Assembly (NCBI GenBank): GCA_037833965.1
Contig: AP031358.1
Location: 12,966,001 to 13,030,000, forward strand
Direction of reading: 5' to 3'
DNA from: Marchantia polymorpha subsp. ruderalis
Taxonomy: Eukaryota; Streptophyta; Marchantiopsida; Marchantiales; Marchantiaceae
Length of the DNA stretch: 64,000 nt
The notes below the pieces were generated by a model. That model ran no database searches and was not told the origin of the DNA. It worked only from the letters and a program-made list of their open reading frames with translations. A program made the translations under genes and the position numbers. Positions 1 through 64,000 of this stretch are shown here, one piece after another; the first letter of the stretch is position 1; every line of letters starts with the position of its first letter.

Positions 1-119
1 AGTGTTTGACTGACAAGTGCTGATGAGCTTCAAACGGGAGAAGGAAGAGGCCGCATTGAGGAAGGAGCGCGAGGAGGAAGCGACCTGATTCTTCCTACCT
101 TCCCGACTCTTCTAATCAG

Positions 120-401
120 ACGTATTGGGGAAGGGTTAGGAGCATAAGGAACACTGTCAACACCACCAAGCTCATCCTGCCGCTGAAGTCATTCATGTGC
201 CCTCTGACGAAGGAGCCAATGGTGGATCCGGTCAGTCTAGTAACAGGCTCATGCTTCGAGCGGGCATCGATAACAGCGTGGTTCGCAGAAGGAAACACGA
301 TCGATATGAGAACCAAACTCATATCGAAATGGGGCGTGGAGAAAGGTTATTTTTGGGTTGAATTTCTTTTCCAATTTCGAATTTTGAATCTCGAAGAAGA
401 A
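120..401 (+). CDS. Partial U-box domain exon (E3 ubiquitin ligase-type)
   Basis: The frame reads SFMCPLTKEPMVDPVSL..TGSCFER..ITAWF at about 189-296, which matches the first half of a U-box (C-P-x-T-K-x-x-M-x-D-P-V, then G-x-x-x-E-R-x-x-I-x-x-W-F), as in plant PUB proteins. U-boxes recruit E2 enzymes for ubiquitin transfer. The second half of the domain is missing and is replaced by unrelated sequence rich in K, F and E. A pyrimidine-rich acceptor ending at 119 and a GTGAGA donor at 402 would delimit a 94-codon exon, phase 0 at both ends. No 5' exon is in the window; a short coiled-coil-like KREKEEA reading at 23-88 lies in another frame and ends in a stop. The exon could be a domain fragment or the 5' part of a chimera with the proteasome exons downstream. 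The exon boundaries are inferred. Confidence 0.5.
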
Positions 402-576
402 GTGAGATTGAAAATTCAAATTCAAAATTCAAAACTTTCAAGCTCCAGTTTTCGCAGTAGATACCCATTGAATTTCAATTCCTTGATAAAATAGTCGATT
501 ATCTGACGTGAAGAATCTCGGCTTGCTTACACTGGAAAGAACCTGTCTGTAAGACAATATCGGATTTTCTTGGCAG

Positions 577-2305
577 GCTATTGCTGGGTTGGCTGCCGAC
601 GGCAGGCAAATTGTTACTTGTGCAAGAGCAGAAGCTGGAAATTACTTGGGGTTTGCTCCTTTACTGTCTTTGTTGTTTACTGTCACAGCTAAACACTGTC
701 TAACGCTAATTACAGTTTCTTGACCAGTTGATTGCTTTTATATAGCCGCACAAAGTTCTTCCGGGTGTCGATGTAGTACGTCCGTTTCTATCTGTAGGTG
801 TACTTGTGAATTCTGAACTTCGGGTTTCGCGGACGTTGTTTGCAGCTTTTACGGTGAAGAAATCCCCACCAAAGAGCTTTGCGACAGAGTCGCTTACTAC
901 GTGCATCTATGCACCCTTTACTGGTGGCTCCGGTCAGTATATTTGCGTTTGCTCCTAAGGAGCGCAGCTAGGAAGCACCTTTTTTGTTTCTTGCGGTTCC
1001 TGTTCGTTTCGCAAGCATGAGCAAACGCATTTTAATTTCTCTGAAATCTCAACTTTGCTCTGAGGCAATAACACCCCCGATGACGTATTGCACGGTTCAG
1101 TTCTAAGAGTGCTTCGTTTGTTCAGGCCATATGGTTCGGCCGCCATACTAGGTGGTTATGATCGGGATGGTCCTCAGTTGTACATGATTGAGACCTCAGG
1201 TGTTGCTTATGTGAGTCTCATACACTTGTGAATGCTGTTTCTATAATCTTTTACGAATGTCTTATCTTTCGTGTCATCGTGAGATTTGATAAGATATTTC
1301 ATTATTTGCCACTAACCGGAAATGCTCATTTCCGTTTTCTGAACGTATCTGTTCACCCTCTCTGCATGCAGCGGTACTTTGGTGCTGCAGTAGGAAAAGG
1401 GAGTGCCAAAACGTGAGTATCTCACGTCTTCATATATGCAACTAAGTATATTTCAATTGCAAATAGAGTTGTTCTCTCGATGGTGTCTGGGTTACTTGAA
1501 AAGCTGTTTATTGTTTAGCAGACACCTCTGATGTACGATGCATTGGAAATTTGCATATGAAGACTTAGTTTTCTATAATCCATGTTAGTGAATAATGCCT
1601 CCGTAAATATGTCCTGCAGAGAGATTGAAAAGCTAAAGTTGTCCCAAATGACATGTCGAGAGGGTGTCATTGCTGTTGCAAAGATGTAAGTACACTGCCC
1701 AAGACGTGGATTGCATTGCCTTTGCTTTAGCTTTGTACTCTCTTGGTGAGATGTCAGTGAGTATTAATAGGGTTGTGGTTACTCGCTGTATAACCCACTC
1801 TAGAGGAGACCAATATTTGAAGAATGTTGTACTTTTTCTATCTTCGTGTCTTATGTCGGTGATTGCCACCAGGTAGTATCCAATTTCTCTGTAAAACCCT
1901 ATTCACCCTTGTGCGAGGCGAGAGAAATAAAGAATAAGCTTATTTTGTTGCAGTATTTACAATGTACACGATGAAGCTAAGGACAAAGCTTTTGAGCTAG
2001 AAATGAGCTGGATCTGCGATGAATCAAAGCGTGAGCACCAACGGGTATGTGAATCTACTCCAGTCGAACTTAGAGGATATGAGCGCAAAAAATCAGTCTG
2101 CTGATAGGACTGACTTACTAGATAGACTTGATTAACGGAGTTCTGAATGTAACCAGACGACAGTGTTATGGATTTATAGTTTGCATGTTAAATATCCTCC
2201 TTTTATAATCGATGTTCTCTGCTGCAGGTCCCTGCTGATCTTCTTGCGGAAGCCAAATGGGGAATGTGGGTGGTGTTGAGAAGAAGAATATTTCGCGGCT
2301 CCTGA
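577..2305 (+). pseudogene. PAG1: 5'-truncated 20S proteasome subunit alpha type-3 copy, seven exons
   Basis: Exons 577-650, 846-932, 1126-1210, 1372-1412, 1620-1685, 1954-2044 and 2228-2305 join into 174 in-frame codons including the stop. Every intron has GT..AG ends and matching phase. The translation follows plant PAG1: AGLAADGRQIV, YVHLCTLYWWLRP, GGYDRDGPQLYMIE, RYFGAA, EIEKL..MTCREGV, KIIY.., HDEAKDKAFELEMSWICDES. The subunit belongs to the alpha ring of the 20S core. The first ~70 residues (N-terminal gate/H0 helix and the FQIEYA region) are absent. Two residues are lost near GKGSAKT, and the last exon ends in WVVLRRR.. rather than the usual acidic alanine-rich tail. The reading frame is intact but both ends are altered, so a duplicated pseudogene or the 3' part of a fusion is likelier than a working subunit. 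Confidence 0.85.
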
Positions 2306-5300
2306 TTCAGACCAGAGGGAAATATGGTCCTGACGACCAGTGGATAGCTAATTACGTCTGGGGTCTGCACTCTGATTCGAAATAAGATGGTGGCATCCAA
2401 TTGTGAGTTACTCTTAGTTTGTGTGCTGACTGATATCGAATGCATAGCAAGTGGTAGGATTATGTCGACATGGTGACCCGAGCATTCCAAAGATATGACG
2501 CTTACCTTCCCATAGGTAGAAGCTGCTCTCAGAGGGTGCCGTTTCTTATGTACCATTTCGTTGACATCCTTATCCTCGGCATTTTCAGGAGTTGCCATCA
2601 CTGCCCTCCTCTGTGGAGTTGTCCAGCACAAGATGTAACTGTATCAGAGGCCACGTTCTCATTATTAATGCATTTTGTATAGCAAACTAGGAATTAAATG
2701 TAAGTTTTAATCTCACCAGTACAAAGCGATTGTCCATTTGAAATGTAGATGCCTGACGCAGTTGCTCAGTTCTGTTGCAATATCGAAGTTTCCTCATAGA
2801 GTGAATATGTAATTCGTAATTCTTAATATGTAATGAACTTAATTCTGGTGTTCATTTCGGGTCTGTATGATTGGGTCGTTTTTCTCCTCCCTAATTTTTC
2901 TACTTTGCCGGATACCGAGTCGAGATAGGAGGTGCCACAGCATTACGATCTTCGGATTTATTGTAATTGGAATGGCATCAGGGACAGTGGGATAGTTCAG
3001 ATATCTGAGAGATGCGTCAGGAGATGACCCTGGCATATGTTCTACTGAGTTAACACTTGAGAGTGTGCAGTCGGCATCGTTGTGCCTGCAGTTTCAGCCG
3101 TACCTCGAGCTCAGCGTCAGATGCACAATAAAGAAAAATTATACAAAAACGAAAGGAAGGAGTAGGTGGAGATTGGTCATTGATCACAGCCACAATCAGA
3201 TCGTGTTCACGGGTGCTCATACTGTGACGTTGATCCATACGTACTGAACGACTTGTTTTCTGAAACGAGTTCCGTGTAGGGAAAATTTTACCATCCAGAG
3301 CGGATATGTGGAGCCAGTAAACGGAGCTGATGCCCTATACACTAGCTCATGTTGGGCGGACTGAGCGAGACTTAGACTCTCATCAGCCGGTGTCTTGGGG
3401 TTGTGAGGCCCACCAGGAATGCCCTCCCACCCTTGCATCTGTGAACTCACGTCGCCGGGAACCCTACCGAATCGTAGGCGCTGATGCAGCGAAAGACTGA
3501 ACAAGACGTAATTTCTCATACCTTAAGATACAATCGTAGTACTTCAATTATTGGCCAGAACGATGCGGACAGTGAGGCTTCGCCCATGACGTACGCGCCA
3601 AATCCATTTACTAACCAAGAATAAGTGGTGAGTGAACTGTGGATATATTATCGAGTGCTCCGTCGTTGTCAGTAGCACGGTTGACGTCTCGATGTTTCGA
3701 TTCATACACCTTAAGTTAAGCCTAGTTTTGAAGTGGATGGATGATTCACCATGTGCATGCCCTGCAAAAGATCTATTTCTTGTTCTTCGCTTCCAGAAAA
3801 CCTAGTGTCTGATAGGGAGGCACTTTCAAGCTACATTTGGGAGCAACCAACACGTTCTAATTTCAGTTCAATCAAACAAACGATCGTGAATAATTGTGTC
3901 CGGTTAACGAGAGTAGGTTCGTGCTCAACAGAGTCCAGCATTGGGTTTTCAAAACTTTACACATACCCATGGATGTGTCAACTGTATCCACCTGTGGTGA
4001 CTTTTCCATACCCTTATCCATCCATGACACCTTGTCCATATATTCAACTCATAACCCCACCACCTTTTGGTTACACTTACTCCGAAGGCTAAGTGTAAGT
4101 CATATCCATCCATTATCCACCTATATATCGTAGCCCCACACATTTACCCATGGGTATGCATGGGTATGGGTACCCATTGCAGTACTCTGGTGCTCAAGTG
4201 ATGGTGACAAGAACCCGTCTGGCACACTGAGAGGTCACTATTGAATGGAAGCGCCGCAGCTTGTGAAACACCAATGGGCCTTGTCTTCTCGTGTCAGTTT
4301 GAATGTATGTGATAAACGCCACATCACCAAATGGGATTGCATATATCTATGGTGCATACTCTTGGAGAATATAATGTGGATAGGCACAAGACCATTCGTC
4401 TGGAGAATTGAAAGGAGGACCGCCTGGGGGTGTCCTCTCAGATAATGAGGGGCACTCAGTCAAGCAGTGTTTTAATATAACGCTGTACTTGGGGCCCGAT
4501 GTCTACTCCGCTTGGCATCACAAAGCTCCGAACCCAAACATGCCCACGAATCGATCCGTATGAAGGTCAAGTTCCATCGAATCCAGTACACCTAGCAGCG
4601 CAGTTTGACAGTACGAGTACTCTTGGAAGCTTACAGATTGCGCAGAATGTGGAGTTTCTAGTGAGGCTGAGATGTAGAGTCTCCCAAACCGAGTCATTAC
4701 CACATCAGTCGAATCCCAGTCTGATAGATTATGTCGAGAATCGACGCAATCAGTTGGAACATGCATATTCGAAATCTGGCATGTCGGTTCTTGGTCTCGC
4801 CCAATCCGGTCAGCCAGCAATCGGATATTGGAACCATAGGCAGGAAGAAATCTTCCTCGCAGGTTTGACTGGAATACTGTGATCACAAGAGTGCAAGTAT
4901 TTACTGGTTACACTTGCACATCTGAATAATGTAGATGAGCATTGGAATGTCGTCGACTTCCCGGGTCGTCCACATCGGGCTCATTGACTTCAACTGCCCT
5001 CCTTTATGGCGTCTGCTCCGTCGCTGTAGAATATCTACACATACCACCGAATGTTGACCGAATCCTTTTCGAAAGCCAGTGCTGGAAGTTCCCACGAAAG
5101 TTGTGCATATGCACAGGCCACAAAGTTGATCCTGTCCGGACGAGTCTTTTCTATATCCGTATGCACTGCATGGTACCTGCTGCTGGGAGGTTCTCACGGG
5201 ATCACCGTGTAGCCAAGTTCCAATCGCTCTCTCATAAGATCTGAACACAGAAGAGATGGACGACGGACCATGTAGAGCCTGGAGGGCATCCTTCCACATC

Positions 5301-6450
5301 AAGCAACAGCTCAGCTCAAAGCAAGGTAGAACTTATGAGACAGCTTGGTGATTCAATCAGATGGGATATTACCAAGTCTTGAAGCTCAGGAAAGGTTCTG
5401 CAATTGCACATAAATAAACCTCTCCTTTCCACAAACAACCAAGCAGCTGTCTGCCGCCAGTAGCTTCCAGTGATGTGATCTGAGCGTCCTACATTGGGGC
5501 ATGGCAGTCAGTGTGAGTCGCCATTCCAGTTGAAAATTGTGAGGTGGCCACGGGATTTTTGCAGAACCTTTCCTGTGCACTCCCTATCATACAGAGCAGC
5601 TGAATTGCGATCGTGCCAGATGAGATCTGATGCTCACCAAAAACGGCATCCCTGACTGCCTGCTCTACCCACGGAGGCGCGAAGAGTCTGCAGTCATTGG
5701 TCCGGGGCATGGGCACGTAAACACCGAGACCTGGATCAGATTAAAGTTCTTACAGCCCATTCTGGGTCACATCGTTGCAGAGAACTGCTGCTCGTGTACG
5801 CTTATAGTGAGACTGCAAGGCCTTGAGCTCTGCTTGTCGGTGGTGGCGGTGCACATATGCTCGATTCGCACTTTCGTGATCATGCTTCGGGCTTCTGTTT
5901 AATCAGATGTTCGGATCCGGGAGTAGAAATGAGAAAAAAATGAAGTTGTAAGAAGCTGGTGCACGGATTGAGGCAATAAAGATCTCGAAAATCGAGAACC
6001 GGTGCATGTCATGTGCGGAGAAATCGACATTAAAGTCAGAGCTATGGTGGCTGACGAGAACACGAAGGCAGCCAGCCAGCTAACAGAAGAGTGGCTTCAC
6101 GAATTCCCAAATCACAGCTTCTACCGAACATCCTCTGGAGATGACCTCATCATTCTCATAACGAGAACGGTCACACACACACGGGGTCATTCCTCCATCT
6201 CGCTGCCTTGTTGCAGTGCAGAAATGGCATGGTACAGACGAAGCTCATACGTGCGAGGTCTGAGCATCGTGTACACGTCTATGAGTATTAAAAGTCGTGA
6301 AGATCAGAGACGAGTGAGTAAGAAAGCAAGCCATACACGGCAGCCATCGGAGCTTCCAATGCGAATTGGAGCGATGTACAGATCCCCGCTGAGCTGCGAC
6401 TTGAGAAGTCTGATGTGGAAACTAAGAGGCTCAGCCGATTTTGGAGGTGC
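2306..6450. other. No recognisable gene
   Basis: Only short ORFs on both strands (up to 142 codons), none with a recognised domain, signal peptide or consistent splice structure. A minus-strand ORF at 2203-2631 overlaps the last PAG1 exon and is probably fortuitous. Around 4000-4185 there is a run of imperfect CCAT/TATCC and GGGTATGGGTACCC-like words with local inverted symmetry, of the sort left by degenerate repeats. Opposed ORFs at 4499-4882 (+) and 4518-4886 (-) cover the same bases and have no family match. Confidence 0.5.
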
Positions 6451-6455
6451 TCAGA

Positions 6456-6540
6456 TATGGAGTAGACTTTGACAGAATCCGAGCATAAAATTCATGGAGT
6501 AGACTGTGAGCGAAGGATATGGAGTAGACTTTGAGCGAAT
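6456..6540. repeat. Short imperfect direct repeats
   Basis: The word ATGGAGTAGACT(T/G)TGA occurs three times at about 6456, 6494 and 6519, followed twice by GCGAA or CAGAATCC-like tails. This is a small local duplication with no coding content that I can support. Confidence 0.6.
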
Positions 6541-6773
6541 CCAGCGCCTCTCTCTGCAGCAGTCTTGCTTGGTTCTTATCCGAAGGCCCTTCACTCACTG
6601 ATGACAAGCTCGATAGACCGTCTGCTGATTCCACTTTCTTACTCTCAAGGAAATTTAGATAGTTTGCCGGTTCTCCGATCGCTTTGTTTGAGAGCAGCAG
6701 CTGTCGACGCAATCCTTCTTTTAGAGATTTGACAGAGGTGCCTTGAATACCAAGCGAGGCTGGTGAGCTCCTT

Positions 6774-6799
6774 AAGAAGAAGAAGAAGAAGAAGAAGAC
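6774..6799. repeat. (AAG)n microsatellite
   Basis: About eight consecutive AAG triplets. Confidence 0.9.
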
Positions 6800-9700
6800 G
6801 GCTAACTGACGTGAGAGCTCGAGCAGCTCAGGTGTCATACTGACATTGGTCGGAAAATATCATGATTGCTTCGGCAGCTGGTCCAAACCCCGACAACTTT
6901 ACCATTCAAGCTGTCATTCGCTGTGCTGTACCTCCTGGCGAGAAGAAAACTTGCGGAGGTTGAGCCTCAGGGTTCCTAATACGGATGTCTGGATTCTGGG
7001 AAATTCAGTCCATTCACGTCTGTACATGGCGTGAATTTGAAATACAGGTGCACGTGGTCGGTTCAGAGAGCTTTCAAATCCCCCATTTTGGACATGATAT
7101 AACCAGGCACTCGGAATTTTGTTAAGTATCCAAGCCACTAGAAACAAGTTCATCGCAGAAACGTAAGATATGGATTGCTTGGACGGTACGTCAGACTTCG
7201 GACATGGCAGCTTCTATCACGGCTTCTCTGTTATCATTTGAAACCAGATCTGCGGGCAAATGGATGAAAATGGTTCTTGTCCAGCATCACATGTCTCTTG
7301 CGCTGGGCACTTTGGCTTTGTTTCAGCAGCTTGAGAAATAACATGTAATCCTCCCGATTTCGCCCAACTCGTTTCTGACGATGAATGCATGTGAGAGCTC
7401 GTGGTGTCCAGGACTAGCAGCCAAAACAGATGGAGTACTCTCGAGGTGGGGTGAGGCTAGCGGCGCAGTGCGGAGAGAGATGTGCACCATACACAACCTT
7501 GTTGCGTTGTAAATGGCTCAGTAAGTTAAAATACCTGATGTCAAGTACTGACGGCTGCTGATCGAAGAGTTACTTTTGCTGATAAGCAAAACTAACATTG
7601 GCGTTAATGGACACAGCTCACATCCCATAGACTATGACACTTTCCTGCCCTCCAGACCTTATTGCAAGAACCCTGGTCTTCGTAAGCAGGCCGGGCGACC
7701 TTGCCTTCCGACTTCCCGATTTGGCATCCCATTCAGCTGAAACTTCTTGCGGCTCTGAGTGGCAAGTTGTCCACTGCAAGAACTTCACAATCCAAAATGC
7801 ACAAGAAATGGCGCACGATGACATCACGCCGTTCTCTCAACTTGCTGTATAAGATTCGACGAGGACTCTGCAAAGTATGACAGGTAGGAATGGAAGACAT
7901 TCTGTTGGGTTTGACCTTCAGAGACTTGGGTTCCTTGCCCAGGTCTCTGGAAAGTGCATGTGGAAAATTGCACGGCAGGTCTACTGAACGTCCAGCAGCA
8001 GCCTATATTGAATCGGCCGTCAACCCCACGTGAGCAATTGGGGTCGCAGAATGCAAGGCTGAGGATTCAATCCTTCAGAGTTGCAACGAATGTTTCAGAG
8101 TCGTTTAGCTGCATGGGAGGCTCCACGCTTCTCTGAAAGCTCCAGCCGATACATGCACACAAGGCACAGAATTCATCCTTCTCATCATACTAGATGAAAT
8201 TGGAGACTGGAGATCGTGACCTGGAGAGCCACGCTGACTTTGTAACCCTTATTACTTCGTGACAACCTTCAAGTCTATGAGCCAATTGGGCATGGTCTGT
8301 CAAGGTATGGCGAGTTGTAGACCTAACGTAGATCCTGAGATTTCGTGCCCGACACATCACAGTTCTTGGCGTGTATCTCAGATCAACATGGCAGGGTGAT
8401 ATCCTCCACTAGGGGACGACTATCAAGTCTTACTGCATGCCGTTGCTGTCGAATATCATCCTCCTGTACTCAAGCCCAGTATCTATCTCGCAGCTCTATC
8501 TCCTGCTCTTCAACCATCTGGAGAAGTCTTATGGTACATACCGTTCTCCAGGAACTTCAGCCAAGCGCAGTTCCTGATCGTTTAGGTGCCAATCAGTACA
8601 GGACTAGCTGGAGGTCAAATCATTGTGTGAAGAAAAACGGCGCAATGTTCAGAGCAATCCACGAGCGCATGAGTCTTCCTGAGAAACGTCTCATATCAAT
8701 GTCAGGTCAGGCCTGGACAATTTGTCAGCTGTCCAGCCTCGGACATGCTGTTCACTCTCAATTCGTCGTATTGGAAGGGAGTTGACGTCAGCGCAGTGAT
8801 CTTTATGGTATACTTTACATTCAGTGCCGACTCATTGGCAACAATTACACTCCTCGACGTTTCAAGAGCCAGACGCAACAGGCGTAAGAATATAAGTTTG
8901 TTACACACCTTCCGACATACTAAGCTTCAAATCAAATTCATGCAGCTTAGGATCAGCATACGAACGTTAAAGCTCAATTAAGGCACATGTCATGGCTTAA
9001 TTACAGGCACATGTCATGCAGACCAAAAGGGCCTTTGAAGTTGACTTGGCAATGATCAAAAAAGGATGTGCATTAAATTCAATCGTACACGAGAAGAAAA
9101 TTCATCATAGCGTCAATCAGTTTGAACTACGCATACGTCAAATGATTGAGTTTCCCAAAGCTCAGGTTAGAGGATCTGCTTCACCATGTCGACTGAACTC
9201 TTAAGAAAATATTCTGATCGTATGAAGTTCTGGTTAAAGACTGCTGAAGCTTTCCGGTCTGAAGACATGCGTTCTCTATACTCAATGACATACAGTCTCC
9301 AACAACAGCGAGACAAGTGGATACTGGCCCCACTTTGAATGAAAAGAAATTTCTCTAGATGGAGACCAAGTCTTTTACAGAATAAACGGGACCTTCTTGG
9401 TCAGACCGGATTTGACCACCAAAGAGCTTGGGTTGAGTCTTTCCTGAGCAAGCGTCCGGAGACATGTGTGTCACGAAAAATGAGACAAAACTTTCACTGA
9501 GTTGGAGAACTTGGAAGACTCACATATCTAGCGATTTCAGTACAGGCACTATATTTCAGATTATAGGGCCACTATTCCCCGACTAGCATGCTTCCAAGAT
9601 GTTTCAATCTGAGGACCTTAAAATGACCTTAAAAGTCGTCGACACGTTTTTTAATGGGGCGCAGTAATGCGGCTGATTGTCAGCACTTCATATACGCGTA

Positions 9701-11365
9701 TAGTCAGCAGGGAAGATTCTCCGGACACATTCCGATGATTTCACTTTGAAGAATTTCATCCCAGCCAGAAGCTTAGATTTTGTCCGAGCAGTTCACATAC
9801 GAAGGACCTGTGGGATAAAAGTAGTAGCAGCTGCTCACGAATTAAGCTTTGACTTCTTCGTTCGCTGATAAGTCTGAAACGTTCTATCCTCAATATTACA
9901 CGAGGCACACAACATTAGAGATGGCAGTCGCCTGTTGCCGTTCTGGTTCTGGAAGTCCAGTCATTGCGGGATGTCTACCAGATTCTTTATTCTCCATACC
10001 GGATTCGCGCGAATTCGCACCGTCAAGAGGCAGCTGTGGTCCACTTTGTGTTGGCTTATGAATGGATCAACTTAGTTCAGGAGTTATAATGTGGACTTGA
10101 TTATTCAGATTGAACTGATTCAGCTTTAAGAGAACGAGTCAACTTCAACTGCAAATGCAGTCAGGCAGTTCTTGTATGTACATTCATGGGACTATTAGAT
10201 GTAAGAACATCATTCCAAGAAATGGGTGGAGGGAGCAGATATGGTTCATGGAATCAGTGGAATGTAATGAAGTAAGATCAGGGGACCCAAAAGGTCATTT
10301 GTCCAAAATATATAGGGACTTTGGCCGTGAAGGCGAGCTCCATGATGAGATAATGATGAGATTGCTTGTCTCTTGATGTGCCCTCACCCAAAGGCGGGTG
10401 CAAAGGCAGCATAGTTCAATCTGAATTTTAGACTATTCACGCACGAATAACGTAAAAAGTTTCTCAATTGAAAGTCACACAATTTTACTACGTCACCTCT
10501 CAAAGAATTGAGCTGGACTAAAATGTCGCTGCCACCTGATTCCCGATTTTTTGCATGAGTTTTCAGAATTTGCAAACCGATAACGCATTCACATGCTTTC
10601 TGTCGTACATGGAGACACATAATTACGTCACACAAGAAGCAGGGACCTTGGCCGGAACGCAGTAAAACCAGATAAAAAGTACTTTGTCAAGAGATCTGAT
10701 GATAAAGTTATCGAAATAATCTCTCTACACTAATCACGGACTCGTCGACTGGAGTATTTCCAGTTCACTTCAAAGACCCACATGAGACTACTGTAAGATG
10801 GCAATCTCATAATCTAGTCCGACAAGGGCACATTTATCTAATAATTGGAAAAGAACATATATGGTCCAAACTTTGGTATACAGGCCTAGCTCAGACGCTT
10901 CAAGTTAGGCAGGCGTGTCCATGCAAGCAATATCTACCACCGCTGAGTACTGCAGAAGCCAGACTCCACGAAGAGTCCCACTTCTGGGTTCGGATTTCCG
11001 AGGCATGGAAGCCCAGATCCAGAGACAATTGATGAGACAATCCAGAGACTTTACTATTTCTCTCAAAACGTATTAGAGATAAGTATCGTTATGTGCGAGG
11101 GTCATAGTAGACTCCGCAAGGTAGAATCCACCGTTGGTCAGTCTGTTCGGATTCCTCCTTTCTAGCACCCTTTCATGATCCTGTTTCGACTTTGTAAGAA
11201 TTATTCTCTCAAGGCGAGCAAGCACCGGTGGTCCACGCTGCGGTCTGTGTCATGAAAAGTGGAAAAAAGTAAATTCTGTCAGCTGTTTCTGCAGAACGAT
11301 CCCGGTTGCTTCGAGGGTTAGAGTAGGAGCGTTCTCGCACGATCTAGAGAACATGAGAGTGAGCC
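6800..11365. other. No recognisable gene
   Basis: ORFs of 60-146 codons occur on both strands (for example 8345-8785 and 9849-10061 on plus) but show no domain, signal peptide or splice-linked continuation. Composition is moderate in GC. The rightmost part is the upstream region of the multicopper oxidase gene. Confidence 0.45.
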
Positions 11366-11374
11366 TTTATAAGG
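11366..11374 (+). promoter_or_regulatory. TATA box of the multicopper oxidase gene
   Basis: TTTATAAGG lies about 125 bp upstream of the start codon at 11500. That is a normal distance for a plant core promoter with a short 5' UTR. Confidence 0.6.
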
Positions 11375-11499
11375 ACATTCGATGAGCTTCTACCTCACTC
11401 AGAGTTGTACACCCTGGAGTACGATTCACATAGACATTGTGAAATCCACGTGGTCAATTCAATTCCAGTTCGACGTGCAGTTCCAAAATCATCACCGTC

Positions 11500-13722
11500 A
11501 TGGGGACGAATCCGAGACGAACCGAGGCTCCAGCTCTCAGATTTAGCCATGCTTCTCATCTGAAGCTTGCCTGTCTTCTCGGGGTGTTGTACTCACTATC
11601 AGTGATTCAGGCTCAGGATGTTCACTCCCGGTGCGGAAACTTGACTCCGTCACCTACTCTGACACCATTCGTGCAGCCACTGCCTATACCTGTGGAAATC
11701 GACATCTCCACAGGGTCTCAGCTGACTTTGGGTGCTTACAAGATTTCCCAGGTACGGATTCTCAGAGTTTTAGCGTGCACTGCTTTATGCCAGAAACCCC
11801 GGGTACAAAACACTCAGCTGAAGTACAACAGTGGAAGGTCCATGCAGCTGAATGGTTCACTTGTACCGGAGGGGATTCCGATAGAGCCAGTTTTATGTTT
11901 GTCAAGTACAGTGAGGCATGCGTTCTCTCTCATCAGAGGATGCATAATCGGAGCTGATTTCCAGATGGGGACATGTTATCAGATGAATACTTTCTGCACG
12001 ACTGCATGCTTGCAAAAGTCGTACAATTCTTGCAAATGAGCGCTGTTACGAAATTCTTAGACTGGCCAATAGTAGTCTGAGATTGCAGCAGAATTCTCGA
12101 GAATCCGAGAATTGAATACCAGTCACGGGTTGCGTGGATTGAGTTTCGTAAATTGATCCGAACAGAATTTAACCCGCGGCTGCTGTGTGCAATTACAGAG
12201 CGTCCATCCAGACCTTCCGAACACGACATTCTACGGATACGGGACGAGTCAAGACACAGCCACATCTCCGGGCCCGACTCTGAACGCCAGGAGGAATGTG
12301 GCCTCGTTCATTCGGTTCGAGAATCACATCACCGACGCGGAGCACATTCTGACCGTGGACAAGACGCTGCACAGAGCGACGCCAGCGAACGGAGGCGTGC
12401 CGATGAGCGTGCACCTGCACGGCGCCGACGCCGAGGGCAAGTTCGACGGGCACCCGGAGGCCTGGTTCACGGCGGCCGGCGACAAGGGCCCGACCTTCAT
12501 CGCCACGAACAACACGTACCCGAACGAGCAGCCGGCGAGCCTTCTCTGGTACCACGACCACACTCTGGGCTACACTCGGCTCAACGTGGTATCCGGGCTG
12601 GCCGGGCTGTACTTCATCCGCGGGGGATCCGGCGAGCCCGGTTCTCTGCCCGAAGGACGGTACGAGATCCCGCTGGTCATCCAGGACAAGCAGTTCTACC
12701 CCAACGGGTCCATCAACTTCCCGGACCTCGGGTCGCCGCTGTCGCCCGCGCACCCGCAGTGGTGCCCGGATTATTTCGGCGACACGATTCTGGTGAACGG
12801 CAAAGCCTGGCCCTTCCTCGACGTGGTCGGGGCCGTGTACCGCTTCCGCATTCTGAACGCGGCCAACGCTCGAGCCTTCACTCTCTCGTTCAGCGACAGC
12901 CGCCTCCAGTTCGTGCAGATCGGCACGGACGGCGGCTACATGTGGGCTCCCCAGCTGCTGCAGAATCTGACCATGGCTCCTGCTTACAGAGTCGACGTCC
13001 TCGTGGACTTCTCAAGCGTTCCCGTCGGGACGACGGTGTATCTGAACAATACTGCTCCGGCCCCGTTTCCTGATGGGGACCCGATCAATAGTCCTCCCAG
13101 CACCAGGCACGTCATGAAATTCAATGTCGTTCAGTCCATACCCGGGTTGCCTGCGCAGAGTGTGGTCATTCCTACTTCCATCGGGTCCGCCCCTAGCACC
13201 GCCGCCTGGATAGACTCGGCGGTGTACAGAAATGTGACCTTGGATGTGGTTCTGCCGCCGGACCTGACGTTTCTGCTGAATAAGAATCACTGGGATGATC
13301 CTGTCACCGAGACGCCGAAGCTTTACACGACCGAGATTTGGGATATCATTCACCTCATTCCGGGCGGCATTCATCCGATCCACATTCATCTCATCAACTT
13401 CCTCGTGTTGCATCAGCAGGCGTTCGATCTGACTCGGTTTAATGGTGGCCTGTGTTCGCTCCTGCTGTCATATCCGGAGTCCCTCAGCTGCTACACTGAG
13501 GCCCCGCAGCCTCCGGACGCCACTCAAGTCGGCTGGAAGGACACCGTGATCGTCTACCCGGGCACGAGACTCAGAATTCTGATGAATTTCGCTCCCAGAG
13601 ACGGCAGCAATTACACGTTCGATCCCACCACGTTCCCCGGTTACGTATGGCACTGTCACAACCTGGACCACGAGGACCATGACATGATGAGGCCGCTCCA
13701 AATTCTGCCTGCAGCATCTTGA
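11500..13722 (+). CDS. Secreted multicopper oxidase, CotA/bilirubin oxidase/LPR1 type
   Basis: Exons 11500-11751 and 12199-13722, with a GT..AG intron in phase 0, give a 591-residue protein. A signal peptide ends near VIQAQ (about residue 39). The copper ligands are all visible: HLHG at about 156-159, WYHDH with HDH at 203-205, HPIHIH at about 476-481, and HCHNLDHEDHDMM at about 569-581 with the T1 Cys and the axial Met. This four-block pattern with HEDHxMM is typical of bacterial CotA, bilirubin oxidases and plant LPR1/LPR2, rather than of plant laccases or ascorbate oxidases. The family oxidises small substrates or metals with four-electron reduction of O2; LPR1 is a ferroxidase in root cell walls. 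The substrate here is unknown. Exon 2 from about 12300 to 13050 is much more GC-rich than its surroundings. A long ORF in another plus-strand frame (12153-13073) is a by-product of that composition. The start is the first ATG after the TATA box. Confidence 0.94.
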
Positions 13723-14283
13723 GTCCACCTTCCGCCTCCAGCATCTAGAAATCGGACCACTTTAGACGTCCATTCTCTCGACATCTGCACATAGCTCACA
13801 ACCATGTTCTGCACCGTCGACAAGTTTGATGGCCTCTAGCTTCAGCCGAATCCTGAGGAAGAATCGAAATGGATGAGAGCCAGGCGCCAAAAGCACGTAA
13901 GAACGCGCTACATTTCACTCTCCTGATCACGCTGACAGGCTCTCGATGAGGTGAAGTCGCATCTTATGTCATCCGAATTCAGGTCAAACTGGGGGCGGCG
14001 GAGGGCCAATTGCTTGCACCCACTTGCTATTAACGTACACAGTGAACTTCGTTCTAGGCCAATGGAGGTGGAGACGTGGGACTTTAGGTCCGAGTTAGTT
14101 ATTCTACCTGTGAGAAAAGGCCTTAGCTGCAGCTAGCCTTTTTTCATCCGACTCGTGCTCGCCATTCTGATGATCATCTGCTGGAAATGTTCCAAACCAG
14201 CTTGTAGCTAGCGCCATCCACCGATTCATATCTCGATAGCTGAAAGTAGGCCAACTTTCGATCCTATTCATCGACGGACACGT

Positions 14284-14485
14284 GTGGTCTTGTGTTGAGA
14301 GACTGGAGTTGGTCTCTCAGATGATGTGTATAGCTTCATCTGAACTTTGACTGCTGTGCTCATCCGTCATACTGGATAGACATTGGTCTTGTGCTGAGCG
14401 ACTGGAATTTGTCGCTCAGATGCATAGCTTCATTTGAAGAACAACTGCTGTGCTCATCTAGCTCACTGGATAGACATTAGCTAGA
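14284..14485 (+). repeat. Tandem ~100-bp repeat with two covarying hairpins in the oxidase 3' UTR
   Basis: Two imperfect units (about 14284-14385 and 14386-14485) share GTCTTGTG, a hairpin, ATAGCTTCAT, GACTGCTGTGCTCATC-like text and ACTGGATAGACATT. Hairpin 1 has stem arms 14295-14303 and 14312-14320. Hairpin 2 has arms 14394-14402 and 14411-14419. Both loops are 8 nt and start TGGA. At one stem position A-T in copy 1 is C-G in copy 2, and the closing T-G of copy 1 is C-G in copy 2. The stem is therefore kept despite base changes. The element lies between the stop codon and an AATAAA signal on the sense strand. Confidence 0.8.
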
Positions 14486-14505
14486 ATGTTCTCCTTGTAT
14501 CTTTA

Positions 14506-14511
14506 AATAAA
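14506..14511 (+). terminator. Likely polyadenylation signal of the oxidase gene
   Basis: The AATAAA hexamer is about 785 bp after the stop codon and just downstream of the twin hairpin. It implies a 3' UTR of about 0.8 kb if used. Confidence 0.45.
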
Positions 14512-14519
14512 CTGCACTT

Positions 14520-16730
14520 GTATCTTAAAAGTACTCATCCGAGTCATGCAGCTGATTTGGATATTCCGATCTCGTGCCTTGTGTGAAATTGAACCGGTGA
14601 TCATGTAGATACCGGTGGCCACTGTCGATAGACAAATCCACGTGATTGTGGCTTACACTGTGGTAATCTTGTCCGTGTAGTATGAATCCAAAAGCGACTG
14701 CATCTTACAAAAGGTATACGTTATCTTTCATAGCATCATATGAACAAAAACAACAAAAGCAAAAAGCAAAAAGCAAAAGCACCAATAGCAGAAGATAGAC
14801 AAATTAGGAACTTTTGATTCAAACTGTGCTTAAGAAGACCAATTGGCACTTTGTGAATCAGGAGAACACTGTACAGCTGGATTTATTGCAGTATGCCAGA
14901 GGTTGATTCGTTCGATTCCCTTATTGAGTGATGTCTCCATGCAGAGGAGAAAGTCGATGCCAAGTTTCAAATCTTCAGGTGAGTTATGTAGAATGTCCCG
15001 AAAATCCAGATCTTGAAAATCAAAATGATAGATGGTCAGTCTGGAGAATATTCAGACTCCAGACTGACTGAAAATTGATATAGGAGAAATTGTACGTTAT
15101 GAGTATGGTTTTGTAATTCCGTTAGAAATAATCTCGGTTGAACAAGGAAGTGTGAACTCAAATCACATAATTTTTCAAACTTCATCATTTACAAATGAGT
15201 AACTTCATTCTGATTGTTCTGGTCAAGTTTTGCAATATTTCGCACATTTGAAAATGGCGTGAATGGTGCTTGAATAATTGCCAAGTGATTCCCAACAAAG
15301 ACCGACAAGAAGCATTGGTAAAATTCTCTAATCCTATTAAAGATGGAGATGTAAGAACTCTCACATGGATTTTTTCGATGATGGAAATATCTATCTAAGA
15401 ATGAGCTTGTTAAACATTGTCCGAATTTTCCATCAATCTATCGTTTAAAGATTTAACGTCTGAAATATAGATTTAAAAAACATTGGTAAACAATATTTTC
15501 TTGAAAGAATCAAGATATCCCGTTCTAACCATTGAACATTGAAAATACCAAACGATGATTTTTCATTGTTTTTGCCATTTGAACCCACAAAATATGACGA
15601 GAGACACACGCTTTATCTTCACGTCCGTGTACTACTTGATACCACGTGATGAAACATGTGGTAACCCTTGCTATTGGAAGAATAATAGACAACTCATTTC
15701 ATCACACAATTAGATCGATAGATATCAGAGTACAATGACTATCAACCCTTGCATCAAAGAAATAAAAAAGAGGAGAGATGACTCTATAACAATCTATAAT
15801 ATTATTCATCATATGATCTGAAAAACAAAATCTCTCCACATTTTCTTTTGGTATATAATGTCAGAATCTCTACATATATATTGAATCAAATCAAGTTGAA
15901 TGATTCTATATATATATATATATATACGATTCAAATCCATCAAACATTCAATGAAAAATATAAACGATATAATCTTATGTAAATAAAAAATGATTGGTAA
16001 TATCAATGATATTCTTGATTCTATCACTCTAATCATTTGTATTCCATCCTAACATACCACAATATACATCCAAAATTAAAAATATCTTCATACAACAAAG
16101 ATGAATATCAAAGAGAGTGGAGATTGGTAATTACTCCACTGTCATTTCAGCGACATGTATATTTTCAAATCATAACTTTACTTTTTTTTTCCTCTCTTTA
16201 TATGAAGATCAATAACCAATGTTAGTCATTATATAATTCAAAAAATTAAATAATATCATCATATTCTTACTATTCTATGAGAGATAATCCATACTCAAGA
16301 AAACAAGTGAATGGATATAATATCATTTTAATACTAAAGAAATAGAGAATAGTTTATTTGAAGATGTAACACAACTCTGAATTTGCAAGATAACTATGAT
16401 TATACTCTCACTTATTATTATTTTATCAACAAATATAAGGAATACATATCTCATCCTCATCATTTATTCTAATCATTATAGATTGATAACATGGCAACAA
16501 ATTCTAACAAACATAGGAATTACTATAGTGTTGCTATCAATTAACAAACAAAAAAACTGATTCAAGTCTAATCTAACAAGAACATGAATTGTTGATGTGT
16601 CACTATCAATTAAAATATTTATTCTCTATCTATCAAACACAAGTATCGCTGACGTGATGACCTTATACGATTAATTATAATTATAGTTCAGAATTAATTA
16701 AATAAATTCATTCATATTTTATTCTTGCAC
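14520..16730. other. AT-rich intergenic DNA
   Basis: AT-rich sequence with no convincing coding region. It includes a short A/AAGC-rich stretch near 14750-14785 and a (TA)n microsatellite at 15908-15926. Small ORFs here are chance openings in AT-rich sequence. Weak, decayed relatives of the 69-bp satellite appear from about 16480. Confidence 0.6.
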
Positions 16731-16736
16731 ATTCAA

Positions 16737-17165
16737 TGTTTATATAACAAGCATGTCAATTTCAACTAAAAAATAAACCGACATGCTCAATCCTTTTCTA
16801 ATAAATACATGGAATGCCGACGAGTCGTTTTCAACTAAAGAATAAACTAACACACTCCAGCATTATCTAACAAGTACATGAAATGCCGACGAGTCGTTTT
16901 CAACTAAAACATAAACTAACACACTCCAACATTATCTAACAAGTACATGAAATGCCGACAAGTCGTTTTCAACTAAAACATAAACTAACACACTCCAACA
17001 TTATCTAACAATTACATGAAATGCCGACGAGTCGTTTTCAACTAAAAAATAAACTAACACACTTCAGCATTATCTAACAATTAGATGAAATGCCGACGTG
17101 TCACTTTCAACTAACAAATAAGCTAATACACTCGATCTTTATTTAACGAGTTTACAGATGGCTAA
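16737..17165. repeat. 69-bp tandem satellite array
   Basis: The phrase TACATG(A/G)AATGCCGACGAG starts at 16806, 16875, 16944 and 17013, with a diverged start (TAGATGAAATGCC) at 17082. The spacing is 69 bp each time. Each unit continues with TCGTTTTCAACTAAA, ATAAACTAACACACTCCA and CATTATCTAACAA. The inner copies are almost identical and the flanking ones are diverged (16737-16805 and 17101-17165), as expected from homogenisation in the centre. No coding content. Confidence 0.92.
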
Positions 17166-18300
17166 CATGTAACTGTCAACTAAATACATACTTCATATCT
17201 GCTAAACTCACATATTGAAGACGTGACAACCTTAGATAATACATTATAAGATATAGTTCATTATTAATTAACAAAATTTATTTTGAGTAACCTCTACTTT
17301 AGTTATAATTTTATAACTTTAGTTTATTAATATAATTGTCTTTAGTTAAAGACGATTATATTAATGCTAAAGATATTTGAATCAAACATGTCCTGATAAA
17401 CATCAAGTTATACTCTAACAATGTAAATATCACATGAACTTCTAGTTGTTTGATTTTGATAGGATCAATAACACAACTTGTGTGAACTAGTTATTTGAAG
17501 TAGTATGATGTCATGGACGTGATAGTAACAGTGACTGTGCAGATTTTTTCTAACTTCAGAAACAATGTTTACTTTTTCCAACTGCAAAGATGGTGCCACT
17601 TTTCAACTTTAAAGTTTTCTAATTGCATCATAGCAGTACAAATAGAGAAACTTCGGATATTGTCTTTCACTCGTCAACATCAATTGTATTTGCTTTTTCA
17701 GTATCAATACTAGTTCTAACTTTTTGCTTTGAGTGCCTTATTTACAATCTTTTTCTTTGAGTATTACTATTTTTGCACATAAAAAATAAAATAAACATTA
17801 TTAGTTTTATATAAAATAAAATTAAACAAATAATTTTTTAAGCAATGTTATGAATTTTAATTTAAATGTATAGATAAATATATTGAATTAAAAAGTTCAT
17901 GAATTTATTTTATATGTTTTGATAGATTAAGTCTTTTAATTTAGTACAGATGATCACATGCTTGCTTAAAATAGAAATTTGGCCTCCCAGCTATGTTCCC
18001 ATATTAAGTTGTATAGCAGTTTGGGGTTTTCTTCCCTAAGCGTGAACTGTTCTCGACGAACACAGGATGGCGAACCCAAGAACGTCTTTGAGTGCTTAAG
18101 TCAATCAGCAACTTGAAAACTGTCAAATAGAAGGTAGTTTGTAGAGATTTCAGTTCTAATGCGTTCTACGACAGATGAGAATTGGCAAATTGACATGGAG
18201 TTTTGAAGCAAAAATCGAGAGCATGGAATTACAGCTGGAGATAATTATGAATACCTTTAGTAAAGGATTTCACACAAAGTTGCAGATATTATACTTTAAA
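17166..18300. other. AT-rich intergenic DNA
   Basis: Low-GC sequence with no supported gene. The 66-codon ORF at 17513-17713 has no features. Confidence 0.55.
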
Positions 18301-18309
18301 TTCAAAAAA

Positions 18310-19440
18310 TAGATACCGTGTGCTTGAGAGCTTGAGAGCTACATCATTCTTCAAGATGATGAATAGCCACCTTTAATCTCTCCATAACCTGCAACGACAC
18401 ACTTTGTCTGAAGTTTCTGCTCTTGAGCTGAATTCAATGATTCAAGTTGATGCGCAAGCTGATCGGCGTAAGACTTGGGTATCTTGCTTCATTTTGCTCA
18501 CATCGCAACAAAAATTAGCTTGCACCTACTTCATCTGCTCCTCAGCCAAGCTTGCGGCTTGTATCTCCTCTCCACATGCAACAAGCTTTAGCATATGTAA
18601 CAGCGTTTTGGTAGCCGCCTCAAACAAGTTTTTCAAGACTTCTTGTCATTTATCATCGAAGATTTCTTTACCTAGGAAGATACATCTGCATCTCAAACAC
18701 ACATGACGCAAAGGAATGCATCTGGGTCATCCTTACTTACAAGGAAGGCTTCCACAAAGACTGCAGGTGGTGTAAATGCTACAGATAGCGAGGAAGGAAG
18801 GGAAATTTGCAATTAGCAACAACAAAAGGGAATTTGGATATCAAAAGTGATCAAAATATGCAAGACTTTAGAGCTTTGAGTAAGTGCTCATTTTCTTTGT
18901 CGGCTTACAATGTTGAGAAGGCAAACAAGATACCTCCGCACCTAAACAAGCTTGGATCTCCATACGATACTCATGTGCAAAGAGTGGCAACTTATTTTGC
19001 TGAAGTTATGTCGTCTCGCCTGCTCTATTCCTGTTTGGGAATCTGCAATACTCTTCCTAATGTGCAACTTATTAGAAATGAAAGGTTGTAGCAGCTTTCC
19101 AGGTCTTCAATGACATCTGCCCATTTGCGAAATTCTTCCATTTCAGGGCCCATCAACCAATTCTAGAAGTTTTTTAAGGAGACGAAAACATGGCATTATG
19201 GACATTGATATTATGCAATGACTTTAGTGGCCAGCTTTCTTCCATATTCTTTCTTCAAGACCCAATGGTCCACCCAGAGTGCACATGATTGGCTTGGACA
19301 CGTCCATGGAAGCCTTGGAAGCGACATGTAGAAGGCTATCAAATTATGCTCAAACTCTAGACCTCCCTTTCGAATACAGATCAGTGGCAGATTGCATCGA
19401 CAACGTGGACGCCAGAACTCTCAAAGCGCACAAGAGGATG
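18310..19440 (-). pseudogene. Decayed coding remnant of unknown family
   Basis: Within AT-rich DNA this island has higher GC and reads like protein on the minus strand in pieces: around 18545-18655 a helical run containing LFEAATKTLLHMLKL and AASLAEEQMK, and around 19085-19165 [19 protein letters not shown]. Stops and frame changes separate the pieces, and no start or splice pattern joins them. I do not recognise the family. A repeat-derived host gene or a transposase remnant are both possible. Plus-strand ORFs here (18404-18706, 18807-19091) are probably antisense shadows. Confidence 0.35.
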
Positions 19441-19559
19441 CTCTAGCAGTCTACAAGCTACACCATTTGTTGTACTTCATGTACTCTGCAATTGATGAGG
19501 TTAGACTTTCGCAAACTCTAGCCGCTTCAGATTTTATCTCTTAACTGCAAAGTGAATTT

Positions 19560-22250
19560 GATTCTGTGCCTTTCCATCGCCGTTGTTTGGGGCGCTCCAC
19601 CGCCCGAAGCACGTAGACTCTCTCTCTCTATCCGATCCATCATAGCATTTCACATTCCATTGTCATAATCTATGTCATTTTAATAACTATTTTTTGCCAA
19701 AAAAATCTTAAAAATCTACTTTCTATTTTCTTTCTTGATAATAGCCACGTCCCAAATTTTTGTTACCTCCAGTTTTGCATATAGATTAAATATCAAGAAA
19801 TATAATTTATGAATTTTTTGAAAATAATATCAAAATAATTATAAATACAGTGGTGAAAATATAAATGAGTAATAATAAAAAATTTAGATGATGATACAAG
19901 TGCGAGCAACTAAAGTCAAAGATAAATATTGATCACAAATAAAAAGTATTCCAAAGACCAGTAAATGGAAGCAAGAATGTATGATGGGAAAAAAAAACCA
20001 TTTTTTTTTGTTATTAAAAGAATAATTTGGTAAAATGATGTTAAAATTTTAGATATACATATAAATTATTATTTTTTCAAACATGTGAATTTTTTATCAA
20101 TAGATTATTATAAAAATAATATTTATCTAAGAAAAAATATGAAATTATATTTTGTGAATAAATTTTGCGTGTTTAAGAAAATATTTTAAGATTTTTATTT
20201 GATCAAATTTAATATTTTCTAATATAATTTTCTTTATTGTAAGTTAAAATGAATGAAATTAATATTGAATAAAATTTACAAGTTGATACAAAAATCCGAT
20301 TATAAGACTTTACTAGACAGTCAAAATCGCAATAAAAATAATTATTTTTGCAATTTTAGATCTTTAATTTAATTTATTGAATATTCTAAAATTGTAAAAC
20401 ATGTGTTTTTTGCTTAATTATAATTTCAACTTGATTGACTTGATTGTGAATCAAGTTTGATTGTCAAATATTAAAATTAAAAATGATATGTGTAGTATTA
20501 ATAAATAGTGTAATGTTATAAGATTTTCATTTTATCTTGTTTGATTTTCAAAATATATTATACATTTGGCTGTGCTTAGAGTAATTTTGAACTCAATTAA
20601 ATTCAAATAGATTTTGATTTTCAAACACTGATAAAAATAAGCAGTTGCAAACGTATAATTGAAACTTAAAATTTTGTGATTACAATTTATGTGATAACTT
20701 AAATCTTGCTAGAATCTGTATATAAAATAAATTCAATTTAATTACATACATTTTTATCAGATACATTATATGCAGAAATAATTCATTCGCTGAATTGAAA
20801 AATATTTGAATGCAAAAAAATACCAAAACCCTTTACATAAAACATGATAAACAAAACCATAATCAACATTTGATAATTTTATGACGTATACATTCATACA
20901 ATATTGAATTTTATATATCCTTCAACTTTTATGTAAGTTATTGTGAAATCATGTGAAAACAAAATTAATCAATGATTTCATTTTTTACTGTATACATATT
21001 GCATAATTGATAACTCTTTGACATGATATACGCGAATATCAATGCAAGAAAAAAAATCAATTCTGTAAATTGAGCAAAACATTATCGGAATGTATTTTCT
21101 TGAAAGTATCATTTGACTATAATAGACGATAATGAGTACTTGACAACGAAAGAGTAAAATAGAAAACAAACAATTAGCGCAGGATGCGGTCCTTGTCATC
21201 AAGCACTCGAAGGTTCTTTTCAACTTTCATAAGATTTCATTGAAACGAAAGTTTCTTTGATTTGCGACCGCTCGAGCTTTTGCACTCTTTTTCTCAACTT
21301 CCTTCATTTACATCACACTTTATTGAAAATCTTGGTTATTTTGCTTTGGTGACTTATCATCCAACAAAAAATTCTCCTTGACTATAGTTGATCTTCCTTT
21401 GATAACAACAAGATAATATCTTAATTTGCAGAGCTCTACACCATGTACAAGAATGATCCAACATGTTTGAAACCCATCAATTTCTACAATCAACAATGTT
21501 TTTTTTGACAATATGTGGGCATTACCTTATTCAACCGCTTGTTTCAATCCTCTAGTTGACTTCATTGGCAGGCTGGTTCTGCCATTTCTCAACAGAGCTC
21601 CGATCTAGAACAACATTTCGATGTTGAAATTACACAAGGATATATTCAACATGTCATTGACAGATTTTTCTTTGGAATGAGCTTTTCAATGCAAACATTA
21701 TGAGCTTTTAGTGTTTTCAGATTCTTTTAGTGGTGATGTCTAATCATGCCTAATCTTATTCGGGATTTGCGTCTAATTTACTTGAGATTAGACACTTTAA
21801 TCATGTGCCTATTGCACATAGTTCTGGTTATGGATGTGCTTGAAACCATATAATATAACTGTGTAATGGTTGTCACCATATGATTAAGAGAGGTAAGACT
21901 AAAACTCTTGCTCTATTTAAACCCCCCCTTCCCACCAAATTTTTGAATATTCTTCAGAAATTCTTCTCTAGATTACTCACCTATTATATTTCATATAATT
22001 TGTGGAGAATAGAATTTTTTTTAAATTTTTTTAAGAAGACATACTCTACAACAACCTCGATCCCGATTTCTTCAAATCAGTAAAAATTCTGAAATAGCCA
22101 ATTATTAACTCTAGTTTCTCATAGAAGAGGCACTGAAATTGTAATATGTCTGCATGGTTATCCTGGACTCTGCTATAATCAAAGAGTAACATGAACAGAG
22201 AGCGAACGATGAAATAGTGCGAGTTATCCACGGCCTCTTCTAAACAGGAA
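19560..22250. other. Very AT-rich intergenic DNA
   Basis: Dominated by A and T runs from about 19680 to 22100. No ORF with coding character and no repeat array that I can define. Confidence 0.6.
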
Positions 22251-22860
22251 GCAGTGGATCTAAGCAGTCTCTAGGTAATGATATCTCTGGAATGTAGAAC
22301 TGCTCACTAACCATGTCAGGGGGTCTCAACCAGCATGGATTAAATAAACCCCGCCTAACCCCTGTCACGGGCTTACCTAACCGTACCGGACCTCATCCGC
22401 CTATCACAGAAATTCTACCCGGATAACCACAGTAGTAGGCAAAGGTGAGGTCGGTCACGAGCCACAAGACCGTAGTATTTTCTGGTATACTTTTAATCGG
22501 AGGAGCTTTTCGCTCTGAAGATTTATCAGCCTATTCATTGGTGTTTTTCAGCACTTTCTGGTCCCGTTTTATGGCTCTCAGAGACGACCTTCTGCTCGGA
22601 AGTTGGACCTGGTAGTACCGAGATATTCTCGCTAGATTAGTTGACGGTAGACCGAGGGCAGAGAACTTCAGAAGCTCGTCTCAGAGGTACGACCGAGTCA
22701 TGAGAAGTCCACATGTCTACGGCATCCGGTATTTGGGAACTGCGGTCAGAGAACCGTCGTACTGGGAAAACCATCAAGATTAAATTATCATACGGTACCA
22801 CGTAAGTACGTGGTGTTCGTGAAGGTGTGAGGAGAGTGTACTGTCTACTGCTACTGGACT
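22251..22860. other. Unassigned moderate-GC sequence
   Basis: The composition changes sharply from the AT-rich block on the left. Nothing codes convincingly. The wording (runs such as CCCCGCCTAACCCCTG) suggests a repeat fragment, but I cannot identify it. Confidence 0.3.
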
Positions 22861-23700
22861 GAAGACGAAGCGGGGAAATCTCAGGGAAGCGAGTTGGACG
22901 TGGACTGCAGTCGCGTTCAGTGAGGAGAGGGAGATGGGGAGAGAGACGATGCACTGGATATGGTACGGCGCTGGGTGTCGGAGGAGGAGTCTGACCGGAG
23001 CACCCGAGACATTGTGAGGGAATCTGGACGAAGTCGTATGCAGAGCTGCGGCGTCGGCTCACGGAGGGAGGAGGGAGGGAGGGAGGATTCGAAGCAGACG
23101 CAGGAGGAAAAAGGTGCGAGTGTTGTTGTGCTGTCTGGGTCTGGTGTCGAGGAGGAGGAGGTGGACCAGGGCGGCGACGACGACGGGGAGGGCGAGGAGG
23201 AGGCAGGAGCAGGAGGGCCCGCACAGCGCTGTAAGCAGGCATGCCTGCCTGCCTGGTTCGACATCGAGAGACTGATTATCTGTACAGCGAAATCGGAGAG
23301 GATGGCCCGCAGCGCACTCGCTCTCACTACCTCCCTCACACTCTGTCTCTCTCTGTCTCCCTCTCGATGTGCAGCAGTGATTTTGTGAGGGCCGATTTTG
23401 TCTCATGCCTCAGAAGTATACAACCCCATCTGCTTATCCTCTAGCAGTCAGCGAGCGAGCGAGCGAGCGCGTGCGTGCGTGCGTGCGTGCGTCGGTGCTC
23501 GAGAGAAGCGGTTCGTGCACTCGGTTCAGGTAGCACGAACGAGTGTGGCAGCCCGATCGAATTCCCACGCTCGGGATCCGAAATGCCTACCCACCACCGC
23601 CCCGCGACGGGTTCGCACTCCGCACTTCGACGATCGAGCTGAGGCGCCGATGCATGGACAAATTCGCACGGACAATGAGGGCTGGATCAGCTGACAGCAG
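22861..23700. other. GC-rich low-complexity block, promoter/5' UTR-like
   Basis: Purine-rich GAGG/GGA runs (23060-23210), a CT-rich tract (23330-23365) and a (GAGC)n-(GTGC)n microsatellite (23450-23493). Long ORFs on both strands (22637-23242 minus, 22960-23388 plus) consist of P, R, S, E and G runs caused by base composition, so I do not call them genes. Such blocks often precede plant genes, but no clear gene follows. Confidence 0.5.
23450..23493. repeat. Compound (GAGC)n(GTGC)n microsatellite
   Basis: About five GAGC units run directly into about five GTGC units. Confidence 0.9.
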
Positions 23701-24221
23701 CGGCAGCGGCGCTATGTGAGAGCTCTGAGCCGAATCGATCGAACCGAAGCTCGAACTGCTATCAAGGACAGGCTTTCTATTTGTCTGTATTTGACCATTA
23801 GTCGATTGTGCCCGGTGATCCTCTTTGTTCTCCCGCCCATAGAACCAGCTACTGTTCAACATCTTGCTCGCAAATTCATGGTGAAAACATGACGATGGAA
23901 AGTAAGTAAACTGTCCTGGTTTCCTGATATCAATAATTGCCATCTTGACTGTCGCTATAGTTTCATGCGTCGGTCACTTGGTTCTTTTCCTTTTTGGATA
24001 ATGCTTACATCTACTGGCTCGATCTACTCAGTCCTTCCTTCCTTGTGTTTGTCAGTCATACATTGAGACCTTTTTTTGCCTCTAAAATACTCCGGATTAT
24101 GAATGATCTGGGTGTAAGAGTCAAGGTCTCCGATTTGCATCTACCACCTTGTGCCTTACGCATTTGTAAAATAATGGTATGCAATAATTTTGGCTTCTTG
24201 TGTGTTGTTTGATGTACGCAG

Positions 24222-24350
24222 TGAAGACGTGAGCATCAACCAATTTCTCGATGACCTGTGTTGTTGGAGCTTGCCCGGCAAGGTACCGATTTGCAGCAAA
24301 TTCTCTGACATTTTTGCTCTTTTATCCCCTGTTCTCCTCAAGAATTATGG
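24222..24350 (+). other. Possible isolated coding exon, family unknown
   Basis: After a TACGCAG acceptor the plus strand reads SEDVSINQFLDDLCCWSLPGK, followed by a GTACCG that could be a donor or by readthrough to a stop at about 24351. The amino-acid pattern looks like real protein. Upstream there is a short ATG-containing stretch with a GTAAGT donor near 23900, but the pieces do not join in a frame that I can defend. Confidence 0.18.
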
Positions 24351-24787
24351 GCTACGGACGTTGTGATATTATCATTACAGATCTGTACTCATCTAGTAGT
24401 GAAGTTGTTGAAAATAGGATCCAGTACGAAGAATGCTCTCCCGGAGAGCTTGTATAGTAAATTTTAGTTGACACAAGCAATCCAATGAAAACGTTTCAGT
24501 AAAATATCAAGTTACATATGCATGAGTCTCGGCGTACGAATGTTTGATTCGGCTCGGAAGATTGGATTCCTCAACCGAAGGTGTGCCAGTACAAACCGTG
24601 TCATAAATTCCATAACCATACGTAATCATAGAATCATATCTTTTCTTCATATAATCTCCCATAATCTCCCATGATCGCGCACATGCATATGACGTTTTGC
24701 AGATCAACGAGGTATTGCGAAGCAGATCCACCCAGAGCGAACTTTCATGAAAATGAGAAATGACTCTGGTACACAGCAACTTTCTTC

Positions 24788-25012
24788 AGTGCCCAAAGCG
24801 GTGTAGAGACAGCGTAGGTTGCACGCAGACGTGGATAGATCCAAGATTTGCATCGGCTATGAAGTGGTTGTAGATAAAACCAGATATTACAATCATTAGT
24901 GCCCAAAGCGGTGTAGAGATAGCGTAGGTTGCACGCAGACGTGGATAGATCCAAGATTTGCATCGGCTATGAAGTGGTTGTAGATAAAACCAGATATTAC
25001 ATTCATTAGTGC
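24788..25012. repeat. 110-bp tandem duplication
   Basis: The stretch beginning GTGCCCAAAGCGGTGTAGAGA and running through CATCGGCTATGAAGTGG and ACCAGATATTACA occurs twice in tandem, 110 bp apart, with only a few differences (for example GAGACAGCG against GAGATAGCG). Confidence 0.92.
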
Positions 25013-25612
25013 GTGAAAACTTTCAGGCTTCCGGTTGTGAAAAATTCTTGGACTATAAGAATGTACAGGTATTCCATTTTCATTCCAGAGCACAGGACGA
25101 GACCCAAGAGCTTCCGCTCATCGAGATCCCACTCTTCTTACATCATTTCAGTCATTCAACCTAACCGATACAGTGAGACGCAGAGCTGACGCCTCGCTCT
25201 GTCAGTTAGCAGCTCAGGTGGAATCAATCGTCTTCGCCATGAACGGGTCGGCATTTCCACATGGCTCAGGGTTCTCCCAAAACATTTGCATCGGCTATGA
25301 AGTGGTTGTAGATAAAACCAGATATTACAATCATTAGTGCGTGAAAACTTTCAGGCTTCCGGTTGTGAAAAATTCTTGGACTATAAGAATGTACAGGTAT
25401 TCCATTTTCATTCCAGAGCACAGGACGAGACCCAAGATCTTCCGCTCATCGAGATCCCACTCTTCTTACATCATTTCAGTCATTCAACCCAACCGATACA
25501 GTGAGACGCAGAGCTGACGCCTCGCTCTGTCAGTTAGCAGCTCAGGTGGAATCAATCGTCTTCGCCATGAACGGGTCGGCATTTCCACATGGCTCAGGGT
25601 TCTCCCAAAAGC
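24955..25612. repeat. 328-bp tandem duplication
   Basis: The segment from TTTGCATCGGCTATG (about 24957) to GGTTCTCCCAAAA (about 25282) is repeated immediately after it, 328 bp downstream, with very few differences. CATCGGCTATG therefore occurs three times, at 24851, 24961 and 25289. The near-identity points to recent duplication by unequal exchange or replication slippage. Confidence 0.92.
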
Positions 25613-25813
25613 TTGACATTGTGGGCGTGACCAGAGGAGATTCAAAGTTCAACGTCCTTCGCATGGCCGTTCCGGGCAAGAGAAACGCTCCATGGGTTTG
25701 GGGTTTAGCCTCCAACCACGAGAGAAGTTTCAGATTATTCAAGTGCCTGCCGATGGATGGAGGGAGGAGCTGCAACTCCTCTACATCAAGAAGGTGATGG
25801 TGTTGTAGATGCA

Positions 25814-25915
25814 GATGCACGTGAAGCACAGTTACCTGCGGATATTGGGCTTCAAGCCACGTTGGTGTTGCTCGAGGAAATCAAGCAGGGTGGCGTTGTG
25901 GATTATTCGCATCAA
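25814..25915 (+). pseudogene. RCL1-like (RNA 3'-phosphate cyclase-like protein) fragment
   Basis: About 34 residues read DADAREAQLPADIG..., then LLEEIKQGGVVDYSHQ. This resembles the C-terminal part of RCL1 around PE-x-x-G...LLEEI-x-x-GGVVDSTHQ. RCL1 is a nucleolar protein needed for 18S rRNA processing. The similarity stops at SHQ, where CAAGTGCTG could be an old donor, and the frame runs on to a stop at 26045-26047 without family similarity. The ORF to the left (25501-25797) is in another frame and is not recognised. No catalytic-domain exons are nearby, so this is at most a fragment. Confidence 0.5.
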
Positions 25916-26047
25916 GTGCTGAGAATTTGTTCCAGTAAGCATTCCATCCCTCTGAAGTTGCAGCCATTGTTTCTAGAAGCTAACCGATTTCGCTTTACTC
26001 CCGAGCTACTTCAGTGCATCGATTTCAGTGGGATGGCAGCTGATTAA

Positions 26048-28235
26048 CAGTTCTCGAAGTTTATTATACGTACTCCGATTGCTCCGTCGATAAATCTTAA
26101 TTCTATAAAAGAAGATGAGTCACACTCCATTTTTCGTATATGACCGAGGTGCCGTTGTCAATATATTCAAGCTGCCCTTGAAAACAGCTATTCAGCGGGG
26201 GCATTCTTCTCAGAACCACAACCTTTTCACGTTTGGCTTTCGCTCTTGCTGACTTCAGAAGTCGCTTCTCCTCGGATGCCCTTGGCTTCTACATCATCGT
26301 CTGCTATTTTCAAGTCAAGACGGAAGGTAGAAGCGAGAGTTAGGAGGAGCTGGCTTCATAATCTCAGAAACCCATTTTACAGCTGAGAACTAGTCGCACA
26401 GTGAATCTCCGGCAGCTCTGTTGGACCAGTTTGGAGTTTATGATGTCGGATGTTGCATCAAAACAAAACCCTTGGGTTCCCACAGCTGGCTCCCAGTAAG
26501 TAGGGACAATGCCATGTCTTTAACAACATAAGCAGACTGTGGTAACAAATTCCTCTCCAACCGAACACTTTACGAAATTTGCTACATATCCTAAGCCATA
26601 GTGTATCCATAATACATCCGCCATCGCTAAAACGTCGTCTCATCCTCCCGTTCCGCCTGTTTTCTCTCCCGGGTTTGGCTGGCATCCAGATCCCCAACAG
26701 TGGTTGATTATGCTCTCTCTACGATTCGGAAGGTTTGGACATCCTGTTTAGAATGTCTCCCAGCCTTTTCCTCCTCCTCCTCCCAATGCTGCTGCTGCCT
26801 CCTCGAGCCTCCAGGCCCCGGTGACTCATCTTCTAGAGCACCTCCATCATCCGACCCATTCCTAATCTCGAGAAGGACCTCCATCGAAGGCTCAGAGGTT
26901 CCTGTACTTTGCACGTCCACACAGCTGATTCTTGACAGATGTAAAGAACTTGTGTAGCTGTCCACCTTATACTGCTTGAGAATAGTTCGGTTCCCAGAAT
27001 TGAAAGTAGTATGATTTGGCCATGAATACATTCACAAATCGTATTCTCTAGGTTCCAACTCCATGCCATACAACTTACTTACAACTAAATTTTCATTCCA
27101 CTTGAAAACAATGATCATCAGAATTGCTTTCACACTGCTTCATTATAGTCTTCGATTTGTATGTACTTAGGTCTCAGCTCTAGCCTCAAACCTGTTGGTA
27201 ATTCTTCCTGTGATGTATCAGCCGTCATAGACGGTCAATTCCCTGAAGGAGTGTTACAGAACAAATGCAAATTCGAGTGCAAGGTGGGACGAAGCTGCAA
27301 AATCTTGAGGACAATTACAGAAACGATAGACTGCTTGGTCGATTGTTCAGTATGATGTCCCTTAAACGCATAGTTTCTAGTGAAGATTCTTCAGAGAGAT
27401 GTCAAAGCTATGACTCTTGCCACTCTTGGAGTTTCATACACCTGATGACGATGGATCTTTTCCTGTCATGACTCGGAAGAGGAAGAGAATATTAGGATTC
27501 TCCTACCGACGTGATGTCCATGCTCGTGATCAGCCGGAGGCAATCTATAATGGTGAACCTATATGGGAGTTTCGGGGGGCCGGGGCGGGCTTGGGTAGAG
27601 CAGGGATGGTAGGTCTGTGAAGATAAATTCTCGTCATTCGATTGATCTCGGCAGTTGCTCTCGGTCCTGTCACGAGAGCTCCTCTGGTAGTGAAGGTTTG
27701 ATTGGACTTTCTGAAACAAGATATCGTAAGTTTGCTGTTTTTGAGAAAGTGCGGTTGCAGCGATATCCGATGCAAAAGTCCATAAATATCACGGAGAGGC
27801 TGCAGCACTGTTATCCATCTTGGTCTGATCAGTCATCGTGTGTTTTGCACATCTCTGGTCATTTTCGGGCAGTTTTTCAGGACAAATTCAAGGCTGTGTC
27901 AGGACCCATGTGACGTTGACAAAGGAAGGCTTGTGGTAGCTGTAATAAGTTCATCTCTGTTTTCATGCTCTGCACTGAAGCTTGGCTCTTCTTCGTGCGG
28001 AGCAATGGTTGATAGAAGTAGACAACATCAAATTTTGCACTCATCAGTCTGAACGATCAGATACAAGAGCATATTCTAATGATACAAGAGCATATTCTAA
28101 TGATACAAGAGCAGAGCATATTCTAATGATGTATCTCTCTTGCCTTGCTTTCCCCGACCCTCACAAACTTTTTCTATCTGCACTTGCCGTTACAATTAGC
28201 ATTCTCATGGACATCTACAATCTACATAGTAAGAT
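26048..28235. other. Unassigned sequence with scattered coding-like scraps
   Basis: Minus strand at about 26190-26280 reads a basic helical stretch (SEEKRLLKSARAKAKREK). Minus 26708-27031 is a 107-codon ORF with an acidic EEEEE run. Neither has a family match, a start context or a splice partner that I can support. Plus-strand ORFs at 27161-27913 are short and overlapping. A 21-bp unit repeated three times lies at 28060-28127. Confidence 0.35.
28060..28127. repeat. 21-bp tandem repeat, three units
   Basis: GATACAAGAGC followed by ATATTCTAAT occurs at 28060, 28081 and 28102. The last unit has an extra 5-bp AGAGC-type insertion. Confidence 0.92.
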
Positions 28236-28570
28236 ATAGCTTCTGAAGAAGACGAAACTGAATGTTTGACGTTTTCGTTTAAAATACATCCAAGCAGAAT
28301 GCTCTATTCACCATCAAGAAAAAATAGCCGCCTACAATTACTCATTAGTTTTCATAAAATATTTTATAAAACGAAGATTCATGCCATTTCGTGCATGGAC
28401 ATAGATATTTGGTTCATCTACGTGATTGATGGGCATCAATGAGTTAGATTGTGCACTATGGGCTGGGACTCGGTTTCTTAAGAAAGAAGGAAGATCAGAT
28501 TCCACGACAGCTAAACTTCTTTCAACCGTCTACATTATTGTTGGTACACAGGAGACAAAAGAGCATTCAC

Positions 28571-28577
28571 TATATAA
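28571..28577 (+). promoter_or_regulatory. TATA box of the small secreted-protein gene
   Basis: TATATAA lies about 110 bp upstream of the start codon. The aligned position of decayed copy 3 retains CTATATAT (about 30881), and copy 2 has a degraded version. Confidence 0.55.
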
Positions 28578-28686
28578 TCCATTGAATCCCCCTTATGTTT
28601 CACCATCGCCCACAGGCATTCGACTCAGAAGCACATTCAGCAGACAATCAGTGCTCTCAATTGTATCCGCATCCGCAATTCGAGCT

Positions 28687-29464
28687 ATGATGACAAAAAC
28701 TACCCTTCTTCTAGTGGCAACTTTAGTTATTGTGGTCGCAGCAAGGAGCCCAGTGGCTGCCCAACCCCCACCAGCGGAAGCGAAGGCAGTCATCACAGTC
28801 ACCAATCTTAGCCCCGTTGAAGTTCTACTCTTCCAGATTCTGGCCGGCAAATTGAACCCGATGGACACAGTCCCCGCCAACACTAGCCAGTTCATGATCC
28901 GAAACTTTCAGGCCGTCGACGGCCAAGTAGACTTGCTTGTGCAGAGCACGGCGCTCGGTGTCACATCGCAAGTGGGACGAGTGCTCACTCTTTCGAATGT
29001 GACCAACATTGTCGTCCGTGTAAACTCAGCCGCAACTGGTCTCGTCGCGACCATCACCGGCTTGCTTAACGGTCCAGTATCAGTGGCACTGGACCTCATC
29101 TTCGACACTATTGTCGGGGCTCTTACCTCCACTTCTGTGAGTATCTTGAAAACTCTCATTCGGATATTTTGCCCACATCTGCAATTTCCATCACCACAAG
29201 TTTTGACTCAGGCATAATCATATCTGATTTCTATTCGACACCCGGCTTCAGGGTATGACTTTAGAGCTGCCGTTATTGGTAACATAAACTACTGCGCTTT
29301 GAGCATGAACGAGATCATGCGTTTGATATCTTTCGCTCGGTATCGAATAAAAGGAATCTTGTGTGAAATTGTTGCACAAAATGAACCGTACCTATCTGGG
29401 ATTTTATTTTACATGTATCTTCACTGTACTAATACTTGTGATGGCCTTCTTGCAGTCTCCATAG
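28687..29464 (+). CDS. Small secreted protein of unknown family (intact copy of a local trio)
   Basis: Exon 1 28687-29136 ends at a GTGAGT donor. Exon 2 29456-29464 follows a TTCTTGCAG acceptor and adds only Ser-Pro-stop, giving 152 residues. The signal peptide is MMTKTTLLLVATLVIVVAA and cleavage is likely after VAAQ. The mature ~125 residues are rich in V, L, T and N, contain no Cys, and have a periodic hydrophobic pattern (VITVTNLSPVEVLLF, VVRVNSAATGLVATITGLL) that suggests beta strands or an amphipathic surface-active protein. I do not recognise a domain. The ORF extends upstream to 28426, but the TATA position and signal peptide favour 28687. The exon 2 boundary is supported by decayed copy 3, which keeps the same acceptor and CCATAG. 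Confidence 0.65.
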
Positions 29465-29811
29465 AGGTGATCAATACCGCAACAAAATTATATGGAAGAT
29501 GCTGGACGAGCACCTGAACGTTATCACAGTTTAGTGATCAGTGTTCGTCTGGAAAGCTGTGAGAGACCTCAATGTCAATGTCTAAATGAAATAGGAGATT
29601 AACCAAGTCATGATTACGGGAATAATCAGGAGACTTCCCTGTCAATGCTCTGCCATCGAGCATATATGCTGAAAAAAAACCGCATTTGAGTTAAGAATCC
29701 TCTTATCTGGTTTGGATGGGGAACTTGGAACCCCAATTACTCTACAGTTTTGCGTACTCTCGGCCTGAACATGAGTATCTATTGTTCAAGGTAAAACTTA
29801 TCCAAAAGTGT

Positions 29812-29817
29812 AATAAA
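29812..29817 (+). terminator. Possible polyadenylation signal
   Basis: AATAAA about 350 bp after the predicted stop of the small secreted-protein gene. Use is inferred from position only. Confidence 0.25.
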
Positions 29818-29969
29818 GTCTCATCCGAAGACTTCGGTACTTAGTGCGAGAAACGGAAACTAAATCAGAATTTACAACATTTGTTCCACTTTGACACTCC
29901 TTGACACACTAAAAGTAGGGGCATTTAAGACATAAGGACAGTGATATTCTAACTTTTACATCTTCGATT

Positions 29970-30627
29970 CCGAAGAAGACGAAAGTCAAGCACTAACGTG
30001 TATAGTTGAACTAGATTCTCATCGTCAAAGTTTCATTTACCATCAGGATCAGTTAGTAGAGGAAAAATACTCATCAGCTTTCATATGTTTAGATAGATTC
30101 ATGGACATTTTGCATAGGACAAAATCAGCACTGTTAGTTGTTTGTCGTTTCATGTCAACTTTGGAGATTAAAGGGCAGAAGTGCACATTCCTCGAACTTG
30201 CAAAAAACATTGGTTCGTCTACGTGATTTACGTGCATGAGCTAGAGCGTGCAGCGTGGGCTGGGACTCGGTTTCTGAAGAGAGAAGGAAGACTCAAATCC
30301 ACGACACCTGAAGCTCTTCCAACCGCCTGCTTTATTGTTGGTAAATAAAGAGCAAGTACGCACTTATTATTTGATACACTGGATCCCACTTCTCTTTCAC
30401 CATCGCTCACATTTATTCGACTCAGAAGCTCATTCAGCATAATATCAGTGCTCTCATTTGTGTCCGCAGCTGCAGCCATGGTCACCAAGTCTACCGTCCT
30501 CTTGCTCCCAACTTTGGCTGTCATCCTCGCAGCATGGAGCCCAGTGTCTGCCCAATCTCCAATAGTAGAAGCGAAGGCAGTTATTACAATCACCAGTATT
30601 TGCCCCGTTGAAGTTCTGATTTTGTGA
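29970..30627 (+). pseudogene. Truncated second copy of the small secreted-protein gene
   Basis: The upstream region matches that of the intact copy (GGGCTGGGACTCGGTTTCT, CATTCGACTCAGAAGC-like words), so promoter and gene were duplicated together. The ATG at 30478 opens MVTKSTVLLLPTLAVILAAWSPVSAQ, a good signal peptide, then AKAVITIT and PVEVL as in the intact copy. It stops at 30625-30627 after 49 codons, just where similarity to the intact copy ends. The break looks like a deletion or insertion junction. Confidence 0.75.
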
Positions 30628-30812
30628 ACGAAATATATAGGACCATATTTAATGTGAAAAGAAATATTTAGCTCGAAATTGAATGTAATACAGAAGATAT
30701 TTGATAACCTCACTGGAAGGTTTTACATGGCACTTGATGTGGCAGACATTTTTGGCCACGAGCTGCCGGTCATGCAGATCATGGGTTCAGACTGCATCAG
30801 TGGAAGAAACAA

Positions 30813-30860
30813 TTCTGAAGGGACAATAATGGAGAGACCTCCATTATTGTCCCTCCAGAA
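30813..30860. repeat. Near-perfect 22-bp-arm hairpin with 4-nt loop
   Basis: Arms 30819-30834 and 30839-30854 are perfect 16-bp complements around the loop AGAC. After one A/C mismatch a further 5 bp pair (30813-30817 with 30856-30860). It sits at the junction between copies 2 and 3 of the secreted-protein family. Confidence 0.92.
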
Positions 30861-30979
30861 GAAACACAAATCGGCTTCACTATATATTGTACTGGCTTCT
30901 CAACATCGTTCCATCAAGATTCGTTACCTTCCAGATCTTAATGTCACGCAGAATCTCACTTTTCTCACTTTTCTAACTT

Positions 30980-31720
30980 GTTTCCGCAGCTGCAGCGAGA
31001 ATGACCAGACTCCCGTCCTTCTAGTCGCAGCATTTGCTGTTGTCCTCGCAGCATGGAGCCCAGTGGCTGCCCAACCCCGCCTGCACAAGCGACGGCAATA
31101 ATCACAGTCACCGATCTTAGCCCCGTAGAAATTTTTCGATCTTCTAGATTATGAACCACATTTCAGATTGCATCTGCTCGACCATTCCCCGCCAACGCTG
31201 GCCAGGTCGTCTATAGCCAAGTAGAGTTGCTTATGCAGAGCACGGTATCACATCTCAAGTGGGACGAGTAGTCATGACCATTATTGTCATCAGTGCGACC
31301 TCAGCTGCAACAATATTGGTCGCCACCATCACGGGCTTCTGAACGGTCCAGTGTCAGTTGTACTGAAATCATCTTCACAACTGCTGTCAAAGCTCTTCTC
31401 TAAATCGTTGTGAGTATCCTTCAATATCTGAAATTTGAGCTCTGGACTGAGCTTTCGCATTGCCATCATGACTTGTGATGATGGACAATCTACAATCACT
31501 CAGACAATTTATTTCTTTTCCCTTTCCCTTTCCCTTTAGCTATCTTTATTGGATAACATGCATCCAACTTTAAGGAGATCCTGATTTCTATATCTGGACC
31601 TCAATTTTGAATGAAGAATATGTGGATTTGATTTGAGATCTTCATTCACTGCACTAGTACTTGTGATAAGCGTCTTTCAGTTTCCATAGAGGTGATCAAT
31701 GCTATGAATAACTTATAAGC
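30980..31720 (+). pseudogene. Frameshifted third copy of the small secreted-protein gene
   Basis: The start region (ATG at about 31000) aligns with the intact copy, but small deletions shift the frame within ten codons (an early TAG after CCGTCCTTC). Later blocks are still recognisable in different frames: GCATGGAGCCCAGTGGCTGC, CACAGTCACCGATCTTAGCC, CAAGTAGAGTTGCTTATGCA and CACCATCACGGGCTTCTGAA. The GTGAGTATC donor (about 31409) and the CAG-TTTCCATAGAGGTGATC acceptor region are retained, which confirms the two-exon structure of the family. Confidence 0.8.
31516..31537. repeat. (CCCTTT)n short tandem repeat
   Basis: Four TTTCCC-type hexamers in tandem on the plus strand. Confidence 0.85.
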
Positions 31721-32182
31721 ACGATGCTGGACGAATAAGCAAACGGAATCGCAATCAGTATGTGAGGTAAATTGTGAGAGACCTGAACGTCCATGAGCTT
31801 AATTTGTCTTTGTAACATATCAACCGGGAATATTTGGAGGCAATACACATCCTGCATTCACCGTTGAGGGAGCTCTTGAATTCTGCTCTCCGTTTAATAA
31901 CGTCGGGGCAGATCAACGCCCAATTTCATCATGAATAGAACGGAATGAGATTGGATCGCATTGCTCAAGCTTTCAATGTAAACGAAAAGAACATAACATC
32001 ACAACTACGATAGTCCCATGAAATTGTTAGATACATAGAGTTAGGTATCTTCAAAAAAAGATTATTATATTTCAGTCAGATTAGACGGATTGGATTCAAA
32101 AAGGGCAGTCGCAAACCCGCTTTAATCACCTGAATCATTATTAACTTACTTTTCAATTGGCTTCTTCCTCCTACACTTCAAA

Positions 32183-33236
32183 CTCCCAGCTTTTGCCAAA
32201 TCTATGTTCACTTTTCAAGCGGACGGTACTGCCTTCAGTGTTGGCATAGAGAGCTCCCTTTCTTCGATTACGAGCATGTTAGTTTAGTACCAACACTGCA
32301 TCAAATCAGGATCTTTCTGAAGAAACTAAGGTTACCTGAGGTTGTGTTAGCTATGTCTACTGAAGGGTGTAACCTATAAATACGAGACTGAAATATGAGG
32401 CTCATGGTAAAAGTGGACCATCAGAAGACATAAGAATTAATTTCAGAAGACATCAATGTTCACGGTGCAAAGAAGCTTTGAGCAGCTACGCAGAAGTCTT
32501 CATGTAATGCTGATTTCTTTCGCATCTTACCAAAGATAACCATATAATCTTTCTCTCCACATAATTATCAATCTTTCGAAGAAAAATATGTATCATCAAG
32601 CGAATAAAGAGATTAACTTATAAGTTTTCGGAAAATATTTACAAAGCCACAGTCCTCGGGTTTCCAGAAACTGCTCTCACCCCGTATCTTCAAGAGCGGG
32701 GCAGCCTGCTTGACAAATGCATCGACGATGAAAGGTTGCGGATTGCTCAAATCATCAAAATATGAAAATTATGAATGAAACGTCTGGGGAGAAGTCAGCG
32801 GCACAATCGATGTTAATGGGGCAGACCTCTTCCAAGCCGCAAATGTGATGTTATCGTCGGTTAGAGGTTATATCTTGTAAGATGCGAAAGAAATCAGCAT
32901 TACATTAACATTATTGCATAGCTGCTCAAAACTTAATACACCGTGAACATTGTTGTCTTGTGAATTTTATGTTTTCTGATAGTCCACTTTTACCATGAGA
33001 CTCATATTTCAATCCTTCAAATTCTTTCTAGCTTACAACCTTGAGTAGCTTATAACCTTCCGAACAACCTAACTAGCTAACACAACGTCAGCTAGTTAGG
33101 TTGTTCGGAAAGGTCTTGAGTGCATGCAGCGTTGGTCCTAAAATAACGAAGAAAGGGAGGGCCCTGCGCATGCCAACATTGAAGGCACTACCGTCCGCTT
33201 GGAAAGCGAACAACGCTGTGGCCAAAAGCTGGGACT
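32183..33236. mobile_element. Foldback-type element with ~360-bp imperfect inverted arms
   Basis: The left arm (about 32183-32541) and the reverse complement of the right arm (about 32866-33236) align almost throughout: CAGCTTTTG, AAGCGGACGGTA, TTGGCAT, CTCATGGTAAAAGTGGAC, ATGTTCACGGTG, and ATGTAATGCTGATTTCTTTC next to the centre. The ~325-bp middle has no ORF. No transposase is present. This is the structure of a foldback or large MITE-like element, or of an inverted duplication that could give hairpin RNA. I could not establish a target-site duplication by eye. Confidence 0.75.
33058..33110. repeat. Perfect 21-bp hairpin inside the right foldback arm
   Basis: Arms 33058-33078 and 33090-33110 are exact complements around an 11-nt loop. 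The left foldback arm has no counterpart, so this hairpin was gained in one arm only. Confidence 0.92.
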
Positions 33237-33239
33237 CAG

Positions 33240-34890
33240 AATTGTGGTAAGAATAAGACAAGTGAAATTTAAGTTCATAAGGATTCAGGAGGTGAGTACA
33301 GCGGGTTTGCGACTGCCTTTTTTTTAACCAAGCTGTCTATTATGAAATATTTGACCCGAAATCTCCAACTGAAATAATCCTAGTTCTATTTCCGGAACAA
33401 TTTCATCGCACTTCACAGATTCTCTAATCATGTTTGTGATGTTATTCACTTTTCGCTTAGAGACAATAAAGGACGACGGTGACATCAGAGCTTCAAAGAA
33501 AAAACTGAAGAAGCCAATACCATGAGAAAGTCCAGTAGATTTCTTCTTCTTCATGTTTCTTCGTATAAAATCATGAATTTTTTTGGTTGCTGGAGAAAAT
33601 TCGAAGTAAAATGATGGAGGCTTAAGCACCAGAGAAAATTTCAATAAGATCAATGAGATCGAGAGAGTGATAGGCGATCTCCACATCTGAGGAATTATTG
33701 AAGTCTCAACGTTATTTCTTTTATTTCTTCAAGTCTGATGTGTACAATAATAATAAATATCAATACACCGTGCCTTGCGCACGCGGGAACGCACACAAAA
33801 GGAACAGAGCTTTAAACTCATAATAGGTCTGTTGTAGACTCTGGTTTCGAACAAATTCCGGCAGAAAGTGACACTGAATTTTTTCACTTTTTATTGAGGT
33901 CTAGATAAATTTTTATCATCAGGCCAAGTCTGACAGATCGAAAGCTCTGTTTGACTAACTCCTTATCATCAGGACATAGCCAAGATTTCTTACAAACCCG
34001 CGAAGACCTTCCCGACTGACGGTCCAGTAGGGTTATGCAGGTTGATTATGATGGGGAGAAACTCGATAGACAAAATAATTTAGACTCTTTCCTTTCCATA
34101 CAAACAATTAATGGATCTTGTTAGGCACGAGATTCGCTTGTACGACGAACCACATGAACTGATGGTAAGGCCAGATGTCCTTCAAGCCGTAATTTCTCCT
34201 CACTTGAGAGTTGTGCACAGATTGACATCTGACGTGCATTATGTCGGTGGAAATCTCATTCAAAACAAGGGCCATGAGAGATTTGTTGGTTTCATCTTGA
34301 GAAGGGATCAACTGGCCTTGGAAGCAATTTTTGGAAGCAACACGATCTTGGAAGCAAGAGGTACTCTTTCCTTGAGAAACTCGAAATCAAACCTTGTGTG
34401 GTAATCCCACCTTTCAGAATTTGGTGCGAGCGATTTAAGACGTTCATCATCTGGATACATACATAAGAAAATCAGGTTTAGCCACTTCATACATCTACAA
34501 TTTACCATTCCATCCATGGTTGAAGAAGATTCCCTTCGACCGTGATGCACAGTCTTAGTCTAGTTATCAAACAAAAAGTTTAGAACCTGGAAATCAATGT
34601 GGACACAAGACCACTGGAGAGACTTAGTGACGTGAGTGATGTTGTGGTGGTGAATTTTCTCAAGTCGTGTTCTAGACTATGAGCAAGCTTGAAAAGAATT
34701 TTTCAATTGATATAGAAAATCTGAAAATATTGAGATAAGACTCACGGATATGACTCGTGTGGCCCTCCTCAGGTGATAGATAGTCAAAATATAAGATGAA
34801 ACCGTATGACAGAGGTTTGACATGGTTTTGAGTAAAGGGCCACAACTTCCTTTCTCAAGCCCTCCCAATAGCCAATCACGTAGTTTACTC
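33240..34890. other. No supported gene
   Basis: A 120-codon minus ORF (33324-33686) and a 97-codon plus ORF (34111-34404) are open, and the latter has protein-like composition, but neither has a recognised domain or promoter. The minus ORF at 34677-34976 overlaps the secreted-protein candidate in another frame. Confidence 0.35.
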
Positions 34891-34891
34891 G

Positions 34892-35176
34892 CTAATCGCT
34901 CTTGTTGTGGCATGAAATCAGCTCCCATATGCACCTTGAACTCTCTTTTGTTCGACACTCTGAAACATGGCTCCATTTTGCAAAAAGTAGATGCGTGTCA
35001 TCCACATCTTCCGTGAGAATCTCGTAAGCACGACGCTCATTCTGGAACAATGAAACTGCAGAAGAACTCTGCTTGTGTTGCTCAGCGCCTGTACAGTGTC
35101 CACGAGTTTTGAAACACAGACCTTGAGCAAAAACTGCCAACACTGCGAAGATACATGACCGAATATTCATTGTCAT
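34892..35176 (-). CDS. Candidate small cysteine-containing secreted protein
   Basis: The minus-strand ATG at 35176 opens MTMNIRSCIFAVLAVFAQG, a credible signal peptide, followed by about 75 residues with five Cys (GLC, GHC, SEC, SRC, ISC) and a stop at 34892; the total is 94 residues. A minus-strand TATATATA run at about 35301-35311 is at core-promoter distance. Against it: the frame is open further upstream (to 35263), other frames are open too, and no family is recognised. Treat it as a weak candidate. Confidence 0.25.
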   Translation of the reverse strand: MTMNIRSCIFAVLAVFAQGLCFKTRGHCTGAEQHKQSSSAVSLFQNERRAYEILTEDVDDTHLLFAKWSHVSECRTKESSRCIWELISCHNKSD

Positions 35177-35595
35177 TTTTTGTAACTGACAATATGTAAT
35201 GAGTGGTATTGAGTAACACAGGAAAAAAACAGAAGTACCAAGAAATGACTGTGACTGAATCAAGCAACCTTTGAGTCTGGCCCTACAGCAAGACTACTCT
35301 TACATATATATACGTTTCATCCAAACTCTACCTCTTCAGGCCTGTAAACCAGAGGAGATTTGAGGATCTCGTTCATGAGGTGGTTCCAACTATTCAAACT
35401 CTCCCTCAGAAAAATAAACTTGAGTAGGTTTTCTTTCATCCAAGGATCCCATCAACTTAAGTTTGAGTTCAATCACAACACACACACAACCTTTCCCATG
35501 CACTAACAACCCAATTGTGGAAAGCAATTGCAACAATCAGAATTCCACTTCATCGGTGATAGTTTGATCGACCCCGAATCTTAGGACCATTACTA

Positions 35596-35626
35596 GCACT
35601 AGAAGTATCTAAGATACTTCTAGTGC
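35596..35626. repeat. 31-bp perfect palindrome
   Basis: Arms 35596-35610 and 35612-35626 are exact 15-bp complements with a single central A. Confidence 0.93.
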
Positions 35627-35639
35627 GAGTGAATTTCTT

Positions 35640-37560
35640 GCTTGTGGTCATGTTCTCGGTCAGCTTCTTCGACATCAAGAAATCCTATGTGGGTATTGAA
35701 ATCTCTCTACAAACTAGCTTCTTGGAAATAAAGAATTGGAAAAATGTCGATCTTATCACATCACTCATAATCATGTACACAAAATGAAGATCCAAAAAGT
35801 TGCAACTCTTAGCCGACTTCAATCGACTCACCAATCTCCTACAGCATGAGGTGCCGCACATATTTGAAGAGCCTCGTTTCAGGGAACCTGCCATGGTGAA
35901 TTTCAAATCCTGCTTCTCCTTAGCATCTAGATATTGCTCAAGATGAGGACCTCGTTTCACCCAACCTTCTCTATTCTTACCCTAAAAACACATCACCAAA
36001 GTCAATTTCACGTCTTCAATGGTATTTTTTTTCCTCCCATACCTTAGATGTCATGCTTACGAGATTTCAGTTCATTTAGGCACATTATGGAGATTAAAGT
36101 TTGAGATGAAATCTTCATTTTCAGTCCAATTTTTATCTAATCTATTTATACATCATCTTAAATATAATGAAAAGATAAAATTTCACAACTTTTTTTATTA
36201 TCTTGTTATTTTTATTTACCTTGTTATATATTATAAATAAATAATAAGGTAAATATTATTAACAAGCACATGGCTTAGTTTTTTACTAACACATTCGATC
36301 TTTATCTAAAAAATGTACGGATATGAATGTGTAAATGTTATATAGTTTCTTTCAATTTGAGTTTAATATCAATTAACTTCAACTTAGCTGATCTTTACTT
36401 TGGCGTAAAGTACCTACAGTAGACGATAAGTCTCTAAATTTCTAAGTTGTATTGTACTTGTTGCACATGCTTTTGAATTAATGAAGTTGCATTGTTAAAT
36501 TTTTAGTTGATTTTGGAGTTAATATATTAGACCCAAAAAAAAAGTCATTGTCGAATCAAATTCCCTATTTTTGGATATTAATAATACAAAATTTAATTTT
36601 TAATTTTTTTCAATCTCAATTTTTTCATGATAAATTATCAAGATTCATACTAGAAAACCTTTTGATTTTTTAGAATTTTTTAGTTGTGACTCATGATTTT
36701 GCAATGATGACACATGACGTAGTTTCATATATGAAGAAAATACAACTTGCAAACACTTCATGCACACATTTTAACATATTATATATATATATATATATAA
36801 ATAAATAAACTAAAATATAGTGTTTCCATGAAAAATATAGTGTTTCCATCAAGTTTGATTGAAAATCAAACTTGATTAACTTTCTAAAAATTGATACTAT
36901 GCAAGAGTATTTTATGCTAAATCTCTATTACTGGAAGAAATCAATAACATTTTACTTGTTTTATGTAGTAATTTATGAATGTGCTCCACAAAATCATTCA
37001 TTGTAATTACTTTGGTCAATTTGAAGAAGATTCATTAAGGTCAATGGAATCAAAAGATGAGAATTGTCTTTTGATAACCAACAATTATCAAAATAGAGCA
37101 TAATAATAAAGATTCGTTCCCACAGAGATAGAAGCAACACCGAAGAGTCATCAATTAACATTCTATTGAGGAGTTTTACTTCTCAGGCACATGTCACTCC
37201 CAGAAGACACTGCTCAATTACGGCCGAAGGTCTGAAGAGCAGAGTATGATCGCCCACACAACCTTAAACATATCCAAACAAAGTCGGCGGTAATCGCATT
37301 TGATCCCACACTCAGATTTCAGAGTGAAACTTCCCGGAATTGCATATTCTCAGCCCAATGACCCGAATACCCAAACTCGAACTTGCTTAAATCCCGAATA
37401 ATCCCATGCATACTCACCACATTCGAATCGGACACTCGCAGCTTCAGATGCGGTAACTTTGATAGACTATAGCGCACAATGCACGGTGACAGAACACACA
37501 AGTTCACAAACGTGCACGACAGACAAGACGAGACAATTGACGAAAAAAGCCCCCCAAGGA
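35640..37560. other. AT-rich intergenic DNA with a stray satellite copy
   Basis: No supported gene. About 36255-36345 resembles the degenerate edge of the 69-bp satellite at 17.1 kb (TAACAAGCACATGGC, CTAACACATTCGATCTTTATCTAA). A (TA)n run lies at 36780-36800. Confidence 0.55.
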
Positions 37561-37581
37561 AAGAGTCTTGGGCTTCTTTAT

Positions 37582-39345
37582 TCACTCCAAACTCCTAGAC
37601 ATCTCAACCACCCGCGGCGAACTACTCTCGGGCGCAATGTCATCTGACGCAGTGATTACATCGTGCTTTAAGCTTTCGTCTGCTCCTAACCTACGCAACA
37701 CGCCTAAAATCTCCAACTCTAGATTCTCCCGTATCTCTTCTAATCCGAAAGAGAAAGAATTGAGTAATCTAACTAACTGCTTCTGCCCTGAGGTTCCATT
37801 GGTCTTCATGCTCATCAACCGTCGCTCCAACAAGTCTAATTTCATCCACTTCAACGTTTGGAATTTGCACATGACAAATCTGCACAAAGATTTTTTCATC
37901 CGCAGACGCAAACTGTTGGTCGTCTCCTCTTTCAGCTGACAAAACGCCGCTTCTGCCTCTTTCACTCTCGTCCGCAACGCCTCCAACTGCTCCGTAACTG
38001 CCTTCAACTGATTCCGCAACCGATCGCAATCTGCTTCAAACTTTACTCTAAATTCGACCTTCGAAGACTTGGCCAATTCGCAATTTTGTGCTTAATTCAA
38101 CTTTGTGCTTCTTCATCTCCTTCGCCGATCCATCTATATTGACCGATTGATCTTAATCATTATCTAAGATGATTAAGATCAATCGGATAGACGATTGTAT
38201 CTTCATTCTGTACTCTCAAAGGTCCTGCCCCTTCAGTCTGAAGATTCGGCTCCTCCATCGTATCTTCGTCCATCGCAGATGCAGCCACCTCTGAAATGGC
38301 TACACTAGCCTCTAAAGATTCAAATACTACTATCTTCCGGTTTGCTTTCTTCTTCGGTCTAGCACGTCGCTTTGGCGTTTTCAATTTCATTACTTGTGTT
38401 TCAGGCATTTGCGATTCCGGTCTTTGGCCTTCGCCGCTAGCGTCTGCTATCTTCTGCTTCTTCGCTAGTCGTCTATCGGACTGATCTTCAACCGTGACTA
38501 CATCCAACCGAACTGGTCTTTGTGCTGTCCTTCGTGGAGGCTCTTTGATTTGGACGTCGTCTTCTTCCTCGATACATTTGTCGGAGTCAAATGTCAACAC
38601 CTCCCGCTCCTTGGAGAATCTCTTTTCCTCGCTCTTTGTCTATTATTCCATCACTCGATAGAAATTCACCAAGAAGGGTGTAATGTGACTAATCGAAGCT
38701 TCCTTCCATCTACTACTAACATTAATCCAAACTAGGTCGTAGAAGATTTTTGCCTAGTGGATTGCTTCCCCTCGCAATGCGCATTCAATGAATCCGACCT
38801 GCCATGTTGCGGCCGTAAGATGTGCATCACCGCTAGTGCTACTGCACGCCTCATTGGGTCGCAGTACTCTCCTGTGCGCCATCCATTCGTGCTCAATCGT
38901 GGATTCTTGAAGAGTGGTGCGAAAGTGAACTCCTCGGCGCGCGTCACCTTCACACTCTCCTTCTTAAATACATCTTTCTCCGCGCATGGTCCCAAGTTTT
39001 TTTATTGTTTGGATTTGTTATTTAGGAGTTAATTTATTAGGGCATCTTCGCGCAGTTTTCAAGTGCTTTAGATACTATTTGACATTTATGTATCCTTTTT
39101 GATAAAGTAGATCCTCATCCAATGTTCGAGAGTCCAAAGCATTGAGTTGCCTCAGAGATCAGTGCCTCCAAGCCGATTCTTGTCAATCATCTCCTTGCAA
39201 ATTGTCGTGGACACGCAATTGTAGTCTCACAGCATAATAATCTAGGCGCGTCGCGATAAGCTCTCGTCAATACTTCCTCAATTTAACGTCGAGCACCTTG
39301 AGCGGAACCAATTTGGGCACAGCGGATTTTTTAAGTCGCGTCATG
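37582..39345 (-). pseudogene. Decayed copy of a repeated gag-like/coiled-coil ORF family
   Basis: The minus strand, right to left, shows an N-terminal scrap (VPKLVPLKVLDVKLRKY near 39265-39330), then LFKNPR..GWRTGEYCDPMRRAVALAVMHILRP (about 38800-38925). A frameshift follows, then WQVGFIECALRGEAIH, a TAG at 38754-38756 where the 60-kb relative has Trp, and PFLVNFYRVME. An acidic/basic linker comes next (38160-38600: EEEDDVQIKEPPRR, KKQK, KRRARPKKKANRK), then a heptad-like coiled coil (37582-38076: RLRNQLKAVTEQLEALRTRVKEA). The order and the central block match the ORF at 59980-61369, so both belong to one multicopy family. From memory, similar hypothetical proteins are numerous in Marchantia. 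Function unknown. Confidence 0.7.
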
Positions 39346-42300
39346 TATCCGATCTTGTCTTCCTCGCGCTCTTGATTGCAGATCTCGCCTTTTCGCACAA
39401 TGTCGGCGCGAAATGCTCGCTTTATTCCCTTATCCTCTACGCCCTAACAGTTCCCACATGCACGCGAATTGGTATTTACAATGCATGAGGTTCTTGTCTG
39501 GCCCTTGGCAACTTCAAATTGTGACATGTCGTCTTCGCCGAAGACCCAGCTATTACATCGCAGAAGAAGTCTGCGCCGAATATGTGAAAATCCAAAGGTC
39601 TTCGGCTGAAGGCGGATTCTATCTTCCTTCTACTGGTTACCTTATTTCCATTAGATAACCTAACTCCTATGACTATGTACTTATATGTATGCATTCTACA
39701 AAGAATATGTTTAAAAATAACTTCTTTCTGCAAAAATTAAAAAAAACTAGGCACCACAGACGAGCCTTGTACATGAAATATAGATTTACATCTTTGTGGA
39801 TGCATTAGAAAAAAGTTGTCTGCGAATTTTAGAGGAGTCAGTGAGTATTTCACTGTTGAAATTTCATAAATGTGACGACATTTAAGATAAGATTTATCTC
39901 TTTACTTTTTTCTAATCATCAATTTGATTTTGATAATTTTTCATAAACAAATTATATGTACAAAGAAAACGAGTGAAATGATTTCTCTTTAATTAGTTCT
40001 ATCTAAAGATGAAACTTTCTTTTTTCCAAATCTTTTAGATCATATGCTTGAATGTTGATCCAGCAGTATAGCATATATGAAATATACCGTAAAGATACTT
40101 AAAATCATTCATATAGCAGGTTGTGTGATTATGAGTATGTCATGCGTCAGTTTGTAATACATTTGTCTAGCTTCTTTATAAAAGTTTCACATTCACTCTT
40201 TTGTAGTATTAGCACATATACATAGATTCATATCTTATCCGATAGTGTAGAGTTGAAGAGAGATGAGTAATACATTTCCATTATTCTGGTTATCAAAGTA
40301 AATTTTTCCATAAGCTTGAGCTTGATCACATTAAGTTGTTATATGTTAGAAGTACAAAACCTCCTAGTTTGAATGTTGTGGTAATACTTTCAATATGAAA
40401 TTGATCTCCAAATTGTAACTTGAGTATACATCATCATAATAGTTTTAGACTTGATCTTGACTAGAGTGATAAAAGATTATATTTTAATGTACTTTTTTCT
40501 TCAATCATCAATGTTGATGTCCAATTTATTCTATCCAAATGAATTACCACTTTTTTCCTACACTTTGTAGGTATGCACATGAAATACGTGAACCTTGTTT
40601 TATTAAAACTTTGTTTACAACCTACATTCTAATTATATAATTTTAATAATACTTCATATCTTTATGTTAGTTTAAAGAAGAAGATAATCAACATAAAACT
40701 CTTATAATATGTGTATATTTTGAATTGGTTGAAATGACACTATTCTCAATGGAAATTTTTTGCATGATCAAACTAGAAAACTGCACAATATAGAATAGAA
40801 GTTGATTAAAATATTCTATATAGTCGCTTTCAAGTGCAAAACAAATATTCTGGTAGAACTTGATCCTTGAAATGAAAGAAGTAAACAATTCGCATGCAGA
40901 TTTTGAACAATGAGGTTCCAAAAGATTAGTGTTTTAAACACGTGTTTTCAATCATTGAGATTGCACCTTTATATGTATCTCATAATAGAAATATTAATGA
41001 CTGCAAGAGTTAAAAATTGAAACAGTGGTAGCTCTATCTCTCATGATCGCTCGCCTGCGTAGGCTGAAAACATATGGACTACCATCGGATCGAGTTGAAA
41101 AAACATTTTGCCATCCAGCAGGCTGCCTTGCATCCTATTTGAGCCACTTGAATAAACTTGTCAAGTACTATCATCGTATCTCGAGTTTGTCAGCACTGAT
41201 GCTCGATCTCGAGTATAAAAAAAGAAAAAGCCAAGGGAACGAATGGAGCACGGAGCGAAAAAGGTCAATAATAGGCGGCCCTTTCCTCGGTGTCTAGTTG
41301 ACAGCCCGAAGTTTTAGTGGACTTCAGTGCAAAAACTTTGCATAAATTAATTCGGACACCGGCTTGATTAGGATGTTGACTGAAGCAGTACATTTGACGT
41401 GACAATTGGTAAGGTCAGCGAGTGGTCAATTTTGATGTAAGGTTTTCGCAGGGCGTTTCTGCCTTTTTCTCGCTACTTCTGTTTCAAATAATATATCATT
41501 TTAACTGTGTGCCATAAATTTCTCAATTGTTTAATGTTTAATTCGGTTGCATGTTGGAATTTGAGAAAAGTTTCAGTTCACAGAAAAGTTCCCTTCAACT
41601 ACCAGAGTGGACATTGCATTTCATAGAGTCGCGTGACTTTCGAGAATCCTTGGCGGAGCAGTTTCTTTCGCGTACTGCTCAAGATGGTAGGCCCCGCCAC
41701 AAGAATGTTCAGTTTTCAACGGGAGGTACGTAGTTACTTATCTGCAGATGTTTACGGAGAGCGATGGGGTCCCAACTCATTATCACAGCCGACACTTTCC
41801 TATTCATGGTGTGATACGCGCACATGCTGATATTTTCTTACAACGAAGGAGCGTGCTTAGCACGAGGATGGCAGCTTTCTCATCCCTGCTAGTAGGCTTC
41901 TTGCACTGATTCAGCTGTTGTCGGGGCCCCAAGTCCTCAATCTCAATACAGTCCTCAATCTCAATAAATCTCTCTGTACGTCTACGATCCATCTTCTGTC
42001 TGACAGTTGATATTTTGTCTCACAGGCTAAACAGTCTAAACTCTTCCGTCTCACAGGTTGTACAGCCAGCTAAAACGATTTCATTTCACAGTTTGACAGT
42101 TGTCACATTGAATGCTAACAAGTTTCAAAGGACTAGTTTTAAGTCCGTTATTACCCAACGGTTTCCATTATATGTAATTATGAATTGAATCTAGCGTCTG
42201 AATAAATTGACTAATTTTATTTATGCTGGTTACGACAATATGAAAAGTACAAGAATAAGTACTTGAACCTGAGATACAAATATTTTCCTACTATCGAACA

Positions 42301-42892
42301 ACATCGTGATTATGATGGAAACATCCTAGCAGGACGTGTTCAGGATATGTCTACACAATTTTGCAAATCACTGATGCAAATGTAATCGATACACGGAAAT
42401 GAGGGATGCAAATTCCAATACGAGATTCAAATAGATTTATCACGTGGCAAGATTAAAGCCACGGACATACACGGCAATGATGCACCACTATCAAGCAGTG
42501 AACTAATGCCTAAAAATTGCATGTACAGACTGCGAAATCAGATGTTGGAACAAATCTTATATTTACATGACGGTGTTACAAATTGCAATCCTCAATTTCC
42601 GGCATGTTACATTGCACGCGAGGCAGATCTTATATTCTGGTTGTAAAATCTGTCACGAAACACTTAGACAATACATTTGACTTTAAAAATGCCTTCATCG
42701 TTCTTGGTGATTACGTGAGGCCTAAATTCTAAGGAATCCGGTAAAAGTAAACCCCGAGCGTTGCAGAAGACCTGCGAAGGCTTCTCGCCATACTTCAGAT
42801 AAGAGAACGGCAAGACCTCCAAGTCGACTGGTGTCGAAGGACCAACTAATGTCACACTGATTCGTTCAAGCTTGGAAAGATGTGCTGCGAGC
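39346..42892. other. No supported gene; mostly AT-rich
   Basis: 39350-39660 may be the 5' flank of the decayed ORF copy; it contains GTCTTCGCCGAAGAC, a 15-bp palindrome akin to the CTTCGGCG words of the 56-63 kb retroelements. 39660-41000 is AT-rich and empty. ORFs at 41025-41297 and 41551-41733 are open but unrecognised. 41840-42890 is downstream flank of the peroxidase gene. Confidence 0.5.
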
Positions 42893-44261
<1,369 letters not shown>

Positions 44262-44817
44262 AATGCAGCTCGCTTGACTTTCAGCTCTTCGATACCTCCT
44301 CGAATCTGTATCACAGCAGCAATTTCCAGTCAGAACAAGACTGCCAGCCCTCCTCCGATACACTCTGGTAAACTACACTGCAGGATTCCCTGAGGTTGGC
44401 TAGAATGTGGCGAAACGAGTCTTGCAGGACTCTGATGTCACAAAATCTTCAGCACAGTCGCAGTACATGGCATGCTTTCAAGCTCTTGCTGTCTTCGAAC
44501 TGGCCAGCGAGGACGATGGCAGTGGGATCAGATATTGAGCTTCTACGGGGCAAGCAAGCATGCCTGCTTTGAAGTCACAGTGTAGTGAAATCTAGACAGC
44601 AGCTGTGGAGCCTCGCTGACTCGCAACGAGCTCGAGCTGCGGAGAGCTGGAGAGTGTGAAGGTTTGAGCGTACCTTCGATTCGTTGAGTTTTGAAAAGTG
44701 ACTCGTGAGCTGCGCAGGAGAGTTTCCTTGTACGACTACGAGCAGTGAAGAGCGTGTACGAGATGCTTCTCTCACGCTTTGCCCTGGCAGTGGTGAATCT
44801 GCTGTGAATCGTCGGAG

Positions 44818-44825
44818 TTTATATA
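44818..44825 (-). promoter_or_regulatory. Possible TATA box of the peroxidase gene
   Basis: TATATAAA on the minus strand, about 560 bp upstream of the start codon. This would imply a long 5' leader or an unseen 5' UTR intron, so the assignment is uncertain. Confidence 0.35.
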
Positions 44826-44849
44826 ACAGCCCTTGCAGATCGTGTGTGC

Positions 44850-47280
44850 GACACGGTCTACTTAGTCATGACTCTACTGATGACTCCACTGATGACAGCC
44901 CAGACCCGAAGCCATTCAGCATTGGGCACCAAAAGTCAAAGTCATACAATTATCCAATTGCGCTGTCAGTGACTCTACTCTACAATACGTTACGGTGATT
45001 GCTCAGGAAATCTCCTCGTTCTAACTGAGCCGGATGGAAAGTTACATTCACCTCTGATGATTCCAGGAGCTTAGCTCGATTCACCGATCTGTGGCAGTGA
45101 GACAGCACCAGTACCACCCTACGAGATCCTTTCGGTAGCATACAATCTCCGAGGGCGCTAAAATTGTGCAACGCGTAGCGTGTATGGCGTTGACTTGCGT
45201 ATGGGAGCAACGTGCGCTACAGCCTGACAATCTAAACTTCAGTTCAACCTAGCGGACTCGACCGGAGACCAAGTCTCACAACCCACTTTGTTGTCCGAGG
45301 AGTGGGCCAGCGCGCGCAATAATGAAGTCAGAGTCCCGAGCTGCATCTCCCGCGTAAGGACAATGAACTTCAACAAATCTTGGCCGTGATCGTCCGAATT
45401 GCAGCAATGATCCAAACTCCCAAGAGACACAGCCTTTCCGCCACTTTGGTTTTACCCCAACCCGTCAATGGTCGGTACAATAGCGGGTGGTGCCAATCTC
45501 CTCCGGAGAAGATTGGCATGGCTCGGATCGTTGCGCTCATGCTGGGTTTTTTTGCTCGTCACATCTTCTAGAAGATGGTCGAAGGCGGGAAGGGAAGCTT
45601 TGGGAACTATAATCTCGGGGATATTTTCGGCTTGTCCGTCCACAGCTGAGGTCTCATTTTCCATCACTCAAATGCGGCCTCGTATTCGTTCAAATTTAAT
45701 CAGTGCCCCCAAATTAATCAAATTTAGTCAGCTGGCGAAGAAATGCATGCCTCCCATACGCCGAGCTTACGTCCGTTCACAAAACATCAAGTCATGCACT
45801 GGCATTAGCTCGGGCACCTCATCTCGGGCGATCGAGCCTGGCCGCGGTGGTTGGTTGCAAGAGCGAGTGTCAGTCGGAATTAATGCTCTCGTGTATGCTG
45901 GAGCGCAGTTAAGCAGAAAGGGACGTACAGTGCTCCATCTGAGCTGCTTCATGTTCGCGTCACCCTGACACAATTAGCAAGTGGCGACTGGCCGAACTTC
46001 TGCTTATCTCGCCCACAGCCCACTCACTCACTCACCCGAGCTCGTCCCAAGTCAATGACTGTGTCCTGGCACTCGCCGGAGTGGATTGCCAGTGCCATTG
46101 ACTTCTGGCCTTCCCCGCGGGGAATCTCAAAGTCAATGCAAGATGAAGATCAGCTCCTCCGCTGCCTCGTACGGGTACTGGCACTGTAACAGGACACACA
46201 GCACCATCTGAGATAAGGAGAAGGCAACCTATCCATCTCACTGTTGACCTGGATTTGCTCTACGAGAGACGGGTATCGATCGCTTTTGTCTCTTCTCGAC
46301 GCGGATCTGCAGCTGGAGCTGGAGCTGGTAAACCCTTCCCCCGGCACCCTAAACCCTCCGGTGTGCCCCCGAGCCCAGAACCCGATGACGGGTCCGGATG
46401 AGTCCAACGAGCCGATGGGCCCGCGTCCGGTGCCCTATTATCCGGCAGGAGGATGATTACTGCATTCGGGTGTTATCTGCCGCTCGGCCGAGGTGTACGT
46501 AGACTGAAGCCCGTGCTATTCGCGGCATGCCCCCAGCAGTTAATACCGAACTTGGAAAAGAAGGGATATATGTCGTTGGGAGAATTTCAAGGAAACAGCG
46601 CAAGACGACATGATTGTGCGTGGACCCGGGGCTCCATCATTTACCTCGTTGACCACGGCGCCGTGAATGTCTCCATGCATTCATTCGTTTACTGTGCCGC
46701 CTGCGTCCTGGTTTTTCGTACACCCACTCGATCTGACTCAGTCTGGCCTTGCTTGCAGGCGCCATACAAATGCCACTCACTCTCAGACCATTTTGGCAAC
46801 CCAGCACTTCGCTCCAGGAGACGTTCCTCTCCGTCCCCCTTCGACCCCGTGAGTCCTAACCCGCACTCCCCCTCCCGTTCCCTCGCATCCCACACACGTC
46901 CTCGACCGCTGTCTCATTGCGATTTCTCTCGCTCTCTGTTCCATTAATGTGAGTCCCTGCTGATCTGACTTCAATCTCCGCCTCTCCAGCTCGGTGTGAG
47001 TCAGTGAGTCAAAATTATATCCGTGCTTCCCCTCGATATGAGGGTGACACATTGCGTAGTATCCGATTGCGTTCTCTGGGATTTTGTAGTTGGTTCGCAA
47101 TGAGGTGCCTGCCTGAGGTGGAGGATTGGTTTTCGGAGTGATGAAGAATTGTCAAATGTTTTTAGTGTGAGAGTCTGGAATTGAGATTGAGTGCGGTTTC
47201 TGACGTCGTGTCGGTCTGTTGGTGTTGATTGCCGTGCAGCTGCTTCTTCGCATTAGTTTTCTCGTGCACAGGTCGCTGCC
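44850..47280. other. Divergent intergenic region between the peroxidase and LRR genes
   Basis: The two genes point away from each other, so this 2.4 kb holds both upstream regions. An imperfect hairpin lies at 45491-45518 (TGCCAATCT ... AGATTGGCA with CTCCGGAG at its tip). ORFs such as 45468-45968, 46244-46456 and 46453-46947 on plus show no domains; the second has a Pro/Gly-rich end. None is called as a gene. Confidence 0.5.
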
Positions 47281-47284
47281 GAAG

Positions 47285-47860
47285 ATGGGAGGTTACACTA
47301 AAGTCTGGACGCTGCTCCTCGTCCTGTCGGTGGCCGCGAAGGCCACTCAGGCACAAACTTGCTCCGCGACGGATCAATCCGCACTGTTGTACGCCTCGCG
47401 GGAGATTGTTCTGTCCGGGAAGGCTTTCATGACGTGGTTGGATGGAACGAACTGCTGCACCTGGGAAGGAGTCACATGCAACAGCGCTGGAAGAGTGGAG
47501 GCTTTGACCATCGTCTCGGCTGATGTTCCGGCCCCGCCTCCCACCGGCCCCACGTACACAATCTGCTCCGGTCTCGCAGATTTGAACTCACTCAGGAACC
47601 TCACCATCGTCAATGTCGCCCTCAATGGTGATCTCCCCACCACCATCGGCGGGCTCACCAACCTGCAGGTGATGAACATCGATGGATGCAATCTCGTCGG
47701 AGCCGTCCCCGCCGAAGTCTGCAAGCTGTCCGGTCTGAGCACCCTCATCTTGAAGAACAACCTTCTCGATTCTTACCCAGATTGCATCAACAGCATGGGC
47801 TCCCTCTCTACGATCGACTTGACCGGCAACAAATTCGGCGGTGCCCCGAAGAAACCCTAG
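47285..47860 (+). CDS. Small secreted leucine-rich repeat protein
   Basis: Single-exon, 191 residues. The signal peptide MGGYTKVWTLLLVLSVAAKATQAQ is followed by an LRRNT-like cap (SATDQSALLYASREIV...WLDGTNCCTWEGVTCN), where CCxWxGVxC is the plant LRRNT_2 hallmark. Three to four plant-type LRRs follow (LRNLTIVN..LNGDLPTTIGGLTNLQ, GAVPAEVCKLSGLSTLILKNN, CINSMGSLSTIDLTGNKFGG), and the protein ends at PKKP. There is no transmembrane helix and no kinase domain, so it resembles short apoplastic LRR proteins (DRT100-, PGIP- or SERK-ectodomain-like) with few repeats. A role in protein recognition is inferred. The in-frame ORF begins at 47219, but the ATG at 47285 sits directly before the signal peptide. 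Confidence 0.88.
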   Translation: MGGYTKVWTLLLVLSVAAKATQAQTCSATDQSALLYASREIVLSGKAFMTWLDGTNCCTWEGVTCNSAGRVEALTIVSADVPAPPPTGPTYTICSGLADLNSLRNLTIVNVALNGDLPTTIGGLTNLQVMNIDGCNLVGAVPAEVCKLSGLSTLILKNNLLDSYPDCINSMGSLSTIDLTGNKFGGAPKKP

Positions 47861-50800
47861 ATGTCAATAGAACGCATGGATTTTGGATATCTTAAGAACG
47901 GGTCGTGCTTTTACTGTCGAGTCGAGTCGGAAGGCCTTGTGTAGGTCATGAGAAGTACTGGAGAATTGGTGCAGGTGACCAATCTGCCGTGAGGCCCCAC
48001 AGTGAATCGCCTTAGACAGACTTGCTGAACTGCGAATCAGACCTACATCCGAACTCGCATACTCAATTGTATCGTACGCAGGAACTGTATTAGTTCCGGT
48101 ACAGGTGTGGACTATATCTTTGTATACATATGATTTGCAATTCAAGAAAATTTTACTCTACGCACGATGTGTGATTCTTTCCTGCTATCCTGCGCATGCC
48201 AGTGGCCTGAACTGATCATAATTTTTCAATGTTATCAGATACAGTGCATGATTGCAAAATTATGTGAACTTATTGCTATATTTAAGATAACGAATAAATT
48301 GCCGTATGCACCGAGATATTCGAATTGTTTCGAAGCCCAGATTTTGCGCATGCTACGACCCAACGTCGATGCGCACACGGTTTTCACTTCTGAACTCAAA
48401 ATCGCCAATTTCTACAGTAAAGTAATCAAATTGGCGGCCGCTGTTAGAGTAGCATCTAGCCCAAGTACTGTGTCAATGACAAGTAGTGAAGTTGGAATGC
48501 GACGAGGGAAGAAGAATATCAACTAATTATGCTCATAATTCGATTCGTCAACATTGCCAGCGGTAAGAAGGACATGATTTTGAAAAACGTCAGACAATCG
48601 TTGTAATCTCCAAGTTTCATCAACCCTGAAGAAGTTAAATAGGAGTGAAACAGACAATCAAGTGCTCTCAACTCACGTTAACCTAAGACTTAAAAATCTG
48701 TAAATAAGTACGTGGATACCCAAGTTTCGTGGGGCTAAGAGTAATTCGAGCCTGGATTATTATACTGTAAGTTGCTTTTTCCTCTTTAAGAGTCGTTTCG
48801 ATTCGTAAGCTACGGAGACAGTTGGTAACGAGAAATTGTACAGACAGAAGCCTTGTCTGATGATTACAATCATCATACTGAACTATAGAGAATCTCCAGC
48901 AGTTTCTGATCCGAAAGTCTGTAAACGCCTACCGTACTATCCCGATCTTTTCCCGGAGCAATCAATCCCAAAGATAGACGATCTAATAGATAGATATGAT
49001 GACTCGTCTAGCCACATCCAGTAAACAGGATCGTCAGCTTCCATTACCAGGCCAAATTCGATCACATACAGGCTTTAAGCTACGCCGTCGATTATATCGG
49101 TCTCCATTACCTACTGATTGATTGTTTGACTATCGACTACTGGTGTTCACAGTATATACTGTTGTCCTACTTGCCAGGATATCCTCTTCTGGTTTTCTTC
49201 ACTAGAACAGGTTTCCCTCTGATACCCTATCCTTCTGCGGACATATTTCCCATGGCGATGACATTGGGGTTAGCACCATCTTGAGTTTTGATTCGTCCAT
49301 GTGCGAGCTTTTCTCATCCTTACAATCGTGATTTTAATTTTATAAAAAAATGTACCAGGTTATGTGATACAGCAAGGCCGGGAAGCAACAAGGTAGGCAT
49401 CTTCATGGAAGATTCACCACTTCGTGGCAATATTCAGAAGTTATAGAAATTCAGTATTTTAGAGTAGAATTTTACAGGTGTCAAATATGTGACAATTGGC
49501 CTCCAGCATCCAAGTGAGGCACAAGGTTACTCAGGGATGTCACAGTGTTTTTGAGTGAAGTGTGCACACTTCACTTTACTGATTAGGGCATGTGCGGAGC
49601 GTCATTCCCTGGTCAATCAAGATGAAGGTACAAATTTACGTAACATAGAATTTTAAAATCATCTGGCAATTATAGGAGAAATATCAGAACATCCCAATCG
49701 CTTAAAGTATTTTTGTTGGGTAGCGTCTTCCTACTTTCACTTCAAGCTATATTAGCTTTCGAAGTGATAAATAGAGATTGAGACATAGTTCCAATAGTTA
49801 CGAATATGCTCTCGAAATAACACAGCTCTTCCTAATTATTAATTATGAAGTTGATTTTCTAATCTGGAAAAATAATTGCTGCGAGCCATTTTATTTTACC
49901 CTAAGTACCAGTACTGTAAATCTTATATATAGTTGACTGTCCTCTTTTATCCTTTGCGTCTTTGTTTATCCCCCGCCTTCTGATTTTTATTGCAAGAATA
50001 AGCTCTGTCAAATCATAAATACGAAGGAGCATGTTCCTTTCTTTTTTTGCTTAAATTTCTAATTTTGAAACAAAAGAAACTTGATGAAAAAAGGAAAAGG
50101 ATTACAACGTCATGGACAGTTTGGCCTCCGTTCTAAATTGCACTTCAAACGTCGAACTAGTGGCGATTCAGGTTTTTCGCGAGTCTATTCCCTATAAAGT
50201 TACATTTCAATAATATTCCAACATCTTTATATGACTGATTCCAATAATAACTGTGTTTTCCGAAATTTATTTGAACAAATAGTTCTAAAACAACTTGCCA
50301 GAAAATCAGATATTTTGTTCCAAATGGGGAAATTTGACTTTATGCACAAGTTATTTGAGCTAAGTTCAACGTGTCTAATGTACAATCTACGTATATGAGG
50401 AACATTACGACTAATTGCCAGGTGAAAATAATAGTTCAGTTCAAACTGGGGAATATTTGTAGATTAATAAAGCGATATTGTCTTTATGTTGTTTATAATC
50501 TGAGAGTTTCACTTTCTTGAACAAATTTGAATTCCTCTTTTTTTACGAGGATATAATTGAACTGTATTCTAGACAAAAAAATCGCACATTTTTACCTTGA
50601 AATGTTTTTGTACCTCGCAAGTCCAAGTGAATGCACTTATGTATATGATTTCAAACTCTAATCTCCAACTTCTCTACCGGTTAAATTCTTAAATAGCTAG
50701 TCTTCTAGCCTTCACAATTTCTAGACATGTCACCTTGACGATTTTAGAACATGCATGCTCTTTAACCTATCTACATTCAAAACCCACTAGCAACATCAAG

Positions 50801-53800
50801 GGATGGTACATCAATCCAGGAATGACTTATGACTTTCACCAGAAACTGTTTTCTGGTAGTTGTACTTCCTTTATGAAAGAATATTTGAATGTGGAGAATA
50901 AAGCGTGGGCGGAACGTGCTAGGTTTTCAGACAAGGGAGAAGCAAACTCTAGATATCAAGCACGTGATTCCATTCCAATCTTTCACCGTAAGTTGAATTA
51001 GTAAGTGCACCTACCGAGCCCACTATCAACGACACTCGCAAGCGCAGTTATGAGGAAGAACATGATGTTTTCATACTTCATCTTTCTGTAGAACTTGCGG
51101 GACTCAGGAGATTCTTAGGCACATGGCAGGGGATTCCTATTAGCATCTATGCAATGAGCCTTTCGATCTGCAAGACGAGGATGCATGGAGAGGCATGAGA
51201 TAAACCACGATGACAACACAGACCTAGTAGCAGACTTCGAACACATTGCAACCAGCAGCTCTCCACGCCAGCTGGATACATGATCACCGCCAAAGAGTAA
51301 GAATAAGTCCTCCATGGGCTACGAAGACTTGGCCAACTTTCGAGGTGGATCGAGTGCAGCGAAGAGGAACGAGTAAAAATCAAAACGACCTTTGCCTTTA
51401 CTACTCTCTCGACGTAGCTGCAACTGTATAGCAAACTAGCAGTTCTGACTTCTGAAGTTTGGATTTTCCACGGCCAAGTCGGACCCATTCCAACATGTCC
51501 TTGCATAGATCCAAACAGCAGCCGTTGACACCATGCAGTTTCTTGTCTTAGGCCGTGTCTCATAAATGTACGTATTAATGACTTCACGCTAGAGGTGCTT
51601 TACAGATTCGGTACATTCCGTGATTTGGAGATAAACGGCAAATGTATGTCAAGTGGGCAGAAATTGCAATTTCACCGAAAGCACGTTACCCAAACTACGG
51701 CAAACTTTATGGTGACATTCTTTGTTTATCCGTGACTGGGAAAGGATCGACCATGCTTTCACTCGACTGTTGGACTTACTGACAGATCTGGAAAACAATC
51801 AATGCTGCTCAGGTCAGTAAAGAGAGTGCAGCAGCCTGATGGAAAGGCTGATTGAGTGGGGCGAATTCCAGGCATCCATGTCGTTTTCCAGCGTGAGGAT
51901 ATCTTCGGCGAATAACGACGATTTGCATTCTAAAAGATGTTCAGCCGTTGGCTGACGAGTCGCGATTTCTTCAAGGAGACTTGGTCCTGCGGCCTAGCAC
52001 TCGGAGAGCTTTCCGTTATCGCAACCCCTCGCATCGGTATCGAGATCGAAACATGACAAGGATTGTCGGCAGCAACAGCTAGATTGAAACAGAAAAGTGG
52101 ACTCGAGATCTAAAACACTTACATGGTATCGTGGCTGGCAAGGCAGAACCGAGCACAACCTCAATCTCCGCCCAGATCTTCTGTTGACATCGTTTGTGAA
52201 ACAATCCTGATTTGATGCTTTTCTTATAGCTTTTACCTCATGACCTTTCCCAAGTTCAGTGAAGATATTGCAGCTCGATAATCCATCTTCTCAAAGTTCT
52301 TTTGTCACATGGCTCCGATCAAATTGTCAAACCATTTGTACGTAAATCAGTACGTGACCTAGCCGAGCTCTCACATTCTCAAACTAGAAAAGACACAATC
52401 ATATATTGTTACTCTAGACTAGGCTAGTGTGTGTTCTAGGTTAGGTCTAACCCCATGTACCTTGTCTCAAGAATGCAATGCGCTTTTCAACTCGCAGTGC
52501 TTGTCTTTGGTTGATCCTCATATACGAATCTTTCCATTCAGGATGTAACTACCAATGATATCGCATTGAAGTTGGAATATCCTGCTGTATAATTGGGTTA
52601 GGGCATGCATATATTTGGTCTAGGAACACACATGTTTTTTTGAGGGAGCAATACTCATCCTCATGGATGGGGGACAAAGAAGACCTAGAATTGTCATATT
52701 TTCGAACGAATACACAAGTCTGTCTTTCACAGACTATGAGACAAGCGTTCATCATACGGAGGGAGACATTGTAGGTTGAAATGCACATTGATATCTATAA
52801 ATGCCCCAGCTATTCGGCTGAAATCTAAAGGCGAATTATCGAATGCCTCATGAAGCAGCGTTTGGATTGTATGACTGACAACGCGACAACCAGTTTGTGG
52901 ACCTGAGATGGAGATAGGATTACAGAAGTTCGGCTGTGGCCATTGGTGTGACTTGGCACTTGCAAAAAATGTGTCCCTTGGACTTAGCATGCCTGCAGTT
53001 GACATATTACGACTTGAGATTGGCTCTGTCGATGAGCAACAACAGCTCAGACTATGCAAGCTCAATAAGCTCGTGTGACTTTTGTGGGACCTTTTCGGTC
53101 AAATCGAGTGCAAATTATCTTCATCGGGTCCATCCATAAACTGGCCCTCCGTTTGCGAAGCGACAACCATCGCTTTCCAAATCAACGGAACTCAGAAACT
53201 GACAAACGCATCCACGAACTTTCTAATATCTATCACGTTAAACGCGTGTAAGTCTGGTTACCCGACTCTTTGAGCCTAGTAGCCATTGACATACGTTTAC
53301 GATAATCACTCGATTCACTCGTTACACTCTACAGATAGTCCATGCATACGCAAGACGAATTCAAGCTTCTCCGAGTCTCTTGCCAGTGCTCTGTCAACCC
53401 AGTACGTGGAGTGTACAGATCAGCAAATCTCATCGATTCCGAAGCCCACATACGAACAGCTGCGGATTGCAGGCTAAGAAATCCAACGCCGCACAATTGC
53501 TCAAACTCTATTGGCCTTTGCGTGCTCGAGAGTGGACATGAAATCCTTTGACGTGGACGTAAGACTCAACATTCGAAAACCAAGTCCAGTACTAATTTTA
53601 AAGAACATATGTTGGCTCGTTACTCTTGATTGCTCCAATCTGCTCGATGTTCAGACGAGATTCTCGATGCGTCTCTTCAGTCTGGAATCAGCAACCAACG
53701 ATCTATATTTACAGCTCCCGGATTTTCAGACTAACTTGTTCCAATTGTTGGACATCACAGAACGAACGAACTCAGTGAGACTTGGTCTCGGGCCGGGTTG

Positions 53801-54100
53801 ACCGGCGATGACCGGCTAAAGAAAGAAATCGCACATCCATTGGCTGGACAACTCATCGCTTCCATCCAATGTATCGCTAAATTCTATCGCTCTAGCCTAT
53901 TTAGCTGGACCCGGTATAACCTTCTCAGTCGTTCATCTACGCGCTCGGCTTTTCTTGTGGTTCAGCGTGGGCCTCAATGAATCCGTTGCCTATTATTTCG
54001 GGTAGTTGCTGTCGGGCATATTCTCCTCGAGATGCTACTGGAGTTAGCCCATACTTTCAGATCCATGTGGCACGGATTCAGCTTTTCCCATTCTCATGTC
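47861..54100. other. No recognisable gene
   Basis: About 6.2 kb with only short ORFs. 48167-48526 (+, 119 codons) and 50735-51001 (+, 88 codons) have protein-like composition but no family, and opposed ORFs at 51115-51590 are probably chance. 49300-50720 is AT-rich. I see no repeat array or RNA gene. Confidence 0.45.
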
Positions 54101-55991
54101 TAGTTTGTCAAAAGCTACTTACAAGAATCCAAAAGTCTGGAACTGAACAAGAATGATGAAGAAGTTTGAGATTTCATTTACTAAGAACCCTAAAATGTGA
54201 ATTCTGAAGATGCATGATTAATTGTCTCTCAGATAGAGACAGATTGATACGAGTCTAATCAATTGGATTTATAATAACCTGGTTTAACAAAACATGAGTC
54301 TTCTCAAATAACCTCGGGGGTGAGTACCGTCTTGGAGTTTGTAATCTCTACAACGAATATGATCATTCTACAAAAAGTTCTAGAAGTAAATTTAACATAC
54401 ATTTTTTGAAAACTAGAGCTAACTAGACTTAGGAGGTTGAAAATTGCTAGTTTACTTTACTCGTGCTTCTTGTGTGAAACATGCAAAGAAGTACAATGAC
54501 TTTTAAACTCTAAATAATAATAATTTTGATCATTGCATAAGTTGAGTTAAATTTATCATCAAAATTAGCTAATTCAAAGTTTTCATAAAGCTCATAATAC
54601 TGATAAAGATATATTTGATGTAAATGTGTTTTATTATGGGACCATAAACTAGATCTGCTAAAATATGTAATGTTATTGACTATTGTAATGAAGATTTGAT
54701 TGTATGTTTTTTGACTTTTGTCTTGGTGATACATCTATTTAACTAAATGGAATTTGTTGTAAATCCTATTATGAAAAATTTTAAATAGTTGAGTTGATTG
54801 AGCTTTCAATTTTCATAAAAATAAGTTTCCAACTAATGCATACAACTTTGAATAAACAAAAAAAATCAATTTTAAATTTTTAATTGTACAATTGTAGTTA
54901 TTACATATTATTTACATCGTCCTAATGTAGAGCTCCGATCGGTTTGAATTTGGGTCGGGTTCAACCCAAACCCAATCCGAAAAACTGTGTCGGGTTCGGA
55001 TCATTTTAGAGTCGAATCTGGAAAGTGAAAGCACCTCAAGAATCTGTTGAAAATTCAACCAATTCTTTGTTGAGCCTGCTCGAGATGTTTCCGTGCGTTA
55101 TTTTGACACCTAAAGAGACCGATGATTTGTGCTAACGATATGTGCTCATGGCTGGTTGCTCACTCACAGACACGCTGCCTTAGACGCTGCTTTCAAAGTC
55201 AACACATTTGACAAGGGTAGATATTTCAAGTACCGCCACCGATCTCTGCTGGGATGCCGATCGATTCTACATACTTTGCCTGACCTATCTTTGCTACGCA
55301 TTTGCATAGTTGATTTTGGAATAGAGACAAGGTAGAGATGGATTCTCTATTTTGTAATATAAGTCAATCTATATGCAGCTGGTGCTCATCATTCTCATGC
55401 TCATGAATGTTCGTCGCAAATTTAAGGAAGATATAACGACTTTGCAATCCATAACGGCTTAGTGACACTAAGCCGAGTATCAAACTTCAATCGTAAACTT
55501 CCAAAGCATTTCGCTTCAATCTGCTCGATCTAACCAACGAATCAAAATTGATGTCCCACATTGAGCCTTGTGGTAGAAGCGCTCTGAGCGATAGGCAGGT
55601 TAGCGACCGATTGACTGACTGATCAGAGTCCATGGGCTGCGTTCGTTTGAGAATTTGAAGCTTGCCAGGCAGAGCTCGATCGATCGCGATGCAGCCAGAG
55701 CCCTCGATCGATGCGTGCAGGCATGACTATCCAGAGCAAGCAAAAACGGCGCCATAGCACGTAGCCTTGCTTGGAGCCCAACAATAAATTTGATCTGAGG
55801 TTGATTCAAAAGCGTCAGCTTTCGATGACATTGCAAAGCGTGGCTAGCACCGGCTAATCAATTTGCTTGCATTACCACACTTCAACCTCTAGGTTTCGGG
55901 TCGGTACAGCCCTCTACCCGAACCTGGATCCGATCCGACCTGAACTCGGAATTTTAGGTTTTACCCAAACCCTATAGGAGCCTTATCCTAG
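54101..55991. other. AT-rich then mixed intergenic DNA
   Basis: 54150-54930 is AT-rich. GGGTCGGGTTCAACCC-type words at 54952-54985 and inverted-sense relatives at 55895-55960 resemble the ends of dispersed plant repeats. A 21-bp perfect palindrome lies at 55455-55475 (CGGCTTAGTG, central A, complement). Confidence 0.45.
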
Positions 55992-56455
55992 TGTAGTAAC
56001 CCAGTTTTTGTTTTTTGTCGGAATTAAAACATTTTTGAAAAATAAGTACCGCGGTAGCAGCTGTAAATAGTAATCGGTACGCGAAAACAGAGTAAAAAGG
56101 AGAATCGCGGGTCTAGGAGAATCTAGGAGTTCGGGGGCTTAGGCGGCGGTAGGGCGCCTTGGACGGAACAGACGGTTCATGCTGAGGGAAGCGCCTTTGG
56201 CAAAACCTATCTTGTTGAGGGGTCTTCGGCTGAAGGGCCTTCGGCGGAAGCAAAAGCAAACGCCTTCGGCTGAGACCCATGTAGAGGAGTTTTCGCTGAA
56301 GACGTACGAAGCATGTGACACGGAACGCCTTCGTCAAGGAAAAACAACCTCGTCACTAGATAGACGCCTTCGGCGGTAGATTCCTTCGCCCCAGCGCCTT
56401 CGTCGCTAGCGCCGTCTTCGTCGTTAGGGTTCGCCTTCGGCGGAAGGCAATGCCT
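55992..56455 (+). mobile_element. LTR 5'-end fragment
   Basis: It begins TGTAGTAACCCAG and continues TTTTTGTTTTTTGTCGGAA, AAGTACCGCGG.AGCAGCTG and TAATCGGTACGCGAAA, matching the first ~130 bp of the solo LTR at 61370 closely. It then degrades into CTTCGGCGG-rich text. The right limit, at the junction with the minus-strand gag-protease ORF, is approximate. Confidence 0.85.
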
Positions 56456-58617
56456 TCGCCTCTAGTATGCTCCTTCCTTGAAGATAACTCAGGATCCTCT
56501 CTCACCCTTCCACCTAAGGACCCTATTGACACCTTGACTCTGTTATCATGAGGACCATATGTGATTGATGGCTTCAGTCCTCCCCAATCCACAATGGCAT
56601 TAGCCATTCTCAACCAAGGTCTGCCCAATAGAATAGGGAAAGTGTCCCTGTTCGAATGCATCTTAATCACATGAAATGTGACAATGTACTCCTCACCACC
56701 AGTGGACAACCGGCAATCTTTAATCATCTCCACTGGTACAGCCGAAGTCTGATTGGCCATATTGATAATGAAAGGTGAGGGGCCTGTCAGATTCAAACCT
56801 AACATTCGCATGGTGTGTTCAAGTAGGATGTTCAAACCACTACCCCCATCAACTAATACATTGGGAATCATCTTGTCTACCACTACCACCTCTATCTCCA
56901 CAGGTTTGACATCTTGACTTCCTTTTTGCAAATGAACTCTAGCAGCGACTCGAGTCTTCGTCTTTCCACTCCTTCTATGCACTGGAATGCCCTCCTTCAA
57001 AGTCTTACGAGCAATGGGAGATATTTCCAGCAGCTGACCAAAAGTAATGTCAGCCTTCAGCGAACTAAGATCTGACCACAAATTGTACTTCTTCGACTCT
57101 CTCCTTTTCTGACATCTCATGTACTCCCACTCTTTCATGGGAATCCCCGGTCCTTCCCACTCTCTTGGTTCATTGCTTTCTGAATCTTGCGTGACAGGTG
57201 GCACTTCTGCATCATGCAGAACCTCACCTCTTTTCTCCTCTGCCCTTGTAATCCTCCTTGCTCTCCTCGCCACTCTCTCAAGATCAGAGAGATGAGGAAG
57301 CTCCTCTGATGAAGTCTCCCCTTGCTCATCCTCATTCTCCTCAATTTGCATCTTGCGATGCATAGCTCTGGTGGTGACAGTAAGGGCCGGAGCTTCATGC
57401 ATAATCACATCATCCGAATTTTTCAACTTATAAGTAATCAGGTTAGCATGTGGAGGCCACTGATTCTGCTCCTGTTTGACTATTCCCTCACCAAGATCAG
57501 AACTACCACGCTGGACATCTCCATCATCGCCATTTGCAAATCTAGCATCTTGAGAGTTTGAAGAACATGGATCTGCAAATGAAACCTGTTTTCTGCTGTC
57601 ACTACAAGGTTCATCTCGTGATTCACTCTGGATAGGAATATATCTGTTCACTGTCTGCAGTCCAACAGGTGGATTGAATGTCTACTTGCTGTTCTCATGA
57701 TCATAATACAAGTTAGGGGGTCTAAGATTGTTAGAATGCTCATTCTGTGATCTTGCACCCCTCATATTTTCTCTAGCCTGGTGAGGACTAACAGCAGGCT
57801 GAGGCATCCTAATAACTTTCTCTGGCTGCCGACATTGGTCAGAAGGATGACTACCTCCACAGTTACTACACCCATTAACTCCAACTTCAGACCAACACTG
57901 ACCTGAATAGTGCCACCTACCACAAAAAGCATGCAATTCTTTTCTCTCCCCATTTTGACCAACCTAACCCCTAGGAGGCCCTCTGTACCCGCCTTGACCT
58001 TGGTAATTTGGTCCTTGGCCCCTTTGATGTTGCACAGGTGGGCCACCGCTCATTCTATTATCACGGTTCTGCACCATCCTACAAAACTGTTTGGAGTGCC
58101 CGGATTGACCACACTGGACACACCACAGGCTTGATGAATGTCTACCTGACTCGACTGGAGGAGGAGGCCCCGGCTGTTTACTCCTAATCATCAAGGCCAT
58201 CTGATCTGTGATGCTCTGCATCTGTTTCATCATGGTTTCCTGAAAACCTGCCTGACTGGCATTCAATCTTTTCTCTACATCTGCCAGGTTAGGGCCCACC
58301 GTAGGAGCTGGCAATGCTAGAACAGGCGTTGGTTCTCTGGTCTGCGAAATTGACTCAATGAGAAAATGGGGAGCTTTACCCCTATGCCTACCTAAGTCTC
58401 CTTCAATTGCTCTAGGACGAATTGGAATGAACTGAGGAATGGATTCATCCTCCTTCCTCCACAATCTATCATAGTCCTTGTCAATGTTCTCTATCTCTCT
58501 GGCAGCCATCTTGGCCTCAGCAAGAATTTGAGGGCTTCTTTCTAACACACCTCTGATGGTCCTAGCTTTGAAAAACCCTTGGATAAAAAATTGTCTCAAC
58601 GTATCGTCATTGAGCAT
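56456..58617 (-). pseudogene. Ty3/gypsy-type gag-protease fragment with two TAG stops
   Basis: One continuous minus-strand frame from ATG at 58617 runs through TAG at 57964-57966 and TAG at 57682-57684 into the LTR fragment. The first part has gag C-terminal character (LRQFFIQGFFKARTIRGVL), then a CCHC knuckle (CVQCGQSGHSKQFC) and a second Cys/His cluster (CSNCGGSHPSDQC). Further on is a retropepsin domain: LVDGGSGLNIL carries the catalytic D-x-G, and LLGRPWLRMANAIVDW is the usual second half. The frame leaves family similarity at about 56460. No reverse transcriptase, RNase H or integrase follows. There are no frameshifts, only the two nonsense codons. It is bounded by LTR-like sequence on both sides in the opposite orientation, so it is a captured or nested fragment. 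Confidence 0.85.
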
Positions 58618-58624
58618 TGTACCC

Positions 58625-59979
58625 TATGGTGACACACTTTTTGTTTTTTTGCAGAATTTAAACAATTTTAGAAAACTAGTACCGAAGCAGTGTTTGTAGT
58701 TAGAAAAGAGTACGTTAAATAGAGTGGATTGAGGAGATCGTCACGAGGTCACGAAGAATCACGTAGTCGGATGTACCAACGCCAATGTCTTCGGCGCCTT
58801 CGGCAAAAGCTCCTTTTCTAAGGTGTCTCTACTCACGCGCTTCCCGCGTCTAAAGAAGCTACGCTTCCGGCGCAGACACCTCAGGAGGAGGTTTTGCTAA
58901 AGACGTCAGAAGAACGGCCCGGACCTCTGAAGGCTTCCGACCATGAGTGCGCCTTCGGCGATGCGCCGCTAGCGCGGAAAGGGAAAACCTTCATAACGAT
59001 CGGAATACACGGTAGATCCAGTTGGTTGAAGTTGCATTAGAAAGAGCTCGGGACGCTCGTTCTAACGAGCCCAAGAGCGTCGGAGATGGATCAGGGACGG
59101 AGAAGTTATGAGCGTCGGAAAACTCGTAGCCGGACATGCGCCGTTCGCGCTAGGGTTCACAGCCGGAAAGGACTCCCGTACGCCTTCGGCGATGCGCCTT
59201 CGGCGGAATCGCGCGCTCATGGGAGGAAACCAACTCAGAGTCGGAAGCGCCTTTGGCGGCTGCTCATGGAAGGAAAGCGCCGGTCGGATGTACGCCTCCG
59301 ACGTGGCGCTGATGGCCGGCTGCGCTGGCATGATTTGCGCCGGCGGGATATGCGCCGTCAGCAATGGACGAGGCAGAACGGATAAAATAAGCGGTACGAA
59401 TACGCGCCGGCGTAATTCGCGCCGACTGGATGTGCGCCTCCAGCAAGGCGCCGACAGATAAGGAACACGTCAGCGGCGACGCGCCTCCGGTGATGGACGG
59501 GTTAGGGAAACACAACATAGCCGACGTATACACGGCGGCGGACTCGAGTCCGGAAGACGGCGGCGGCGGGAGAATTCAACATTCACGCATGCGAATGCGC
59601 GCAGTGCGGAGATGTGAATTCGCGCATGCAAAGGGCGAACCGTTAGGCCGTATAGCCGGTAACCAGTATCCAGTAAGAACGTTGGACGTTCTTGAATTCG
59701 GAGAAGAAAAGACTGCTCTCCAGTCTCATTCTCTCATTCTTGATTCTGCGAGTTCCAGCTTCCAAGATTACGCGCAAAGGCGGAGAGACCTGCAGTGAGA
59801 GGAGAGAGTGCGGAGACGAGTTGCGCAAGGATCTTGACAGACTTTGGAGAGAATTGCGAGTAGCGAACTTGAGCGTGAGCGAAGAGAGAGTGAGCAGTCA
59901 GTGCTTGAGCGGCCGACGCGCAGTGGCGATTGTGAGAGGGCGAGCGAAAGGGAGAACGTTTGTGTGTGCAGGAAACGCA
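58625..59979 (+). mobile_element. Diverged LTR-family copy and leader upstream of the repeated ORF
   Basis: TATGGTGACACACTTTTTG, then CTAGTACCGAAGCAG and GAGTACG, align with the start of the solo LTR; the terminal TG has become TA. A module with CATAAC (58992-58997), AGAGCTCGGGACGCTCGTTCTAACGAG and AGTTATGAGCGTCGG (59104-59118) matches the repeated modules of the 61.4-63.8 kb LTR. It is dense in GCCTTCGGCG words. From about 59700 the sequence becomes a purine-rich leader (GAGAGAG, GAGCGAG) before the ATG at 59980. I see no clear LTR 3' end. Confidence 0.6.
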
Positions 59980-61586
59980 ATGTCGAAGGTTCCCCAGCTG
60001 CGAGTGTCTCCCCTCAGGGTGCCGCAGATCGGTCTACGCGCATTTCAAGATGTGCTGCTGGGGCTGAAGCTCGATTTCCTCCTGTGGGGGTGGAACTGGA
60101 CATGTCCGGAGATGGTGCGCGAGTATCTGCAGGAGAGACACAAGCCCTCACGCGGATTCCGTCCACATCCAGAAAGATGGGACATTTGTGACTAGGCGCA
60201 GGTGTTGGGCAGGTGTGCCGGCGAGGAAGGGTATCTCCTCTTCGAGGCCGATAGCGTGAAGGTGTCCTAGGAGGAAGAAATCTCCTACAATGAGCTTTTC
60301 AAAGTTGCCAGACATCCCAAGAACGGTTTCCGGACACGGGATTACAAGGATCGATTGCGGAGAAATGTCGCGACTGCATTACTGCAGATATTGCAGCCGA
60401 CCAAGACCGCTTACATGCATGGTTGGCAGGTAGGATTTGTGGAGCTAGTGTTGTCAGGAGCTCCAGTGCATTGGGCACGACTCCTGTGGAAGGTGACGCG
60501 CCAACATGCGCAAGAAGAGAAAGGAGGAACCCTCAATCATCTTTCGCCTTACTTGATTGTGTTTTATCGGGCGATGGGTTGTTTGACAAATTCAGAGCGG
60601 ACACGGTTTCCGCTGCTGACCCGGAGCTATCCAGGTAGATACTCACGGGAGGCCGAAGTAGACACGGATCCGGACGAGGAACCTGCCAGTCCGCCTCCGG
60701 CTCCGGCCCCAGCAAGAGCAGCAGAAGAACGTCGAAGTGAGCGCATTCCGCGAAAGCGGAAGTGGGATGAGAGACCTGAGGACAGGCAACCGGAAGTGCC
60801 AGCTGTGCCAACTCATAGTCGGCCCACCCACGAGCCTCACAGTCGACCAAAACAGAGGGCACGCAAAATGCCAACTAGTACTGAGGAGACCGGGCGTACT
60901 CCGGTCCGGCGGAATCCCACGCAGGAGGAGATAATCGCGCAGATTCTAGGGAAGTCGACAAATACCTCTGCGCAGAAGGCACCAATGCCTTCGGAAGGAG
61001 ATGGACGGACTGACAGTCGGCCGACTACGAGTCGGGCGACTGAAGGACGACAAGCGGAAGGAAGGCCAACTGAGCGGCGCGTTGAACTGGACAGCAGGCC
61101 AGAAGCAGAAGAGAGTTTGGCTGACGAGCCAACAGCCCTCAGAGGGTCGTCTTCGGCGGAAGGCACTTCTGGGAAAACGCCACCAGCAAGCAGGCCAAGT
61201 GGAGTGAAGACGCGCAGGGTGTATCCGACTCCCAGTCGGACAACTGCTAGTCGGCCGACTGCGAGTCGGTCAACAGAGGGTCGGCCGGATTCGCCGACTG
61301 CGAGACGGACAGGGCCGGCGACCAGTGTGCGGACGCCTTCGGCGGACGCACCTTCAGCGAAGACACCTTTGTGGTAACCCACTTTTTGTTTTTTGTCGGA
61401 ACTAAAACATTTTTGAATAGTAAGTACCGCCGCAGCAGCTGTAAATAGTAATCGGTACGCGAAACCAGAGTAAAAAGAGGGTCCTGGACAGTCAAGGGGT
61501 TTTGGGCTTAGGCCACAGTGGGACGCTTGGGACGGAACGGGCGGTTCATGCTGCAGGATCAGCTTCGAGCACCTTCGTCGGTAGAT

Positions 61587-62355
61587 CACTCATAACTTTC
61601 TCAATTCGTAACGCCTTGAGTTGCTTCGGGTCTTGTTGCAAAGAGCTCGCGACGCTCGTTCTAACGAGACCAACAACTTGTGAAACGGATGAGAGGTCAC
61701 TGAGTTATGAGTGTCGGAAGTTACCGATGGGGGGGGGGCCTTCGGCGGTACGGTACTCCTGCGGCGGAAGAACCGCCGGAAGATGCGCCTTGGGCGGTAG
61801 ACGCCTTCGGTCAACGCCTTCGGGTCAACGCCTTTGGCGATGCGGGAGAGTGCATTCGGCGGAAGAGTGAATCCCTCATAACTTTCTCAATGCGCAACGC
61901 CTCGACTTGGTTAGGGTTTCGTTGGAAAGAGCTCGACGCGCTGATTCTAACGAGCCCAAGAACGCCACGAATGGAGGAGAATTCCGGGAGTTATGAAAGT
62001 CGCAAGATACTCAGCTTTCCGCCTGCGCACAGGCGTTCGCCTGTGCACAGGCGCTTCGGCGTCGGCGGGAAATCCGCCTTGGGCCCTAGAAATGCGCCTT
62101 GTGAGGTAGAAAGTGTACGGCGCCTTCTGCGCCAGCTCAGCGCCGCGGACGGCCAGGTCAGCGCCGCGGACGGACAGGTCAGCGCCGCGGACGGACTGTG
62201 GATAGGCGAACGCCTTCGGCGGAAGAGGAAAACCGACATAACTTTCTCAATTCTTAGCGGTTTGACTTTATTCGGGTCTCGTTGGAAAGAACTTGACGAG
62301 CTGGTTGCAACGAGACCAAGATCTCTTGAAACGGATAAGGCGTCAATGAGTTATG
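61587..62355 (+). repeat. Three hairpin-bounded modules within the LTR
   Basis: Each module opens with CATAACTTTCTCAAT and closes with AGTTATGA, which are complementary: 61587-61597 with 61703-61713 (11 bp perfect), 61877-61883 with 61989-61995, and 62237-62243 with 62349-62355. Inside each is (C/G)TTGACTT-like text, AAGAGCTCG or its variants, and TTCTAACGAG. The modules are 112-127 bp long and start 286 and 360 bp apart. A fourth is at 58992-59110. Confidence 0.85.
62137..62194. repeat. 21-bp GC-rich tandem repeat, three units
   Basis: TCAGCGCCGCGGACGG starts at 62137, 62158 and 62179. Confidence 0.95.
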
Positions 62356-62674
62356 AGCGTCGAAAGCGGCTGTCATGGTTAGGCGTGAGGCCTTCGGCGT
62401 TAACAGTTAGAGGGGCCTTCGGCCCAAGGCGGCCTGCGAGTAGGCGGCTTGCGTGTAGGACGCGTGGGACCCACAGTCCTCGGATTTTGGAGAAGGAATT
62501 TTGGCCTAGATTCAGAGATCTTGCGGGGCCGATATCTTTGCGATGGACGGTTGGATGGATCTGAAATTTTGTGGGGCCGTTGATCTCGGCCGGCCACGCA
62601 TGCCTGCAAATTTTCAGCCTCAGATCTTGGATGGGAAGGCGCTGGCGGCTCTGTACAGTAGGCTTAGGATTCAG

Positions 62675-62700
62675 ATTTAGGGTTAGGGTTAGATTTAGGT
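62675..62700. repeat. Short telomere-like motif run
   Basis: Degenerate TTTAGGG words (ATTTAGGGTTAGGGTTAG, then ATTTAGG) inside the LTR. Only three or four units, so not a telomere. Confidence 0.6.
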
Positions 62701-62801
62701 TGTAAGTTAGAGGGGAAGGCAGCCGCCGACTCCTCAGGTGTAGGATCTGTTGCGGCTCGCACCATGGCATTGCAGTGTAGTGTTAGGTAGGACTTAGAAG
62801 G

Positions 62802-62810
62802 TATAAAATA
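62802..62810 (+). promoter_or_regulatory. LTR TATA box
   Basis: TATAAAATA, followed about 30 bp later by a likely transcription start in the TTTTGCCTGGGG region. It marks the U3/R border of the LTR. Confidence 0.65.
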
Positions 62811-63213
62811 GTTCCAGGCGTTTTGCCTGGGGTTCTTTCCCATCAGAAGTGCAGATCAGGAACCCATTTCCTTTGCGTGTTTGTGTCCTTGAGCTCTGTC
62901 ACCACGCACGAGGAGTTACAACTTAGCGTTCCGCATTTTGTAGCTGAAGGCCTGCGGCCGAATGTTCAGAGCTAGTACATTGGTTAGAGACTTGAGTAGT
63001 TCGGAACTGCACCTGCGGGTGACTGCCGATGCTCAGAGCCAGTGACTAGTTAGATACTTGAACAGTTTCGCCCCTACACCTTCGAGTGTTCCTTTCTGAT
63101 TGTACTCCCTTGGGATTTTTCCCCTGAATGCCAAAGTGAAGTTTTGCTACTTCGTGTAAGCCTTGGTTGTAAATTCAGGTTACGCTGCAGCAGGTGCTTT
63201 GAGGGTAACCCCT

Positions 63214-63679
63214 GTAGTATTTCTGGGAATGACAAGTGCCTGAGAATTCAAACTCTTCAATAGACTGTTGTTGTGTTACTGGAATGTTTCACAGTGAGTC
63301 CTTCAGTGCGGACCTGTGTTCTCTGCGCGTTTTGTGAGTTGAGAGTGTTGTTCACCGCGTATGAGTGACTTCGATCCGAAGTAGGCAGTCCAAACCGGGT
63401 TTCCTACGCTAGCAGCAAGCTAGTGGAAGCGTTGTAAAAGCCGGAGTTGGAAGTCACTACCCGCAGCTTCGCTGAGTGTACTCTTGAGAGACTTCCCCCC
63501 TGAAATCTTGAGTAGAGGTCCTAACGGATCTCTGGGTTGTGTTTCTGTAGTTTCAGGTGTGTGTGTGTGTGTGTGTACGCTGCACTGTGCGACCTCTGAG
63601 TGCGCTCCGAGTGGACACTTGCAGTATTTCTGGGAGTGACAGTTGCCTGAGAATTCAAACTCATCAATAGTCTGTTAAA
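63214..63679. repeat. Duplicated segment in the LTR U5 region
   Basis: GTATTTCTGGGAATGACAAG with TGCCTGAGAATTCAAACTC and CAATAGACTGTT at about 63214-63270 recurs at about 63621-63677 with few changes, some 407 bp apart. Confidence 0.9.
63557..63576. repeat. (GT)10 microsatellite
   Basis: Ten GT dinucleotides between the duplicated U5 segments. Confidence 0.95.
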
Positions 63680-64000
63680 CGTGACACTTTGTACCCTGTG
63701 TGTTCCTCTGTCCCTGTGGGTTCGACCTTTCTACCACTATATTGCAGTTTTAGCCTTTAGTGGGTTATTACAACCTTCCGCGCAGATTGCGCAGGAAGGG
63801 CAGGCAGCAGAAACGGGCGGTGCAAGGGTGATAGAAGTCACTGCGGCGTCGACCCCTTCGGAAACCGAAGATCGAGCCGCAACAGGGGCTCAAGCAGTGG
63901 GATCCCCCACTGCCTTGGATATTTTAGCAGGCAGTGGAGTGGCAGTCGCAGCGGAAGCTGTTGCGCGCCACAGTTCCAGGGAGTCGCCAAGGGATTCGGT

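Follow-up and report, generated by a model that had tools for sequence, protein, structure and literature searches.

Two tandem units behind a multicopper oxidase gene of Marchantia polymorpha subsp. ruderalis, each of which carries a hairpin, stem from one duplication of a stretch of DNA for which no further locus was found in the 241-Mb genome. The feature is genuine, confined to this locus and able to fold; structural selection in it is not shown. We consider it probable that a palindrome was passively duplicated in what is, judged from the sequence, the probable 3' UTR of the oxidase gene, and that the hairpin has no regulatory role and is passively carried along in the message. This reading draws on the confinement of the units to a single locus, on neutral simulations that give a comparable outcome in about 1-6% of runs, on a stem that is not spared from change, and on the location of 9/10 clustered changes within inverted repeats shared with the flank. 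Against it stand the lack of any broken pair among the 23 of the unit structure, the folding z-scores of the single units, and the position next to the sole copy of a gene array with an uninterrupted C-terminus. All positions refer to the window, i.e., the whole 64,000-nt stretch that was analysed (contig AP031358.1, 12,966,001-13,030,000).

Layout of the tandem units

The features under study are listed in Table 1. Aligning unit 1 with unit 2 gives 17 substitutions and one 5-nt gap over 100 columns, and TRF reports an array at 14285-14478 with period 94, 2.0 copies and 78% matches. The coordinates, stems, loops and substitutions given in an earlier note on this DNA are confirmed by the alignment, and TRF finds the same array. 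The placement on the sense strand ahead of AATAAA holds as well: the hairpins lie between the oxidase stop codon (13720-13722) and the AATAAA at 14506. The units start about 560 bp past this stop codon on the sense strand of the oxidase, and 87 nt separate the end of the unit 2 hairpin from AATAAA.

Table 1. Positions of the studied features within the window.
Feature	Position	Strand	Description
Oxidase first exon, probable	11500 to about 11751	+	Placed by eye
CotA-type multicopper oxidase main exon with C-terminal HCH motif	12199..13722	+	Open frame and family match; exon start placed by eye from splice-site sequence
Right edge of the tandem gene array	13930..13932		All 14 other copies cease to match the window at 13932
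Tandem unit 1	14285..14384	+	100 nt; TRF, repeat finding and alignment
Unit 1 hairpin	14295..14320	+	Arms 14295-14303/14312-14320; 8 Watson-Crick pairs and a terminal T-G; 8-nt TGGA loop TGGAGTTG
Unit 1 second stem	14328..14359	+	7 pairs, two of them G-U; 18-nt loop
Tandem unit 2	14384..14478	+	95 nt; junction base 14384 common to both units; TRF, repeat finding and alignment
Unit 2 hairpin	14394..14419	+	Arms 14394-14402/14411-14419; 9 Watson-Crick pairs; 8-nt TGGA loop TGGAATTT
Unit 2 second stem	14422..14453	+	7 pairs, one of them G-U
Inverted repeat AGAACA/TGTTCT	14438..14492	+	Encloses the TCTAGCT/AGCTAGA repeat; 5' arm has 5/5 bases of one change cluster
Inverted repeat TCTAGCT/AGCTAGA	14457..14485	+	Only with unit 2 plus flank; 5' arm has 4/5 bases of the other cluster
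AATAAA, possible polyadenylation signal	14506..14511	+	783 nt past the oxidase stop codon

The main stem comprises nine pair columns. The two units agree in seven of them; one column has a one-sided difference (T14295-G14320 in unit 1, C14394-G14419 in unit 2) and another a two-sided one (A14300-T14315 versus C14399-G14414). Main stem, 7-pair second stem and a possible closing stem together form a predicted unit structure of 23 pairs. Four of these vary (one two-sided, three one-sided) and still make standard pairs on the plus strand, and none is broken in either copy. Unguided RNAalifold recovers both main stems along with a slightly different closing region, i.e., 25 pairs with one two-sided change and again none broken. 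A further hairpin, of the AAAAGGC..GCCTTTTTT type, is located at 14113-14144 in the same oxidase 3' flank.

Predicted folding

The unit 2 hairpin is predicted with pair probabilities of 0.71-1.0 across three plus-strand contexts. In the 202-nt context, the unit 1 hairpin has probabilities, counted from the terminal pair inwards, of 0.02, 0.73 and then 0.97-0.99; the respective values are 0.02, 0.12 and then 0.43-0.61 in the 808-nt flank, which begins at the stop codon and runs beyond AATAAA. In three sequence contexts, the T-G pair of copy 1 reaches 0.02-0.04 on the plus strand; that is, the main stem of unit 1 is predicted to be in effect an 8-bp Watson-Crick stem. The change from a T-G wobble to C-G, which the earlier note had counted as compensatory, is thus weak evidence, since the wobble is predicted almost never to form. 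This leaves one covarying pair in two sequences.

The second stems are predicted with a probability of 0.95 (unit 1) and 0.91-0.94 (unit 2) in the 202-nt context, and of 0.14 and 0.28-0.29, respectively, in the 808-nt flank. On the minus strand they show little or no pairing (0-0.23), while the main hairpins are predicted to fold on both strands.

These values bear on a selected 3' UTR RNA element, i.e., twin hairpins that bind a protein or protect the oxidase message and whose stems are kept by selection. We regard such an element as unlikely. The strand preference of the G-U-using second stem in the 202-nt context is in its favour, and so is the unit structure with its one two-sided and three one-sided pairing-keeping changes, unbroken also in the unguided fold. 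The ability of the main hairpin to fold on either strand argues against it, as does the weaker prediction in the 808-nt flank, where the unit 1 hairpin stays at or below 0.61 and both second stems are low.

Short stem-loops of metazoan 3' UTRs include the histone 3' stem-loop and the iron-responsive element (IRE), the latter of which controls metal genes. The unit hairpins resemble them in being short stem-loops in what is probably an untranslated region. The IRE has a bulged C and a CAGUGN loop, and the histone stem-loop a 6-bp stem with a 4-nt loop; unlike both, the unit hairpins combine an 8-nt TGGA loop with an uninterrupted stem of 8-9 bp.

We also compared folding strength across the window. 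The 200-nt segment at 14284 has a folding z-score of -3.06 and ranks 25th among 636 plus-strand segments (40 shuffles each), a predicted stability that is notable, not extreme. The single units score -2.55 and -2.76, which is better than average. Across the window, hairpins of nine pairs whose 5' arm has at least four G/C are a common feature (31 of 86 rows, at about 20 separate places).

Elsewhere in the window, a strong near-perfect inverted repeat is found at about 33055-33115, with a stem of more than 20 pairs and a fold z-score of -6.7 over 211 nt. Beyond its own two arms, the only relative that a genome search gives for this repeat is a weak one at a distance of about 0.7 kb, and there is no Rfam match. 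It is possibly a small-RNA precursor or a recent inverted duplication.

Substitutions compared with neutral expectation

The stem shows no sign of being protected from change: the units differ at 3/18 sites of the hairpin-1 stem, at 2/8 sites of the octaloop and at 17/95 of all aligned sites. In the whole unit structure, the paired columns number 46 and carry 5 of the 17 substitutions; the other 12 occur in the 49 unpaired columns that are free of gaps.

When 17 random substitutions are simulated, the main hairpin is left fully paired in 8-12% of runs. In 1.0-1.6% of runs, the stem is intact and has at least three changes, including a two-sided one, and given at least three stem changes, the stem is fully paired in 2.1-4.4%. 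Any shared stem of at least 8 bp with a two-sided change is observed in 6.4% and 3.9% of runs for the two real units and in 2.3% for shuffled ancestors; the respective values for at least 9 bp are 2.4%, 1.5% and 0.85% (4000 runs each). All 23 pairs stay intact in 0.1-0.3% of runs, a structure that was preselected for pairing in both copies. A shuffle control of the structure-pair count (256/500) is uninformative with two sequences.

The covariation support thus consists of one two-sided pair in n=2 sequences. The earlier note had read the changes as the signature of selection on RNA structure. This does not stand, given that there is one two-sided change in one sequence pair and that neutral runs yield such stems at the per-cent level. 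The small number of sequences likewise weighs against the selected element.

For comparison, 155,806 bases hold seven tandem arrays of period at least 40, including the hairpin array, and a two-sided change is seen in 0/6 of the others, five of which are more than 90% alike and hence say little. Two further tandem regions lie within the window. TRF finds a 69-bp array with 5.7 copies at 16760-17151, where no stem of at least 6 bp is common to the five aligned copies. At 24788-25610, it reports overlapping 110-bp and 328-bp duplications, which are probably recent because of their 98-99% matches.

Inverted repeats and template switching

Across 14270-14505 there are five perfect inverted repeats of at least 6 bp within 70 nt, all of which touch sites that differ between the units. 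The multi-base changes of unit 2 form two clusters, i.e., 14439-14443 and 14459-14461 together with 14463-14464. Nine of these ten bases are part of nested perfect inverted repeats with the flank at 14479-14492 (Table 1). That is, 9/10 cluster bases are what reverse-complement copying of an arm close by would give, as expected from a template switch. In 3000 trials with random letters at the ten cluster sites, both clusters fall into repeats of at least 6 bp in 1.8%, and the observed lengths of 6 and 7 bp are reached in 0.4%; this randomisation is post hoc, i.e., picked after the pattern was noticed.

An 8-bp inverted repeat that is particular to unit 1 (14317-14324/14336-14343) also touches changed sites, and the direction of change is therefore ambiguous. 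Judging from the repeats, either unit 2 may have gained its clusters by short template switches that reverse-copied the flank, or unit 1 may have lost them after the duplication separated it from the flank. Copy 1 departs most from copy 2 in its two arms without a counterpart in the flank, an observation that suits the selected element and would fit relaxed constraint too.

For RNA genes in general, PMC8794818 reports that template switching gives rise to compensatory stem changes, and PMC8604942 that it homogenises the arms of inverted repeats in yeast. By analogy to these, a template switch could turn A-T into C-G after a single point change, without selection. The likeness to such template-switch mutations (quasi-palindrome correction), as described there, consists of two-sided stem changes and of multi-base clusters in nearby inverted repeats; the difference is that the direction of change is not inferable here from two copies without an outgroup. 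The pattern once ascribed to selection can hence be produced at the DNA level, going by PMC8794818 in the passages concerned.

We therein see the following course of events for a passively duplicated palindrome. Palindrome-bearing single-copy DNA about 560 bp past the oxidase stop was tandemly duplicated once, as the two units at this one locus show, each copy inherited the palindrome, and RNA from each is consequently predicted to fold into a hairpin. The stem would have outlived the 17 substitutions partly by chance. The exchange of A-T for C-G most likely goes back either to two ordinary mutations, or to one mutation together with a template switch in which one arm was the template for the other.

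Related genes and related hairpins

The best solved-structure matches of the oxidase are chains of spore coat protein A / CotA laccase (best E 3.7e-101), while NCBIfam equivalog models match it below their cut-offs. By these CotA matches, the upstream gene shows a likeness to CotA-type multicopper oxidases, which according to passages of PMC9168544 include the plant LPR1-like ferroxidases.

Twelve diverged paralogues (L020-L031; 46-66% identical) were examined for a comparable hairpin. None was found behind any of them (0/12), neither by a covariance model of the two units (R1) on the loci nor by a scan for 8-pair hairpins over 900 nt past the first in-frame stop. Hairpins of eight pairs are present within 900 nt of the stop behind 3/12 paralogues, none of which resembles the unit hairpins. 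Run over 18 sources including all 12 paralogues, the model lists only unit 1 of the window and a candidate picked by pattern (L004, see below); unit 2, which shares one base with unit 1, is unlisted in that run and scores 109.6 bits when taken alone. Rfam gives no match at the gathering threshold in the whole window, with a best sub-threshold match of E 0.4 in 13700-14700, and a scan for bacterial-type terminators found none. The absence behind 12/12 paralogues and the lack of an Rfam family both count against the selected element, and the control of mRNA stability, localisation or a metal/redox response that had been proposed for the hairpins is not borne out.

The genome search places 15 copies of the oxidase gene on contig C9 (gene copies at C9:12645400-12979719), spaced by 23.4 to 24.5 kb, mostly near 23.7 kb, with the window copy as the last. 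Window positions 1-13929 align to the previous array unit with 99.2% identity. The hairpin units begin about 350 bp outside the array edge, and 14/15 gene copies are without them. One copy (L006) was compared with the window over 10657-13950: it shows zero differences in 10657-13193, and ten substitutions plus one inserted base near 13602 in 13194-13930, after which its frame misses the HCH motif. The 30-base context around this insertion site is the same in 14/14 other copies, and in the search table residues 479-521 are in a different frame from the preceding stretch in 14/14 upstream copies; in two of these, L018 and L019, the frame also shifts at a second place farther upstream. Among the 15 copies, only the window copy reads uninterrupted through the copper-binding HCH motif.

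An oxidase fragment (L034, C9:12963796-12967158; about residues 133-264) lies just left of the window and recurs in the array units. Three fragments of about the same residues are located on contig C5, and their spacing of 23,555 bases suggests a related array there. A PMC literature search gave nothing on a tandem array or copy number of multicopper oxidase in Marchantia, nor on liverwort 3' UTR RNA structure.

Given this arrangement, one might suppose that the twin hairpins form a lineage-specific 3' UTR element, which would control the sole copy of 15 with an uninterrupted copper-binding C-terminus; only that copy would then have retained its native 3' end together with its catalytic site. 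We judge this quite unlikely. An aid to 3'-end formation, in which the hairpins would compact the region upstream of AATAAA such that any stable fold suffices and the sequence is free to change, is a very doubtful reading. It agrees with the 87-nt distance from the unit 2 hairpin to AATAAA and with the 14 upstream array copies, which are without this flank and contain neither AATAAA nor ATTAAA over the 1050-1460 nt that begin at the HCH codons. Yet in 8/12 paralogues one of these two signals follows the stop within 900 nt without such a hairpin, and the new flank of L006 contains different hairpins that are unrelated to these.

That the units are the remnant of a mobile or dispersed repeat is hardly credible: the unit is tandem and palindrome-rich, but a DNA search and a pattern allowing three mismatches (best candidates scored) give no second locus in the genome, and the single other pattern match, on contig C6, is antisense in an ORF without a tie to the oxidase and is equalled by one match of the reversed-pattern control. 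A dispersed repeat unrelated to the gene, which the earlier note had named as an outcome that would speak against its claim, was thus searched for, and no dispersed copy was found. The C6 look-alike (L004, three mismatches) was rejected; it has no link to an oxidase, and its 19.2 bits with the covariance model are those of a sequence chosen from the genome by pattern.

Implications

If the hairpins were functional, they would be a 3' UTR structure without an Rfam match on the message of a metal enzyme. As they stand, the two units provide a compact case in which a single covarying pair between duplicates is not proof of RNA selection, since template switching during replication leaves the same mark. 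The array of 15 oxidase copies, 14 of which show a disrupted frame and lack the hairpin flank, may be the more useful lead.
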